Shown: in pieces, positions 1 to 64,000 of the stretch
How the letters are laid out: each line of letters opens with the position of its first letter
Position numbering within the stretch: position 1 is the first letter of the stretch
NCBI RefSeq assembly: GCF_900474295.1
Contig: NZ_UCOB01000025.1
Coordinates: forward strand, 1 to 64,000
Source: Synechococcus sp. UW140
GTDB taxonomy: Bacteria; Cyanobacteriota; Cyanobacteriia; PCC-6307; Cyanobiaceae
DNA length: 64,000 nucleotides
Direction: 5' to 3'
Notes under the pieces: generated by a model
Told to the model about the DNA's origin: nothing
What the model saw: the letters and a program-made list of their open reading frames with translations, nothing else
Databases searched by the model: none
Made by a program: the position numbers and the translations under genes

Positions 1-149
1 TGCTGATGGCTCAGCAGCGGCACACGACCGATATCACGCAGATACGAACGCACCATGTCGACATCTGCCACGACCGAGCGAGACCCGGTAGGCCGACGCG
101 TTTTGGAGTTGGCGGAAGCAGCTGGGGCGAGAGCAGTTGCGGCGATCAT
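1..149 (-). CDS. RNA polymerase sigma-70 family factor, N-terminal fragment (cut by window edge)
   Basis: Only the first 49 codons are inside the window; the gene runs off the left end. The protein opens with an Ala/Ser-rich stretch (about residues 1-28) and then reads DMVRSYLRDIGRVPLLSHQ. That is the region 1.2 motif of cyanobacterial RpoD-type sigma factors, normally followed by regions 2 to 4. The ATG at 149 is preceded on the minus strand by AAAGGAG, a good ribosome binding site. The short N-terminus before region 1.2 suggests a group 2 (non-essential, stress or light-responsive) factor rather than the long principal sigma, but this is inference from 49 residues. A 9-bp direct repeat lies just upstream (177-208). 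Confidence 0.85.
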   Translation of the reverse strand, partial: MIAATALAPAASANSKTRRPTGSRSVVADVDMVRSYLRDIGRVPLLSHQ

Positions 150-176
150 GCGTGCTCCTTTGCGTTCATTGCGTTA

Positions 177-208
177 TGTAAAGAGTACCCCTAAAGAAGT
201 GTAAAGAG
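177..208 (-). promoter_or_regulatory. 9-bp direct repeat upstream of the sigma factor gene
   Basis: TGTAAAGAG occurs twice on the plus strand, at 177-185 and 200-208, with starts 23 bp apart, about two helical turns. On the coding strand of the sigma gene this reads CTCTTTACA twice, 30-60 bases ahead of its ATG. The spacing fits a tandem operator, or alternatively overlapping promoter elements (TTTACA resembles a -35 box). No known cyanobacterial operator consensus was recognised, so the role is inference. Confidence 0.35.
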
Positions 209-261
209 ACTCTCAGGAAAGAAACGGCCGCAAAATTAGGTAATTATCCCTAGGGAGCCTC

Positions 262-1644
262 TCAGGCCGCTAGGGGGAGATTGGCCAGCAGCCAGGCCGC
301 GGTGCTGAGATAGATGATGACGCCAGCCACATCGGTGGCGGTGGTGATGAAGGGAGCCGACATCAGCGCCGGATCCAGGCCCATGCGATTGAACAAAAGC
401 GGTAACGCCGCTCCAGCCGTAGCCGCCAAGGTGGTGATCGCCATCAGGCTGATGCCCACCGCCGCAGCGACCAAGGGCCCTCCACCACGCCACCAAGCGA
501 ACGGAACCACCACCAACAACATCAGCAAGCCCAGCAAGGCGCCGGCAATCGCCTCACGCACCACCACCCATAGGGGTCCAAGCGCCTGAATGCGCTGGGT
601 GCTCAAACCACGAATCACCACTGTGGAACTCTGGGCACCAACGTTGCCGCCGCTACCCGTCAGCAAAGGAATGAAAGCGGTCAGCAACACCACCTCCTTC
701 AGCACCTGCTCGTTGAGGGCAATCACCTCCGAGGTGAAAAAGCTGGCCACCACCAACACCGTGAGCCAGACCACCCGGCGGCGGGCCACTGTGAATAGGT
801 TGCTCTGGAAGTAATCGTCTTCATCACCCGCCTGCACAGCACCTGCTGCATACAGGTCACGGGTTGCTTCCTGTTCGATCACGTCGATCACGTCATCAAC
901 AGTGACGATGCCCACCAAGCGCTGCTCAAGGTCCACCACGGGAACAGCCAAGAAGTCATAGCGCTGGATCGCACGAGCCACCTCCTCCTGATCAGTGTTG
1001 GTGCGCACACTCACCACATCCCGTGTCATCACATCGCCGACTTGATCATCTGGATCGGCCGTGACCAGATCGCGAAGGGACAGGATGCCAGTGAGATGGC
1101 GCTCCCCATCGGTGACATAGAGGCTGTAAATCGTCTCCGTGTCCCGAGCGCGACGACGCACGATCGTGAGCGCCTGAGCGGCACTGTGGAACTCCTTGAG
1201 GTCAATGAACTCAGTCGTCATTAGACGGCCGGCGGTCTCCGCCTCATAACCCAGCAACTGTGCGGTCACCCGACGCTCCGCCGGGCTCAGCTCCATCAAC
1301 AACCGACGCACCACCTTGGCGGGAAGTTCATCAAACAACCGCACACGGTCGTCGGGTGACATCTCCTCAACGAGCTCCAGCACCTCTCCTGAGCGCAGTC
1401 GCTCCAGCAGGCTCTGCTGCACAGCCGGCTCGAGATATTCATACACCTCGATCGCTTCATCCTTGCTCAGCAAACGGAAGGCGAGAGCCTGCAACGTTCG
1501 CGGCAGGCTGCCGATCGCCTCGGCAATATCCACAGGCTGAACAGGCTCCAGCAACAATTTGACGGCGTCGTAATTACCCGCCGCCAGCATTGATTCCAGC
1601 TGCTGGGTCACCACGGACGCGACCACCCCAGTTGCCTCGTCCAT
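262..1644 (-). CDS. mgtE: Magnesium transporter MgtE
   Basis: Mg2+ channel/transporter of the plasma membrane, 460 aa, the usual family length. The order of domains is complete: a helical MgtE N domain (about residues 25-125), two CBS domains (about 130-260, containing VTADPDDQVGDVMTRDVVSV), and a C-terminal membrane domain of about five helices starting near residue 290. The family signature PLLTGSGGNVGAQS is present in the pore region. The N and CBS domains are known in the family to sense cytosolic Mg2+ and gate the pore. The gene starts at an ATG and is divergent from the glutathione peroxidase gene. Downstream on the same strand is the sigma factor, but a gap of 112 bases with its own repeat argues against a shared transcript. 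Confidence 0.95.
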   Translation of the reverse strand: MDEATGVVASVVTQQLESMLAAGNYDAVKLLLEPVQPVDIAEAIGSLPRTLQALAFRLLSKDEAIEVYEYLEPAVQQSLLERLRSGEVLELVEEMSPDDRVRLFDELPAKVVRRLLMELSPAERRVTAQLLGYEAETAGRLMTTEFIDLKEFHSAAQALTIVRRRARDTETIYSLYVTDGERHLTGILSLRDLVTADPDDQVGDVMTRDVVSVRTNTDQEEVARAIQRYDFLAVPVVDLEQRLVGIVTVDDVIDVIEQEATRDLYAAGAVQAGDEDDYFQSNLFTVARRRVVWLTVLVVASFFTSEVIALNEQVLKEVVLLTAFIPLLTGSGGNVGAQSSTVVIRGLSTQRIQALGPLWVVVREAIAGALLGLLMLLVVVPFAWWRGGGPLVAAAVGISLMAITTLAATAGAALPLLFNRMGLDPALMSAPFITTATDVAGVIIYLSTAAWLLANLPLAA

Positions 1645-1726
1645 CGGCCTGTGGTCTGGGCCTGCTCAGTGTATGGCGCATGGCTGCACCAAACAGTTCC
1701 CAGCTAGTGTTTTCGCTCCTAATCGG

Positions 1727-2212
1727 ATGAGCATGGGCCTGAATGTGAATGGAGTGACCGTGCGCGGCGCCGATGGCAATGACAAAAGCCTCAGCGACTA
1801 CGCCGGCAATGTGCTGCTGATCGTGAATGTGGCCAGTCGCTGCGGCTTCACCAAGCAGTATTCCGGCCTGGAAGCACTCAACAAAACCTATGGGTCTCAG
1901 GGCCTACGCGTGCTGGGATTCCCCTGCAACGACTTTGGTGGTCAGGAACCCGGCACGCTTGAAGAAATCCAAGCCTTCTGCTCTACCAGCTACGGCGCCA
2001 GCTTCGAGCTGTTCGACAAAGTGCACGCCATGGGCACGACAACCGAGCCTTACTCCACTCTCAATCAGATGGAGCCGGCCGGTGATGTGGCCTGGAACTT
2101 TGAGAAGTTCCTCGTGGGCAAGGACGGCAGCGTGATCGCACGCTTCAAGAGCGGAGTTGAGCCAGAGTCAACCGAATTGAAAACCGCGATCGAAGCGGCA
2201 CTGGCCGGCTAA
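1727..2212 (+). CDS. Glutathione peroxidase family protein (thiol peroxidase)
   Basis: Reduces hydrogen or lipid peroxides with a thiol reductant, usually thioredoxin or NADPH in cyanobacteria. About 161 aa. The motif NVASRCGFTKQYSGLEAL carries the peroxidatic residue as cysteine, not selenocysteine. The second signature GFPCNDFGGQEPGT and the WNFEKFLVGKDG motif (catalytic Trp and Asn) are also present. The reading frame stays open back to 1673, but similarity to the family begins at the ATG pair at 1727 and 1733, so one of these is the start. It stands alone, divergent from mgtE, and ends 8 bases before the convergent crcB pair. Role in oxidative-stress defence is inferred from the family. 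Confidence 0.93.
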   Translation: MSMGLNVNGVTVRGADGNDKSLSDYAGNVLLIVNVASRCGFTKQYSGLEALNKTYGSQGLRVLGFPCNDFGGQEPGTLEEIQAFCSTSYGASFELFDKVHAMGTTTEPYSTLNQMEPAGDVAWNFEKFLVGKDGSVIARFKSGVEPESTELKTAIEAALAG

Positions 2213-2220
2213 GCCTCAGC

Positions 2221-2616
2221 TCAACGGGTCGGTGCCGGGGCCGTTAGGGCCCGACCGACCCAAAATCCAAGTGCTGCGGCGCCAACACCCAGGCCAAGGG
2301 TCAAGCCAATCAGGCCCAGGGCCTCAACCCATTGCCCAGAAGCAATCAGCTCAACACTGTTCACCATCCAACTGCTGAACGTGGTGAGCGATCCACAAAA
2401 ACCAATGCCGAGGAGGAGCTGACGGCGGGGGCGACTGGGACATCCAGCCAACAAGCCCAGCACCAAGGCACCGACCACATTGGCGACGAGATCCTTCTCG
2501 CCGAGGTGCAGACCCAGTTGCCAGCGCAACACTGCCCCGGGAACAGCACCGATCGCCACCAGAACAAGCTCCGACAACTCCTGCTGAAGAGTGAATCGGC
2601 TCGTCTTCGCCTCCAT
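2221..2616 (-). CDS. crcB: Fluoride ion channel, CrcB/Fluc subunit (second copy)
   Basis: Small four-helix membrane protein, 131 aa, of the Fluc fluoride exporter family. It shows GAVPGAVLRWQLG, the pore asparagine region NVVGALVLGLLAG and the signature GFCGSLTTFSSW. The start is set by coupling: its ATG (2614-2616) overlaps the TGA of the upstream crcB by one base, as TGATG. The two copies differ in sequence and are read as a pair, which in the family usually means a heterodimeric antiparallel channel. It is the last gene of the gyrB - SH3 - crcB - crcB unit and ends 8 bases from the convergent peroxidase gene. Confidence 0.92.
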   Translation of the reverse strand: MEAKTSRFTLQQELSELVLVAIGAVPGAVLRWQLGLHLGEKDLVANVVGALVLGLLAGCPSRPRRQLLLGIGFCGSLTTFSSWMVNSVELIASGQWVEALGLIGLTLGLGVGAAALGFWVGRALTAPAPTR

Positions 2617-3017
2617 CAGGCCACCCCGAGGCCATAGCCGAGTGCAGCCACCAGTAAGCCACCCAGAACCGAACCGACAGCGAGCACAAAGCATTCCAGC
2701 CACTGATGGGCCCTCAGGGTGTTGAGCAACTCAACCGCAAAGGTAGAAAAGGTACTGAGACTGCCAAAGAAACCGGTAGCGATCAGCAATAGCAACGGTG
2801 CAGTCGCTGTGGCGGGCTGGCATTTGCCACTCACGGTCAGTCCTGCCACAAGACCGAGACCAAACGCCGCGATCAGGTTGACCGCAAACGTTCCCCAGTG
2901 TTTACGCGGCACCATCGGTTCGTAGTGGTTAACCACCCGAAGTCGCAACCACGCACCTGGAATGGCCCCCAATCCCACTAGGGCGACCTGACGGGTGAAC
3001 AACAGTGCATCAGCCAT
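2616..3017 (-). CDS. crcB: Fluoride ion channel, CrcB/Fluc subunit (first copy)
   Basis: Fluc family membrane protein, 133 aa, four predicted helices. Motifs are [17 protein letters not shown] at the N-terminus, [15 protein letters not shown] with the conserved pore Asn, and [15 protein letters not shown]. The frame is open further upstream, but the ATG at 3017 matches the family start and lies inside the last codons of the SH3 gene (8-base overlap). No fluoride riboswitch can sit in front of it because there is no intergenic space, so expression presumably follows gyrB unless an internal promoter exists. Confidence 0.92.
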
Positions 3018-3347
3018 GCATCCAGCCCCGCTGGACCGCACCAGGATGGTCAATACCAACGGTTGAGGCCACCTCAACTTGCAGCCACTCCTCACCGTTT
3101 TCACATCGCCAACTCCGCAAAACCCGCAGCGGGGTGCCCAAGTCGAGTCGACGCAGAGAGGGCGCATTCACCCTGGGGGAGGCATGCAAAAGATCGTGGG
3201 AACCACTGATCAACGGCCCACCACCATCACGACGTCGCACTTCTGGAAGACGTCGATCTGCTCCTCCAGCGGGAAGGGCCGCCGGGGCCAGCAGAGCAAC
3301 ACCGAGCAGCCAGCTCCAGCGCATCGCGGTAACCAGCGAAGCCTGCA

Positions 3348-3348
<1 letters not shown>
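3010..3348 (-). CDS. Small exported SH3-like domain protein
   Basis: 112 aa. A hydrophobic signal peptide follows a short basic start ([20 protein letters not shown], residues 9-28). The rest looks like one bacterial SH3 domain: [17 protein letters not shown], then TPLRVLRSW and EEWLQVEV, the pattern of SH3b modules that bind cell-wall peptides. The ATG at 3348 overlaps the gyrB stop codon by one base (TGATG), so it is almost certainly translated by re-initiation after gyrB. A second ATG at 3324 is possible. Periplasmic location and wall binding are inferred; the biological link to gyrase or fluoride export is unknown. Confidence 0.75.
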
Positions 3349-5342
<1,994 letters not shown>

Positions 5343-5434
5343 TCAGGCTGAATTTACCACCGGTGCACCAGAGGCGCTTGCAGAGGCCTCTGAGGCGTCA
5401 TTTTTCCCAGGGGTGCACCCCCAAGGATTCACCC

Positions 5435-6379
5435 ATGGGCGACACCAGTGCCATTCCCACCAGCCCCGACAATCCCGATCAAGGAGCCAATCATCCCCTT
5501 GTGATCGTGGTGCTGGGCCCCACCGCCAGTGGAAAGACGGCGCTTGGAATCGCCCTGGCCCAGCAGCTGCAACTCGAGGTGATCAATGTCGATTCCCGCC
5601 AGCTCTACAGGGGGATGAACGTGGGTACCGCCAAACCCACACTCGCCCAGCAAGCCGAGGTCACCCACCACCTGCTCGACCTGCGCAATCCAGACCAGCC
5701 TCTAACACTCCAGGAATTTCAGGGCGTGGCGCTGGAGGCGGTGAACCGCTCGATCGCAACACGGAGCATGGCCCTCCTGGTGGGAGGAAGCGGTCTCTAC
5801 CTCAAATCCCTCACCAGCGGTCTCAAGCCACCTGCAGTCGCGCCACAGCCTCAGCTACGCGCCCAGATGGAACAGCTCGGCCAACCGCTCTGCCATGCAC
5901 TGCTGCAACAGTCAGATCCAGAGGCCAGTCGTCGGATCGCACCGGCCGACGCGGTGCGCACCCAACGCGCCCTTGAGGTGCTCTATGCGACAGGACGCAC
6001 CATCAGCAGCCAGCAAAGTGCCAGCCCCCCGCCCTGGCGAGTGCTGGAGCTGGGCCTCGACCCCATCGACCTGCGTCAGCGAATCACCCATCGAACACGC
6101 CAGCTCTACGTGGATGGGTTGGTGGAGGAAACGGATCTGCTGCGCCAGCGCTTCGGTGCTGACCTCCCCCTCCTTCAGACCATCGGCTACGGGGAAGCAC
6201 TGCAGGAACTGGACGGAACCCTGAGTCGCGAGGATGCAATTGCGATCACCTCCCGACGCACCCAACAGTTCGCCAAACGCCAGCGAACTTGGTTTCGCCG
6301 CCAGCATCAACCCCACTGGCTGAGGAGTAAGGAACCCTTTAACGAAGCGATGAATCTGATCAAAGGAGGTCTAGTGTGA
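5435..6379 (+). CDS. miaA: tRNA dimethylallyltransferase MiaA
   Basis: Transfers a dimethylallyl group to adenosine 37 of tRNAs that read codons starting with U. 314 aa. The P-loop [11 protein letters not shown] lies near residue 27, followed by [18 protein letters not shown], the substrate-binding DSRQ motif, then [12 protein letters not shown] and [12 protein letters not shown]. The C-terminal part has [16 protein letters not shown], the tRNA-binding motif. The frame is open back to 5300, inside gyrB, but the ATG at 5435 gives the usual short N-terminus. Followed by infC after 65 bases. Confidence 0.95.
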
Positions 6380-6444
6380 GAGGAGAAGTGCCTGCGTTTG
6401 TCCAAGCTGGGCCGCCGTCCTTCCCTGTTCCCTCAACACCCTGA

Positions 6445-7104
6445 ATGGCTCCACGTCCCCGTTTTGATCGACGCGCTCCTGTTCGTGAGCTCCCCAACAT
6501 CAACGAACGCATCAATTATCCGCAGCTGCGAGTTGTTGATGCTGATGGCACCCAGCTTGGCGTGATCGACAGGGAAGAGGCGCTGTCTGTCGCCCAGGAA
6601 CGCGAACTTGACCTGGTGCTGGTGAGCGAAAAAGCCGATCCTCCGGTCTGCCGGATCATGGATTACGGCAAGTTCAAATTTGAGCAAGAAAAGAAGGCCA
6701 AAGAAGCCAAGAAAAAGTCGCATCAGACCGAGGTCAAAGAGGTCAAGATGCGCTACAAAATTGACCTGCATGACTACGACGTCCGCATTGGCCAAGCCCA
6801 GCGTTTCCTCAAGGCCGGTGACAAGGTGAAATGCACCGTGATCTTCCGCGGTCGGGAGATTCAGCACACCGCCCTCGCCGAAGTGTTGCTGCGGCGGATG
6901 GCCAAGGATCTTGAAGAGCAGGCCGAAATCCAACAGCCTCCGAAGCGCGAAGGCCGCAACATGATCATGTTCCTCACACCGCGCAAGACGCCGCTGGTGA
7001 AGAAGGACAAGGACGACGACCAACCCGTCGTGAAGGCAGTGCGGACCATCACCGCCCCGCCCCGTGCGGCAAGGATGAGCGGCAAAAGCGGCACCACCCC
7101 ATAA
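6445..7104 (+). CDS. infC: Translation initiation factor IF-3
   Basis: Binds the 30S subunit and checks initiator tRNA pairing. 219 aa. The N-domain contains [20 protein letters not shown] and the linker is Lys-rich ([20 protein letters not shown]). The C-domain has the family signature [15 protein letters not shown] and ends with a non-conserved basic tail. It starts at ATG rather than the AUU of E. coli, so the classic AUU-based autoregulation is not expected. Unlike many bacteria, its usual neighbours rpmI and rplT are not adjacent here but lie near 49.4 kb. Confidence 0.96.
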
Positions 7105-7107
7105 CGC

Positions 7108-7860
7108 TCAAGCGTGAAGGTGGTCGAGCAACAGCTGCCAACCCAGCTGTGCCGCTGCTGGATCATGGCTGCTGCGAGCTTCACACATGAAGCCATGATC
7201 AGCCCCATCAATGCCCACATAGCGCAACCGCTCTCCTGAAGGGTCAGATGCTCTCAAGGCATCGGCTATCTGCTGCTGATCCGCTGGTGGAATCAGCGGA
7301 TCAGCTGTGGCGCAAATGCAGGTGAGGTTGCCAGCGACTCGAACCAAGAGCTCCAAACTGGGCGGCCCTCCACCAGGGCGCCTTTGGCAAACACCAGCAC
7401 CGTAAAAGTCGAAACTGCTCTGCACCTCTGGAAGCGTGGCCGCAAGCAGGGCAGCATGGCCCCCGAAACAAAACCCCAACACTGTGAGCTCCGTGCAGCC
7501 CTGCGTCCGCAGCCAGGCAGCGGCATGACGCACATCAGCGAGGATCCCCGCCATGGTGGTGCTGTCTTTATGACGGCGGCCCTCCGCCAGCGCATCCGGG
7601 TCGTAACCCAACTCCAACTGCGGCGCTGTGCGTGCAAACAGCGGCATGGCCAGCGCCGGCACCCCTTCTGCAGCGATCCGATCAGCAATGCTGCGCACCC
7701 AGGCATTCACACCAAAAACCTCAGGCAGCACGAGAACAGCACGAAAACGAGACTGTTTAGTGTCATTTACCGGCGCCCACCAACAGCGCAGTGGTGCATG
7801 CGAACGGGCAATGGTGTGCCAATGAGAAGGAGTTCTTAAAGCGCGCTCAGGAATTGGCAT
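7108..7860 (-). CDS. Dienelactone hydrolase family alpha/beta hydrolase
   Basis: About 250 aa. The fold is recognised by VLVLPEVFGVNAWVRSIADR, the nucleophile elbow GFCFGGHAAL with cysteine as nucleophile, the acid residue in CATADPLIPP, and the catalytic histidine in GADHGFMCEARSS. All three residues of the Cys-Asp-His triad are therefore present. The substrate is unknown; in cyanobacteria these are generic ester or lactone hydrolases. The start is uncertain: the ATG at 7860 gives about 35 residues before the conserved part, and a later GTG could be used. Convergent with infC (3 bases apart) and divergent from the GntR regulator. Confidence 0.85.
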   Translation of the reverse strand: MPIPERALRTPSHWHTIARSHAPLRCWWAPVNDTKQSRFRAVLVLPEVFGVNAWVRSIADRIAAEGVPALAMPLFARTAPQLELGYDPDALAEGRRHKDSTTMAGILADVRHAAAWLRTQGCTELTVLGFCFGGHAALLAATLPEVQSSFDFYGAGVCQRRPGGGPPSLELLVRVAGNLTCICATADPLIPPADQQQIADALRASDPSGERLRYVGIDGADHGFMCEARSSHDPAAAQLGWQLLLDHLHA

Positions 7861-7939
7861 CAGGACACAGACCACCCAACCAATTGTCACCAGGACGATC
7901 ACTTCTTAGGGTGGCCGCAATTCGATCCGGTCCACCGGC

Positions 7940-8929
7940 GTGCGATTCCACATTCAGCAGGAAAGCGACATTCCGGCTTCGACCCAGCTCTACAACCAGA
8001 TCTGCTTCGCGATCGCCGCCCGGCACTACCCGCCAGGCCACCGGCTACCCAGCACCCGCCAGCTCGCGATGCAGACCGGTCTGCACCGCAACACCATCAG
8101 CAAGGTCTATCGCCAGCTGGAAACTGACGGTGTGGTGGAAGCGATGGCCGGGTCTGGCATTTACGTGCGTGACCAGCAAAAACCCCGAGAAGTGCGCACC
8201 CCTGTGCACATCCGCAACCGTGGGGTTACAGATCTCGACCGCGAAGTGCGTAAATGCGTGGACGGACTCCTCAATGCCGGCTGCACCCTCCAGCAGACCC
8301 GTGAACTGCTCACGCGCGAGATCGACTGGCGACTGCGCTGCGGCGCGCGGGTGCTGGTGAGCACTCCCAGGGAAGATATCGGCGCCTCCATGCTGATTGC
8401 AGAAGAACTCGAGCCGAGCCTGGATGTACCTGTTGAGGTGGTGCCAATGGAGGAGCTCGAGAGTGTGCTGGAGAGCGCCAGCAATGGCACCGTGGTGACA
8501 AGCCGCTACTTCTTGCAACCGATCGAAGAGCTGGCCAAACGCCATGGCGTGCGCGCGGTGGCAGTGGATCTGAACGACTTCCGCGAAGAACTCAATCTGC
8601 TCAAGGAACTCAGAGCCGGCAGCTGTGTGGGCCTGGTGAGCATCAGCCCGGGCATCCTGCGTGCCGCCGAGGTGATTCTGCACAGCATGCGGGGCAATGA
8701 ACTGCTGTTGATGACCGCAACTCCAGATGTGGGAAGCCGTCTACTGGCACTGCTGCGGGCCTCCAGCCATGTGCTCTGCGATCGGCCCAGCCTGCCCCTC
8801 GTGGAACAGAGCCTGCGCCAGAATCGGTCCCAGCTGATGCGCATGCCCCAAGTGCACTGTGCTGAGAGCTACCTGAGCAGCGACACGATCGAGCTGCTAC
8901 GCAAAGAGATCGGTCTGCAGACCAACTGA
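7940..8929 (+). CDS. GntR-family transcriptional regulator
   Basis: 329 aa, starting with GTG. The N-terminal winged helix (about residues 10-78) matches GntR, closest to the YtrA-like type: STQLYNQICFAIAARHYPPG, LPSTRQLAMQTGLHRNTISK, then YRQLETDGVVEAMAGSGIYV. The C-terminal part of about 230 residues has no recognised aminotransferase or UTRA signature. It looks like an alpha/beta domain (for example RVLVSTPREDIGASMLIAEE and VVTSRYFLQPIEEL) that may bind a small effector. It lies 69 bases before cysE on the same strand, so a role in sulfur or serine metabolism is conceivable but only inferred from position. Confidence 0.85.
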   Translation: MRFHIQQESDIPASTQLYNQICFAIAARHYPPGHRLPSTRQLAMQTGLHRNTISKVYRQLETDGVVEAMAGSGIYVRDQQKPREVRTPVHIRNRGVTDLDREVRKCVDGLLNAGCTLQQTRELLTREIDWRLRCGARVLVSTPREDIGASMLIAEELEPSLDVPVEVVPMEELESVLESASNGTVVTSRYFLQPIEELAKRHGVRAVAVDLNDFREELNLLKELRAGSCVGLVSISPGILRAAEVILHSMRGNELLLMTATPDVGSRLLALLRASSHVLCDRPSLPLVEQSLRQNRSQLMRMPQVHCAESYLSSDTIELLRKEIGLQTN

Positions 8930-8998
8930 AAGTCCACAGCCCGAACCCCTGACAGGTGATGATGCCTGCACCAGGCAAGCGTCCAAACTGACAAGGCC

Positions 8999-9736
8999 AT
9001 GTTCAAGCAGATCCGAGCTGACATGGCCCTCATCCGTGAGCGGGACCCTGCGGCACGAGGCGCTCTCGAAATCCTGCTCTGCTATCCAGGCTTTCAGGCC
9101 ATCACAGTCCACCGGCTCAGCCACCGGCTGTGGCACTCCCGCCTACCCCTCAAACTTCCGGCACGGCTTCTGAGCCAGCTAAGCCGTGGCCTAACCGGTA
9201 TCGAAATTCACCCCGGCGCCCGCATCGGCAGCGGCGTGTTTATCGACCACGGCATGGGAGTGGTGATCGGCGAAACCGCCGAGGTGGGTGACCACTGCCT
9301 GCTGTACCAGGGAGTCACCCTGGGAGGAACAGGCAAGGAGAGCGGCAAACGTCACCCCACCCTCGCCAGCAATGTGGTGGTTGGAGCCGGTGCCAAGGTG
9401 CTGGGGGCTTTGAAGATCGGCACCAACACCCGCATTGGAGCAGGCTCAGTGGTGGTGCGAGATGTGGAGGCCGATTCCACCGTGGTCGGGATTCCAGGCA
9501 GGGTGATTCACCAGAGTGGAGTGCGGATCAACCCGTTGGCCCACTCCGCCTTACCAGATGCGGAGGCCAACGTCATTCGCAACCTGATGGAGCGGATCGA
9601 TCAACTGGAAAGCCAGGTGGGCACCCTGCAGGCCTGCCTCAAGGCCGTCGCAGCGGGACGGCCGATCAGTGAGGTGCGTAGTGGCAAATCACAGAACCTC
9701 AAGGACCGAGAGATCCTCGAGTTCTTGGGGGACTGA
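8999..9736 (+). CDS. cysE: Serine O-acetyltransferase
   Basis: First step of cysteine synthesis: L-serine plus acetyl-CoA gives O-acetylserine. 245 aa. The N-terminal helical part contains [20 protein letters not shown]. It is followed by the left-handed beta-helix of hexapeptide repeats with the signature [40 protein letters not shown] and [18 protein letters not shown]. The catalytic His-Asp pair is visible (FIDHGM, and YPGFQA upstream). The C-terminal tail is longer than the minimum, and ends before the convergent secA by 13 bases. Confidence 0.95.
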
Positions 9737-9749
9737 CCAGGGGAGACGA

Positions 9750-12599
9750 TCAGGCGCTTGCTGTCTGCGGAGCCGCAGGAGCTGGCTGGAACATGAACAT
9801 CGAATAAATCACGTTGCGGCGCATGTTGGTCATCATTTCCAGGAACATGTCATAGCCCTCATTCTTGTATTCGATCAGGGGATCTTTCTGGCCATAACCG
9901 CGCAAGCCAACCGATTCGCGCAGCGCATCCATGGCTTGGAGATGCTCTCGCCAGAGGGTATCGATCTGCTGGAGAATGAAGAAACGCTCAGCTTCGCGCA
10001 TGAGGCCTGGGCGTTCTTGTTCTATCTGGCCCTCCTTGAGGTCGTAGGCGTTGCGTAGCTGCTCCTGCAAAAATGCCTTGAGGTCATCCATGGAGAGACC
10101 ACTGAGTTGATCGGGCTTCAGATCCTCGAGCAGATAGACAAACTCCTGAACCTTGCTCACCAGCTGACCAAGATCCCACTCCTCAGGCGGTAGATCGGGA
10201 TTCACATAGGCCTCAACGATTTCATTCATGGTGCGCTCTCCATAGCCAATCACCTGCTTCTTAAGCTCACGCCCCTCGAGCACCCGGCGCCGTTCTGTGT
10301 AGACAGCTCGGCGCTGGTTATTCATCACTTCGTCGTACTCAAAGACCTGCTTACGGATGTCGTAGTAATACGTTTCCACCTTCTTTTGCGCCCCTTCCAG
10401 AGAGCGGGTCAACATCCCCGACTCAATCGGCATGTCCTCCTCGACACGGAAGGCATTCATCAGTCCAGCGACCCGATCACCACCAAAGATGCGCAGCAAG
10501 TTGTCACCAAGCGACAGGAAGAAGCGAGTGCTGCCAGGGTCCCCTTGGCGACCGGCTCGACCGCGTAGCTGGTTATCGACGCGACGGGATTCATGCCGTT
10601 CAGTGCCGATGACATGGAGACCACCCGCCTCACGCACACGAGCTTCTTCCTGTTTGACCACCTCGTCGTATTCCGCCTTCACTCGGCCAATGGCCAAACG
10701 CAAAGCGGCGATCTGCTCATCCTCGGTAGGAGCCTTCTCTGCCGCCGTGGCAATGCGATCCTCCAGCTCAATCACGCTGAGGGCACGGTCACCCCAGGCT
10801 TTGATCAGATCACGAGCAAGATCGGCCAGCGCCTGGTCGGTGTCATCACTGAGTTGACAGGGATACAGGCTGCCAATAGCCCTGGCTTCGCTCGGTGCGC
10901 TGCCGTGAGGACCTGAGGAAGGCACTGCCTTAGCTGCAAACCCAGAAGCCTCAGGACTGCGCTGGAGGGGCACTGGCGGGCGATGACCCTCCTCGGGCTT
11001 CACCAGCCGGGGCAAGAGCACCTCGCGCAACTTCAGGCGTGCCATGTAGTCACTGTTCCCGCCGAGAATGATGTCGGTACCGCGGCCCGCCATGTTGGTG
11101 GCGATCGTCACAGCACCGGAACGGCCTGCTTGTGCCACGATCTCAGCCTCACGCTCCACGTTTTCAGGCTTGGCGTTGAGCAGGTTGTGAGGAATGGACT
11201 CCTCGGCCAACAAGGTGCTGAGCAGCTCGCTCTTTTCGACGCTGGTGGTACCCACCAGCACAGGCCGGCCATCGTGGTGAATCTGAGCGGTCTCTTTTGC
11301 CACCGCTCGCCATTTAGCGGTTTCAGTTTTGTAAACCTGATCGGCCAGATCACGACGGGCTCGCACTCGATTGGTGGGCACAATCGTGGTCTCGAGTTTG
11401 TAGGTTTTCTCGAATTCCACTTCCTCGGTCTTGGCCGTCCCTGTCATCCCGGCTAAGCGGGGGTAAAGCAAAAAGAAGTTTTGGTAGGTGATCGAAGCCA
11501 GGGTCTGTGTTTCCGGCTGGATCTGCAGGCTTTCTTTGGCTTCGATCGCCTGGTGCTGCCCATCACTCCAGCGGCGACCAGGCATCACCCTGCCGGTAAA
11601 TTCATCAACAATCACGGCTTCGCCCTCACGCACGATGTAATTCACATCGCGGACGAACAAATCCTTGGCCTTCAGCGCATTCGTGATGTAATGCGCCCAG
11701 GGGTCTTGAGGGTCATAAAGATCACTCACCCCAAGTAGTTTCTCTGCCTTTGCAAAACCTTCATCAGTGAGGGTGCAACTGCGCTGTTTCTCATCCACCT
11801 CGTAATCCCCTTCGGGATCGATGCCGTCCTTCCCCATTTCGGCCGCACGCTCGAGGGCATCTGCTATCTGCGCCGCCTGCTGATATTTCTCCTGAGGCCT
11901 TTCCACCTGCCCGGAAATAATCAGAGGCGTGCGGGCCTCATCGATCAGGATCGAATCAACCTCATCAATCACGCAGTACTGGAACTCGCGCTGCACCACC
12001 TCGCTGATGTCATTGGCCATGTTGTCGCGAAGGTAATCAAACCCCAGTTCTGAATTGGTCGCATAGGTGATGTCACATCCATAGTTTTTGCGACGGGTGG
12101 CGGGATCCATGTCCTGCTGGATCAGACCCACCGAAAGGCCCAAGAAGCGATGCACCTGGCCCATCCATTCCGCGTCACGCCGAGCCAGATAGTCGTTCAC
12201 GGTGACGACATGAACGCCGCGGCCGGTGAGGGCATTGAGGTAACTGGGCAACGTGGCCACCAAGGTCTTGCCCTCGCCGGTCTTCATCTCGGCGATCTGG
12301 CCCTCATGCAGAACCATGCCCCCGATCATCTGCACATCGAAATGACGCATGCCCAACACCCGCTTCCCGGCTTCACGCACGACCGCGAAAGCCTCCGGCA
12401 AAAGGTCATCAAGGAGGGGCCGCTGTTTCTGAAGCGGGCCGGCGTTCTCCAGCTTCTGACGGAAGTCAGCCGTGCGACGGCGCAGGTCGTCATCACTGAG
12501 AGGAGCAATCTCCTCCTCCAGCAGATTGATGTCCGAGACGATCGGCTGGTAGCGCTTCAGCTTGCGGGCATTGGGATCACCCAGCAGGAGCTTGAGCAT
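9750..12599 (-). CDS. secA: Preprotein translocase ATPase SecA
   Basis: Motor of the Sec pathway for export across the plasma and thylakoid membranes. 949 aa from the ATG at 12599 ([18 protein letters not shown]). The frame is open far upstream to 13058, but that part overlaps the amidase gene and has no SecA similarity. Walker A is [20 protein letters not shown]; the DEAD-type motif is [17 protein letters not shown]; motif [13 protein letters not shown] is intact; the C-terminal helicase part has [21 protein letters not shown] low-complexity insertion at about residues 540-580 and the absence of the C-terminal zinc-binding SEC-C motif are as in other picocyanobacterial SecA, as far as I recall. 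Confidence 0.97.
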
Positions 12600-12701
12600 G
12601 GATGCAGCGGATCGTCTGGGGGCCAGCCTACTGAGAACATGCGACTCGCCTGCAAGCTCTGCAAAACAGCACGCTTCAAAACACCTGGCTAAGCAGACAA
12701 C

Positions 12702-13640
12702 ATGGGAGCCACCATCTATTTGCACTGGACGGCAACTCACTACGACTGGGTTCGCAGCGGCCACTACCACTCCATCATCGATGGTGATGGGAAGGTGCAC
12801 TGCCTGCACGCCTACAGCGTTGATCTGCCAGCGCACACATGGGGTCGCAACAACAATTCCGTTGCCCTCTCCTGCGCCTGTATGGGGGGTCAGCCCGATC
12901 CCTGGAGCCAGCCGCCAACGGTGGCGCAGTTGAAAGGATTGTGCGAAGAAACGGCAGCCATTGCCCGCAGCTGGGGCTGGCAGGCGGAAGACATCACCAT
13001 CAACACGGTGATGACCCATGCCGAGGCGGCCTCCAACCGCGATGGTCGGATCCTGCACGACAACTATGGCCCCATGATCTGGGGCGGCACCGGAGAACGC
13101 TGGGATCTACTCCAGCTCGAAGCCAACGGCAGCAGCGATGGCGGCGATCAACTGCGTCAGCGGATCAAGAGCTTGCTCCACCAGCAGGCTTCAGCCGAGC
13201 CCGAGCCGCACGACGGCGCCATCGAACAGCAACCTCCACTTCAGTTCCAACGCACCAGCAGCATGCGGGCCCGGGGCGAAGCTCTGCCAATCGTCATCGA
13301 TACTGAAGGCCGCTCCTGGGCATTGGCCGCCGATCTGCTGGTGCGCTACGGGATTACCTACAGCTGGGACAGCAACCTCCGGCGCGTACTGATTGGCAGC
13401 CTGGATGTGGTGCCCAGCTTTCGGGAGGATGGGGTGCAGAGCGATGTGGGCTGGCCTCTGTTCGAGATGACGCTTCAGAGCCATCAGGCGCCAGTGATCC
13501 TGCGGGGCATCCTCCGCCCCTCAGCAGACGAATCAGACGGTGATCACAGGGCCTGGTGCAGGGTGCTGGAATTCGCCGAGGAGTTCGGGATCTCCGTTGT
13601 CTTCTCACCATTCAGCCTGGGTGAACGCAGAGGCGGATGA
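12702..13640 (+). CDS. N-acetylmuramoyl-L-alanine amidase-like protein (PGRP fold) with C-terminal extra domain
   Basis: 312 aa. The first 150 residues look like a type 2 amidase/PGRP zinc domain: [20 protein letters not shown] supplies the first histidine, then [12 protein letters not shown] and [13 protein letters not shown] supply the second histidine, and [10 protein letters not shown] closes the domain. After a linker rich in Gln and Ser, the C-terminal part (about 200-312) begins [20 protein letters not shown], resembling the stalk domain of copper amine oxidase N-terminus type. No signal peptide is visible, which is unusual for a peptidoglycan enzyme. Divergent from secA by 102 bases and followed by a GNAT gene. 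Substrate is inferred. Confidence 0.75.
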
Positions 13641-13661
13641 TGAAGACCAACATCCAATGCC

Positions 13662-14117
13662 ATGGCACGCATCCGCCTGGTTGAACATGCCCCGGGAGCC
13701 CCAGGCCTGCGCTGGTTTGGCATGGGACCTGGACTGCGCCCGAGCCGGGGCCTGATCAAGTTGCGCCGGCTGTTCCAGAAGCACGCCTTCTGGGCTGAGA
13801 ACCGCACCACAAGCGACCTGAAGCAGATGCTGGCAGGCAGCACTGTGGTCGTGAGCCTATGGCGTGGCAAGCGGATTGTGGGCTTCGGCCGCGCCCACAG
13901 CGACGGCATTCATCGCGCCGTGCTCTGGGACGTGGTAGTTGCCGGAGACCTGCAGGGGCGAGGACTGGGGCGCCGGGTGGTCGAGGCCCTGCTCGCAGCC
14001 CCTGCAATCCGGAACGCCGAACGCGTCTACCTCATGACAACGAACAGCGCTGGCTTCTACAAGCAGCTGGGATTTGATGATGCATCCCCCCAGCAACTAC
14101 TGATCAGGAAGCAATAA
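13662..14117 (+). CDS. GNAT-family N-acetyltransferase
   Basis: 151 aa. The acetyl-CoA binding motif A is clear: WDVVVAGDLQGRGLGRRVVE (Q-G-R-G-L-G), followed by MTTNSAGFYKQLGFDDASPQ, the typical end of motif B. The upstream strand VVVSLWRGKRIVGFGRAHSD fits the family. The acetyl acceptor cannot be told from the sequence. It follows the amidase gene by 21 bases on the same strand and is probably cotranscribed. It ends just before the convergent tRNA-Gly gene. Confidence 0.88.
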   Translation: MARIRLVEHAPGAPGLRWFGMGPGLRPSRGLIKLRRLFQKHAFWAENRTTSDLKQMLAGSTVVVSLWRGKRIVGFGRAHSDGIHRAVLWDVVVAGDLQGRGLGRRVVEALLAAPAIRNAERVYLMTTNSAGFYKQLGFDDASPQQLLIRKQ

Positions 14118-14120
14118 GCA

Positions 14121-14192
14121 AGCGGATGAAGAGATTCGAACTCTCGACCCTCTCCTTGGCAAGGAGATGCTCTACCACTGAGCTACATCCGC
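14121..14192 (-). tRNA. tRNA-Gly (anticodon GCC)
   Basis: On the minus strand the sequence folds as a complete cloverleaf: acceptor stem GCGGATG paired with CATCCGC, D arm GCTCAGTGGTAGAGC, anticodon stem TCTCC/GGAGA with loop TTGCCAA, and T arm GAGAGTTCGAATCTCTT. The anticodon is therefore GCC, reading GGC and GGU. The discriminator base is U, as usual for bacterial tRNA-Gly. The 3' CCA is not encoded. It lies downstream of ribH on the same strand. Confidence 0.95.
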
Positions 14193-14259
14193 AAGTCGGC
14201 CGTGAGGTTGTGTCCCTCGCGACCTGGAAAGCATGCACTAACAAGGTGCCCTCAGTCAA

Positions 14260-14736
14260 TCAACCGAGAGCTTTCATCAGAGAGCCCATCTCCAGAGCTT
14301 CAAGGCCATAGCTCCAGCCAAGATTGTTCTTGATCCCAGCCCGTTCCAGGGCCTGTTGCATGGTGTCTGTGGTGAGGACCCCGAAAATCACCGGCACAGC
14401 CGTGTCACGTGCGACTGCGGCCACCCCCTTGCTGGCCTCAGCCACCACGACATCAAAATGGGGGGTGTCCCCACGAATCACTGCTCCAAGAGTGATCAGC
14501 ACGTCGTAGCTGCCGCTACGAGCCATTGTTTGTGCCACCAGTGGCAGTTCAAAGGACCCAGGGACCCAGGCCACATCCAGTTGGGAGCTTGTCTGGGTCG
14601 CATCCACACCATGCCGAGACAAGCAGTCGAGACAGCCACTGAGCAGCTTGCTGGTGACCAGATCGTTGAAACGAGCCACAACAACACCGATGCGCAGGCT
14701 CTGCGCATCGGTGAAGCGACCCTCAAAAATGGCCAT
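14260..14736 (-). CDS. ribH: 6,7-dimethyl-8-ribityllumazine synthase
   Basis: Penultimate step of riboflavin synthesis: condenses 5-amino-6-ribitylamino-uracil with dihydroxybutanone phosphate. 158 aa, typical length. Motifs are [20 protein letters not shown] (substrate-binding Phe/Asn), [15 protein letters not shown], the phosphate and catalytic region [15 protein letters not shown] including the catalytic histidine, and [18 protein letters not shown]. Starts at ATG 14736. psbZ lies 74 bases upstream on the same strand and tRNA-Gly lies downstream. Confidence 0.96.
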
Positions 14737-14810
14737 GAGACCGGCTGAAACTGATCACATGCTCCCACCTCGGTGGAAGGACCACGTGCGATCAGATCAA
14801 TGCCTGTGTG

Positions 14811-14999
14811 TCAGACCACAAAGAAACTGACACCCCAATTGAGCAGCACAAGAGCCACCCAGGCGATGCCGCCGAGAAGAATCAAACGATTGGAGTTGCC
14901 ACTGTCCTCGCTGGAGGCGTAGAGGACAGGCACCGCCACAATCATGGCGAACGACATCACCACCAGGGCCAGAACGGTGAGGGTGTTGAGGATCTGCAT
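14811..14999 (-). CDS. psbZ: Photosystem II protein PsbZ (Ycf9)
   Basis: 62 aa, two transmembrane helices, the known size and topology of PsbZ. The protein starts MQILNTLTVLALVVMSFAMI and contains the conserved inter-helix segment VPVLYASSEDSGNSNRLILL, ending NWGVSFFVV. In the family it sits at the edge of the PSII core and influences interaction with antenna and state of PSII. It is divergent from mutS (143 bases) and upstream of ribH on the same strand. Confidence 0.95.
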   Translation of the reverse strand: MQILNTLTVLALVVMSFAMIVAVPVLYASSEDSGNSNRLILLGGIAWVALVLLNWGVSFFVV

Positions 15000-15142
15000 G
15001 GAGTAAGTCGACGCCAGGTCGGTGCTTGGGATTCTCCCACGCGGGGGCCGAAGGTCCCGGCATCACCAGCGCCAACCTTTACAGCTTGTGGTGAAGAGTC
15101 GCTGTCAAGACCCTTACGATCAACCCCCCGCCAGCGCTCCCC

Positions 15143-17935
15143 GTGCCCCAACTGGATCTGGCCATGCAGGGCAATCTGTTCGGGGATCCGGAGCCGGCAA
15201 GCCCGGACAAAGCCCAGCCAACCGGGAGGGCAGATCGACACGGAGATGGCGCCGGCACCACACCGCTGAATGACGCAGCCCTCACCGCTGATGCCGAAGC
15301 AAGGCCTCGACAGCGTCAGGCCTCAGACGAGTCCGCGACAGCCGCACACGACGGCGTTAACGATCAGCCCGACAATGACAACTCCTCTGCAAACACCAGC
15401 CTTCTCGAAAGCAATGACGACGACCTGCCCGCCTGGAGCCATCACAGCCTCGTGGAGCCGTCGCAGCTCACGCCGATGCTGCGCCACTACGTTGAGCTGA
15501 AAGCAGCCCATCCGGAGCGGGTGCTGCTCTATCGACTCGGCGATTTCTTCGAATGCTTCTTCGAGGATGCGATCGAGCTCTCGCGCCTGCTGGAGCTCAC
15601 GCTCACAGGTAAGGAAGGAGGCAAAAGTGTCGGACGGGTGCCCATGGCGGGCATCCCCCACCACGCAGCCGAGCGTTACTGCTCCGATCTGATCCGCAAA
15701 GGGCGCAGCGTGGCACTCTGCGATCAACTGGAGGCTGCGCCAGCAAAGGGGAGCGCGAAAGGCACCTTGCTGCGGCGTGACATCACACGGGTGCTAACGC
15801 CAGGCACAGTGCTTGAAGAAGGCATGCTGAGCGCTCGCCGCAACAATTGGCTGGCCGCCGTGGTCGTGGAACCGCCACAGGGCAAGCAACCCTTTCGTTG
15901 GGGCCTGGCCAGCGCCGATGTGAGTACCGGAGAACTGGTGCTTCTGCAAATGGAAAGCAGCAGCGAACTGCATCAAGAGCTGGCGCGGCTCGATGCGGCC
16001 GAACTGGTTTGGGGGCCTGGACACGAGCTCGATCAAAACGACAGCGCCAACGGCCGACCGGCCTGGTGCCCGGAACGACAGCGGCTCACGGCCATGACCA
16101 GCACCCCCTTCAGCCGCCCGGAAGCAGAGCAGGCACTGCTCAGCCACTACCGTCTCGCAACCATTGATGGCCTCGGTCTGCAGAACCACCCCCTGGCCTT
16201 GAGAGCTGCCGGAGGACTGCTCGCCTATCTGAACGAGACCCGACCGCTGGAAGAGGATGACCTCAATGCGCCGCCACTGGATCGACCGAGCCTGCGCTTC
16301 AACGGTGATTCACTGGTGCTGGATGCCCAAACCCGACGCAACCTCGAACTGACCTCCACCCAGCGTGATGGTCAATTTCAAGGCTCCCTGCTCTGGGGAA
16401 TCGACCGCACCCTCACCGCCATGGGTAGTCGCTGTCTACGCCGCTGGCTGGAAGCCCCGTTGGTGAAGACGCAGGCCATCCAGCAACGTCAATCCACGGT
16501 CAGCACCCTCGTGCAGAACCGCCCACTGCGGCAGGCCCTGCGTCGTTTGCTGCGGCCGATGGGAGACCTTGAACGTCTGGCGGGGCGCGCTGGAGCCGGC
16601 CAGGCTGGCGCTCGTGATCTCGTCGCCATCGCTGATGGGCTCGAGCGGCTGCCCTTGCTGGCCGAACTCATCAGTGAACGCCTCAACGCTGGCCCCCACT
16701 GGCTCGAGCACTTGCTGGTACCGGATCGCGAACTCCAGAGCCTGGCTCGCACGATCCGACACGAACTCGTGGAGAACCCTCCTCTGAACCTGAGTGAGGG
16801 TGGTCTGATCCACGACAGCGTCGACCCCCTCCTTGATGGGCTACGCAACCAGCTCGACGACCAGGACAGCTGGTTGGCGGACCAGGAACTTCTCGAACGC
16901 CAGCTAAGCGGAAACACCAATCTGCGCCTGCAATATCACCGCACCTTTGGCTACTTCCTCTCCGTGAGCCGCGCCAAATCCACGTCCGTGCCCGACCACT
17001 GGATCCGCCGCCAAACCCTGGCCAACGAAGAACGCTTCATCACCCCCGACCTGAAGGCACGAGAAGGCACCATCTTTCAGCTCAGAGCTCGCACCGCTCA
17101 ACGCGAATACGAACTGTTCTGCACGCTGCGGGAGGAGGTGGGCCAGCACGCTGAAGCAATCCGGCGATCAGCCCGAGCCGTTGCAGGTTTGGATGCCCTC
17201 AGCAGCCTGGCGGACGTGGCCGCCACCGAAGGTTGGTGCGCACCTGAGATCAATGACAGCCGCGCCCTGATCGTGGAGGCCGGCCGCCATCCTGTGGTGG
17301 AACAACTGCTGGTGGAAGAGCACTTCACACCCAACGACATCGGGCTCGGCAGCGACATCGACCTGGTGGTTTTGACCGGCCCCAATGCCAGCGGCAAGAG
17401 CTGCTATCTCCGTCAGATCGGTCTGATTCAGCTGCTTGCCCAAATGGGTGGATGGGTGCCGGCGCAGTCGGCTTGCATCGGTATCGCCGACCGCATCTTC
17501 ACCCGTGTTGGCGCCGTGGATGATCTGGCAGCAGGCCAATCCACCTTCATGGTTGAAATGGCCGAAACCGCTAACATCCTTCACCACGCCAGTGAACGAT
17601 CGTTGGTGCTTTTGGACGAGATCGGGAGAGGCACGGCGACCTTCGATGGCCTCTCAATCGCCTGGGCCGTAAGTGAGCACCTGGCTGGCGAACTCCAGGC
17701 CAGGACGGTGTTCGCCACTCACTACCACGAACTCAATGCCCTGGCGAATCAGCGGAGCAATGTGGCCAATTACCAGGTCCTTGTGAAAGAAACCGGGGAA
17801 GACCTCCTGTTCCTGCATCAAGTCGCCCCTGGAGGCGCCAGCCGCAGCTATGGCATCGAGGCAGCACGACTGGCGGGCGTGCCCACACCGGTGGTGCAAA
17901 GGGCTCAGCAGGTGCTGGATCAACTCGCTGCCTGA
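15143..17935 (+). CDS. mutS: DNA mismatch repair protein MutS with an N-terminal extension
   Basis: Recognises mismatches and starts repair. 930 aa with GTG start; an ATG at 15164 is an alternative. Mismatch-binding domain I normally begins near the N-terminus but here only starts at about residue 105 ([20 protein letters not shown]), with [10 protein letters not shown] supplying the Phe-x-Glu motif. The ATPase has Walker [33 protein letters not shown] and FATHYHE. The protein ends soon after the helix-turn-helix, so the C-terminal tetramer/clamp-binding tail of E. coli MutS is missing. The extension is acidic, low-complexity and starts with QGNLFG, which fits the QxxLF clamp-binding pattern. 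Confidence 0.96.
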
Positions 17936-17958
17936 GTTGCCTCCCCCGAAGCGAATGC

Positions 17959-18660
17959 CTAAGCGCTCGCTCCTGCCCGCAGCAGCGCATTGCAAGCTGC
18001 CGCCACCAGGCCTGCACCGCCACGGGTTCCTTCGAGCCGGATCTGGGGCAGGTCCGTGGCCGCCAACCGACGTTTGCTCTCCGGTACCCCCACAAACCCC
18101 ACGGGCATCCCGATCACCAGACTGGGCGCAGCTGCACCCTCCACCAGTTGGTCCAGCAGTTGCTCCAGCGCAGTCGGGGCACTGCCGACCAACAACAGCG
18201 GCAATGGCCTGGCCTCTGCCAATGCACGGCGCGAGAGCACGGGCCAGCAGGCTGCCATCGCGGCGGCCGAACGGGTCGACCCTTCCGGTGCTTGGGAGGG
18301 GGCCCAATCCAGTAATGAACTGACTGCATTCCCTCCCGTGCGCCTGGCCATCGGTGCCACCGCCGCCGCTGCCATCGCCGTGTCGGTGAGAATCAGCGCA
18401 CCGGCTTGAAGCGCTGCCAGGCCCTGGTCGCAGGCCCCTGGACTGAACCGGAGCAAAGGAGCCAAAGAAGGATCCCCACTGCTGTGCACAAGCCGTTCCA
18501 AAACCTGCTGCTGCAGAGGGTCTAAACCGGTGTCGCCGAGCAACAGGCGAATGCGTCGGATGCTTTCGGTGAAGATCGGATGATCGCTGTGCACCTCTTG
18601 GGTCACAGGGGCTTGCGGCAGGGGGCAGACTTCAGCATCCTCCGCGGTCACGCCTGCCAT
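17959..18660 (-). CDS. cbiC: Precorrin-8X methylmutase (cobalamin pathway)
   Basis: Converts (cobalt-)precorrin-8 to (hydrogeno)cobyrinate by methyl migration. 233 aa. Family features are VLERLVHSSGDPSLAPLLRF, with the catalytic histidine in the His-Ser-Ser-Gly-Asp motif, ALQAGALILTDTAMAAA, RRTGGNAVSSLL and VIGMPVGFVGVPESKRRL. The frame continues upstream, but the ATG at 18660 is the sensible start. That ATG overlaps the ATG of the divergent holA (18659) by two bases in the palindrome CATG. It ends 24 bases from convergent mutS. Marine Synechococcus are known to make pseudocobalamin; cbiD is elsewhere in the window. Confidence 0.93.
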   Translation of the reverse strand: MAGVTAEDAEVCPLPQAPVTQEVHSDHPIFTESIRRIRLLLGDTGLDPLQQQVLERLVHSSGDPSLAPLLRFSPGACDQGLAALQAGALILTDTAMAAAAVAPMARRTGGNAVSSLLDWAPSQAPEGSTRSAAAMAACWPVLSRRALAEARPLPLLLVGSAPTALEQLLDQLVEGAAAPSLVIGMPVGFVGVPESKRRLAATDLPQIRLEGTRGGAGLVAAACNALLRAGASA

Positions 18661-19663
18661 GCCCGTGCACCTGTTCTGGGGCGACGACAGCGCAGCCCTT
18701 GAAAGAGCAGTGACAAAGCTGATCGACAGCGTGGTGGACCCAACCTGGAGCAGCATCAACCTCAGCCGCCTCGATGGTGGCGACAGCGGCCAGGCCCTGC
18801 AGGCCCTGGAGGAGGCCCGAACCCCGCCGTTTGGCAGCGGCGACCGGCTGGTGCTTTTACAACGGTCTCCGTTCTGCAACGCCTGTCCCAGCGAGCTGGC
18901 CGACCGCTTCGACGCTGCCCTTGACTTAATCCCCGACACAAGCCACCTGGTGCTGTGCAACCCGGCCAAGCCCGATGGCCGTTTGCGTACCACCAAGACC
19001 CTTCAGAAACGCATCAAAGCCAAGCTCGCCAATGAAGAGCGGTTTCAACTCCCGGCCGTCTGGGATGGCGCTGGCCAGCGCCAACTGGTGGAACGCACCG
19101 CTAGCGAGCTCGCACTCGACCTAGAGCCCACGGCAGTAGATGCCCTGATCGATGCCATTGGCAATGACAGTGCGCGCCTGAGTGCGGAACTGCAGAAACT
19201 TGCCCTCCATGCCAGCAGCGCCGGCAGCACAACGATCACTGCCGCTGCCGTGGCTGCATTGATTGATGGCCAAGCCACCAATGCTTTGCAGGTGGGCGAT
19301 GCCTTGCTGGAAGGCCAGGTGGGCGAAGCCATCTGTCGTCTGGATGCATTGATCGATGCCGGTGAACCAGCCCTGCGCATCGTGGCAACCCTCACCGGCC
19401 AGATCCGGGGATGGCTCTGGGTGAGCCTGATGGAACAACAAGGCGAACGAGATGTCGCCGTGATCGCCAAAGCGGCGGGAATCGGCAACCCCAAACGCAT
19501 CTATGTGATGCGCAAGCAACTGCAGGGGCGGCCCCCAAACCGCTGCCTCAACCTGCTCGGTCGGCTGCTTGAGGTGGAAGCATCACTCAAACGCGGAGCT
19601 CAGCCGGCTGCTGCGTTCCGAGATGGGATCTTGGGAGCCACAGCCGGTGGGGGAGCCCAGTGA
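18659..19663 (+). CDS. holA: DNA polymerase III delta subunit
   Basis: Clamp-loader subunit that opens the beta clamp. 334 aa, family-typical. It begins MPVHLFWGDDSAALERAVTK and contains GDRLVLLQRSPFC, SHLVLCNPAKPDGRLRTTKT and, near the C-terminus, VATLTGQIRGWLWVSLMEQQ, the delta C-terminal collar domain. There is no Walker A, as expected for delta. The start codon is shared in space with cbiC on the other strand. Followed by lysC after 30 bases on the same strand. dnaX, another clamp-loader gene, lies at 44 kb. Confidence 0.92.
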   Translation: MPVHLFWGDDSAALERAVTKLIDSVVDPTWSSINLSRLDGGDSGQALQALEEARTPPFGSGDRLVLLQRSPFCNACPSELADRFDAALDLIPDTSHLVLCNPAKPDGRLRTTKTLQKRIKAKLANEERFQLPAVWDGAGQRQLVERTASELALDLEPTAVDALIDAIGNDSARLSAELQKLALHASSAGSTTITAAAVAALIDGQATNALQVGDALLEGQVGEAICRLDALIDAGEPALRIVATLTGQIRGWLWVSLMEQQGERDVAVIAKAAGIGNPKRIYVMRKQLQGRPPNRCLNLLGRLLEVEASLKRGAQPAAAFRDGILGATAGGGAQ

Positions 19664-19693
19664 GACAATCACCAGCGGTATGAGACGGCTGGC

Positions 19694-21496
19694 ATGGCGC
19701 TGCTGGTGCAGAAATTCGGTGGCACCTCCGTCGCTGATGTGGAACGCATCAAGGCGGTAGCCCAGCGCATTGCCGCAAGCAAAGAGGAGGGCAACGATCT
19801 GGTGATCGTGGTGTCAGCCATGGGCCACACCACGGACGAGCTCACCAGCAAGGCACGGGCGATTAGCAGTGACCCACCCCAACGAGAGATGGACATGCTG
19901 CTGGCCACCGGAGAGCAGGTTTCGATCGCCCTGCTGTCGATGGCCCTCAATGCCCTTGGCATCCCAGCGGTATCAATGACCGGGCCCCAGGTCGGGATCG
20001 TGACGGAATCGGCCCACGGACGAGCGCGCATCCTCGAAGTAAGGACCAACCGGCTACGCAGTCGTCTCGATGAGGGCCAGGTGGTCGTCGTGGCAGGGTT
20101 CCAAGGCACCAGCCAGAGCAGCGGCGGAACCGCGGAGATCACCACTCTGGGCCGAGGCGGCTCCGACACCTCTGCCGTAGCGCTGGCGGCAGCACTCGGT
20201 GCAGATGCCTGTGAGATTTACACCGATGTCCCCGGGGTGCTCACCACTGACCCGCGCAAGGTGAAAGATGCCCAACTGATGCCTCAGGTGAGCTGCGACG
20301 AGATGCTCGAACTCGCGAGTCTCGGTGCCGCAGTGCTCCATCCCAGGGCCGTGGAGATCGCACGCAATTACGGCGTCACCCTCGTGGTGCGCTCCAGTTG
20401 GAGCAACGAACCCGGCACTACCCTCACCAGTCGCAGCGGCCGACCGATCGGCCGCGACGGCCTCGAACTGGGCCGGCCGGTTGATGGCGCTGACCTGGTG
20501 GAAGACCAGGCCGTGCTGGCCCTCTCCCATGTGCCAGATCAACCGGGAGTGGCTGCCAAACTCTTCGAAGCCTTGTCCGCCGGAGGCGTGAATGTAGACC
20601 TGATCATTCAGGCCACTCACGAGGGCAGTAGCAACGACATCACCTTCACCGTTGCCGATTCGGATCTGCCCAAAGCGCGCGCTATTTGCGCAGGCCTTCT
20701 TGATCGTGATGGTGGGCAGCTTGTCGCACAAGGCGGCATGAGCAAGCTGAGCATTAATGGCGCCGGCATCATGGGCCGCCCAGGCATAGCCGCTGGCCTT
20801 TTCGACACTCTCTCCAGGGCCGGTATCAATCTGCGCCTGATCGCCACCAGCGAAGTGAAGCTGAGTTGCGTCATCGATGCGGAATTCGGCGGCAAAGCGC
20901 TACGGGCCGTCTCCGACGCCTTTGAACTCGGTGAACACCAGGTTCACCTCAATCCTCCGACGTCCGGAGAAGGAGAGCCCGAAGTCCGCGGCGTCGCTCT
21001 CGACCGCGATCAGGCCCAGGTGAGTGTGCGCCATGTGCCCGACAAGCCAGGCACTGCAGCAGCCCTCTGCTCTGCCCTCGCTGATGCGAGCATCAGTCTC
21101 GACGCGATTGTGCAGTCGGAACGGCAACATGCCGACGGCAGCCGCGACATCAGCTTCACCCTCAAGCGGGACGAACGCTCCCGAGCCGATCAGGCCCTCG
21201 CACCTTTACTTGCCCAGTGGCCTGGTGCCCAGCTTGAGGATGGCCCCGCCATTGCCCGCGTCAGTGCCGTTGGAGCAGGCATGCCTGCCACGGCCGGGAC
21301 GGCTGGTCGGATGTTCCGCTATCTGGCCGATGCCGGCCTCAACATCGAACTGATCGCCACCAGCGAAATCCGTACTAGCTGCGTGGTGGCCGAAGCCGAC
21401 GGTATCGCCGCCGTTCAAGCGGTCCATGCTGGCTTCGGACTCGGCGGCAGCGAAGTGCATCAGGCCCAGGGCAGCGAATCACCTTTGGAGGTGTAA
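19694..21496 (+). CDS. lysC: Aspartate kinase with doubled ACT regulatory region
   Basis: Phosphorylates L-aspartate, first step to lysine, threonine, methionine and diaminopimelate. 600 aa. The kinase domain (1-260) has VQKFGGTSVADVERIK, the GRGGSDTSAVALAAAL motif and CEIYTDVPGVLTTDPRKV. It is followed by four ACT domains in two tandem pairs, each pair repeating the pattern HVPDQPGVAAKLFEAL / NINGAGIMGRPGIAAGLFDT and HVPDKPGTAAALCSAL / VSAVGAGMPATAGTAGRMF. This doubled arrangement is characteristic of cyanobacteria and implies allosteric feedback by lysine and/or threonine. The next two pathway enzymes, asd and dapA, are together at 34-36 kb. Confidence 0.96.
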   Translation: MALLVQKFGGTSVADVERIKAVAQRIAASKEEGNDLVIVVSAMGHTTDELTSKARAISSDPPQREMDMLLATGEQVSIALLSMALNALGIPAVSMTGPQVGIVTESAHGRARILEVRTNRLRSRLDEGQVVVVAGFQGTSQSSGGTAEITTLGRGGSDTSAVALAAALGADACEIYTDVPGVLTTDPRKVKDAQLMPQVSCDEMLELASLGAAVLHPRAVEIARNYGVTLVVRSSWSNEPGTTLTSRSGRPIGRDGLELGRPVDGADLVEDQAVLALSHVPDQPGVAAKLFEALSAGGVNVDLIIQATHEGSSNDITFTVADSDLPKARAICAGLLDRDGGQLVAQGGMSKLSINGAGIMGRPGIAAGLFDTLSRAGINLRLIATSEVKLSCVIDAEFGGKALRAVSDAFELGEHQVHLNPPTSGEGEPEVRGVALDRDQAQVSVRHVPDKPGTAAALCSALADASISLDAIVQSERQHADGSRDISFTLKRDERSRADQALAPLLAQWPGAQLEDGPAIARVSAVGAGMPATAGTAGRMFRYLADAGLNIELIATSEIRTSCVVAEADGIAAVQAVHAGFGLGGSEVHQAQGSESPLEV

Positions 21497-21515
21497 ACCC
21501 TTCAAGCTGCCGGCT

Positions 21516-22355
21516 TCAACGTCGGCGCAACACCATCCAGGTGGAGTGGTAATCCAGCACCGCTGGCCCCTCACGTAATTGCTGATCTAAGAAACGCCGC
21601 AGGCGAGCCAATTGGGAGCGCGAATAGCGAGAGCATGGTGGACGGGCACCGATGAGTGCGAAGTGACGCAGGTAGGCCAGGGCCGAATCCACGGCTACCG
21701 CGTTGGCAAACGATCCACTGCCAACCCAAGTGAACCGGGAATGGAGGCAGCGTTGAGCCGCTGACCCAATCAGATCCTGTTCTGCGGGCAACTCGATCAA
21801 ATGATTGGGCAATGACGCCGCTGACAGAGCCCTCCTCAGCAGGGAGAAGCTGCTGGCGTCTGGCACCACGAGAGCCAACCAGTCACCGGGCTGGAGCAGC
21901 CTCGCCCACACCTCTCGCAACACCGTCAGCGGGGCCTGACTCCACTGCAGGGCATAGCTGGACAGGATCAGACGCATGCCATCGGCAACAGGCGTCTCGG
22001 CCAGAGCACGCACCAGATCAGAGCTGAAGGCATCAACGGACAACCCCTGCACCGCTCCATGGCGCTCTGAGAGGAGAGCCATGGCATGCGCCACCATTTC
22101 GGGAGCCTGATCCAACAGCAGCAGCTGACAAGGCGGCAGCTGCCCAGTGTGCTGCAACAGATCCAGCCAGGCACGCGTCGCTAGACCAGTGCCGCATCCA
22201 AGATCCAGCAGACAATCCGGCGCCCTGTCTGGGCCAGCGCTGATGTCAGACGCGATGAACCGCCAGGCTTCTTCTGCCAGCCGATCCGCTGCTAAGCGCT
22301 GGGGTGTTGCCGCAGCGTCATAGGTGGAGACCGCAGCACCAAACGACGAGATCAA
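21516..22355 (-). CDS. SAM-dependent methyltransferase, BioC-like
   Basis: 279 aa class I methyltransferase. Motif I is CLLDLGCGTGLATRAWLD, followed by LLLLDQAPEMVAHAMALL and LILSSYALQWSQAPLTVLRE. The N-terminus SFGAAVSTYDAAATPQRLAA and the WSQ segment resemble BioC, malonyl-ACP methyltransferase of biotin synthesis. No other biotin gene is present in the window, so the assignment to biotin is tentative; other small-molecule methyltransferases share these motifs. It lies 10 bases downstream of uvrB on the same strand and ends 19 bases from convergent lysC. Confidence 0.75.
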   Translation of the reverse strand: MISSFGAAVSTYDAAATPQRLAADRLAEEAWRFIASDISAGPDRAPDCLLDLGCGTGLATRAWLDLLQHTGQLPPCQLLLLDQAPEMVAHAMALLSERHGAVQGLSVDAFSSDLVRALAETPVADGMRLILSSYALQWSQAPLTVLREVWARLLQPGDWLALVVPDASSFSLLRRALSAASLPNHLIELPAEQDLIGSAAQRCLHSRFTWVGSGSFANAVAVDSALAYLRHFALIGARPPCSRYSRSQLARLRRFLDQQLREGPAVLDYHSTWMVLRRR

Positions 22356-22365
22356 AAGAATCGGC

Positions 22366-24405
22366 TCAAGCCTTACCCACTAGTTTCTGGCGCAACTGCT
22401 TAATGCGATCCCTCAAATTGGCGGCCTCTTCAAAATCCAACTTCTTGGCGGCGTCTTTCATGCGCAGCTCAAGCTGATCGATCAGTTCCGGCAGGGCATC
22501 AAGAGCCATGCCATCAACGTCATCCTCGATCGCTTTCACAGCCTTGCTAGCCACCTTGACGAGATCGGCGTCGGGCCCATCCGATTTGAGTTTTCGAGAC
22601 AACTCCAGAAAGGAGAGAATCGAATTGCTGGCTTTTTTACCAGCGGCCCTTGGCACGATGCCGTGCTGTTCGTTATAGGCCTGCTGGATACTGCGTCGCC
22701 GGTCGGTCTCCTCAATCGCCTTGGCCATGGAGTCCGTCATGTTTTCGGCATACAACAACGCCATCCCCTCAACATGGCGAGCCGCCCGGCCGATGGTCTG
22801 AATCAACGAACGCTCGGCACGCAGAAAGCCCTCCTTGTCGGCATCCAGGATTGCCACGAGCGACACTTCCGGCAGATCTAATCCCTCCCGCAGCAGGTTG
22901 ACCCCAACCAGCACGTCGTATTCACCGAGCCGTAGGTCTTGAATGATCTCGATCCGTTCAATCGAGTGGATCTCCGAGTGCAGATAGCGCACTCTGACGC
23001 CGTTCTCCGCCATGTAATCGGTGAGATCCTCCGCCATGCGTTTGGTCAGCGTGGTCACCAAAACGCGCTGCTGCTTCTTGGCACGCGTGCGGATCTCCCC
23101 AAGCAGATCATCCACCTGACCGGTGGTGGGGCGCACTTCCACCACCGGGTCAAGCACGCCGGTAGGACGGATGACCTGCTCGGCAACCTGCCCCTCACTT
23201 TCGTTCATCTCCCACTTGCCTGGCGTGGCACTGACGAACACCGTCTGGCGGGCCTTGGTCCAGAACTCCTCAGCCTTGAGAGGGCGATTATCAGCAGCAC
23301 TGGGGAGGCGGAACCCATGCTCGATCAGCACCTTCTTACGGGCCTGGTCGCCGTTGTACATCGCTTGCAACTGAGAGCAGGTGACATGACTCTCATCCAC
23401 GATCAGCAGCCAGTCATCAGGGAAATAATCGATGAGGCATTCCGGTGGCGAACCCGGCTCCCGACCAGCCAGATGACGGGCGTAGTTCTCCACTCCATTG
23501 CAGTAGCCCACCTGGTCCAACATCTCAAGGTCGTAGGTGGTGCGCTGCTCTAGCCGCTGGGCCTCGAGGAGCTTCCCTTCGGCATTGAGGAGGTCGAGCC
23601 GTTCCCTGAGCTCGGTGCGAATGTCTTTAATGGCCAGATTCAAACGCTCCTTAGGCGTCACAAAGTGTTTGGCCGGGTAGATATTGATCGTCTCCAAGCT
23701 CTGGAGGATCTCACCTGTGGTGGGATCCACGTAGCGGATCGCCTCCACTTCATCGCCAAAGAGCTCGATACGCACCAACCGGTCTTCATAAGCAGGACCA
23801 ATCTCGAGCACATCACCACGCACCCGGAAACGACCACGGGTGATGTCAGTGTCGTTGCGGCTGTACTGGTTGTTCACCAGCTCTCGCAGCGATCCCCTCA
23901 GGTCAAGGCTCTCTCCCACCTGGAATTTGACAGAGGCCTTGAGGTATTCGCTTGGAATCCCGAGGCCGTAAATGCAACTAATTGACGCAACAACAATCAC
24001 ATCGTTGCGCTCAAAGAGGGAACGGGTCGCAGAGTGGCGCAACATGTCGATCTCTTCGTTGATCGACGCTGTCTTGGCGATGTAGGTATCGCTAACCGGA
24101 ACGTAGGCCTCCGGTTGGTAGTAGTCGTAATAGGAAATGAAATATTCGACAGCATTGTGAGGGAAAAACTCCCTCAACTCATTGCAAAGCTGAGCCGCCA
24201 AGGTCTTGTTATGGGCCAGCACCAATGCCGGCCGACCGGTCTTGGCGATCACGTTCGCCATCGTGAACGTCTTGCCGGTGCCTGTGGCGCCAAGCAGCGT
24301 CTGGTAGCGCTGACCGCTATTCACCCCCTCCACCAACTGGGCGATTGCTTTGGGTTGATCTCCTTGAGGGGTGTATGGCGCGGTGAGGTCGTACTGGGGA
24401 TTCAC
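22366..24405 (-). CDS. uvrB: Excinuclease ABC subunit B
   Basis: DNA-damage verification subunit of nucleotide excision repair. 679 aa from GTG 24405 ([20 protein letters not shown]); an open frame upstream to 24507 lacks family similarity and overlaps a terminator. Motifs are [20 protein letters not shown] (Walker A), the beta-hairpin region [35 protein letters not shown], and [20 protein letters not shown] with [20 protein letters not shown]. The C-terminal UVR domain [20 protein letters not shown] binds UvrC. Followed at 10 bases by the BioC-like gene. Confidence 0.97.
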
Positions 24406-24488
24406 GTCACTGCCAGCGCGGCCGAGGATCCAGCTTATGGCGCCAGCCCAGGCCGTTGGGGCAGATGCGGCAGTTGCCAGGCAGCCAC

Positions 24489-24516
24489 AAAAAAAGGCGT
24501 GATGCAATCACGCCCC
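24489..24516 (-). terminator. Rho-independent terminator of the DUF561 gene
   Basis: On the minus strand GGCGTGAT and ATCACGCC form a perfect 8-bp stem (24496-24514, three-base loop) followed by a run of seven T (24495-24489). It lies 37 bases past the DUF561 stop codon and upstream of the uvrB start, so it separates the two transcripts. Confidence 0.75.
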
Positions 24517-24552
24517 TTCGTCTGGATCAGGAGAACAACAACAACCGAACGA

Positions 24553-25329
24553 TCACAACCGCAGCAAAGAGGCGCTGGTGCCCAAGGCCTCGCGCAGACT
24601 GCGCACCACAGCCACCATGGCGAGCTCATCACTGAGACGATTCACCGCGGAACCGACACCCACACCGGCAGCACCGGCGGCAATCGCCATCGGCAGGGTG
24701 ACGGACGAGAGCCCAGAGGCACAAAGAACGGGCACGGAGGCACCGGCCTGATCTAAAGCAGCGCGAATGCTGTGAGCCGCCGCCAACGTGGGCGCAGCCT
24801 TTTCAATCAATCCAAGGGTCCCGGCACTGAACGGTTTGGCACTGGTGCCGCCCTCGGTCTGAATCAGATCAGCACCAGCTGCCACCAGATCGACCGCCAA
24901 GTGCTGCTGCTCGTCCATCGGCAACACATGCGGCACCGTGACACTCATCACCACCTCGGGCAGGAGGGCACGGGTCTGGCGAGTGAGCTCTAAAACTTCT
25001 TCGGCTGAAAAGAGGCGGCCCTGAGGATAAAAGGCATCGAAGTTGCCGATCTCAACCATCACGGCACCAGCGGCGACAGCGGCGGGAAAGAGCTCGGGAT
25101 CAACAGCGGAAACACAAACCGGCACACCGCCAGATTCAAGGATCGCCAGAGACACCAGCTCGGGATCACAGGCCACATCGATCAGATCAGCACCACCATG
25201 GCCTGCAGCACGGGCGACTCGGGCGACGGAAGCGGAATCGAAGTTCATCAGACCAGCAATCACCTTCAGAGCCGAGCGCTGCTCTAAGCGCTGACGCAGG
25301 GTGGTAGGCAGCTGAGCGAGGCGGGTCAT
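24553..25329 (-). CDS. DUF561 family protein (Ycf23-like TIM barrel)
   Basis: 258 aa. Conserved cyanobacterial and red-algal plastid protein (Ycf23). The sequence has the look of a phosphate-binding TIM barrel: ALKVIAGLMNFDSASVARVA, GADLIDVACDPELVSLAI, ADLIQTEGGTSAKPFSAGTL, VPVLCASGLSSVTLPMAIAA and AAGVGVGSAVNRLSDELAM, the last pair resembling a standard phosphate-binding loop. The function is not established to my knowledge. The ATG at 25329 is preferred over a TTG one codon upstream. Divergent from tilS by 35 bases and ended by a clear terminator. Confidence 0.85.
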   Translation of the reverse strand: MTRLAQLPTTLRQRLEQRSALKVIAGLMNFDSASVARVARAAGHGGADLIDVACDPELVSLAILESGGVPVCVSAVDPELFPAAVAAGAVMVEIGNFDAFYPQGRLFSAEEVLELTRQTRALLPEVVMSVTVPHVLPMDEQQHLAVDLVAAGADLIQTEGGTSAKPFSAGTLGLIEKAAPTLAAAHSIRAALDQAGASVPVLCASGLSSVTLPMAIAAGAAGVGVGSAVNRLSDELAMVAVVRSLREALGTSASLLRL

Positions 25330-25364
25330 CAAGCCAGAGTCAGAGACGTTGATTCTCCCACCGC

Positions 25365-26399
25365 ATGGATCCCCAGGCTGATCCAGCCCTAAGCAGCTGC
25401 TGGTCGGGCTGGCACGATCGTTTGCACCGCGAGCTTCTCAAGCAGCCCCAGCTGCTGCCCCGGGGGGCGAGGCTGCTGCTGGCGGTGTCCGGCGGGCAAG
25501 ACTCGATGGCCCTGACGGCCCTGCTACTAGGCCTGCGCCGACTGCACAACTGGACGCTTCATAGCTGGCACGGTGATCACAGTTGGCATCAGGGATCCAG
25601 GACGGTCGCCACAGAACTGCAGCGGTGGTGCAAAGACCAGGACCTCCGCCTTGCCATCAGCCGCGCCAAGGCCGATCAAGCCGGTAGCGAAGCCAAGGCC
25701 CGTGACTGGCGCTATGGCCAGCTGGGTCGCACGGCAAGAGAGCTGAGTCTGGCCCATCCGGATCTCCCCTGTAGAAGGGTGATCTGCGCGCACACGGCTA
25801 CCGACAAAGCCGAAACCCTGCTGCTCCAGATGGCTCGCGGTACGGATCTGGCTGGCCTGGGCAGCCTGCGACGAGAACGGACTCTCGATAGCGCCAACGA
25901 CCCCAAGCTGCTTCTCGTGCGACCCCTACTGAGCTTCACGCGCAAGGAAACCGCCACGATCTGCTCAGAGCTGAAGTTGCCCATCTGGCTGGATCCAAGC
26001 AACACCGACCTGAGGTTCAGCCGCAACCGGATCCGCCAGGAAGTCCTGCCGGTGCTCAACGCCATGCACCCTGGCTGTGAACAACGGATGGCGCATCTCT
26101 CCGAACGCCTCTCCCAACTGGAGGACAGCCAATCCGCCTTACTTGAACTCAGCCTGGAAACGCTGGAGGAAGGCCCAGGTCTGAACCGACGCCAATTCGG
26201 AGCTCTTGCCCCTGCCCTGCGCCGAATGCTGCTGGCCCAATGGCTGAGGAACAAAGGCGCACCACCCCTCAATCACAGACAACTCGACGATCTGACATCA
26301 GCCACCGCCTCTGGAGAGGGACCTGGAGGCAGAGATCTCGGCTGCGGCTGGCGCATCCAGTGGGACAAGAACGCACTACAACTGGGGCAGAAGCCTTGA
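25365..26399 (+). CDS. tilS: tRNA(Ile)-lysidine synthase
   Basis: Converts C34 of the CAU anticodon of tRNA-Ile2 to lysidine so that it reads AUA. 344 aa. The PP-loop is LLLAVSGGQDSMALTALLLG; the next motifs are WHGDHSWHQGSRTVATEL and AHTATDKAETLLLQMARGTD, then LVRPLLSFTRKET and IWLDPSNTDLRFSRNRIRQE. The C-terminal half is shorter than in E. coli TilS, as in other cyanobacteria. Followed by a TPR-like gene after only 6 bases, so the two are probably cotranscribed. Confidence 0.95.
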   Translation: MDPQADPALSSCWSGWHDRLHRELLKQPQLLPRGARLLLAVSGGQDSMALTALLLGLRRLHNWTLHSWHGDHSWHQGSRTVATELQRWCKDQDLRLAISRAKADQAGSEAKARDWRYGQLGRTARELSLAHPDLPCRRVICAHTATDKAETLLLQMARGTDLAGLGSLRRERTLDSANDPKLLLVRPLLSFTRKETATICSELKLPIWLDPSNTDLRFSRNRIRQEVLPVLNAMHPGCEQRMAHLSERLSQLEDSQSALLELSLETLEEGPGLNRRQFGALAPALRRMLLAQWLRNKGAPPLNHRQLDDLTSATASGEGPGGRDLGCGWRIQWDKNALQLGQKP

Positions 26400-26405
26400 T
26401 GCTTT

Positions 26406-27179
26406 GTGGATATGGATGTTCAGCAGCAGTATCTCGCCGCTGAACAGGCCTATGGCGATGGCGATTTCCAACAGGCCGAGACCATCGCCAGCAACCTGCT
26501 CCGCCACCTGGGAACCGGGTCAAGGTCCGGAGCGGAGCAGGACGCGCTTCTGGCTTGGCGCGCCTTTGTGGCCCTGTTACTGGGACACATCTATTTCCAT
26601 GGATTGAATCAACCGGGGCAGGCACTGGATCACTACCAGCTGGTGCTGAACAGCCAACCGCCTGACACCCTTCGCGATCTCGCTCAACAAGGCCTGGATC
26701 GCTGCAAAGGCCTGGCTGAGCAGGAGCAAGGCTATGGGCCAAACGAACCTGAGACAAAAACGGGCAGTGCGCTGATCGAAAGCTTGGATGCTGGAGGCGA
26801 TCAAGACACCCTCCAAGCGCTGATCCAAGATCCCTTCCTCCAAAGCTCCGTCAGCGCACCCACCCAGCTCCAACCCGTGGCATCGGCCACACCCTGGCTC
26901 AACAGCACGACGTCAACGCGTGAATCAATCCTGGCCCAGACCGACAGGCCAGTTGAGCCAAACTCTCCCGAGGCAGCCGAGCCAAGGAAAAGCCAAGCAA
27001 GCAACGACAGCGACAACCCGAACAACGCCGCTCCATCAGAGACGGACCGCGAGCCCCTCAGCACAGAAAGGATGGTTACAGCAGACCCCGATCGACCGGA
27101 TCAGCAATTGAAGATCCAAAAAGGTCTAGATCTCAAGCCTTGGCTGCTGCGAAGGACCGTTTCTTTCAACAAGCTTTGA
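26406..27179 (+). CDS. TPR-like hypothetical protein at the head of the secretion locus
   Basis: 257 aa. Residues 1-105 look like two or three helical TPR-like hairpins: YLAAEQAYGDGDFQQAETIA, LLGHIYFHGLNQPGQALDHY and LRDLAQQGLDRCKGLAEQE. The remaining 150 residues are hydrophilic and of low complexity, rich in Ser, Pro, Asn and Asp, probably disordered, with a short conserved-looking C-terminal end (LDLKPWLLRRTVSFNKL). No signal peptide. GTG at 26406 or ATG at 26412. It sits between tilS (6 bases) and the PPIase gene (56 bases) on the same strand, so it could belong to either unit. A role in substrate handling for the exporter is only a guess. Confidence 0.65.
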   Translation: MDMDVQQQYLAAEQAYGDGDFQQAETIASNLLRHLGTGSRSGAEQDALLAWRAFVALLLGHIYFHGLNQPGQALDHYQLVLNSQPPDTLRDLAQQGLDRCKGLAEQEQGYGPNEPETKTGSALIESLDAGGDQDTLQALIQDPFLQSSVSAPTQLQPVASATPWLNSTTSTRESILAQTDRPVEPNSPEAAEPRKSQASNDSDNPNNAAPSETDREPLSTERMVTADPDRPDQQLKIQKGLDLKPWLLRRTVSFNKL

Positions 27180-27235
27180 ACAAAGCAGCCCAGTGGTCAC
27201 AACAGACCTAACTTGCATTTAGGTGGCCAATACGC

Positions 27236-27991
27236 GTGCTCGAACCAACGCTGCCCGATCTCCGATCGGTGCTCAGTGCAGAGGCAATGGCTCTGCTCAG
27301 TAGTCACGGACTGCTCGATGCCCTGATTGATCGGATGCTTGTGGAGGAGGTGACCCAAGCGGTCACGCTCCCCGATGAAGCGCAGCAATCAGCAATCCAT
27401 GATTTTCTGCGCGAGAACAATGCTCCTTCACCCGAGGCCCTGGGTGAACTAATCCAAGCAAGCGGTCTTAGCGAGGAGGCGTTTTACAACCAGCTCTTTC
27501 GACCCGCGAAAATGGCCCATTTGGCCGAGGAGCAGTTCAGCGCGAAGGCAGAGGCCCGCTTCTTAACACAAAAAGGGCGGCTCGATCGGGTCGTCTACAG
27601 CCTGCTGAGGCTGAACAGCCCATCCCAGGCCCAGGAGCTCTATCTGCGCATTGCCCATGGCGAAGCCAACTTCAGCGACCTGGCCGGGCGTTACTCGCAA
27701 GGCATGGAACGCAACACCAACGGCGTGATCGGACCCGTACCCCTCAACCAGGCCCATCCAACCCTCTCTGAGAAATTGCGAGCCAGCCAGCCAGGCATGC
27801 TGCTGGAGCCATTCCGGATCGGCGAGTGGTGGGTCGTGACCAGGCTGGAACGATTTGCACCAGCCACATTCGATGAACAGATGTCAGCTCAGATGAGCAT
27901 GGAACTGATGCAGGAATGGTTAAAAGAGGAAACTCGCCGTCAAATTCAGGCTCTTTCCACCGAAACTGACGCTGGTTCCACTGCATCATGA
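27236..27991 (+). CDS. Parvulin-type peptidyl-prolyl isomerase of the type I secretion locus
   Basis: 251 aa, GTG start. The N-terminal 100 residues are helical, like SurA/PpiC chaperone segments. The parvulin domain spans about residues 115-210 with AQELYLRIAHGEANFSDLAG, YSQGMERNTNGVIGPVPLNQ and FRIGEWWVVTRLERFAPATF. No obvious signal peptide is seen, so the protein may act in the cytoplasm, for example keeping a secretion substrate unfolded. Its TGA overlaps the ATG of the ABC exporter by four bases (ATGA), which ties it to the exporter. PPIase genes next to HlyB/HlyD-type genes are a recurring cyanobacterial arrangement. Confidence 0.85.
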   Translation: MLEPTLPDLRSVLSAEAMALLSSHGLLDALIDRMLVEEVTQAVTLPDEAQQSAIHDFLRENNAPSPEALGELIQASGLSEEAFYNQLFRPAKMAHLAEEQFSAKAEARFLTQKGRLDRVVYSLLRLNSPSQAQELYLRIAHGEANFSDLAGRYSQGMERNTNGVIGPVPLNQAHPTLSEKLRASQPGMLLEPFRIGEWWVVTRLERFAPATFDEQMSAQMSMELMQEWLKEETRRQIQALSTETDAGSTAS

Positions 27992-30957
27992 ACCAGAACG
28001 TCATCAACCAACTGCTGCAACACGAAGCCTTCAAAGGCCTCAGCGATCCTGGCCGCACGCGTCTTCAGGATGGCATCGAGTTGCTGTCATTCGAACTCGG
28101 CCAACAGCTGGTAGAAGCAGGCGTAATCCCTGGCCGGGTCCTGATTGTGCTGGAGGGTCGGGCCCGACTGGTGGGCGACGACCAAGGCAGACTGATCTCG
28201 CTAGGAAAATTCGAAGCGGGAGCCCTCCTTGGTGCAGCCAGTCTGCTGTGTGGACGCAACTGCGAAAACCTGATCGCCAGCGATGCCATTACTGCTGCGT
28301 CCATTACGGATGAGCTCTGGGCTGAGCTTTATCAACAAGAGGAAAGCTTCCGGCGCTGGTGCGACAAGCAACTCTGGGGTCAAGAAGTCATCGCCCTGCT
28401 TCAGGACCTGCAGAAAAGCAACGCCCGAGCAGAAGGCAGCTCCATGCGTCTTCTGCCCGATACTCTTCGCGCCGCCGAACGGGTGCCTGTCAACCCTGCT
28501 GCAATCAAAGCTGCAGACGCTGATCAACGCGATGTCTTCCTTGTCTCAGCCTGGAACGGCAGCACCCCAGGAACAGCCGTTAACGAAGAAACGCTGCCAG
28601 CGGATAGCAAACCGTTTCCGTCACGCCTGATCAGCCTCCCCAGACCACTGGTCGAGATGATCATCAACGCGGCGGAACAAACCAACACAGCAAACGAACC
28701 ATCATCAGCATCGACAGCCAACACAAACGGCGACCAATCCTCCCAAGCGCTCTCGACCCTTCAGGCTGGTCCGACACCTGTGAGTCGCTTCGACCCCAGT
28801 GGTGATGTGCTTGACCAGCTGCGCCTAATCCGCGCTGAAGGGGTGCTGCAGGAGACCCTGGCCTGCTTCCAGATGCTGGCGCAGCTGATGAAACTGCCAG
28901 TGCGCCGCGATGCGATCGACAAGGTGCTGCGTGAAACCATTCGCCGTGGCCAAACCCCCAATCTGCGGCTGTGCGGCCAGATTGCCGCAGGCCTTGGTCT
29001 GCACGTGTCTGGGGCCCGAGTCGGTGCAGCGATGGGCACCCGACTACAGACCCCGACACTGATCCCCTGGGGCGAGAGCTTTGCCCTCGTGGTGCGCAGC
29101 AACCAGAACGGACTCACCTTGGCGTCCCCTCGTGACGGCATTGTCAACCTGCAGCCAGAGCAACTGGAAGAGACCTTCCCCGAAGGCATCGATCTGCTAC
29201 TTCTCGACCGCACCAACACCACCCCGAACGAAACATTCGGACCCAACTGGTTCTGGCCCGCTCTGAAACGCCACCGCGCCGTGCTGGTGCAGGTGCTGGT
29301 CGCCAGCTTTGTGGTGCAGCTGTTCGCTCTGGCCAATCCCCTTCTCATCCAGGTGATCATCGACAAAGTGATCACCCAACGCAGCCTCGACACTCTCCAA
29401 GTTCTTGGCATCGCCTTGGTGGTCGTCACCTTGCTGGAGGGAGTGCTCGGCAGCCTCAAAACCTTCCTGTTCTCAGAAACAACCAACCGAATCGATCAGC
29501 GCCTTGGTGCAGAGGTGATCGATCACCTGCTGCGGCTTCCCTTGGGATATTTCGACAAACGTCCCGTCGGTGAACTCGGCTCCCGCATCGGCGAGCTTGA
29601 GAAGATCCGCAATTTCCTCACCGGCCAAGCCCTCACGACACTTCTAGATGCTTGCTTCTCGGTGATCTACATCCTTGTGATGGTGGTCTACAGCTGGCTT
29701 CTCACCCTGATTGCCCTGGCGGTTCTACCGATTCAAGTGGGGCTCACCTTGATTGGGGCTCCCCTATTCCGGCGCCAATATCGCCAGGCAGCAGAAGCAA
29801 ACGCCAAGACACAGAGCCATCTCGTCGAGGTGCTCACCGGCATCCAAACCGTGAAAAGCCAGAACGTTGAGATGGTGAGCCGCTTCTCTTGGCAGGAGTT
29901 CTACGCGGGCTACATCAATCGCTCGTTTGAACAAACGATCAGCGGCACCGTGCTGAGCCAAACCTCCCAGGTGCTTCAGAAGCTCTCCCAGCTGATGGTG
30001 CTATGGGTTGGCGCAACCCTTGTGCTCAGTGGTGATCTGACACTGGGTCAATTGATCGCCTTCCGGATCATCTCGGGCTATGTCACCCAGCCCCTCCTAC
30101 GCCTCTCCAGCATCTGGCAGAACATCCAGGAACTAAAGGTGAGTTTCGAGCGACTGGCCGACGTGATTGATACTCCCCAGGAGTCGAACGAAGTCGACAA
30201 GGCGAAGGTGCCGTTGCCACCAATCGAAGGTGCCGTGAACTTCGAGAATCTCACCTTCCGGTTCCGTCCCGATGCAGCTCCAGTTCTCAAGGATGTAAAC
30301 CTGCAGATCAAGTCAGGCACCTTTGTCGGCATCGTCGGCCAGAGCGGAAGCGGCAAGAGCACACTGATGAAGCTCTTGCCTCGCCTCTACGCACCTGAGG
30401 AAGGTCGCATCCTCATCGATGGCTATGACATCGACAAGGTGGAGCTCTATTCCCTCCGGCGGCAAATCGGAATCGTGCCCCAGGATCCGTTGCTGTTCTC
30501 AGGCACAATCAGCGAAAACATTGCCCTGACTCAGCCCGATGTCGGCAGTGATGAGATCGTGATGGCCGCCAAGTTGGCCGATGCCCACGACTTCATCATG
30601 GAGCTGCCCAGCGGCTACAGCACTCCGGTGGGCGAACGCGGTGCATCACTCAGTGGTGGACAACGCCAGCGCATCGCCATCGCCCGCACCTTGCTCAGCA
30701 ACCCCAAGCTGCTGGTCATGGATGAGGCCACCAGCGCCCTTGACTACGAAACAGAACGCCGCGTCTGCGACAACCTGGTACAAGCCCTGCAGGACTGCAC
30801 GGTGTTCTTCATCACCCACCGACTGGCCACCGTGCGCCGCGCCGATGTGATTGTGGTGATGCATTTGGGAGTGGTCGCCGAAGTCGGCAGCCACGATGAA
30901 TTGATGGCCAAGCGCGGCCGTTATTACGCGCTCTACCGCCAACAGGAGGCCAGCTGA
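27988..30957 (+). CDS. Type I secretion ABC exporter with N-terminal cNMP-like and C39-like domains
   Basis: 989 aa inner-membrane ATPase. Domain order: a cyclic-nucleotide-binding-like beta-roll (about 20-130; LSFELGQQLVEAGVIPGRVL, LGKFEAGALLGAASLLCG); a Ser/Thr/Asn-rich linker; a C39-peptidase-like domain (about 270-405) in which the expected cysteine (Asp-Cys-Gly motif), histidine and Asp-Pro are replaced (VLQETLACFQMLAQL, IPWGESFALVVR, LASPRDG); a six-helix membrane domain (about 427-710); and the ATPase with GIVGQSGSGKSTL near 782, LSGGQRQRIAIARTL near 887 and LLVMDEATSALD. A peptidase-dead C39-like domain usually means docking of RTX-type substrates rather than leader cleavage. Overlaps the PPIase gene and precedes hlyD by one base. 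Confidence 0.93.
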   Translation: MNQNVINQLLQHEAFKGLSDPGRTRLQDGIELLSFELGQQLVEAGVIPGRVLIVLEGRARLVGDDQGRLISLGKFEAGALLGAASLLCGRNCENLIASDAITAASITDELWAELYQQEESFRRWCDKQLWGQEVIALLQDLQKSNARAEGSSMRLLPDTLRAAERVPVNPAAIKAADADQRDVFLVSAWNGSTPGTAVNEETLPADSKPFPSRLISLPRPLVEMIINAAEQTNTANEPSSASTANTNGDQSSQALSTLQAGPTPVSRFDPSGDVLDQLRLIRAEGVLQETLACFQMLAQLMKLPVRRDAIDKVLRETIRRGQTPNLRLCGQIAAGLGLHVSGARVGAAMGTRLQTPTLIPWGESFALVVRSNQNGLTLASPRDGIVNLQPEQLEETFPEGIDLLLLDRTNTTPNETFGPNWFWPALKRHRAVLVQVLVASFVVQLFALANPLLIQVIIDKVITQRSLDTLQVLGIALVVVTLLEGVLGSLKTFLFSETTNRIDQRLGAEVIDHLLRLPLGYFDKRPVGELGSRIGELEKIRNFLTGQALTTLLDACFSVIYILVMVVYSWLLTLIALAVLPIQVGLTLIGAPLFRRQYRQAAEANAKTQSHLVEVLTGIQTVKSQNVEMVSRFSWQEFYAGYINRSFEQTISGTVLSQTSQVLQKLSQLMVLWVGATLVLSGDLTLGQLIAFRIISGYVTQPLLRLSSIWQNIQELKVSFERLADVIDTPQESNEVDKAKVPLPPIEGAVNFENLTFRFRPDAAPVLKDVNLQIKSGTFVGIVGQSGSGKSTLMKLLPRLYAPEEGRILIDGYDIDKVELYSLRRQIGIVPQDPLLFSGTISENIALTQPDVGSDEIVMAAKLADAHDFIMELPSGYSTPVGERGASLSGGQRQRIAIARTLLSNPKLLVMDEATSALDYETERRVCDNLVQALQDCTVFFITHRLATVRRADVIVVMHLGVVAEVGSHDELMAKRGRYYALYRQQEAS

Positions 30958-30958
30958 C

Positions 30959-32185
30959 ATGGGCAAGATCAACCAAAATCCCGTTGGTGGCCTGATTCGC
31001 AAAGCTCAAGATCAACTTGAGAAACGCGCCGGTTCGATCAACAACAATGAAAGTGTTCTGCAACAAGACCGCTTCTGGCTGAAAGCCACCACGTGGGCTC
31101 TGATCGGCACCACCGTTTTCGGCATCGGCTGGCTAGCGATTGCCCGCACTGAGGAAGTGGTCGTGGCCCAAGGGAAACTCGAGCCTGTCGGCAACGTCAA
31201 AGAAGTTCGGATCCCTACGGGAGGCGTCGTCGAGGAGATCCTGGTGAAAAACGGCGAGCGCGTAAAGAAGGGCCAACTGCTGATACGCCTCGATCAAGAG
31301 AGCTCGGCAGAACAACTCAATTCTTTAGAACAAGGTGTGAGTGAAAAAAGTACCCAGATCAATCAAAAAAAAGAACAACTCAACCTCAAACGACTAGAGC
31401 GAGAACGCACTCTCGAGCTCAATCGCGAACAACTCATCACCACCAAGACCAATCTATCTCTGGAGGAAGAGATCCTTGATCGTCTCGCAGGGCTAGCCCG
31501 TGAGGGTGCCTCACCTGACATCCAATATCTGCAACAACGCAACAAAGTCACTGAACTAAAAGGTGAACTGGTAAAGCTAAAACTGGATGGACGCCGCCAG
31601 ATCAATCAGATCGATCAACAGATTGAACAACTGAATGCTGAACTGGCTGGCCTGCGCAGTGAGCGCGCTCAGCTGGAGGCCCAACGCACCGAAGTGAAGG
31701 TGACCAATCGCAATCAATTGCTGCGCTCACCGGTGGATGGAATCGTGTTCGATCTCAAAATCAACAACCCCGGCTTCGTCTCCCAGGACCAATCCACCCA
31801 GGCGGCACTGAAAGTGGTGCCGTTCAACACCCTGGAAGCTGATGTGGAGATCCCAAGCAGCAAGATCGGCTTTGTGCGCAAGGGTCAAAACGCGGAAGTA
31901 AGTATCGACTCCTTTCCGGCCACTGATTTCGGCGTGCTCGAAGGCAGTGTCGCTTCGGTGGGATCCGATGCGCTTGCACCGGATGCACAACAAGGACGAG
32001 AGGAATATCGTTACCCAGCCACAATTGAGCTCAATGACCAGCAACTCAAACTCAAAAACGGCACTGCTCTGCCGCTGCAGGTGGGCATGTCACTGACAGC
32101 CAATATCAAGCTGCGCAGCGTCAGCTACCTCCAGCTTCTTCTCAACACCTTCCGGAGCAAAACCGACTCGCTCCGACAAATCTGA
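30959..32185 (+). CDS. HlyD-family periplasmic adaptor of type I secretion system
   Basis: 408 aa. A single transmembrane helix (about residues 40-60, ALIGTTVFGIGWLAIARTEE) is followed by a lipoyl-like half (VVAQGKLEPVGNVKEVRIPT), a long coiled coil (about 110-245, rich in Glu, Gln, Leu), the second lipoyl half (LLRSPVDGIVFDLKINNPGF) and a beta-barrel segment (EADVEIPSSKIGFVRKGQNA). It would link the ABC exporter to an outer-membrane TolC-type channel, which is not in the window. Starts one base after the exporter stop, so translation is coupled. Confidence 0.93.
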   Translation: MGKINQNPVGGLIRKAQDQLEKRAGSINNNESVLQQDRFWLKATTWALIGTTVFGIGWLAIARTEEVVVAQGKLEPVGNVKEVRIPTGGVVEEILVKNGERVKKGQLLIRLDQESSAEQLNSLEQGVSEKSTQINQKKEQLNLKRLERERTLELNREQLITTKTNLSLEEEILDRLAGLAREGASPDIQYLQQRNKVTELKGELVKLKLDGRRQINQIDQQIEQLNAELAGLRSERAQLEAQRTEVKVTNRNQLLRSPVDGIVFDLKINNPGFVSQDQSTQAALKVVPFNTLEADVEIPSSKIGFVRKGQNAEVSIDSFPATDFGVLEGSVASVGSDALAPDAQQGREEYRYPATIELNDQQLKLKNGTALPLQVGMSLTANIKLRSVSYLQLLLNTFRSKTDSLRQI

Positions 32186-32202
32186 CCCTCCCAAACAGCC
32201 AA

Positions 32203-32231
32203 ACAAAAAGCGTCGCCAAAAGGCGACGCTT
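32203..32231 (-). terminator. Strong intrinsic terminator between hlyD and rnj
   Basis: AAGCGTCGCC (32208-32217) and GGCGACGCTT (32222-32231) are a perfect 10-bp inverted repeat with an AAAA loop. On the minus strand the stem is followed by TTT then GTTT, so it terminates rnj well; on the plus strand there is no T run, so termination of the secretion operon there would be weaker. Confidence 0.8.
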
Positions 32232-32257
32232 GATTCACTGATTGGCGGAAACCAAGC

Positions 32258-34324
32258 TCAGGCCGCGGCTGAACGGCGGCGGCGAGTACGTCCTGCGGGC
32301 ATCTCGGGCTCCAGCTCGGCCTTAGGACGACTCACCACCGGCGCCGCCGCTGCAGGGGCCTGCTTCGAAACGGGTGCAGCAGGGGTCGCAGAGGGTGAAG
32401 ATGACGGCGAAGACGAGGGTGAAGACGACGGCGACGAAGGAATCACACGCTTGGGAGCCTGATCCCGGTCACGGCGACCATGACCACCCTGACCGCGGTA
32501 ACCACCGCGGCCGCCGCGACCACGAGGAGCGGGACGATCATCAGGCTCAGCATCGGCACGGCCCTTATACACAGGCGTGCCACCTGGAGCTGGCTGCACT
32601 AGGCAGAGGATGAGGGGCTCCACCTGAAGCTCTCGACGCATGCGCCGACCGAGGCCCACTTCCACCTCACGCTGCACACCCATCCAATCGACTTCTAGCG
32701 TCTTTTCGCCAGTATTCCGGCAGAGCTGCTTCCAACGGTTTTCAAGCACCCACTTGATTTCCCGTTCAGTCCAAAGCGACATCTTGCGGGCATCAGCCGT
32801 GGTGACCACACCGCGAAGGTTGACCCGGGGCGGTGCAACCATGGCGCCATCGGTGCTGATCGCCGCCAGGATCGTGACCACACCATCTTCTGCGAGCTGC
32901 TGCCTCTCCTTGAGAACACGAGCATCCACAATGCCGTTGCGGGATTGATCGAGCAGCTCAATACCGGCCTTCACAGGATCGCCCTTACGAATCGAATCGG
33001 CGGTGAGCTCAACCACGTCTCCGTTGTCGATGATCAACGTGTTGTCTTCCGGCACCCCCATGGAATGACCAGTCTTGGAATGGCAAACGAGCATGCGGTG
33101 TTCACCATGCACCGGCACAAAAAACTTGGGCTTCGTCAGCGCCAACATCAACTTCTGGTCTTCCTGGAAGCCATGACCTGACACGTGAATGCCTTCGCCT
33201 TTGCCATAAACAACCTTGGCGCCGAGCATCATCAAACGATCAATGGTGTTAACCACTGAGATCGTGTTGCCAGGGATTGGACTGGCCGAGAAGATGATCG
33301 TATCTGTGGTTTTGACCTTCACCTGGGGGTGCTCGCCGCGGGAGATGCGGCTAAGAGCCGCCAGCGGCTCTCCCTGACTACCCGTCATCAACAGCAGGGT
33401 TTCGCGATCGGGCAAATCGTTGATCTGCTTAATCGGCACAAACAAATCATCGGGCGCGCGCATGTAGCCAAGTTCGCGAGCTTTGGCGATCACATTGAGC
33501 ATCGAGCGGCCCAGCAAACCCACCTTGCGGCCGTTCTTAAGCGCCAGCTCAAGAATCATGGCCACCCTGTGGATGGAACTGGCAAAGGTGGTGATGATCA
33601 CCCGGCCCTCCGCCTCCGCCATGCGGCGATCGAGATTGGGAAACACAGAACGCTCTGGCGGACAGAAACCAGGTACCTCGGCGTTGGTGGAGTCGCTGAA
33701 GAGACAGAGCACACCCTGATCACCGTGATGGGCCAAGCGAGCGATATCGAAGTGCTCACCATCCACCGGGGTGTGATCAAATTTGAAATCACCGGTGAAA
33801 ATCACCGTGCCTACTGGAGTGGTGATGGCCAACGAAAAGCTGTCCGCCATCGAGTGGGTGTTGCGGATGAACTCCACCGAGAAGTGCTGACCCACCTTGA
33901 CCACGTCCCTCGGACCCACGGTCTGCAAGGTGGTGCGATCGGTAACACCAGCCTCATCCATCTTGCCGGTGAGCATCGACAGAGCCAAACGTGGCCCGTA
34001 AATGACAGGAATATTGAAGTGCTTGAGATGGTGGGCAATGCCACCGATGTGATCCTCATGACCATGGGTGACGATCATTCCCCGGATGCGCTTCTGGTTC
34101 TCCCTCAGAAAGCTGGTATCCGGGAGCACGACATTGACGCCGTGCATGCCATCGCTGGGAAAGGCCAGACCAGCATCGACGAGCATCAGATCATCTCCGT
34201 ACTCGAACACACAGGTGTTCTTGCCGATCTCATGCAGACCACCAAGGGGAATCACCCGCAGACAGGGCTCGTTTGCTGTGGCTTGGCCATTACGTGATCG
34301 GTTGAGGGAGGAGATCGGTGTCAT
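32258..34324 (-). CDS. rnj: Ribonuclease J
   Basis: Metallo-beta-lactamase/beta-CASP ribonuclease with 5'-3' exo and endo activity in RNA decay. 688 aa. Motifs are RVIPLGGLHEIGKNTCVFEY, the metal ligands GMIVTHGHEDHIGGIAHHL near residue 88, TGDFKFDHTPVDGEHFD, and ASSIHRVAMI with LMTGSQGEPLAALSRISRGE in the beta-CASP part. The C-terminal 80-100 residues are a disordered tail rich in Gly/Arg and then Ser/Pro (SSPSSSPSSSPSSSPSATP, about 628-646), encoded by a short tandem DNA repeat. Last gene of asd-dapA-rnj (91 bases after dapA). Confidence 0.96.
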   Translation of the reverse strand: MTPISSLNRSRNGQATANEPCLRVIPLGGLHEIGKNTCVFEYGDDLMLVDAGLAFPSDGMHGVNVVLPDTSFLRENQKRIRGMIVTHGHEDHIGGIAHHLKHFNIPVIYGPRLALSMLTGKMDEAGVTDRTTLQTVGPRDVVKVGQHFSVEFIRNTHSMADSFSLAITTPVGTVIFTGDFKFDHTPVDGEHFDIARLAHHGDQGVLCLFSDSTNAEVPGFCPPERSVFPNLDRRMAEAEGRVIITTFASSIHRVAMILELALKNGRKVGLLGRSMLNVIAKARELGYMRAPDDLFVPIKQINDLPDRETLLLMTGSQGEPLAALSRISRGEHPQVKVKTTDTIIFSASPIPGNTISVVNTIDRLMMLGAKVVYGKGEGIHVSGHGFQEDQKLMLALTKPKFFVPVHGEHRMLVCHSKTGHSMGVPEDNTLIIDNGDVVELTADSIRKGDPVKAGIELLDQSRNGIVDARVLKERQQLAEDGVVTILAAISTDGAMVAPPRVNLRGVVTTADARKMSLWTEREIKWVLENRWKQLCRNTGEKTLEVDWMGVQREVEVGLGRRMRRELQVEPLILCLVQPAPGGTPVYKGRADAEPDDRPAPRGRGGRGGYRGQGGHGRRDRDQAPKRVIPSSPSSSPSSSPSSSPSATPAAPVSKQAPAAAAPVVSRPKAELEPEMPAGRTRRRRSAAA
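32393..32440. repeat. Short tandem repeat coding for Ser-Pro repeats in RNase J
   Basis: Repeated 12-base units of the type GAAGATGACGGC / GAAGACGAGGGT / GAAGACGACGGC occur in the plus strand, which on the coding strand gives (Ser-Pro-Ser-Ser) repeats. Such a repeat can change length by slippage, so copy number may differ between strains. Confidence 0.7.
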
Positions 34325-34414
34325 GGAATTGCGTCGTAACAGAAAGAGAAAACAGGTCGGGCGCTGGCACCGAAGCCGCTGGCCTCGGAACGCCGTAGGA
34401 GATCAGCCGTGGCG

Positions 34415-35323
34415 TCAGGTCTGACGCAAGGCGGCCAAGGCTTGAGAGAGGGTGTCACGCATGGATGAATCGAGCGGTAGCAAAGGAAGACGAGGAGCAC
34501 CGACTGGCCAACCGCTGAGCTCAAGTGCAGCTTTGACGGGAATCGGATTGGTGGTGGCGAAGAGGGCCTTACAAAGCGGCAGGAGCTGGTCATGCTGCGC
34601 AAGAGCCTCAGCATGACGGCCGGCAAAGAAGGCTTCGATCATCGAGCACAGTCGGCGACCAGCCACATGGCTGGCCACACTCACCACACCAACAGCACCA
34701 ACGGAGAGCATGGGCAAGGTGAGGGCGTCGTCTCCGCTATAGATCGCCAGTTTCGGGCCACAGGTGAGACGCAGCTGACTGACTTCTTCGGTGGTGCCGC
34801 TGGCGGCCTTGATGCTCACCACATTGGGACAATCCATCAGACGGGCCACAGTGGCAGGAGCAAGACTGCATCCGGTTCGGCCAGGGATGTTGTAAAGCAT
34901 CAGAGGCAACTCAGGAGCAGCCTGAGCCACGGCTCGGAAATGGGCCTCAAGCCCCTCCTGAGGAGGCTTGTTGTAGTAAGGCACAACCACCAAAGCGCCA
35001 TCAGCACCAGCAGCTGCCGCCTCACGCGTTGCCTCCACTGCTTCAGCGGTGCTGTTACTGCCAGTGCCTGCAAGCACCTTCACACCAGGGCCAACGGCCT
35101 GACGAACCGCGGCCAGCATCTGCACCTGCTCCTCCCAGCTGAGGGTGGGGGATTCACCAGTGGTGCCACAGACCAAAATGCCTTCCGATCCCTCCTCCAC
35201 CAGATGGCTGGCGAGCCGGCCGGCCAAGGCCAAATCAACCTTGCCTTCGGCATCGAAGGGGGTCACCATCGCCGTGAGCAAACGACCGAAAGGAGTAGGG
35301 GACAGCTGGGCAGCAGTGCTCAT
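34415..35323 (-). CDS. dapA: 4-hydroxy-tetrahydrodipicolinate synthase
   Basis: Condenses pyruvate with aspartate semialdehyde in the diaminopimelate/lysine pathway. 302 aa. Motifs: [80 protein letters not shown] with the catalytic tyrosine, and [17 protein letters not shown] with the Schiff-base lysine. Starts five bases after the asd stop codon, so asd, the enzyme that makes its substrate, is cotranscribed and probably translationally coupled. Confidence 0.97.
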
Positions 35324-35328
35324 AGCGA

Positions 35329-36372
35329 TCAGGAAGAAATCAGCAGTTCTGCGATCTGAATCGCGTTCAGCGCGGCCCCCTTACGGATCTGGTCACCACA
35401 GAGCCAGAACTCGAGAGCATTCGGTTCGCTGATGTCCTGACGGATCCGACCCACAGCGATGGGATCTCGACCGGTCACATCAGTGGGCATGGGGAAACGG
35501 TTGTCGTCCAGTCGATCGATGAGCTCGACCCCAGGGGCTGCAGCAAGCAGGGAACGGGCTTCGTCGACCGGAAAGGGCTGTTCGAACTCCACATTCACAG
35601 CTTCGGAATGGGCCCTCAAGACGGGCACCCGTACACAAGTGGCACTGAAACGCAAATCCGGAAGTTCCATGATCTTGCGCGTTTCATTGACCATCTTCAT
35701 CTCCTCCTCGCAATAGCTGTTTGCCTGCAGCGGGGAATTGTGAAGGAAGAGATTGAAGGCCAAGGAGTGAGGAAGCACGGCACTTTCAGGCGTGCCGCCA
35801 TCGAGCACCACCTGGCTGAGGTGACGCAGCTCCTCCATGGCGCGAGCGCCGGCACCACTAGCGGACTGATAAGTACTCACCACCACCCGGCACATCGGAA
35901 CCCTGGCAGCAAGAGGCGCCAGGGCAAGGGTGAGCAAAATCGTGGTGCAGTTTGGATTCGCGATAACACCCTGATGCTCAAAGGCTGCATCAGGGTTGAC
36001 CTCAGGCACCACCAGCGGCACGCCCTCCTCCATCCGAAACGCGCTGGAGTTGTCAACCATCAACGCTCCAGCAGCGATGATGGCCTCACGCCACTGCTTG
36101 GAGACAGAGCCCCCGGCAGAAGCGAGCACAAGATCAACACCCTGAAAGGCCTCAGCGCTCACCTCCTGAACCGTGAGCTGCTCGCCTTTCCAAGACTGGG
36201 TCGTGCCGGCCGAGCGGGAAGATGCCAACAAGCGCAGTTCAGACACGGGGAAAGCCCGTTGCTCGAGCAGCTGAAGCAGTTCCTGACCAACAGCACCGCT
36301 GGCGCCAAGCAAAGCAACGGTGAGAGGTCGGGAGGGCAGGGATCGGTAGCTGGTTTGAGAGGAGATGGGCAA
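35329..36372 (-). CDS. asd: Aspartate-semialdehyde dehydrogenase
   Basis: Reduces aspartyl phosphate to aspartate semialdehyde with NADPH. 347 aa. The NADP-binding start is [20 protein letters not shown], the catalytic cysteine lies in [20 protein letters not shown], the substrate-binding region is [16 protein letters not shown], and [18 protein letters not shown] closes the family pattern. The open frame begins with TTG at 36372, which is the most likely start because no ATG lies before the conserved nucleotide-binding fold. First gene of asd-dapA-rnj, divergent from tig across 166 bases that must hold both promoters. Confidence 0.95.
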
Positions 36373-36538
36373 ACGCTTGTCGCTGAAGCTGGGAAACGAT
36401 TTCAGACGTCTTCTGACTGTCGAAGGGTGACCAGGATGGAGAGCTGTTGGTACACCCGAGAGAACGCTGGGGACACAATACGCGGCGAAGCCTGTCCTGG
36501 CTCTTTCATAAAGTGTTGGGCTGCCCGTACCAGTTCAG

Positions 36539-37969
36539 ATGAGCGCCGCTTCGTTGAAGGTCAAGACCACCACCCGTCCCGGCAGCCGCCTGGCCGTTGA
36601 AGTGGCAGTGCCAGCTGAACGCTGCAAGGAGAGTTACGAAGCGGCCGTTGCTCAGCTCAGCCGCACGATCAATCTGCCCGGCTTCCGCAAGGGCAAGGTG
36701 CCCAGAGCCGTGCTGCTGCAGCAGATTGGTCCGCTTCGCATCCGTGCAACGGCTCTCGAATCAATGGTGGATGGCGTTTGGCGTGAAGCGATCGAACAGG
36801 AGAAAATCGAGGCCCTGGGTCAGCCCGACCTCGCCGACGGCTTCGAGACACTGCTCGACGCCTTTGATCCCAGCAAGGAACTGACCGTCACCCTGGAAAC
36901 CGATGTGGCACCGGTGCCCAAGCTGAAGGCCACCAAAGGCCTGAATGCGGAAGCCGAAAGCGTGAGCTACGACCCCGCCAAGGTCGACGAGATGATCGAG
37001 CAATCACGCAAGCAGATGGCCACCCTGGTACCGGTCGAGAACAGGCCAGCAGCCAATGGTGATGTGGCCGTGGTCGGCTTCAACGGCACCTACAGCGATG
37101 ACGGCAGCGCGATTGAAGGCGGCAGCGCCGACTCGATGGATGTGGAGCTGGAAGACGGCCGCATGATCCCCGGATTCGTGGAAGGGATCGTGGGCATGAG
37201 CATCGGCGATGAGAAAACCGTTGAATGCCAGTTCCCTGAGGACTACTCCAAGGACGATGCCCGCGGTCGCAAGGCCAGCTTTGTGATCAACCTCAAGGAT
37301 CTCAAGACCCGTGAGCTGCCAGAGCTTGACGATGCCTTCGCCAAGCAGGCCAGCGACAAGGAAACGATGACCGAACTGCGTGCAGATCTGGAACAGCGCC
37401 TCAAAGACGATGCTGATCGTCGCCAGACGAGCAACCGTCACGACGCCCTGATCGCCGCCTTAGTGGAACAGCTGGAGGTGGAATTGCCCGAGAGCCTGGT
37501 GCAACAAGAAGTGCGCAACCTGGTGGAACAAACCGCGGGGCAGTTCGCTCAGCAAGGCATGGATGTGAAATCGCTCTTCACACCAGAGCTCGTGCGCAAT
37601 CTGATGGAGTCGTCCAGACCGGAGGCGGAAGAGCGGCTTCGCCGCAGCCTGGCCCTCTCGGCCCTGGCCGAAAGCGAAGGGCTCAAGGTTGAAGACGCCG
37701 ATATCGACGCGAAAGTGACCGAGGTGAAGCGGGAACTCTCAGGGGAACGAGACATCGACCCCCAACGTCTGCGGGATGTCGTGATCGAAGACCTTCTTCG
37801 CGACAAGCTGCTGGGTTGGCTCGAGGACAACAGCACGGTGACCGAGAAGGCTGCTGAAGAGGCATCGGCCAAAACCGAGGCGAAACCGGCAGCCAAAAAG
37901 GCCAAGGAGACCAAAACCAAAACCGCCAAGACCAAAACCGCAAAATCGGATGAGGACACCAAGGCCTGA
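36539..37969 (+). CDS. tig: Trigger factor
   Basis: Ribosome-bound chaperone and prolyl isomerase for nascent chains. 476 aa. The ribosome-docking signature [17 protein letters not shown] is near residue 48, the FKBP-type PPIase domain spans about 155-245 ([34 protein letters not shown]), and the long helical C-terminal arms follow. The last 45 residues are a Lys/Ala/Thr tail ([20 protein letters not shown]), probably disordered. First gene of tig-clpP-clpX, a conserved cyanobacterial order. Confidence 0.96.
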
Positions 37970-38015
37970 TCAAGCCCCATAGATTGCACTCACAACGTTC
38001 TGCCCCGACCGCCGC

Positions 38016-38705
38016 GTGATCAACGCCCGCAGCCACCATCCGATCCAGAACCGCTGGAATGGCATCCGCCCCAGTGCAACCATGCCATCCGCGGCTCCGG
38101 GGGTCTTGCCCACGGTGGTGGAGCAATCGGGGCGGGGCGAACGCGCCTTCGATATCTATTCGCGTCTTCTGCGCGAACGGATCATCTTCCTGGGCACTGG
38201 TATCGATGACCAGGTTGCGGATGCCCTGGTGGCGCAACTCCTCTTCCTCGAAGCCGAGGACCCCGAAAAAGACATCCAGATCTACATCAACTCACCAGGT
38301 GGATCAGTCACAGCAGGGCTGGCGATCTACGACACGATGCAGCAGGTGACTCCCGATGTGGTCACGATTTGCTACGGCCTGGCAGCGTCGATGGGGGCCT
38401 TCCTTCTCTCCGGCGGCAACAAAGGCAAGCGACTGGCGCTGCCCAACGCCCGGATCATGATCCACCAACCACTCGGCGGTGCTCAAGGCCAGGCAGTGGA
38501 TATCGAAATCCAGGCACAGGAAATCCTCTTTCTTAAGGAAACCCTGAATGGTCTGATGGCGGAACACACCGGCCAACCCCTCGACAAAATCTCCGAAGAC
38601 ACAGACCGCGACTACTTCCTTTCCCCGGCAGAAGCGGTTGAATACGGCTTGATCGATCGGGTGGTGGACAGTCCCGCGGACGGAGGAATCGTTACGGAGG
38701 GCTGA
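38016..38705 (+). CDS. clpP: ATP-dependent Clp protease proteolytic subunit
   Basis: Serine protease subunit that pairs with ClpX. 229 aa from GTG 38016 ([14 protein letters not shown], which resembles the start of other cyanobacterial copies); ATG 38082 is an alternative giving 207 aa. The core has [40 protein letters not shown], the catalytic serine in [16 protein letters not shown], the histidine in [20 protein letters not shown] and the aspartate region [20 protein letters not shown]. Position between tig and clpX identifies it as the ClpX-linked paralogue (clpP2 in S. elongatus terms). Confidence 0.95.
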
Positions 38706-38792
38706 CATCGCCCGTTTCAGCAACGATCCTTGGTACCGGACCGTCCCTTCACGAGAGGTCCGTTTCTGCCCGTTTGAAGAGTCCGGCGCCCG

Positions 38793-40148
38793 ATGGCCAA
38801 ATTCGATGCCCATCTGAAGTGCTCCTTCTGCGGCAAGTCCCAGGAACAGGTGCGCAAGCTGATCGCCGGTCCCGGCGTGTATATCTGCGATGAATGCATT
38901 GATCTCTGCAACGAGATCCTTGATGAAGAGCTGATCGACGCCCAGGGCAATCCCCGCCATGGCGCTGATGCAGCTCGCAAAACTGCCCAGGGCACACGCA
39001 AGAGCAGCAAGCCAGCACCCACCCTGGCCACGATTCCCAAACCGCAGGAGATCAAGTCATTCCTGGATGAACAGGTTGTTGGTCAGGATGCTGCCAAGAA
39101 GGTGCTCTCCGTAGCTGTTTACAACCACTACAAGCGGCTGGCTTGGCAGGGGGATGGCAAAGGCGAAACGGAAGAGACCGCTACCCGGCTGCATAAGAGC
39201 AACATCCTGCTGATCGGCCCGACCGGCTGCGGCAAGACCCTGCTGGCCCAAACGCTGGCAGAAATGCTCGATGTGCCCTTCGCCGTGGCCGATGCCACCA
39301 CCCTCACAGAAGCGGGATACGTCGGTGAGGACGTGGAAAACATCCTGCTGCGACTGCTCCAGAAAGCCGACATGGATGTGGATCAGGCTCAGCGCGGCAT
39401 TATTTATATCGACGAGATCGACAAAATCGCTCGCAAGAGTGAAAACCCCTCGATTACCCGCGATGTCTCTGGTGAAGGCGTTCAGCAAGCCCTGCTGAAA
39501 ATGCTTGAGGGCACGGTCGCCAACGTGCCACCGCAAGGTGGACGCAAGCACCCTTATCAAGACTGCATCCAGATCGACACCAGTCAGATCCTGTTCATCT
39601 GTGGCGGCGCCTTCGTGGGGCTGGACGATGTGGTGCAGAAACGGATGGGACGTAACGCCATCGGCTTCGTGCCAAGCAGCGATGGTCGCGGTCGCAACCG
39701 CGCCAACCGCGACCTCCAGGCCGCCCAAGTGCTGCGCAACCTGGAGCCCGACGACTTGGTGCGCTACGGCCTCATCCCAGAGTTCATTGGCCGCATGCCA
39801 GTGAGCGCCGTGCTTGAACCCCTGGATGAACCGGCCCTCAAGTCAATTCTCACCGAGCCTCGCGATGCGCTGGTGAAACAGTTCCGCACCTTGCTGAGCA
39901 TGGACAACGTGCAGCTCGAATTCGAGAACGATGCCGTCGCAGCCATCGCCTCAGAGGCCCACCGGCGCAAAACCGGCGCCCGTGCCCTCCGCGGAATCGT
40001 GGAGGAGCTGATGCTCGATCTGATGTACGACCTCCCCTCGCGCAAGAACGTGAAAACCTTCACCGTGACTCGCGCCATGGTGGATGAACACACCGGCGGC
40101 AAGGTGCTGCCGCTGCCAGGCGCTGATCGTCAACAGGAATCCGCCTGA
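38793..40148 (+). CDS. clpX: ATP-dependent Clp protease ATP-binding subunit ClpX
   Basis: AAA+ unfoldase feeding ClpP. 451 aa. The N-terminal zinc finger has [19 protein letters not shown] and [10 protein letters not shown]. Walker A is [19 protein letters not shown], Walker B is [19 protein letters not shown], the pore loop [11 protein letters not shown] is intact, and IGFVPSS is the IGF-type loop that docks on ClpP. Sensor 2 lies in [21 protein letters not shown] linker of about 30 residues rich in Ala/Lys/Ser follows the zinc domain. 87 bases after clpP and four bases before the LRAT gene. Confidence 0.97.
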
Positions 40149-40152
40149 AGCG

Positions 40153-40773
40153 ATGGCCGCTGCCAATCACCTTCAGGTGCCTCGGCAGCACGGCCTTTTT
40201 CTCCACCACGGCATCGACCTGGGCGACGGCACCGTGGCCCACTACCTGGAGGGCAGAGAAATCCTGCGCAGTGCGCTGGACGACTTCAGCCAGGGCCAAC
40301 CGGTGAGCGTGGTTCCGCACACGCAGTGCTCTCCCCAGGGGGTGACCCTGCGGCGAGCGATGGGCCGCATCGGCGAGCAGAACTACAACCTGCTGTTCAA
40401 CAACTGCGAGCACTTCGCCACCTGGTGCAAAACCGGCCGTCATCACAGCGCCCAGGTGAACTCGGTGATCGACAAAGCCCGCAGCTGGAGTGCCCGCATG
40501 CCATCAGCGCTAATGGCCGGGCTGGAGCTGCTGGTGCAACGGGGACTTCTGGATGACAACAGCCGCGCCCTGGCCCGCAAGGGTGTGACCCAACTGGAAC
40601 AATTGCGCCTCAAACTGCTCAACAAGCTGGAAGCGCTGCTGCAACAGGCTGGTGATGGTGGCAATCAACGCTTACTGCTGAGCGGCCAAAGCCTGGCGGA
40701 TGAATTAGCGGCAGTGGAAGACCTGGAGAACAAGCTCAACACACTGCTGGAGCAGCAAGGCAGAGACCAATAG
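40153..40773 (+). CDS. LRAT-domain (NlpC/P60-like) protein downstream of clpX
   Basis: 206 aa. The first 110 residues show the LRAT-type permuted NlpC/P60 pattern: QHGLFLHHGIDLGDGTVAHY with the conserved histidine, and YNLLFNNCEHFATWCKTG with the Asn-Cys-Glu-His motif whose cysteine is the nucleophile in the family. The C-terminal half is helical with a coiled-coil look (LEQLRLKLLNKLEALLQQA, LAAVEDLENKLNTLLEQQ). Relatives are acyltransferases or hydrolases acting on lipids or peptides; the substrate here is unknown. ATG at 40153, four bases after the clpX stop, so probably cotranscribed. No signal peptide. Confidence 0.8.
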   Translation: MAAANHLQVPRQHGLFLHHGIDLGDGTVAHYLEGREILRSALDDFSQGQPVSVVPHTQCSPQGVTLRRAMGRIGEQNYNLLFNNCEHFATWCKTGRHHSAQVNSVIDKARSWSARMPSALMAGLELLVQRGLLDDNSRALARKGVTQLEQLRLKLLNKLEALLQQAGDGGNQRLLLSGQSLADELAAVEDLENKLNTLLEQQGRDQ

Positions 40774-40836
40774 ATCAGGCTGAGTCGCATCAAGGCCAAG
40801 AAAGCGGCACAAACACGCTTTTATTTGGGTAACAGG

Positions 40837-40858
40837 GGGTGAAAATATTTCACCCTTT
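40837..40858 (+). terminator. Probable terminator of the clpX-LRAT unit
   Basis: GGGTGAAA (40837-40844) and TTTCACCC (40848-40855) form a perfect 8-bp stem with a three-base loop, followed by TTT. The T tract is short, so efficiency is uncertain. A smaller hairpin just before it (AAGCG / CGCTTTTATTT, about 40801-40827) has a better T-rich tail and may be the working element instead. Confidence 0.5.
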
Positions 40859-40910
40859 CGGAATAGAGCCGACAAAAAACCACCAATAACTCAATCAAAA
40901 AACTTGCGAA

Positions 40911-40935
40911 TGTCAATACAAATAGGACATTGACA
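40911..40935. promoter_or_regulatory. Inverted repeat upstream of the DUF4347 gene
   Basis: TGTCAAT (40911-40917) and ATTGACA (40929-40935) are exact reverse complements separated by 11 bases, the geometry of a dimeric regulator site. The right arm contains TTGACA, a perfect -35 hexamer, but no good -10 box is seen 16-18 bases further. Its role is inference. Confidence 0.35.
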
Positions 40936-41160
40936 ATCTTGGGGGATTCCTGCAAACCACCCAGCAGACAACAAAGAAACAACTACAGCAGAGCCCAGCA
41001 ACGCTTCTGCGACTTAACCAAGCGCTGATCAATAAGCCCTGGCGCAGGCGATCCGACTCAGCGACGAGACCAGAACTCAGCGCTTAAAAGCAACGCACTC
41101 AGGCGCCTGCCCCAACACCGCCCAGCCACTTCACGAGCCCACATCACAAGCCGATTAATC

Positions 41161-44100
41161 ATGACCTTCAAAGCCTGCGGACTCGAGCAGATCGACAGCT
41201 CCACCAACACCCAAGGGCAGAGACAGGCCACGCTGATCGTGGCTGACGGCAGCTGCCCCAAGATCCGGGAGTTGCTGGCTGAGGCCTTGGTGCCGGTGCT
41301 GTGGCTGGATGCCAGACAGCCACCACTGCAAAGACTGACTGCGCTTTTAGCGGAGCGCCGCCGACTGGGGCAACCGGTAGAGACACTGCACTGGGTGAGC
41401 CATGGCCAACCGGGGGTTCTGCGGGTCGCTGCCTACGACATTGATCGGGACGCGCTCTTAGCGCATCAACAACTGATCGCTGAGTGGGGGATCAGCGAAC
41501 TCGCCCTCTGGAGCTGCGAAGCCGGAGCAAAGAAAAACTTCATCAGCTTGTGGCAAGAACTCACCGGTGCACGGGTGTGGAGCAGTGAAGAGCAACTGGG
41601 TCGCAATCACCAGGGGGTTGCGCACTGGAAACTGGAATCTGGAGCAGCTGGCAAGCAGGCACCGGTACTGCCCGTGATGCAGCAGACATTGCGCAGCTGG
41701 CCGCATCAACTTGCAGCGCCTGTTGCGAGCGGCTCACCAACACTGACCGCCGTCACAGAAGACACCACCACCCCGGCCGGCGACACCGTTGCCAACCTCT
41801 TCTCCAGCTCCTTCTCCGATGCCGACAGCGACACCCTTCTCGGTGTTGCCATCACCGCCAATGCTGCTGATTCCTCAACGGAAGGCGTTTGGCAATATGC
41901 CACCGGTAACGGCAGCAATTGGACTGCTGTTCCAACCACAGGCCTCGCGGATACCACAGCCTTCTATCTCGAGTCCGACAGCAAACTGCGGTTCCTTCCC
42001 GCTGCTGATTTCAACGGCACACCCGGCGCACTTACCGCGCATCTGATCGACAGCACGTACAACGGCGCTGCAGGAAGCAATTCCGATTACTTCCTGCAAT
42101 TCATCGAGACTGCATCAGAAGTCAAAGCCACCCTCACACTTGATCCAACTGCTTTCAGTGCCAATTCAATCTGGAGCCAAGTAAATGGAACAGGTGTTTT
42201 TGCGACTGTTGTCGGTCCGGCAGATGCTGGAATTGGGGGAACTGTAGGGACTGTCGCGTCGCCCGCCCGCAACGCTTACGACAAATCTGATATAACTTTG
42301 AGCGCCAACATTCCCCTAATTGGCACCCAGCCCACCGCTCCAAATCTGGTAGGAGGTGACCAGTTCTCGCTCGCAGACTCAGCCACCGGCGACCTCTTTG
42401 GCCTATATAGTGAAACCAATGACCTAAGTGGAATAATAGCTTATGACGAAAATATGTATAACTCTTTGGTCAATCAAACCAATCCTGTTGTTTCGACGGC
42501 TACATGGAATAACACCACCCTGCTTGAATTAGGCATTGGCGAAGGTACTGGAACTTTCTTCACTACGGGCGGCTCATTATCCTTCAATGGCGCCTACTCA
42601 ATAGACATTTTTGAGGCAGGTGACTCTATCAATATTTCCACCAACGGCGGCACCACAGCCATCTCTGCCAACACGCTGAGCCTCGGCACATCCGTCACGG
42701 CCGTCAATGACGTACCCGTCACTAGTGATATAAAAGTTGGCTATTTTAGCGGTTCCTCCACAACCACAAATGCTGCTCTTGAAAGTACAATAGAAGCTAT
42801 TAATTCATCTGCAATCAAAGATCTAACCAATGCTGGCATCACCCTGCAGGCCGACTCTATAGCCTTTGAGGCAGAGGTCGACGAGAGCATTCCCAGAACC
42901 ACATTCAATCTGGCACTCTCAAGCCTCAATTTTGAGGATGGCGCGATCAGCACAAGCGAAGGTGTGCGCGACACACGAAAAAAACTTCTTTATTACTCAG
43001 TGGATGACGAGGGAGAAGTTTCAGCTCTGAGTTTTGACCCCCTCGTCAATGCCGGTGCCCGTTTTTACGATCTCGATGGTGATGGACTTGCCGACTACCT
43101 TTCCCTGACTCTGATTGATGGCGGATTCGGCGATAAAGACGAGGCAAAAAATGGAGTCATTGAAGATCCCTCCACTGCAGCCTCCGTGGCACTGGATCCG
43201 GTCATCCAAACCAACGACGACCCCTTCAATCTGCTCACGATTACCGACCCCAACAACGCTGCACCTGCCGCGCTCAACCTCAACGCCACCATCACCGGAC
43301 GCAGTAAGGCTGTAAATCAGATCGGTTACATCCTGCTGGATGGAGATGAAGTTGCCTCTGCCAAGACCATTCTTGGTGATCTTGATCAGATCAAAGAGCG
43401 CGCCACCATCCTGTTCAGCAGCCTGGAAGCAGACGACGTCACCCTTCCTGATAACTACACGTTCATGCGGGATCTGCTGGTTCGCAACGGCCAATCCTTG
43501 CGCTTCTTCTCTTTGGAAGACACCACGCTCGACACACTCAAGAGCGTGAAAGATTCCCGTTTGTCTTTCCTGGATTCAACGGTCAACAGCGATGGCAGCG
43601 TCTCTTTCGCAGCAAGCTCAGGACTGAGCTTCAATCTTGCCCTTAATGCCAACGATCAAGGCCTTAATGCCTTAGTGGCCCAAGAGCAAGGAATCGCTCC
43701 CGTCCTCAATGTCACTCCATTCACCAATGGGGAAATCCTCAACGGCTCCCTGGTGCAGGCCAGGGAAGCCACCCTCGACGCCCTCACCGGTTTCTACAAG
43801 GTGGTAGACCCAAACGGAATGGTGATGGCTGCCGATGGCTCCCTGATCGCCCCAGGGGCTGCGGGTTACGCCAAAGCGGCTCTACGCGCCGACAACCTTT
43901 ATGGCGGAGACGATTTCAACTTCTCACTGACCAATGGCAAAACTGAACAGTCAGCGCTTGAGATGGCAAACCTCAGCGGCTATCTGGCCCCCTACGCCAA
44001 GGTGCAGAGCAACACCTTCTTTGCCTTTGCCAAGGCCAACAGCGATGGCATCAGCCACTTCCGCGTCCTCGGTAACAACATCTTTGGCCTGGAAGACCAA

Positions 44101-44166
44101 TTTGGTGGTGGTGACCGCGACTTCGACGATCACATCATTAGCTTCCAGTTTGATTCGATCACCTAA
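41161..44166 (+). CDS. Large DUF4347 / cadherin-like / DUF4114 surface-type protein
   Basis: 1001 aa, no Sec signal peptide. The N-terminal DUF4347 domain (about 20-165) contains VETLHWVSHGQPGVLRVAAY and ELALWSCEAGAKKNFISLWQ. From about 185 there is a cadherin-like module (LTAVTEDTTTPAGDTVANLF, GVWQYATGNGSNWTAV) whose end (TNGGTTAISANTLSLGTSVT) appears about 190 residues later than usual. RFYDLDGDGLADYLSLTL is a calcium-binding-type motif near 640. The C-terminal DUF4114 is seen in NNIFGLEDQFGGGDRDFDDH. DUF4347 and DUF4114 are common in large cyanobacterial proteins exported by type I secretion, so the protein is probably extracellular. Codons at about 42100-42800 are more AT-rich than in neighbours. 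Confidence 0.85.
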   Translation: MTFKACGLEQIDSSTNTQGQRQATLIVADGSCPKIRELLAEALVPVLWLDARQPPLQRLTALLAERRRLGQPVETLHWVSHGQPGVLRVAAYDIDRDALLAHQQLIAEWGISELALWSCEAGAKKNFISLWQELTGARVWSSEEQLGRNHQGVAHWKLESGAAGKQAPVLPVMQQTLRSWPHQLAAPVASGSPTLTAVTEDTTTPAGDTVANLFSSSFSDADSDTLLGVAITANAADSSTEGVWQYATGNGSNWTAVPTTGLADTTAFYLESDSKLRFLPAADFNGTPGALTAHLIDSTYNGAAGSNSDYFLQFIETASEVKATLTLDPTAFSANSIWSQVNGTGVFATVVGPADAGIGGTVGTVASPARNAYDKSDITLSANIPLIGTQPTAPNLVGGDQFSLADSATGDLFGLYSETNDLSGIIAYDENMYNSLVNQTNPVVSTATWNNTTLLELGIGEGTGTFFTTGGSLSFNGAYSIDIFEAGDSINISTNGGTTAISANTLSLGTSVTAVNDVPVTSDIKVGYFSGSSTTTNAALESTIEAINSSAIKDLTNAGITLQADSIAFEAEVDESIPRTTFNLALSSLNFEDGAISTSEGVRDTRKKLLYYSVDDEGEVSALSFDPLVNAGARFYDLDGDGLADYLSLTLIDGGFGDKDEAKNGVIEDPSTAASVALDPVIQTNDDPFNLLTITDPNNAAPAALNLNATITGRSKAVNQIGYILLDGDEVASAKTILGDLDQIKERATILFSSLEADDVTLPDNYTFMRDLLVRNGQSLRFFSLEDTTLDTLKSVKDSRLSFLDSTVNSDGSVSFAASSGLSFNLALNANDQGLNALVAQEQGIAPVLNVTPFTNGEILNGSLVQAREATLDALTGFYKVVDPNGMVMAADGSLIAPGAAGYAKAALRADNLYGGDDFNFSLTNGKTEQSALEMANLSGYLAPYAKVQSNTFFAFAKANSDGISHFRVLGNNIFGLEDQFGGGDRDFDDHIISFQFDSIT

Positions 44167-44262
44167 CCCACAACTGTGGTCTGAGACCAGCTCAACAGCC
44201 ACACCCTCAAGCACGCCTACCGCCAGTCGGCCTCGGTAACCTCTGGGTTCCGCAGGCAGCGC

Positions 44263-46287
44263 ATGAGCCAGGCCTACCAGCCGCTGCATCACAAGTACCG
44301 CCCCCAGCGGTTTGACCAGCTGGTGGGGCAGGACGCGATTGCCGCGACCCTGGGGCACGCCCTGCGCACTGACCGGATCGCGCCGGCCTACCTCTTCAGC
44401 GGCCCGCGCGGCACCGGCAAGACCTCGAGCGCCAGAATCCTGGCCCGTTCGCTCAACTGCCTCAGCAGCGAAGGGCCGACGCCTGAACCCTGCGGCACTT
44501 GCGAGCTCTGCACCACGATTGCAGCCGGCACCGCCCTTGATGTGATCGAGATCGACGCCGCCTCCAACACCGGCGTTGACAACATCCGCGATCTGATCGA
44601 ACGCTCCCGATTCGCACCAGTGCAGGCGCGCTGGAAGGTGTATGTGGTGGACGAGTGCCACATGCTCTCCACCGCAGCCTTCAATGCCCTGCTCAAAACC
44701 CTGGAGGAGCCACCGCCGCGGGTGGTGTTTGTACTCGCCACCACTGACCCGCAGCGGGTGCTGCCCACGATCCTGAGCCGCTGCCAGCGCTTCGATTTCC
44801 GTCGCATCCCGATCGATGCACTGGAGAAACACCTCACCTGGATCGCTGAACAGGAATCGATCCCCATCCAGCCAGAAGCAGTGCATGTGGTAGCCCAGCG
44901 AGCCCAGGGGGGCCTGCGCGATGCCGAGAGCCTGCTCGATCAGCTCAGCCTGCTGCCGGCTCCGATTGAAGCCGATGCCGTATGGGACCTGCTCGGCGCC
45001 GTTCCCGAACAGGACCTCATCGCGTTGGCGGAAGCCCTGGCGAGCGGTGATCCACTGCAGCTGGTGGAATCGAGCCGCAGCCTGCTGGACCGGGGGCGCG
45101 ATCCTGGAGCCGTACTGCAAGGCCTGGCCGGCATCCTTCGGGACCTGGTGCTGATGGCAGCTGCGCCGGATCGTCCGGAGCTCACCAGTGTGTCGCCCCA
45201 GTTCCGAGCGCAGCTTCCCGATCTGGCGCAACGAATCGGGAGGCAACGGTTACTGCACTGGCAAGCGCGCTTACGTGGCAGCGAACAGCAACTGCGTCTG
45301 AGCGTGCAACCCCGGCTGTGGCTGGAAGTCTTGCTGATGGGCCTGCTGGCCGAAGCCGAACCCGTTGCCACCAAGCGCATGGCCACCGTGCCTCAAGCTG
45401 CAGCACCGACTCCAGCCCCAGCTGCCGCAGCAGTGAGAACAGCTGCACAAGCGGCTGCGGTGGCGGCTCCACCTCCCTCAGCTGCGCCAGCACCCCCAAC
45501 TGAAACGGCTGCAGCCCCAAAAGCCGCTTCGGTTTCCTTACCTCCCACCGGCCCAGCTGCCACCACTGCAGCACCAGCGACCGACATGGAAACAGAGCAG
45601 ACGAGCCCAGACGAGACTGCCAGCGCTGCTTCCGATGCCACCAGCACCAACCTGCCCGAGCTGTGGCAGCAGATCCTGGCCAGCCTGGAATTGCCCTCCA
45701 CGCGGATGCTGCTCTCCCAGCAGGCTCAATTGGTGCGGATGGATTCACATCGGGCCGTGGTGCAGGTGGCCGGAAACTGGATGGGCATGGTGCAAAGCCG
45801 CGCCACCTTGCTGGAGCAGGCCATCGCCCGGGCCTGCGGCGGCAACCGCCAACTGGTGCTGGAGAACCACGCTGGTGTCATCACCCCAGCAACAGCAGCC
45901 CCCGGTGCGGCCCCTCCGGCTTCCGCGCCAACGCCTGCACCGGCACCAGCCAGGAATGCAGCACCAACCATCTCAGCGCCCACCCAACCGCCTGCTGTGC
46001 AGTCCACTGCTGCCATCCCGTCTCCGCCTCCTGCTCAAACCCAGCCCCAAACCGGATCCATGCCAACGCCCGTGGCTACACCGACGGGTGCACCACCAGC
46101 AACAACGCCAGCAGGCACACCCCCATCGCCTCAGCTACCCCAGACAGCTGCACCGACGCTGGAGCAGGGGCAGCCAACCGCTAATCCACCAGGCCAACCT
46201 CCAATGCGCTCACCAATGGACGACAAAGTGAAGCGCTTCGCTGACTTCTTCAATGGCCAAGTCGTCGATGCTGACCTGGACAGCTAA
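44263..46287 (+). CDS. dnaX: DNA polymerase III subunit gamma/tau
   Basis: Clamp-loader ATPase. 674 aa. The AAA+ domain has HKYRPQRFDQLVGQDAIAAT, Walker A FSGPRGTGKTSSARILARSL, a zinc module ending PCGTCELCTTI, Walker B region VYVVDECHMLSTAAFNALLK and the sensor TILSRCQRFDFRRIP. No intein interrupts it, unlike some cyanobacterial DnaX. Residues about 380-440 and 540-640 are long Ala/Pro/Thr-rich linkers flanking a conserved C-terminal domain (LWQQILASLELPSTRMLLSQ). It ends with VKRFADFFNGQVVDADLDS. No A-rich frameshift site was seen, so a separate gamma form is not evident. Confidence 0.95.
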   Translation: MSQAYQPLHHKYRPQRFDQLVGQDAIAATLGHALRTDRIAPAYLFSGPRGTGKTSSARILARSLNCLSSEGPTPEPCGTCELCTTIAAGTALDVIEIDAASNTGVDNIRDLIERSRFAPVQARWKVYVVDECHMLSTAAFNALLKTLEEPPPRVVFVLATTDPQRVLPTILSRCQRFDFRRIPIDALEKHLTWIAEQESIPIQPEAVHVVAQRAQGGLRDAESLLDQLSLLPAPIEADAVWDLLGAVPEQDLIALAEALASGDPLQLVESSRSLLDRGRDPGAVLQGLAGILRDLVLMAAAPDRPELTSVSPQFRAQLPDLAQRIGRQRLLHWQARLRGSEQQLRLSVQPRLWLEVLLMGLLAEAEPVATKRMATVPQAAAPTPAPAAAAVRTAAQAAAVAAPPPSAAPAPPTETAAAPKAASVSLPPTGPAATTAAPATDMETEQTSPDETASAASDATSTNLPELWQQILASLELPSTRMLLSQQAQLVRMDSHRAVVQVAGNWMGMVQSRATLLEQAIARACGGNRQLVLENHAGVITPATAAPGAAPPASAPTPAPAPARNAAPTISAPTQPPAVQSTAAIPSPPPAQTQPQTGSMPTPVATPTGAPPATTPAGTPPSPQLPQTAAPTLEQGQPTANPPGQPPMRSPMDDKVKRFADFFNGQVVDADLDS

Positions 46288-46410
46288 TTCAAACCGCAAA
46301 TAGAAAAGAGAAGCAAATCAGCCTCAATAATTTCTTCCAGCAAAAGAAATATGTGCTGCCCCAAATAAAGCGTTAAACGACATCCATTTCAACGAAGCAA
46401 TCAACAACCA

Positions 46411-46428
46411 AAAGCCATAAGTGGCTCA
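46411..46428 (-). terminator. Possible terminator between dnaX and the glycosyltransferase gene
   Basis: In the AT-rich convergent gap 46288-46443, AGCCA (46413-46417) pairs with TGGCT (46422-46426) across a four-base loop. On the minus strand it is followed by TTTTGGTTGTTG, so it could end the glycosyltransferase transcript. The stem is only 5 bp. Nothing else was recognised in the gap. Confidence 0.35.
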
Positions 46429-46443
46429 AAATGATTATTTAGA

Positions 46444-47763
46444 TTAGGCCGCTGCCTCGCCACGATGACTGGTCTTGGCCCACACCAACCGCTTCGGGAA
46501 CAGGGCCATCTTCAGCGTGACCCAGGGAATCACCACAAACCAATGACCCAGATAAGCAATCCCAAGCAGCAAGTTGAGCAACCCAGGCTGAGGAAGCTCA
46601 GGGCCCTCGCTCAGCCTGCGGCAACCACGCCAATACGCCAAACCCGACACGCTGAACGCAACGATTGAGAGAGGCCAGTACACCGGCATCGTGCGCAGGA
46701 TCAGGCTCGTGATCAGATCCGCAAACGACAGCAAGGGCAGCACGTACTGGAGCAAGAAGAAACAGGCCAGATCGAGCTTCTGACCAGCGCTCAGCGATCC
46801 AGAGGTGAGTTTCGGCCAGTAGTCAAAGAAACGCTGCAACCCACCTTCAGCCCAACGCTGACGCTGCTTCCACAGGGCCGGGAGCGATTCCACCGCCTCC
46901 TCCTGCACTGGCGGGTCCCAGAGCAGACCCACAGGGGCGCCGTCAGTTAGAAAGCGGAAGCTGAGATCGAGATCGTCAGTGACCGTGTCTTCGTTGAAGC
47001 CGCCACAGACCTGCAGTCGGCTGCGCTGAAGCAACTGGCCGTTACCGCGAAGCTCCATCACGCCGGCACCTCGGAGCCGACCCTGCTGCAACAGAGCGTC
47101 GAGAGCCATCTCCATCGCCTGCACCCTCGTGAGCCAACTCTCATGGGCGTTCGTGACCGCTTTGCGCAACTGCACGGCAGCCCAGCGGCCACGAATCGCA
47201 AAAGGCAGCAAGCGCTCCAACACATCGTTCTGGAGCTGCGCATCAGCATCGAGCACCAACATCCAATCGCCCTTGAGCTGCTGGAGCACGGTGTTGAGCG
47301 CGCCCGACTTGCCTCCACCTGCACCGCGCTTGCGGTGAATCACCTGCAACTGGGGATGCTGCTGCTTGAGGTCATCGAGCAAAGGGCCGGTGCGATCTTC
47401 ACTGCCGTCATCCACCACCCAGAGCGAAAGCCGCTCCTTGGGATAGCGCAAGGCCGTAAGACGCTCCACCAACCTGGTGACAACTGCTTCCTCATCCCGG
47501 GCAGCCACGACCACATCCACAGCGGGCAAATCCAGAGCATCATCCTCTCGATCTGGATCGGCACCGGGAGCACAGGGCTGATCGCGGCTGCGCAGCACGG
47601 TGCGAAGGCCGTAGCCCCCGAGCAGCAGTGCCAAGGTGACCGCTGGCGCCAGGCTGCGCAGAGGATCCAACCAGTGGGGTGCCGCCCCAGCCCAGCCGCA
47701 GGCCACAAGGAACAGGGCTGACTTGCCGCGTCGGTGATCACCAGTCACTGCCGCCACGGCCAT
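46444..47763 (-). CDS. Membrane glycosyltransferase family 2, possible monoglucosyldiacylglycerol synthase
   Basis: 439 aa. Two N-terminal helices (about 15-55), then a GT2 catalytic domain: VDVVVAARDEEAVVTRLVER, LWVVDDGSEDRTGPLLDDL, WMLVLDADAQLQNDVLERLL with the DxD motif, VTDDLDLSFRFLTDGAPVGL with the catalytic acid, and LWKQRQRWAEGGLQRFFDYW with QRxRW. Four or so helices follow (330-430). Size and layout match cyanobacterial processive-type GT2 enzymes, including MgdA, which makes glucosyldiacylglycerol, the precursor of galactolipids. MgdA is the suggestion; an exopolysaccharide transferase is the alternative. Downstream of the SpoIID-like gene by 39 bases, same strand. Confidence 0.82.
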   Translation of the reverse strand: MAVAAVTGDHRRGKSALFLVACGWAGAAPHWLDPLRSLAPAVTLALLLGGYGLRTVLRSRDQPCAPGADPDREDDALDLPAVDVVVAARDEEAVVTRLVERLTALRYPKERLSLWVVDDGSEDRTGPLLDDLKQQHPQLQVIHRKRGAGGGKSGALNTVLQQLKGDWMLVLDADAQLQNDVLERLLPFAIRGRWAAVQLRKAVTNAHESWLTRVQAMEMALDALLQQGRLRGAGVMELRGNGQLLQRSRLQVCGGFNEDTVTDDLDLSFRFLTDGAPVGLLWDPPVQEEAVESLPALWKQRQRWAEGGLQRFFDYWPKLTSGSLSAGQKLDLACFFLLQYVLPLLSFADLITSLILRTMPVYWPLSIVAFSVSGLAYWRGCRRLSEGPELPQPGLLNLLLGIAYLGHWFVVIPWVTLKMALFPKRLVWAKTSHRGEAAA

Positions 47764-47802
47764 CGCACTTCGCGGAATAGTCGGGACTCTAAGCGGCGCG
47801 CC

Positions 47803-49374
47803 CTATGGGGCTAGCGGTGCCAGGGTCGCTCCCGGGTAGTAGTGCTGAAGAATGCGCTGCACCGACCATCCCCGAGAGGCCAAATCAATGGCACCGGCCT
47901 GGGACAGTCCTGCCCCATGGCCAAAGCCGCCGCCGTTGAAGCGCCAAACCCCCTCCCCAGTGGTCTCGAGTGTGAACAGAGTGCTGGGCAGCCGCCGCAG
48001 CGTGCGGCGTATCGCATCAAGACGCAAATCCACAGGGAAACCGGGGCCCTCGCCCTCAATGCGCAGGGTCAGGACCCTGCCACTAGGGCCACGCTTCAGC
48101 ACTGCTACGCCCTGCACAACACCAGGGGACTGAGAGGCCAAGGCCCTTTCAAGCTGAGATGCCGTATAGGTCCGCGTCCAGCGGAATAACGGATGACCAG
48201 CCCCATAGGCACCGCGACCAGCCTGAACAAGACGGCGGATGGCATCCGCATCCTTCAACGGCAGCACAACGGCATCAAGCCAGCCCTGGTCACCATCAGC
48301 TTGAGCCTGCAGGTAGGGAGCAGGAGCCATCGCCCAGGCCTCAGGCGCCGAGGCCATCACACCACCATTGGAGGCGTGATAAACAGCACTGATCGGTTTG
48401 CCGTTCCACTGCAACACCTGACCAGTGGTGGCCTTAATGGCCTGTCGCACCGCTGAACCGGCATAGCGGGGATCGCTATAGACCTGGCACTGGGTGTCGC
48501 TGCAAAGGTGATAGCCGTCGATGCCAAAACGATGGCTATTGGCCAGCGCCCATGTGCGGGCCAGGACGGCCTGAGCCTGCAAAGCCGCCTCGGGCGAACC
48601 AGCCCCGATCTCATGGGGCACCACACCCTCGAGGTAACGCTCCAGTGGTACCTGCTCAAGCAGCGTCCAGCTGCCGTAGGCATCTGGCTGGAGCCGAAAT
48701 GGCCCCTGCATCACCCCACCCTTCCAGCTCAAACCATCGGGGGCCTCGAGCAACAAAGGTCCAGCAAGGGTCTTGGGGTCGCCATCGATGCCCTCAAGCA
48801 CCGGACGAACCACTGAAGTGATCGTGTTGCGCCAAGGGCGAGTCGCAACTCCCTCCAGCACAGAAGCAGTCTCTGGAGCCCAGACCTCCCACTCACCCGG
48901 ATGGGCGACCAACGCCTGAACGCCCTGCTGACGCCACCGCTGCGCCACCCGATCGGCCGACTCGAAACTGGCGTAAGGCCCCGCCACCAAACGGGACACC
49001 TTGACGGGTTCAGCAAGCGGCTCCAGCCGCCAACGAATCCGGAGGGTTGCTGCAGTCGCAAGTGGCTGGGAAGCCCCCGAAGCGCTGCCATCACGAAGCA
49101 CCAGAGGGGAAGGCCCAGCACTGCGAAGCGTCAATGTCGGAGCGGAATGATCACGCTTTGTGCCCCGTCCAAGGTGATCGTCAAGGGCAACCCAAAGTCG
49201 ATTCCCCGACGCCTGCGGCGGCGCTGGCACAGAACGATGCGTGGGGATCACAGGCTGAGCAGGTCCAGGAGAAACCGCCGCCTCCTGCGCCCGACAACCA
49301 CCGCTGATCACACTCAGCACCAGCACCGAAGGGGTGATGCCCCTCAGCGACAGGACGCGTCGGAAGCGGTTCAT
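47803..49374 (-). CDS. SpoIID/LytB-domain exported protein
   Basis: 523 aa from ATG 49374. The N-terminus is a signal peptide ([20 protein letters not shown]), with a cysteine soon after but not a canonical lipobox. Residues about 165-230 contain a SPOR-like segment ([20 protein letters not shown]). The SpoIID domain follows with [38 protein letters not shown] and [17 protein letters not shown], ending in [20 protein letters not shown]. In Bacillus SpoIID is a lytic transglycosylase on denuded glycan; in non-sporulating cyanobacteria it is presumed to be a cell-wall remodeling protein. Divergent from rpmI by 58 bases. Confidence 0.88.
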
Positions 49375-49432
49375 TGGCTGGGGGGAGGATGAGGGCGTAT
49401 TGTTGTCGTTTGTGCCACGCGCTGCCAGAGAC

Positions 49433-49630
49433 ATGCCCAAGCTGAAGACCCGCAAAGCAGCCGCCAAGCGGTTCAAGGCAACTGGTACTGGCAAATTCAT
49501 GCGTCGTCGTGCCTTCCACAATCATCTTCTGGATCACAAGAGCCCGAAGCTGAAGCGCCACCTGGGCACCAAGGCCGTTGTGGACCGTACCGATGAGGAA
49601 CGTGTGGCGCTGATGATGCCTTACGCCTGA
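49433..49630 (+). CDS. rpmI: Ribosomal protein bL35
   Basis: 65 aa, highly basic, full family length: [20 protein letters not shown] at the start and [20 protein letters not shown] in the middle. An upstream extension of the frame to 49334 is not part of the gene. It pairs with rplT 62 bases downstream; the gap carries GAGCTTGCGCTCGCTC-type inverted sequence that may be part of the L20 leader, though this is not certain. Confidence 0.96.
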
Positions 49631-49692
49631 ACGAGCTTGCGCTCGCTCGTCGCGAAATCGACTGTTTTTCCCTTACTTGCACCCCCTGATCC

Positions 49693-50040
49693 ATGGCCCG
49701 CGTTAAAAGAGGCAACGTTGCCCGCAAGCGCCGTAACAAGATCCTGCGCCTTGCCCGTGGTTTCCGTGGCAGCAACGGCACCCTCTTCCGCACCGCCAAC
49801 CAGCGGGTGATGAAGGCGCTATGCAACGCCTACCGCGACCGTCGTCGTCGCAAGCGCGACTTCCGTCGCCTCTGGATTGCACGCATCAATGCGGCTGCAC
49901 GCCTCAACGGCATGAGCTATAGCCGTCTGATCGGTGGCCTGAAGAAGGCCGATGTGCGCCTGAACCGCAAGATGCTGGCCCAACTGGCCGTTGCTGATCC
50001 CGGCAGCTTCACCAATGTGGTGACAGCAGCAAAAAGCTGA
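49693..50040 (+). CDS. rplT: Ribosomal protein bL20
   Basis: 115 aa, basic, complete. Start [20 protein letters not shown] and the motif [20 protein letters not shown] are the bL20 signature, ending with [20 protein letters not shown]. bL20 binds 23S rRNA early in assembly. Followed by a TPR gene after 42 bases. Confidence 0.96.
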
Positions 50041-50082
50041 ATCAAACGCCGAACCATTAACTGAGAGGAGGAGTTGCTCGTG

Positions 50083-50652
50083 ATGGATGGACTCCTCCCA
50101 CAGACCTATTTGCTTGGTCTGATTGTCTTGCTGGCAATCGTTGCCGTTGTCGTCGGTCGACAACTGCTTCGAACCCGCAAGGATGAGCTCAGCCTGATCC
50201 AGTTTGAGCAAGAAGGTGCTGCAACGTCGAAAGATGCTGGCCGGCTCTATGAGCTCGCCTCTGTGCAACTACGCAAGCGGCTCTACCCACAGGCCACGGC
50301 CAACCTGCGCCAAGCCCTGAAGAGCCTTTCAGGGGAGCCTGATGAAGCCAAGGCGCTGATCGAGAACGCCCTTGGCTTCGCTTTGGCAGCACAGAAAGAC
50401 TTCGACGGTGCGGTGAAGCATTACAGATCTGCCCTCAATGCCAAGGCTGACTACCCCGTTGCCCTCAACAACCTCGCCTTTGCCCATGAGCGCCTGCTCG
50501 AACCGGAAAAGTCGGCCGATCTTTATCGCAAAGTGTTGGAGTTTGAACCCGCCAACACCACAGCAACCAAACGGCTGAAACGCATTGAACGGCAGCTGCG
50601 TGCAGGCAAAGCCTCCAGCTCACCAGAGGCCGCGAATCGGAAGGGCTTCTGA
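50083..50652 (+). CDS. TPR protein, Ycf37-like (photosystem I assembly/stability)
   Basis: 189 aa. One N-terminal transmembrane helix (LLGLIVLLAIVAVVVGRQLL) anchors a soluble part with about three TPR units: LYELASVQLRKRLYPQATAN, NALGFALAAQKDFDGAVKHY and ALNNLAFAHERLLEPEKSAD. This size and layout match cyanobacterial Ycf37, which helps photosystem I assembly or stability. The ribosome binding site AGGAGGAG at 50066-50073 fits ATG 50083 (or GTG 50080) and rules out the in-frame TTG at 50074. Its last 33 bases overlap the convergent gene that follows. Confidence 0.82.
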   Translation: MDGLLPQTYLLGLIVLLAIVAVVVGRQLLRTRKDELSLIQFEQEGAATSKDAGRLYELASVQLRKRLYPQATANLRQALKSLSGEPDEAKALIENALGFALAAQKDFDGAVKHYRSALNAKADYPVALNNLAFAHERLLEPEKSADLYRKVLEFEPANTTATKRLKRIERQLRAGKASSSPEAANRKGF

Positions 50653-51138
50653 CACGCAACCAGAAGTCAGCGTCAAACGTCCACCAGGATTGGTAAGCCG
50701 AGGCGCTTCCCAACCGGAAAGGTCAAACCCCTGAAGACCCAGAAACTCGCCGCCACTCTCCAACCCGTCGGTGAGGCTGTCTGCAAGGGGAATCAGATCA
50801 AGCTGATCTGACTTGGCATTGAGATTGCCTTGAACTGGGGTTTTGATCGTTCCAATCGTCATCTCTCCGCGCAGCGCCACCATTTGGCCATAGGCCTGCA
50901 CGCTGGAAAGATTGAGCAGCACCTCCTGATCCATGCCGTTAGGGAAGCTCTTGTAATGCCCGCACCATTGACGCGGCATCGTCACGGCCAAGTCGGAAGC
51001 ACGAGCCACCGGATCAAAGCTTTCAACATTGCCCTCGAGCATCACAGGCATCGCCAGCCTTGAGCTATCAAAAGGCAGCTGGCTTTCAAAAGGCACAGCA
51101 CTTTCAACAGGCAGATCCACGACGGGTGGAACAGGCAT
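50620..51138 (-). CDS. Conserved-looking hypothetical protein
   Basis: 172 aa, not recognised. Pro/Ser-rich N-terminus ([20 protein letters not shown]), then a region with beta-strand character: [60 protein letters not shown] and [20 protein letters not shown]. No signal peptide or membrane segment is clear. The 3' end overlaps the convergent TPR gene by 33 bases. It is divergent from thiG, whose ATG is 92 bases away. Confidence 0.6.
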
Positions 51139-51230
51139 GGCTGAAACAGGATGATGGGCTCAAGTTAGGGCCATTCCTACGGGCCTGTTCAATCCCCACC
51201 CGGTTCTCACACCCTTTTCTGCTCTTCGGC

Positions 51231-52067
51231 ATGTCCACGGTTTCGCCCTCTCCCCTCTCCAGCTGCACCAACGCTTCGGATCCGCTGCTGATCGCAGGGC
51301 GACAGTTCAACAGTCGCTTGTTCACTGGAACGGGCAAATACCCGAATCTGGCCACAATGCAGCAAAGCCTGAAACGATCGGGTTGCGAGATCGTCACCGT
51401 GGCCGTGCGACGGGTCCAGACGGTGGCAGCAGGGCATGAAGGCCTGATGGAAGCAATCGACTGGTCAAGGATCTGGATGCTCCCCAACACGGCTGGGTGT
51501 GCCACCGCCGATGAAGCAGTGCGCGTGGCAAGGCTGGGACGCGAACTCGCCAAACTTGCAGGCCAAGACGACAACACCTTCGTCAAGTTGGAGGTGATCC
51601 CCGATAGCCGCCATCTCCTCCCCGATCCGATCGGCACGCTCGAAGCAGCAAAACAACTCGTGAAGGAGGGGTTCACCGTTCTCCCGTACATCAATGCCGA
51701 CCCTTTATTGGCCAAACACCTGGAGGATGTGGGCTGCGCCACGGTGATGCCTCTGGGCTCGCCGATCGGCTCCGGTCAGGGTCTACGCAACCTGGCCAAC
51801 ATCGCTCTAATCATTGAGAACGCCAGCGTTCCCGTTGTGGTGGATGCCGGTATCGGCGTTCCGAGTGAAGCCGCCCAAGCACTAGAGATGGGGGCCGCAG
51901 CGGTCCTGGTCAACAGTGCCATTGCCATGGCGGGCGACCCCCCAGCCATGGCTGAAGCCATGGGCTTAGCCGTTCAGGCGGGCAGACAAGCCCATCTAGC
52001 AGGCCGGTTACCACTGCGCCAGGACGCTTCCCCTAGTTCGCCAACTACCGGAACGGTGAAAAGCTAG
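51231..52067 (+). CDS. thiG: Thiazole synthase
   Basis: Forms the thiazole ring of thiamin from dehydroglycine, deoxyxylulose phosphate and ThiS thiocarboxylate. 278 aa. Motifs are [73 protein letters not shown] with the Schiff-base lysine, [17 protein letters not shown], and [20 protein letters not shown]. The frame is open to 51060, but ATG 51231 matches the family start. No TPP riboswitch was recognised upstream. Confidence 0.96.
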
Positions 52068-52134
52068 TCATGACAGACCATGGCGCAATCGGCCCAAAGC
52101 AGCCAGAAGCCCATAAGGTCTCCCCTTCGGAAAC

Positions 52135-52311
52135 ATGGAATCCATGCAAGTCACAGAAGAGGATGGAGGACGGCTGAATGCCTTCGCCAAAGAACCACGC
52201 ATGGAAGTGATTGACGTGAAATCCAGCCGCAGCAGCAGCTCTCAGCTGTTGATCGTGGTTGGCGGGGTGCTTGTGGTCGCCCTAGTGGCCGTGACTGTCG
52301 TGATCAGCTGA
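52135..52311 (+). CDS. psb34: Photosystem II assembly protein Psb34 (Ssl1498-like small protein)
   Basis: 58 aa, easily missed. It begins MESMQVTEEDGGRLNAFAKE, matching the TEEGGRLNNFAIEPK-type start of Ssl1498/Psb34, followed by a Ser-rich stretch and one transmembrane helix (LLIVVGGVLVVALVAVTVVI). Psb34 is a one-helix protein, related in style to high-light-inducible proteins, that binds a PSII assembly intermediate near CP47. An in-frame ATG at 52144 is a second possible start. It stands 67 bases after thiG and 58 before sqdB, in the same direction. Confidence 0.82.
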   Translation: MESMQVTEEDGGRLNAFAKEPRMEVIDVKSSRSSSSQLLIVVGGVLVVALVAVTVVIS

Positions 52312-52369
52312 AAACCCTGTAGTAGCTTGCCCGGGATTAGCGCTCAGCACGCTTCGGCAGGAGTTTGAG

Positions 52370-53566
52370 GTGAAGGTTCTCGTTCTCGGTGGCGACGGCT
52401 TCTGCGGCTGGCCCTGTGCAGTGAATCTTGCGGACCAGGGTCACGACGTGCTGATCGTCGATAACCTCAGTCGCCGCAAGATCGATATCGATCTCGAGGT
52501 TGAATCGCTCACCCCGATCACCAGCATCGGCGAGCGTCTGAAAGCGTGGGAGGAAATCGGCGGCAAGCCCATGCGCTTCCTGCACATGGATATCGCCCAC
52601 GAATACCAACTGTTGCTTGATCTCCTGATCGAAGAGAAACCCAATGCCGTGGTGCATTTCGCCGAGCAACGGGCTGCTCCCTATTCGATGAAGAGCAGCG
52701 CCACCAAGCGCTATACGGTCGACAACAACGTCAACGGCACCCACAACCTGCTGGCCGCCATCGTCGAAAGCGGACAAGACATCCATGTGGTTCATTTGGG
52801 CACCATGGGCGTTTACGGCTACGGCTCACACCGCGGCGCCACCATTCCTGAGGGCTACCTCAAAGTGGAGGTTCCCCAGCCCGACGGCAGCCGCTTCGAG
52901 GAAGAGATCCTCCACCCCGCCAGCCCTGGCAGCGTCTATCACATGACCAAGACGCTCGATCAATTGCTCTTCCTCTATTACAACAAGAACGACAACGTCC
53001 GCATCACCGACCTGCACCAGGGCATCGTCTGGGGCACCAACACCGATGCCACCGACCGCGATCCGCGTCTCACCAACCGCTTTGATTACGACGGCGACTA
53101 CGGCACCGTTCTCAACCGCTTCCTGATGCAAGCGGCCATCGGCTATCCGCTCACCGTGCATGGCACCGGCGGCCAGACCCGGGCTTTCATTCACATCCGC
53201 GACTCGGTGAAGTGCGTGCAGCTCGCTCTCGAGAACCCACCCAACAAAAGCGAGCGGGTGAAGATCTTCAACCAGATGACCGAAAGCCATCAAGTGGGCG
53301 AACTGGCCAAAAAGGTGGCCGCACTTACCGGAGCCCAAGTCAACAACTTGCCCAACCCTCGTAACGAGGCTGTGGAAAACGATCTGATCGTGGACAACCG
53401 TTGCTTCCTGGAGCTCGGCCTCAATCCCACGACCCTTGATGATGGTCTGCTGAAGGAAGTGGTGGAAATCGCCACGCGCTACGCCGACCGTTGCGATCGC
53501 AACCGCATTCTCTGCACCTCCGCCTGGACCAAGACCCAGGCTGAAGCAATCGGCACTGCACCTTGA
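52370..53566 (+). CDS. sqdB: UDP-sulfoquinovose synthase
   Basis: Makes UDP-sulfoquinovose from UDP-glucose and sulfite for sulfolipid. 398 aa, GTG start. Short-chain dehydrogenase fold: VLVLGGDGFCGWPCAVNLAD binds NAD, VVHFAEQRAAPYSMKSSATK and HLGTMGVYGYGSHRGATIPE form the active site, and SVYHMTKTLDQLLF holds the Tyr-x-x-x-Lys pair near residue 190. Sulfolipid replaces phospholipid in phosphate-poor ocean water. Directly upstream of sqdX (25 bases). Confidence 0.97.
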   Translation: MKVLVLGGDGFCGWPCAVNLADQGHDVLIVDNLSRRKIDIDLEVESLTPITSIGERLKAWEEIGGKPMRFLHMDIAHEYQLLLDLLIEEKPNAVVHFAEQRAAPYSMKSSATKRYTVDNNVNGTHNLLAAIVESGQDIHVVHLGTMGVYGYGSHRGATIPEGYLKVEVPQPDGSRFEEEILHPASPGSVYHMTKTLDQLLFLYYNKNDNVRITDLHQGIVWGTNTDATDRDPRLTNRFDYDGDYGTVLNRFLMQAAIGYPLTVHGTGGQTRAFIHIRDSVKCVQLALENPPNKSERVKIFNQMTESHQVGELAKKVAALTGAQVNNLPNPRNEAVENDLIVDNRCFLELGLNPTTLDDGLLKEVVEIATRYADRCDRNRILCTSAWTKTQAEAIGTAP

Positions 53567-53591
53567 TCCGCATCCCCCCACCGCCGACCCA

Positions 53592-54737
53592 GTGAAAGTC
53601 GCTTTTTTCACCGAAACCTTCCTTCCGAAGGTTGACGGCATCGTCACCAGGCTGACCAAAACGGTGAGGCACCTGGTGGAAGCGGGTGATGAGGTGGTTG
53701 TGTTCTGTCCGGAGGGATGTCCGAGCAACTACATGGGCGCCCAGCTGATTGGCGTGCCCGCCATGCCGCTACCTCTGTATCCAGAACTGAAGCTTGCCCT
53801 ACCCAGACCAGCAGTCTCCGAAGCGATCGACAGCTTCCAGCCAGACCTGATCCATGTCGTCAACCCCGCCGTGCTTGGGCTTGGCGGCATCTGGCTGGCC
53901 AAAACTAAGGGCATTCCTCTGGTAGCGAGCTACCACACCCATCTGCCCAAATATCTCGAGCACTACGGCATGGGCATGCTGGAACCGCTGCTATGGGAAC
54001 TGCTCAAGGCGGCCCATAACCAGGCCGTACTCAACCTCTGCACCTCCACCGCAATGGTGCAGGAGCTGAGCGAGAAGGGAATCCAGCACACCGATCTCTG
54101 GCAGCGAGGGGTGGATACAGACATGTTCCGTCCGGAACTGCGCAGCGACGCGATGCGAGAGCGACTGCATGGCTGCCATGACGACCGTGGTGCACTGCTG
54201 CTCTATGTGGGCCGTCTCTCAGCCGAGAAGCAAATTGAAAGGATCCGACCCGTGCTCGAGGCCATGCCCGATGCACGGTTAGCGCTGGTTGGCGACGGAC
54301 CCCATCGGCAGCAGCTGGAGAAACACTTCGAAGGCACCGCAACCACCTTCGTGGGCTATCTGGCGGGTGACGAACTGGCCAGTGCCTACGCAAGCGGTGA
54401 TGCCTTTCTGTTCCCTTCCAGCACAGAAACCCTCGGCCTCGTGCTTCTAGAAGCGATGGCCGCCGGCTGCCCCGTTGTCGGGGCCAATCGCGGCGGCATT
54501 CCCGACATCATCAGCGATGGCATCAACGGCTGCTTGTACGAACCTGATGGAGCCGATGGTGGTGCCAAAAGCCTGATCGAAGCCACCAGCAAGCTGCTTG
54601 GCAACGACATCGAGCGCCAGAGTCTTCGCTCTGCAGCCCGCCAGGAAGCCGAACGCTGGGGCTGGGCTTCTGCCACCGAACAACTGAGGGGCTACTACCG
54701 CCATGTGCTTCAGAAACAGTTGAGCGCTGTTGCCTGA
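53592..54737 (+). CDS. sqdX: Sulfolipid synthase (UDP-sulfoquinovose:diacylglycerol sulfoquinovosyltransferase)
   Basis: Transfers sulfoquinovose to diacylglycerol. 381 aa GT4-family enzyme, GTG start. The N-terminal fold has VAFFTETFLPKVDGIVTRLT; the donor-binding half has LLYVGRLSAEKQIERIRPVL, LVGDGPHRQQLEKHF, FLFPSSTETLGLVLLEAMAA with the E-x7-E motif, and PVVGANRGGIPDIISDGING. Context right after sqdB makes the assignment firm. Convergent with the PBP2 gene 9 bases away. Confidence 0.96.
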   Translation: MKVAFFTETFLPKVDGIVTRLTKTVRHLVEAGDEVVVFCPEGCPSNYMGAQLIGVPAMPLPLYPELKLALPRPAVSEAIDSFQPDLIHVVNPAVLGLGGIWLAKTKGIPLVASYHTHLPKYLEHYGMGMLEPLLWELLKAAHNQAVLNLCTSTAMVQELSEKGIQHTDLWQRGVDTDMFRPELRSDAMRERLHGCHDDRGALLLYVGRLSAEKQIERIRPVLEAMPDARLALVGDGPHRQQLEKHFEGTATTFVGYLAGDELASAYASGDAFLFPSSTETLGLVLLEAMAAGCPVVGANRGGIPDIISDGINGCLYEPDGADGGAKSLIEATSKLLGNDIERQSLRSAARQEAERWGWASATEQLRGYYRHVLQKQLSAVA

Positions 54738-54746
54738 GCCTGGCGC

Positions 54747-56558
54747 TCAGCGCTTCTGGCGTTTGCGGTTCCACACCTCCAGCACCTTCTTCGCCATCGG
54801 CAGCGCATGCACTGAGCCGCCACCGGGGGTGTTCTGCGCGAAGGCCACGATCACGATCTCACCCTCCGGATAGGGGGCATAGGTGGCAAACCAAGCATGA
54901 TCCGCTCCATGGGAGCTGTTGTCTTCTGCCGTGCCGGTCTTACCGCCAGCCGATGGGATCCCCGGACCGTTCAGGCCATAACCGGTTCCATCGGAGACCA
55001 CTTTGCGCAACCCTTCCCGGATTTTGGCCAACGTGGCGGGCTTAATCGCCACCCTGCTCCGCCGCGACGGGGCCGTCCAATCCAGACCCTGATCCGCCAA
55101 GTGAGGGGTGACCAGCCAGCCGCCATTGGCAAACACGCTGTAGGCCCGTGCCAGCTGCAACGGTGTGATTTGCACCACCGACTGACCGATCGAGGCGCTC
55201 GCCATGTCTTCGGGAATCCAAGGAGTCATTCCGGGTTCACCCCAGCCACGGCCGGCGGCAGCCCAATCTTCATCGGCCACTAAACCCACGCTTTCCTCCC
55301 AGCCAATCTCGATGCCGCTCTTGGCTCCAAAGCCAAGATCCGTGGCCGCCTTCTTGAGGTGGCGTGATCCCACGCCTACACCAATCTGGTAGAAGAAGGT
55401 ATTGCTAGAGAAGCGCAGGGCATCGGCGTAGCCGATGGTGCCGAAACCGGCACCGTTATGGTCGGGGAAGCAGTGCCCTCCATAGGTAATACAGGCAGCA
55501 GTTTTCAACTTGGTTTCAGGGGGATACTTTCCTGACTCCATCCCAGCCATTGCAGTGACCACTTTCCAGGTGCTGCCAGGGTTGTAAGCATTCAATGCAC
55601 GACTGAACAGGGGCAGGCGTGGGTTGTCGAACAGCTGGTCGTACTCCTTCTGGGTGGTGACCAGTTTGGAGAAAAAATTGGGGTCGTAATTGGGCTTGCT
55701 GGCCAAGGCCAAGATCGCACCAGTGCGCGGATCCATCGCCACAATCGCGCCGCCCTTCTTATCGGCCAACACCTGCTCAGCCACCTTCTGGAGATCGAGG
55801 TCAAGGGTGAGAGTGAGGTCCTTTCCGGCCACCGAGGGGCGATCGCCGAGGTTCCGCTGCACCTCACCCATGGCATTCACTTCCAACATCTGGCCGCCCC
55901 ACTTACCGCGCAGATGGGGTTCATAGGCAGCTTCAACGCCGGTGCGGCCGATGCGGTCGCGAATCTTGTAGCCCTTGTCCCCGAGCAGCTTGTACTCGCT
56001 TTCCGTGATCGGGGAGGAATAGCCAAGGGCGTGGGCCGCCATCGTGCCGTGGGGATAGAAGCGGAGGATGTCCACATCCACCATCGCTCCCTTCAAACCC
56101 AAAGCCTGTTCCTGGAAACGCAGCACCTGTTCGGGTTTGAGCTCGGTGGCAAGGGTGGTGCGATAACCATCGCGGTCTACCCCACGCTCGCGACGCCGAT
56201 CGAGCTCGGCCGGACTCAAATTGAGCAACCGAGACAGACGATCCCGTAACGGAGGCCAGCTCGCATCATCAACCAACCGGGGCTCGATATAGAGCGAATA
56301 AGTGAGCTTGCTGGATGCGAGCACGCGCCCTTCACGGTCGAGCAGACGACCACGAATTGGAGAACGGGGCACCAGACGGATGCGGTTCTCATCCGCCAGC
56401 TCGCGGTAATGGGCACCCTCAAACACCTGCAACCAAGTGAGCCGCGTCAACATCGCCCCGCTGAACACCAGCACCAAGCCGATCAGAACCAGCGGCTGCT
56501 GCTTCAGACCGCTGTGGCGATAACCGCCCTCACGTCCGGTAAAGCTGGATCGGGCCAT
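54747..56558 (-). CDS. mrdA: Penicillin-binding protein 2 (peptidoglycan transpeptidase)
   Basis: Class B PBP for cell elongation. 603 aa. N-terminal membrane anchor (PLVLIGLVLVFSGAMLTRLT), PBP dimerisation domain (LADENRIRLVPRSPIRGRLL), and transpeptidase domain with AYNPGSTWKVVTAMAGM (Ser-x-x-Lys near residue 328), FSSNTFFYQIGVGVGSRHL (Ser-x-Asn) and SAGGKTGTAEDNSSHGADHA (Lys-Thr-Gly near 538). Last gene of a unit guaA - two small genes - mrdA with short gaps (64, 11, 17 bases), all on the minus strand. Confidence 0.95.
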   Translation of the reverse strand: MARSSFTGREGGYRHSGLKQQPLVLIGLVLVFSGAMLTRLTWLQVFEGAHYRELADENRIRLVPRSPIRGRLLDREGRVLASSKLTYSLYIEPRLVDDASWPPLRDRLSRLLNLSPAELDRRRERGVDRDGYRTTLATELKPEQVLRFQEQALGLKGAMVDVDILRFYPHGTMAAHALGYSSPITESEYKLLGDKGYKIRDRIGRTGVEAAYEPHLRGKWGGQMLEVNAMGEVQRNLGDRPSVAGKDLTLTLDLDLQKVAEQVLADKKGGAIVAMDPRTGAILALASKPNYDPNFFSKLVTTQKEYDQLFDNPRLPLFSRALNAYNPGSTWKVVTAMAGMESGKYPPETKLKTAACITYGGHCFPDHNGAGFGTIGYADALRFSSNTFFYQIGVGVGSRHLKKAATDLGFGAKSGIEIGWEESVGLVADEDWAAAGRGWGEPGMTPWIPEDMASASIGQSVVQITPLQLARAYSVFANGGWLVTPHLADQGLDWTAPSRRSRVAIKPATLAKIREGLRKVVSDGTGYGLNGPGIPSAGGKTGTAEDNSSHGADHAWFATYAPYPEGEIVIVAFAQNTPGGGSVHALPMAKKVLEVWNRKRQKR

Positions 56559-56575
56559 GGGAGCGGAAGCGAGGC

Positions 56576-56995
56576 TCAGGACGCGAGATGCTGCTGGAGC
56601 TGATCCAGCCGCGTCTCAATCCTGGCGAGAACAACCTGGAGCGACTCACGATCGTCAGAGGTCGTCGTTGTCCCATCCATCGTTGCGCCAATCTCAGCCG
56701 CCGATTCAGGAGGCGCAGACAACGTTGAGGCAGGACCTGGCTCAACATCCACATCCACCTGAATCACAGGGTTGCCCAGTCCAGGACTGACCTGATCAAG
56801 CCGTTCCCGCACCTGCTTCGCCGCTGTTTCTCCTTCATCACGCAGATCAGCAAGGGGATCAGATGAACCTGTGAAACCCTCAACAATTTTGGAGGCACCA
56901 CCCTGGCGCACCCGTTCAACCATGGCCAGACCCACCGGCAAAACCTCCTGCATCAGGGTGAGCCTGAACGCTTCGAGTGGTCTTTGATCGGCCAT
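56576..56995 (-). CDS. Small conserved-looking hypothetical protein before PBP2
   Basis: 139 aa, not recognised. Helical first half (RPLEAFRLTLMQEVLPVGLA, MVERVRQGGASKIVEGFTGS, EGETAAKQVRERLDQVSPGL), then an acidic, flexible middle, and a C-terminal helix (LQVVLARIETRLDQLQQHLA) of coiled-coil type. No signal or membrane segment. Start ATG 56995, 11 bases after the preceding gene; 17 bases before mrdA. Its fixed place between guaA and mrdA suggests cotranscription; a function in the cell wall is only a guess. Confidence 0.7.
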   Translation of the reverse strand: MADQRPLEAFRLTLMQEVLPVGLAMVERVRQGGASKIVEGFTGSSDPLADLRDEGETAAKQVRERLDQVSPGLGNPVIQVDVDVEPGPASTLSAPPESAAEIGATMDGTTTTSDDRESLQVVLARIETRLDQLQQHLAS

Positions 56996-57006
56996 CGGAC
57001 CGGTAA

Positions 57007-57618
57007 TCAGCGAATCCCAGTCTGCTCTGAAGGCAGCACCAATGTGGGGCAAGCCGCCTGCCGCGTCCCGAAGGTCCAACCCATCACACCACTGAGCACA
57101 ATCAGGGCCAGCACCGGCACAATCGCTTGATGGGTCGTGTCCTGCCCGATCCACTCCCGCCAGCTGAGCAGAAAACGATCCCTGGCAAAGCGACGCCGTT
57201 CCCGCGACTCCAACTTGAAGCGACGCCGAAATGATTTCTCCACCCAACGCTCAAATGAGCGCTTCTTGGTGATCGCCATCTTGCGCTCCACCTCCAGCAT
57301 CTGACCGGCGGTGAGCTCGGGATGGAAGGTGCTGATCAACTCAAGGCTCTTGAGAAACATCTCAACAGCACCATCTTTGATCTGGCGTGCATCCTCATCG
57401 AGCAGGTCCCAAGCCAGCTCGGGATAGAAACGGCCACGATTCTGAACAATCTGCTCCTCAGTGAGCTGACCGGGTTCCCTCAACCAGCGATCGGTGTTGC
57501 TGTCAAACCGACGCCAGTAGAGGAACGGATTGATGTAGATCGTCTTGCCCACCAGCTGGATACTGTCTTGCTGCAGTCGTCGCTGAAGCTGCAGGGTCTG
57601 CTCTTGAGCAGCGGTCAC
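57007..57618 (-). CDS. Conserved cyanobacterial protein with one C-terminal membrane helix
   Basis: About 203 aa from GTG 57618; an ATG at 57696 would overlap the end of guaA and adds 26 non-conserved-looking residues. Features: QLVGKTIYINPFLYWRRFDS and RFYPELAWDLLDEDARQIKD, then a very basic segment (FERWVEKSFRRRFKLESRER, RRRFARDRFLLSWREWIGQD) and a transmembrane helix near the end (AIVPVLALIVLSGVMGWTF). I recall similar proteins as conserved unknowns in cyanobacteria. The basic stretch beside a membrane anchor could bind nucleic acid or lipid head groups; function unknown. Confidence 0.78.
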   Translation of the reverse strand: MTAAQEQTLQLQRRLQQDSIQLVGKTIYINPFLYWRRFDSNTDRWLREPGQLTEEQIVQNRGRFYPELAWDLLDEDARQIKDGAVEMFLKSLELISTFHPELTAGQMLEVERKMAITKKRSFERWVEKSFRRRFKLESRERRRFARDRFLLSWREWIGQDTTHQAIVPVLALIVLSGVMGWTFGTRQAACPTLVLPSEQTGIR

Positions 57619-57682
57619 AACGCATTCCGGCCGGGGGCTCAGAGTATCGGCGCTGTCGACCGTCCACCAGCCCCCAGAAGAA

Positions 57683-59269
57683 CTATTCCCACTCAATTGT
57701 GCCGGGGGGCTTGCTGGTGATATCCAGCACCACCCGGTTCACACCCTTCACCTCATTGACGATGCGGTTGGAGATCCGCTCCATCAGCTCGGGTGGGAGC
57801 CTGGACCAATCAGCGGTCATACCGTCTTCGCTCGAGACACAGCGCAGCACGATCGGCCAGGCGTAGGTGCGCTTGTCGCCCATCACACCCACTGAACGCA
57901 CAGGAAGCAACACTGCGAATGCTTGCCAAATGTCGTGATAAAGGCCGGCCTCCTTGATCTCCTCGCGCACGATCAAATCGGCATCGCGAAGGCAATCGAG
58001 CTTCTCATCCGTCACCTCACCAAGAATGCGAATCGCCAGACCAGGACCGGGGAAGGGATGGCGCCGCACGATCTCCTCGGGCAATCCGAGATTGCGGCCC
58101 ACCTTGCGCACCTCGTCCTTGAACAATTTGCGCAGAGGCTCCACCAACTTGAACTGCAGATCCTTGGGCAGGCCACCAACGTTGTGGTGGCTCTTGATCT
58201 TCACTGCCACCCGCTCTCCTGTTTTCGGGTCAATGTTGGTGCCGGCACTCTCGATCACATCCGGATAGAGGGTGCCCTGGGCTAGGTAATCAAAAGGGCC
58301 GAGGCGCTTGCTCTCTTCTTCAAACACGCGAATGAACTCGGTGCCGATGATCTTGCGCTTCTGCTCAGGATCAGTCACACCATTGAGTTTCTCCAGAAAC
58401 CGCTGACGAGCGTGGATGTATTCAACGTTGATGTTGAACTTTCGATCAAAGAAATCCATCAGGAATTCAGGCTCGCCTTTGCGCATGAAGCCCTGATCAA
58501 TAAACATGCAGGTGAGCTGATCGCCAATCGCTTTCTTCAGCAAAAAGGCGAGGGTGGATGAATCCACACCACCAGACAACGCCAGCAGAACCCGCTTCTC
58601 GCCCACCTGCTGCCGCACCTGGGCGACCGCCTCCTCAATGAAGGCATCGGTGGTCCAATCCGGCTCACAACCACAAACGTGATAGACGAAATTACGGATC
58701 AGAGCCATGCCGCAGGTGGAGTGGACCACCTCGGGATGGAACTGCACGCCATAAAGCCTGCGATTGTGATCAGCCACCGCAGCTTCAGGCGTGTTGGTGG
58801 TGTGGGCCAGGCGCACGAAGCCTTTCGGCAACGCCTTCACCGAATCGCCATGGCTCATCCACATCGTGGAGCCATCGTCAACGTTGGTGAGCAAATCGGT
58901 AGGGTCGTCCACTTGGAGCGGCGCCTTGCCGTATTCGGCCTTGCCTGTTGCCGCCTCAACCTCACCCCCAAGCTGCTGCACCATCAGCTGCATGCCGTAG
59001 CAGACCCCCAGTACCGGGATTCCGAGGTTCCAGATCTCCGGATCGCAAAGGGGTGCACCGTCGGCATAAACGGAGCTGGGTCCACCACTCAGGATGATTC
59101 CCGCCGGGGCCATTTTGCGCAGCTCCTCAGCAGAGGTGCTGTACCCAATCACCAGAGAGAACACCTCCGTTTCCCTGACCCGCCGGGCGATCAGTTCGGA
59201 ATACTGCGAACCGAAATCGAGAATGACGATCGCTGGCTTTCGCTGGCCGTCAGGCTGAATCTGAGTCAT
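57683..59269 (-). CDS. guaA: GMP synthase (glutamine-hydrolysing)
   Basis: Converts XMP to GMP. 528 aa from ATG 59269 (eight more codons are possible upstream). The glutamine amidotransferase half has [20 protein letters not shown], the nucleophile in [17 protein letters not shown] and [13 protein letters not shown]. The synthetase half has the PP-loop [39 protein letters not shown], and the C-terminal dimerisation part [20 protein letters not shown] ending KPPGTIEWE. Head of the guaA - two small genes - mrdA unit. Confidence 0.97.
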
Positions 59270-59326
59270 CTCTACGAATGGGGTCGTGGGCAAACGACCG
59301 TCAATCCATCAGCGTAGAGAAGGGGC

Positions 59327-60460
59327 TCAGAGGCTTCGTCCCCAATCCGCCAGCAAGACCTTTCCCACTGGGCCTGGCCAGCGTCGCTGCCTGGAGCGGT
59401 CGAACAGCACAGCGCCCATCTGCAGGGCCCAATCTCCATAACGCTGGAGATAGGCGCTGACCCGAGCCTCCACTGCTGCCGCCATGGCCTGCCGCAACGC
59501 CTCAGCCTGCCTCGGCTCCCGATTCTGGAGACCCTCCAGAGCCGCCTCCACGGACGCCGCTTTGCCCAGGCTTTGCACCAGATCCAGAGGAAAAGCAAGA
59601 TCCACCGCCAGCGCCACCAGAACCTCCAACCGCCCGTCTGCCAGGTGGTGATGGGTATGAAAAATGCCGCCGGCAAGCTTCACCAACTTTCCCTGATACC
59701 CCAAAAGCACCAGCTGCTCCACGCCCACTTCCGCCGCCGCCACCAGCATCGGTCCGATCCAGTTACCGGTCTTGAGCACCGGCCCTGAAGCCCCGAAGCC
59801 AAGCTGCTGCGCCAAGTGATAGCCGTTCTCGCCGATCACCAGCGTCAACCGCCCAGCGAATCTCGGCTCAAGAACCAGCGCCCGCAACCGATCCAGACTG
59901 CTCTGTAACTGATCTGGAGAGGCACTGATCTGCACCTCGGCCTGAGTGCCGATCAGCGCCAGCCCCTCCACCACGCCAAAGGCAGCATTGCTGGTGCGTT
60001 GAGCCAGCTCACGCCCGCGAGGAAGCACCACCTCCACCACCAAGCCACGCCCCTTGGGCACATAAGGCCGCAGATTCTGCTCCAGCAGCTCTCGGGCAAA
60101 GGTGGAGAGACAGATCCCTCCACCCTCGGCGAACCGACCAACACCAGCACCTGGAATCACATCGAGCCAAGGATCGGCAGTTGGAGCCCAGGCCACACGC
60201 ACCCAAACCTCCAATCCCCGGGTGAGATCCAACCCTGGCCCGGGATCACACACGCTGATCGCCAAAGCCTGCAATCCGCTCTCGAGTAAGGAGACGGATC
60301 GCACAGGCACGATCTGAGCCGGATCGCCGCCCGGCTGGAACAGCTGCTGATTGAGCACAACCGGCTCACCGACCAGGCACTGCATGGCAGCCCTGGCAGC
60401 AGCAGCCACCCACATGGGCAAAGTCAGACCCGAGCTTGATGAGGGGGACACCTCAGGCAT
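59327..60460 (-). CDS. cbiD: Cobalt-precorrin-5B C(1)-methyltransferase
   Basis: Anaerobic-type cobalamin pathway enzyme that methylates C1 of the corrin ring. 377 aa. Family features: LTLPMWVAAAARAAMQCLVG, WLDVIPGAGVGRFAEGGGIC, VEVVLPRGRELAQRTSNAAF and FHTHHHLADGRLEVLVALAV with the histidine cluster, plus GPVLKTGNWIGPMLVAAAE. Fits with cbiC at 18 kb in the same pathway, although the two are not linked. Divergent from the aminotransferase gene, with 67 bases between starts; 57 bases after guaA start on the same strand. Confidence 0.92.
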   Translation of the reverse strand: MPEVSPSSSSGLTLPMWVAAAARAAMQCLVGEPVVLNQQLFQPGGDPAQIVPVRSVSLLESGLQALAISVCDPGPGLDLTRGLEVWVRVAWAPTADPWLDVIPGAGVGRFAEGGGICLSTFARELLEQNLRPYVPKGRGLVVEVVLPRGRELAQRTSNAAFGVVEGLALIGTQAEVQISASPDQLQSSLDRLRALVLEPRFAGRLTLVIGENGYHLAQQLGFGASGPVLKTGNWIGPMLVAAAEVGVEQLVLLGYQGKLVKLAGGIFHTHHHLADGRLEVLVALAVDLAFPLDLVQSLGKAASVEAALEGLQNREPRQAEALRQAMAAAVEARVSAYLQRYGDWALQMGAVLFDRSRQRRWPGPVGKVLLADWGRSL

Positions 60461-60527
60461 ATGGACCGACCAGCAACAAAAGGTTCAGGACCATTTTTTA
60501 AGATGATGGATTGGCATTTCCGCGGCC

Positions 60528-61679
60528 GTGCAGGACAAGCTCACCCTGATGATCCCCGGGCCCACCCCGGTGCCCGAAACGGTGCTCAAGGCCATGGGCC
60601 GTCATCCCATTGGACATCGCAGTGGTGAGTTTCAGGCTGTGGTGCAGCGCACCACAGAGCAACTGCGCTGGCTGCATCAAACCAGCAGCGATGTGTTGGT
60701 GATCACAGGCAGTGGAACCGCTGCGATGGAAGCCGGCATCATCAACACCCTCAGCCGCGGCGACAAGGTGGTCTGCGGAGATAACGGCAAATTCGGTGAA
60801 CGCTGGGTGAAGGTGGCCAAGGCCTATGGCCTTGAAGTGGAAGTGATCAAGGCCGAGTGGGGCCAACCCCTGGATCCAGATGCCTTCCGTAACGCTCTGG
60901 AAGCCGACACGGACAAAGCCATCCGTGCCGTGATTCTCACCCATTCAGAAACCTCGACCGGAGTGATCAACGATCTCGAAACCATCAGCGCGCACGTGCG
61001 TGCCCACGGAACTGCACTAACGATCGCTGACTGTGTCACCAGCCTCGGAGCAACGAATGTGCCCATGGACAGCTGGGGCCTGGACGTGGTGGCCTCCGGC
61101 TCCCAAAAGGGATACATGATGCCCCCTGGCCTGAGCTTCGTGGCCATGAGCGAAAGGGCCTGGACAGCCTATGAGCGTTCCGATCTGCCCAAGTTCTATC
61201 TCGACCTGGGCCCTTACAGGAAAACGGCTGCGAAGAACAGCAACCCGTTCACCCCTGCTGTGAACCTCTACTTCGCCCTGGAAGCAGCACTAGAGATGAT
61301 GCAGGCCGAAGGCATGGAATCAATTTTCAACCGTCATGCCCGCCACCGTGCCGCTGCTCAGGCAGGCATGAAAGCCATGGGTCTCCCCCTCTATGCCGCA
61401 GACGGTTATGGGAGCCCTGCGATCACCGCCGTGGCTCCCGACGGCATCGATGCAGAACAACTGCGCAAAGCCGTAAAGGACCGTTTTGACATCTTGCTGG
61501 CAGGAGGTCAGGATCACCTCAAGGGCCAAGTCTTCCGCATCGGCCACCTTGGATTTGTATGCGATCGGGATGTACTAACCGCCATTGCTGCGATTGAATC
61601 CACGCTGCATTCCCTCAACCTGGGCAAAACCAACATGGGTCATGGTTTGGCCGCAGCGGCAGCAGCCTTAAACAGCTGA
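60528..61679 (+). CDS. Class V aminotransferase (alanine/serine-glyoxylate type)
   Basis: PLP enzyme, 383 aa, GTG start. Motifs: LMIPGPTPVPETVLKAMGRH, VLVITGSGTAAMEAGIINTL, VILTHSETSTGVINDLETIS, LTIADCVTSLGATNVPMDSW with the PLP-binding Asp, and VVASGSQKGYMMPPGLSFVA with the Schiff-base lysine. Close relatives are annotated as serine- or alanine-glyoxylate aminotransferase, and older literature calls them soluble hydrogenase 42-kDa subunit. In a cyanobacterium the likely job is disposal of photorespiratory glyoxylate. Followed by a hairpin and tRNA-Gly(CCC). Confidence 0.92.
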   Translation: MQDKLTLMIPGPTPVPETVLKAMGRHPIGHRSGEFQAVVQRTTEQLRWLHQTSSDVLVITGSGTAAMEAGIINTLSRGDKVVCGDNGKFGERWVKVAKAYGLEVEVIKAEWGQPLDPDAFRNALEADTDKAIRAVILTHSETSTGVINDLETISAHVRAHGTALTIADCVTSLGATNVPMDSWGLDVVASGSQKGYMMPPGLSFVAMSERAWTAYERSDLPKFYLDLGPYRKTAAKNSNPFTPAVNLYFALEAALEMMQAEGMESIFNRHARHRAAAQAGMKAMGLPLYAADGYGSPAITAVAPDGIDAEQLRKAVKDRFDILLAGGQDHLKGQVFRIGHLGFVCDRDVLTAIAAIESTLHSLNLGKTNMGHGLAAAAAALNS

Positions 61680-61713
61680 GGCGACAAGGCGAAACGATCA
61701 GAAGGATGATCGG

Positions 61714-61738
61714 CGGCAGTGCCATAAACTGCCGTTAT
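61714..61738 (+). terminator. Hairpin between the aminotransferase gene and tRNA-Gly(CCC)
   Basis: CGGCAGT (61714-61720) and ACTGCCG (61728-61734) are exact reverse complements with a seven-base loop, followed by TTAT. It ends four bases before the tRNA. It may terminate the aminotransferase transcript or be part of a tRNA precursor leader; the T tract is poor. Confidence 0.5.
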
Positions 61739-61810
61739 GCGGGTGTAATTCAGTGGTAGAATGTCAGCTTCCCAAGCTGAACGTCGCCGGTTCGAGTCCG
61801 GTCACCCGCT
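61739..61810 (+). tRNA. tRNA-Gly (anticodon CCC)
   Basis: Complete cloverleaf: acceptor GCGGGTG with CACCCGC, D arm ATTCAGTGGTAGAAT, anticodon stem TCAGC/GCTGA with loop TTCCCAA, T arm GCCGGTTCGAGTCCGGT. Anticodon CCC reads GGG. Discriminator U; the 3' CCA is not encoded. The second tRNA-Gly of the window, with the other (GCC) at 14.1 kb. Confidence 0.95.
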
Positions 61811-61821
61811 TGAAGATTGAA

Positions 61822-61847
61822 TGAGGCAAGAGCAAAGGCTCGCCTCA
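61822..61847. terminator. Hairpin after tRNA-Gly, overlapping the stop of the convergent gene
   Basis: TGAGGC pairs with GCCTCA and, inside an AA bulge, GAGC pairs with GCTC around an AAAG loop (61822-61847). No clear T run follows on either strand, so this may be a bidirectional structural element rather than a true intrinsic terminator. The TGA of the minus-strand gene lies within it. Confidence 0.35.
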
Positions 61848-62069
61848 CTGGCGTGGCTTGATCAGTTGCATGACCTGTGGGCCAACCCCACCGGCACGAC
61901 GTTCCTGATCAAGGGCACGGAGAATCAAAGATGCTGATTCAGGAACATCACCCTTTTCGGCTGCAACACGGGCTTGAGCAAACAACCGTTGTGCCGCGTC
62001 GAGATAACCCTGACGCTTATCGATCACTGCCGCAGAGCCCCCAGAAGCTCGTGCAAGTATTGACGTCAA
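61845..62069 (-). CDS. Small conserved-looking cyanobacterial hypothetical protein
   Basis: 74 aa if it starts at TTG 62069; GTG at 62027 (MIDKRQGYLDAAQRLFAQAR) is a good alternative. One helical-hairpin-like unit is seen (LDAAQRLFAQARVAAEKGD, ESASLILRALDQERRAGGVG) ending PQVMQLIKPRQ, resembling a single TPR. I recall similar short proteins in marine Synechococcus and Prochlorococcus without known function. Soluble, no signal peptide. Confidence 0.7.
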   Translation of the reverse strand: MTSILARASGGSAAVIDKRQGYLDAAQRLFAQARVAAEKGDVPESASLILRALDQERRAGGVGPQVMQLIKPRQ

Positions 62070-62137
62070 TGTCTAAAAGTTGATCTTGTTTGAGTTTAAC
62101 GTAATCGTCACCATTGCAATACAAAGTGAGAGATCAA

Positions 62138-62365
62138 TCAAGTACCCGGCTCCTCAACATTGCCACCCATCGCATCGATCTGCTCGCGAAGAAGAGTGAT
62201 GCGTGATTGATCACCGCGGGTGATCGCCACAGCAAGAGCGAACTCGAGTTTCTCGAGCTGATGGCCCCCTTCAATGAATCCACGCCCGGAACGACCGGCG
62301 GGGAACGAACGAAAAGCACGACGGCTACCGCCGCTTGCACATGCACCGGGCTGAGGAATGGCCAT
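62138..62365 (-). CDS. Small hypothetical protein
   Basis: 75 aa. The N-terminal half is Gly/Arg-rich and probably disordered (ASGGSRRAFRSFPAGRSGRG). The C-terminal half looks conserved and helical: HQLEKLEFALAVAITRGDQS, then RITLLREQIDAMGGNVEEPG. No membrane segment. Separated from its neighbours on the same strand by 37 and 68 bases. Function unknown; the arginine-rich start could favour RNA or DNA binding, which is only a guess. Confidence 0.65.
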   Translation of the reverse strand: MAIPQPGACASGGSRRAFRSFPAGRSGRGFIEGGHQLEKLEFALAVAITRGDQSRITLLREQIDAMGGNVEEPGT

Positions 62366-62402
62366 GGGTCACTTTCTTTTCATTTTGACACCTCCGGCCA
62401 GC

Positions 62403-62786
62403 TCATGCCGCCTCGTGATCGACCTGATTGCCATCCTCTGACCCAGAAAAGAGATCGGAGACAGCATCGCTTTCATCGCCATCATGAACAGAGTGATCGG
62501 CGAAATGCTCTGTGGCCGTTGCCTCAGCGGGCATCTCAGCCATGGCCTCTGTGCTGCCGGCGGTGGATTGCAGCAGCGACTGACAGTCCATCAGGAGACG
62601 ATCGACGTCATCAAGGCGGGCGAGTTCATCCGCAGGCATCTCGGGGGTGTCTTGTTGCTGCCTGACCTGCAGTTCAAGACTCTCGAGACGCTGCTCAAGC
62701 TTCACCAATCGCTGCGACAGGGCATTGATCGCCTGAGCGACATCCTCTGCCGTGCGGGTGATCCGAAAAGACACGGACTGGGTCAT
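62403..62786 (-). CDS. Coiled-coil hypothetical protein
   Basis: About 127 aa from ATG 62786 (an ATG at 62825 would add 13 residues). Residues 1-60 form a likely coiled coil: RITRTAEDVAQAINALSQRL, VKLEQRLESLELQVRQQQD. The remaining part is strongly acidic and low complexity (HSVHDGDESDAVSDLFSGSE). Not recognised. Divergent from the AbrB-type membrane gene. Confidence 0.65.
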   Translation of the reverse strand: MTQSVSFRITRTAEDVAQAINALSQRLVKLEQRLESLELQVRQQQDTPEMPADELARLDDVDRLLMDCQSLLQSTAGSTEAMAEMPAEATATEHFADHSVHDGDESDAVSDLFSGSEDGNQVDHEAA

Positions 62787-62849
62787 GGCCGATGCATGCC
62801 AATGGGAATGTGCCGATGACAACACATCTGGGATCAGACTGAAACCCTT

Positions 62850-63383
62850 ATGCGATCGGAACGTCCAATGCCCCCTCTGGCAACTCTTCTGATCTATGCG
62901 CTCGCTGGCACCTGCATGGGCCTGCTCGCTTTACGCACCGGCATCCCCGCCGCTCCCCTTGCCGGCGCCCTGCTGGGGGCAGGGATCGTGAGCATGAGCG
63001 GACGGCTGGATGTTGCAGAATGGCCTGCAGGAACGCGAACAACGATCGAGATCGCCATTGGCGTGGTCATCGGTACCAGCCTGACCCGCGCCTCACTGGA
63101 ACAACTACAGGAACTCTGGCGACCAGCCATCCTGATCACCCTCACTCTTGTGATGACAGGGATCGCCATCGGACTGTGGACCAGCCGCTTGCTAGGGATC
63201 GATCCAATGGTGGCCCTGCTGGGCGCCGCACCAGGGGGCATCAGTGGGATGAGCCTTGTTGGGGCGGAATTTGGCGTCGGCGCTGCAGTCGCTGCCCTAC
63301 ATGCGGTCAGGCTCATCACCGTGCTGCTGGTTCTGCCGCTGCTAGTCAAACTGCTAGTGCCTCTTGGCCTAGGGGAATCCTGA
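62850..63383 (+). CDS. AbrB-type membrane protein (half-size, single repeat)
   Basis: 177 aa, about five or six transmembrane helices: LLIYALAGTCMGLLALRTGI, LAGALLGAGIVSMSG, ILITLTLVMTGIAIGLWTSR, MVALLGAAPGGISGMSLVGA and VRLITVLLVLPLLVKLLVPL. The PGGISGM motif and PAAPLAGALLGAG match the membrane AbrB family, which normally carries two such repeats in about 350 residues. Here only one repeat is present, so it probably works as a dimer. Transport substrate unknown. ATG 62850 or 62868. Confidence 0.82.
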   Translation: MRSERPMPPLATLLIYALAGTCMGLLALRTGIPAAPLAGALLGAGIVSMSGRLDVAEWPAGTRTTIEIAIGVVIGTSLTRASLEQLQELWRPAILITLTLVMTGIAIGLWTSRLLGIDPMVALLGAAPGGISGMSLVGAEFGVGAAVAALHAVRLITVLLVLPLLVKLLVPLGLGES

Positions 63384-63442
63384 GGCCTGGACATCATCGG
63401 ACGAGTCGATACGTTGGCGCAGATCGACCACATCGTCCAGCC

Positions 63443-63862
63443 ATGGCCAGGAACCGTGCATGCTCCGTTCTCACCCTGTCCTTGGCGGGTCTTTGCCTCA
63501 GCAGCCTGCTGCCTGGAAATGCCCAGGCAGCCAACATCTCCCCGAACAAAGGGGCTCAGGTGTATTGCTTCATGCGCAGCAACGGCAACGATCACAACGT
63601 GAGCTGGGATGCCTCTTACGCCCTGATCAAGCGGCAGAAAAGTGGGATGTTCAAAACGTCGCCCGAACATGCGGCGGTCATGATCACCGAAGCGGTCGTG
63701 AATGACCCAGGCACGTACCCCGACTGCGGTCGCTACCTCGGCGATTTGTTCGGACCCCGGAAAAGCAACGCCTCTCTTCCCGAAAACCGCCCTCTAGGCG
63801 GCGACAGTAGCCAGTCCTCCTCTTCTGCCTCTTCTTACGGTGACCAGCGTTACAGCTACTAA
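63443..63862 (+). CDS. Small secreted hypothetical protein
   Basis: 139 aa. Clear signal peptide with an Ala-x-Ala cleavage site (VLTLSLAGLCLSSLLPG then NAQAANIS, cleavage near residue 29). The mature part has two cysteines (VYCFMRSNGN and DPGTYPDCGRYLGDL) and a helical segment YALIKRQKSGMFKTSPEHAA, then a Ser-rich tail ending in Tyr. Family not recognised. Its last 23 bases overlap the start of the next gene. Confidence 0.75.
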   Translation: MARNRACSVLTLSLAGLCLSSLLPGNAQAANISPNKGAQVYCFMRSNGNDHNVSWDASYALIKRQKSGMFKTSPEHAAVMITEAVVNDPGTYPDCGRYLGDLFGPRKSNASLPENRPLGGDSSQSSSSASSYGDQRYSY

Positions 63863-64000
63863 AGCCAAGCGAGCACTGGGCGCAGCGCTACTCACCAGCC
63901 TGCTTCTCACCGGAGTGGGCTGCCGCAGCCGCTCGGCACCGACCTCCGGCCTCAGCGAGTTGGAATTGACGCCTCAAGCCTGTCTGCAGGAACTTGACCT
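63840..64000 (+). CDS. Probable lipoprotein, N-terminal fragment (cut by window edge)
   Basis: First 53 codons of a gene that runs off the right end. GTG start at 63840, overlapping the preceding gene by 23 bases in another frame. A short basic start (TATKAKRALGAAL) is followed by a hydrophobic stretch and a lipobox LLTGVGC, so the mature protein should be lipid-anchored at Cys near residue 29, beginning CRSRSAPTSGLSELE. Product unknown. Confidence 0.65.
   Translation, partial: MTSVTATKAKRALGAALLTSLLLTGVGCRSRSAPTSGLSELELTPQACLQELD

Follow-up and report, generated by a model that had tools for sequence, protein, structure and literature searches.

Split domains of the immunoglobulin-like type have been described in RTX adhesins, namely AhLap of Aeromonas hydrophila (PMC12077191) and FrhA of Vibrio cholerae (PMC10865825). 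In both, the split domain is a β-sandwich that is discontinuous in sequence and from which another domain emerges, and it escapes ordinary family models. The 1001-residue protein analysed here is encoded in the window, that is, the whole 64,000-nucleotide stretch of Synechococcus sp. UW140 DNA under study. It resembles the adhesins in having a discontinuous β-sandwich with a segment emerging from it, an arrangement missed by family models. RTX adhesins are giant proteins with RTX repeats, whereas this protein is of ordinary length and gives no RTX repeat match in Pfam. The order of the pieces is also reversed: in FrhA, a single strand precedes the inserted domain and most of the split domain comes after it (PMC10865825), whereas here the bulk comes first and is followed by one strand. 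The protein therefore appears to work like the RTX adhesins without belonging to them. Our preferred reading, to which we give a probability of about two in three, is that residues 185–519 form a carrier–passenger display unit that resembles the RTX adhesins in its working only.

The bacterial cadherin-like and Big repeats (Cadherin_4, Cadherin_5 and Big_9 in Pfam) are, like the repeat described here (the carrier repeat), tandem β-sandwiches of the extracellular type, and cadherin EC domains align with its model at middling Z scores. It differs from them in giving no match above cut-off to Pfam or NCBIfam, with five sequences tested per library. In the literature consulted, as represented by titles and the beginnings of abstracts, the repeat was not found under a name, which is no proof of its absence from print. 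Polymorphic secreted proteins consist of one constant and one variable part. Like them, the genes described here keep their ends, have middles or upstream regions unrelated to one another, and include paralogues with a near-identical shared part; in this case, though, the long constant part is the C-terminal one.

Architecture of the 1001-residue protein

The gene occupies positions 41161–44166 of the forward strand (1001 codons and a stop), on which the domains and segments given in this section also lie. It is an open reading frame flanked by clpX/orf229 and dnaX, and its position is syntenic in two related genomes (G018 and G011). A DUF4347 domain spans residues 26–184 (41236–41712; PF14252, E 8e-17, 61.9 bits for a cut-off of 24.6). 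It is followed by the first part of the carrier repeat (residues 185–302, 41713–42066), the insert, which is the putative passenger (residues 303–492, 42067–42636), and the last strand of the carrier repeat (residues 493–519, 42637–42717). The C-terminal half (residues 522–1001, 42724–44163) is common to paralogues and orthologues and contains a DUF4114 domain at residues 915–997 (43903–44151; PF13448, E 2.7e-9, 38.3 bits for a cut-off of 27). Beyond these two domains, Pfam gave no match in the protein at E up to 1, and the sole NCBIfam match, to a choice-of-anchor U model at residues 634–674, lies below its cut-off (29.3 versus 32). This DUF4347/DUF4114 protein is probably exported.

A β-sandwich repeat broken ahead of its last strand

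The first part of the repeat ends in LIDSTYNG, and the last strand, STNGGTTAISANTLSLGTSVTAVNDVP, starts 191 residues further on, at residue 493. Profile HMMs gave 171 bits for the first part and 31.7–32.3 bits for the last strand. None of 100 shuffles of the protein's own downstream stretch reached the real strand score of 32.3 bits, and the maximum over 2300 shuffles (23 downstream stretches, 100 shuffles each) was 8.3 bits. With the same strand HMM, reversed proteins gave five hits of at least 3 bits, one of at least 5 and none of at least 8, versus 612, 548 and 429 in the real proteins. The layout is made clear by an alignment (A6) of 12 uninterrupted repeats from 11 loci, 36–53% identical to the repeat of the window protein, in which a short loop leads to the last strand and the segment of about 190 residues is absent. 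A Pfam search of residues 183–525 gave no match, and four uninterrupted repeats gave either none or only matches below cut-off to unrelated families. The preliminary description had read a cadherin-like repeat whose final strand returns only after some 190 residues, and the profile searches bear out this reading, with the repeat running to about residue 302 and the strand lying at 493–519. It is thus confirmed that an Ig-like sandwich in the 1001-residue protein is broken in sequence by a separate segment.

An AlphaFold2 model based on A6 has block pLDDT values of 83–97 over the first 120 residues and of 29–51 in the insert, for which the alignment held no relatives. The last strand, at model residues 319–327, is placed in the same sandwich as the first part, and the block 321–330 within it has a pLDDT of 95, with 63 and 81 in the adjoining blocks. 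A larger alignment (A5) put the last strand in the wrong place and was set aside for modelling. VIA-align was run on Foldseek candidates, and the 50 alignments shown, many of them to cadherin domains, have 88–127 aligned residues and Z scores of 4.6–6.2, which are middling. Every one of the 50 alignments begins at model residue 1–7 and ends at 331–343, so that residues behind the insert are included, VIA-align reporting only the first and the last aligned residue. A plain Foldseek search with the whole model gave no match below E 0.6. For these reasons (middling Z, end residues only, and the plain search) the fold name, a cadherin-like β-sandwich, is tentative. Taken together, the A6 alignment, the model, the VIA-align ranges and the strand HMM indicate that the last strand probably joins the first part in one sandwich. 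Searching PDB sequences with the carrier profile gave three matches at E ≤ 1, of which the strongest, to a viral protease over 47 residues (E 0.0077), was taken as chance. AlphaFold2 models of the split repeats with a P-domain passenger, described below, had a mean pLDDT of 49.6, too poor for use.

Split repeats in other proteins

When genome contigs were scanned with the N-half of the repeat, 104 places were confirmed, the best 80 of which correspond to 79 loci. In 400 genomes of the family there were 42 matches in 22 genomes, and tandem arrays of the carrier repeat are present in other genomes. Across these loci and those from the genus, N-halves scoring at least 25 bits numbered 307 in 110 proteins; a last strand lies within 45 residues of 252 of them and not of the other 55, many of which read as degenerate but contiguous or are cut by a contig end. 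Split repeats were counted in 17 cases, nine by the strict HMM and eight partly by reading, and 17 of 307 is no natural frequency of splitting because the set was gathered by similarity to the repeat and is not a random sample. The nine cases with a strong last strand far downstream, all among the 55, are the 1001-residue protein, L068, L069, L077, L090, L121, L136, L219 and L223. The eight read as split, with weaker strands, are L041, L042, L101, L213, L214, L215, L225 and L226. Shuffles of their own stretches scored as high as the real strand in 3 of 100 for L041 and L226, in 1 of 100 for L214 and L225, and in none of 100 for L042 and L215; for L101 and L213, whose strands score 7.5 and 6.1 bits, the top hit in the shuffle test was not the strand itself. 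Three copies of the first part were found in the genome of the window (the 1001-residue protein, L041 and L042); each was judged to be split, though the strands of L041 and L042 are weak.

Several candidates were discarded. L067, flagged as split by the script, reads as contiguous, as do L081, L087, two repeats of L088, and L093. Two repeats of L218 and those of L222 and L229 look split but, with weak last strands of −3.2 to 8.3 bits, were left out of the 17; in L224, L228, L230 and L231 the sequence ends before a last strand or shows none. At the passenger position, L218 (residues 104–520) and L222 and L229 (behind residue 126) carry GIYAQRFNADGSKNGAEF-type repeats, in which Pfam found nothing for L218 and only a CopC match below cut-off for L222.

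Most of the passengers can be named. Those of L068, L069, L077 and L101 are proprotein convertase P-domains (PF01483, E 3.6e-13 to 3.9e-10), that of L090 is a Reelin subrepeat B (1.3e-7), and those of L121, with matches below cut-off only, and L136, with no match, look by eye like that of L090. LVIVD passengers are found in L042 (5.3e-17) and in L213, L214, L215, L223, L225 and L226 (9.9e-28 to 5.3e-121), a propeller below cut-off in L041, and FG-GAP_3 in L219 (1.7e-20). The named passengers measured with the same tools as the insert are 166–187 residues long. Seven of the split repeats are non-cyanobacterial: six are assigned to Pseudomonadota and one (L136) to Rhodopirellula maiorica, a planctomycete. 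Splits of this loop are thus known from three phyla, Cyanobacteriota, Pseudomonadota and Planctomycetota. Since further members of the repeat family are interrupted there by different domains, the architecture is a recurrent one.

A variable block between conserved gene ends

Both orthologues, L044 in G018 and L045 in G011, keep the order clpX, orf229, the gene and dnaX, with a partial clpP at the locus edge. Protein identities in G018 and G011 are, respectively, 95.3% and 99.6% for clpX, 92.1% and 94.3% for orf229, and 77.8% and 94.1% for dnaX. Within the gene, blastn homology ends at 41309 (G018) or 41426 (G011) and restarts at 42835 or 42726, which leaves 41310–42834 and 41427–42725, respectively, without DNA homology. 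The unalike block thus measures 1.3–1.5 kb, from codon ~50/89 to codon ~522/559, and has conserved flanks in both syntenic orthologues. It comprises two thirds of the DUF4347 domain, the entire carrier repeat and the insert, and with respect to G011 its downstream limit lies directly behind the last strand. Its interior contains a DUF4350-like part below cut-off in L044 and a DUF6923 match above cut-off in L045, and the first part of the repeat is absent from both orthologues. As neither carries an uninterrupted repeat, a separate insertion cannot be shown at this locus.

Base and codon composition was compared with the insert taken as residues 301–493. The insert has a GC content of 0.484, a GC3 of 0.447 and 9 ATA, TTA or TAT codons in 193. 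The corresponding values are 0.599, 0.629 and 2 in 118 for the N-half of the repeat, 0.642, 0.815 and 0 in 27 for the last strand, and 0.526, 0.585 and 8 in 481 for the C-terminal half; the DUF4347 part has 2 such codons in 182. The insert contains 30 rare codons in 190, whereas both parts of the repeat together have 4 in 143 (Fisher P 7.5e-5) and the C-terminal half has 39 in 477 (P 0.005). Residues 521–620 are as atypical as the insert (14 of 100, P 0.73), so the AT-richness, though real, extends past it. In 300-base steps, GC also falls to 0.46–0.55 in the unrelated middles of both orthologues. The insert was lower in GC than the N-half in all ten split repeats compared; its GC3 was not lower in four of them (L041, L090, L101 and L121), and amino-acid make-up therefore explains part of the low GC. 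These compositional data are no proof of a foreign origin.

These data bear on the closest competitor of the preferred reading, in which one piece of foreign DNA recently entered an intact repeat and gave rise to strain-specific variation. The insert's codons, unlike those of either repeat half, would agree with such an event, as would the fact that the 399 other family genomes searched yielded no convincing relative of it. Nevertheless, the block that differs between strains extends far past the insert, the following hundred residues share its composition, and the same loop is taken up by different domains elsewhere in the repeat family, which makes a recent insertion unlikely. The preliminary description had proposed much the same, and part of it stands: a separate segment is indeed nested in one repeat, its DNA is AT-rich with rare codons relative to both repeat halves, and the gene does differ between relatives. 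On the other hand, the interruption is not a one-off event, the composition is not unique to the insert, and the unit that differs is the whole block rather than the insert alone.

The C-terminal half is 82–84% identical at the protein level in G011 and G018. At E up to 1e-20 it has 28 matches in 10 of 31 genomes of the genus, and 14 of the matches, in five genomes, are near-full, covering at least 424 of 478 residues. The parts upstream of this shared half vary, including LVIVD, FG-GAP_2, RCC1, RTX and Big_9/cadherin-like regions, among others. In the genome that contains the window, two paralogues (L040:4658-8170, forward strand, and L041:1443-5117, reverse strand; C29 and C23 of G000) have halves with 95.0% DNA identity over 1425 bp, and two genes of G213 have 90.8% over 1299 bp; neither pair shows a further upstream DNA match of at least 80% over 150 bp. 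The halves of L040 and L041 look as if they had been exchanged or duplicated recently, and an exchange of blocks by recombination through the conserved parts would fit this pattern. A pair in G017 (L046:1430-4861 and L047:1553-5050) is 86.3% identical over 3461 bp, nearly the full length, passenger parts included, and speaks against a general rule of a shared half with differing upstream parts.

Nature of the insert

Pfam and NCBIfam gave no match in the insert region. The only strong match to the insert among the family genomes is in its own genome; two further genomes matched with per-genome E values of 0.004 and 0.007, no better than chance over 400. No relatives were found in viral contigs, plasmids or PDB sequences (nothing below E 1). 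The one lead is a weak resemblance to PEP-CTERM-type proteins. The insert has GDLFG and NN-TL--LG stretches in common with L060 (G346), a secreted protein of PEP-CTERM-like type, and with L060 as a single query the insert ranked first of 4910 (18.1 bits, the next 14.6). An early profile test placed the insert at the top of 2002 sequences (E 0.0086, the next 0.14), with an hhalign probability of 37%. A three-member profile ranked a shuffle higher than the insert, with real proteins as decoys, and a four-member profile gave it 10.7 bits versus 10.6 for a shuffle. Since the profile fails to separate the insert from shuffles, homology is not claimed. Further members of the PEP-CTERM-like profile were sought and found in 3 of 194 genomes (one being the source of a member), 0 of 3 and 1 of 274, and L145 as a query matched one of two genomes, its own. 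Three PEP-CTERM-like relatives searched against viral contigs gave nothing, nor did L060 against plasmids. No NCBIfam PEP-CTERM model, and hence no C-terminal sorting signal of this kind, matches the 1001-residue protein, and any resemblance is at most limited to the domain part.

The low model confidence of the insert and its lack of a family match would also agree with a low-complexity or disordered linker grown within the loop, with no domain in it. Low confidence is nevertheless expected where the alignment holds no relatives of the insert, whose length is close to that of the named passengers as obtained with the same tools. On direct reading, moreover, it is diverse in sequence and has W, Y, F and C-free β-type stretches, and we regard a linker as very unlikely. 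A deletion that fused two neighbouring repeats, leaving a first part and a last strand of different origin with unrelated sequence between them, is conceivable given the tandem arrays in other genomes but barely credible, as the two parts sum to one full repeat, the structural alignments cover both, and the same arrangement is found again in other lineages.

Proposed working of the display unit

In the carrier–passenger reading, the cadherin-like sandwich is split in the loop ahead of its last strand. The passenger of about 190 residues would leave and re-enter the chain at that loop and thus project sideways, and the last strand, coming after it, would close the sandwich. The passenger presumably folds independently and, by analogy with the RTX adhesins, may recognise something outside the cell. 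The C-terminal half with its DUF4114 domain would be the constant handling part, serving export or anchoring, and blocks could move by homologous recombination within the conserved ends of the gene. A broader view, which we put forward tentatively and would not yet favour, is that the repeat is a general display socket whose last loop has repeatedly taken in whole foreign domains in three phyla, and that these cyanobacteria trade blocks among alleles and paralogues, whereby the display can change without any alteration of the export and anchor parts.

If this is true, a long gap ahead of the last strand in such repeats would flag candidate binding domains that family searches miss, and the principle would no longer be confined to the RTX adhesins, the proteins for which split domains have been reported. 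Block replacement between conserved ends, at a fixed chromosomal place, would likewise be a route to vary a probably exported protein.

Surroundings of the gene

Between clpX and the gene lies orf229 (40084–40773, forward strand), which may be LRAT-like judging by eye. The stretch behind it, 40774–41160, immediately upstream of the gene, is AT-rich (GC 0.43–0.50 in 200-base windows) with a strong AT skew, and sits within DNA conserved with both orthologues. Rfam, at gathering score, finds nothing in the window except two tRNA genes, at 14121–14192 on the reverse strand and at 61739–61810 on the forward strand.
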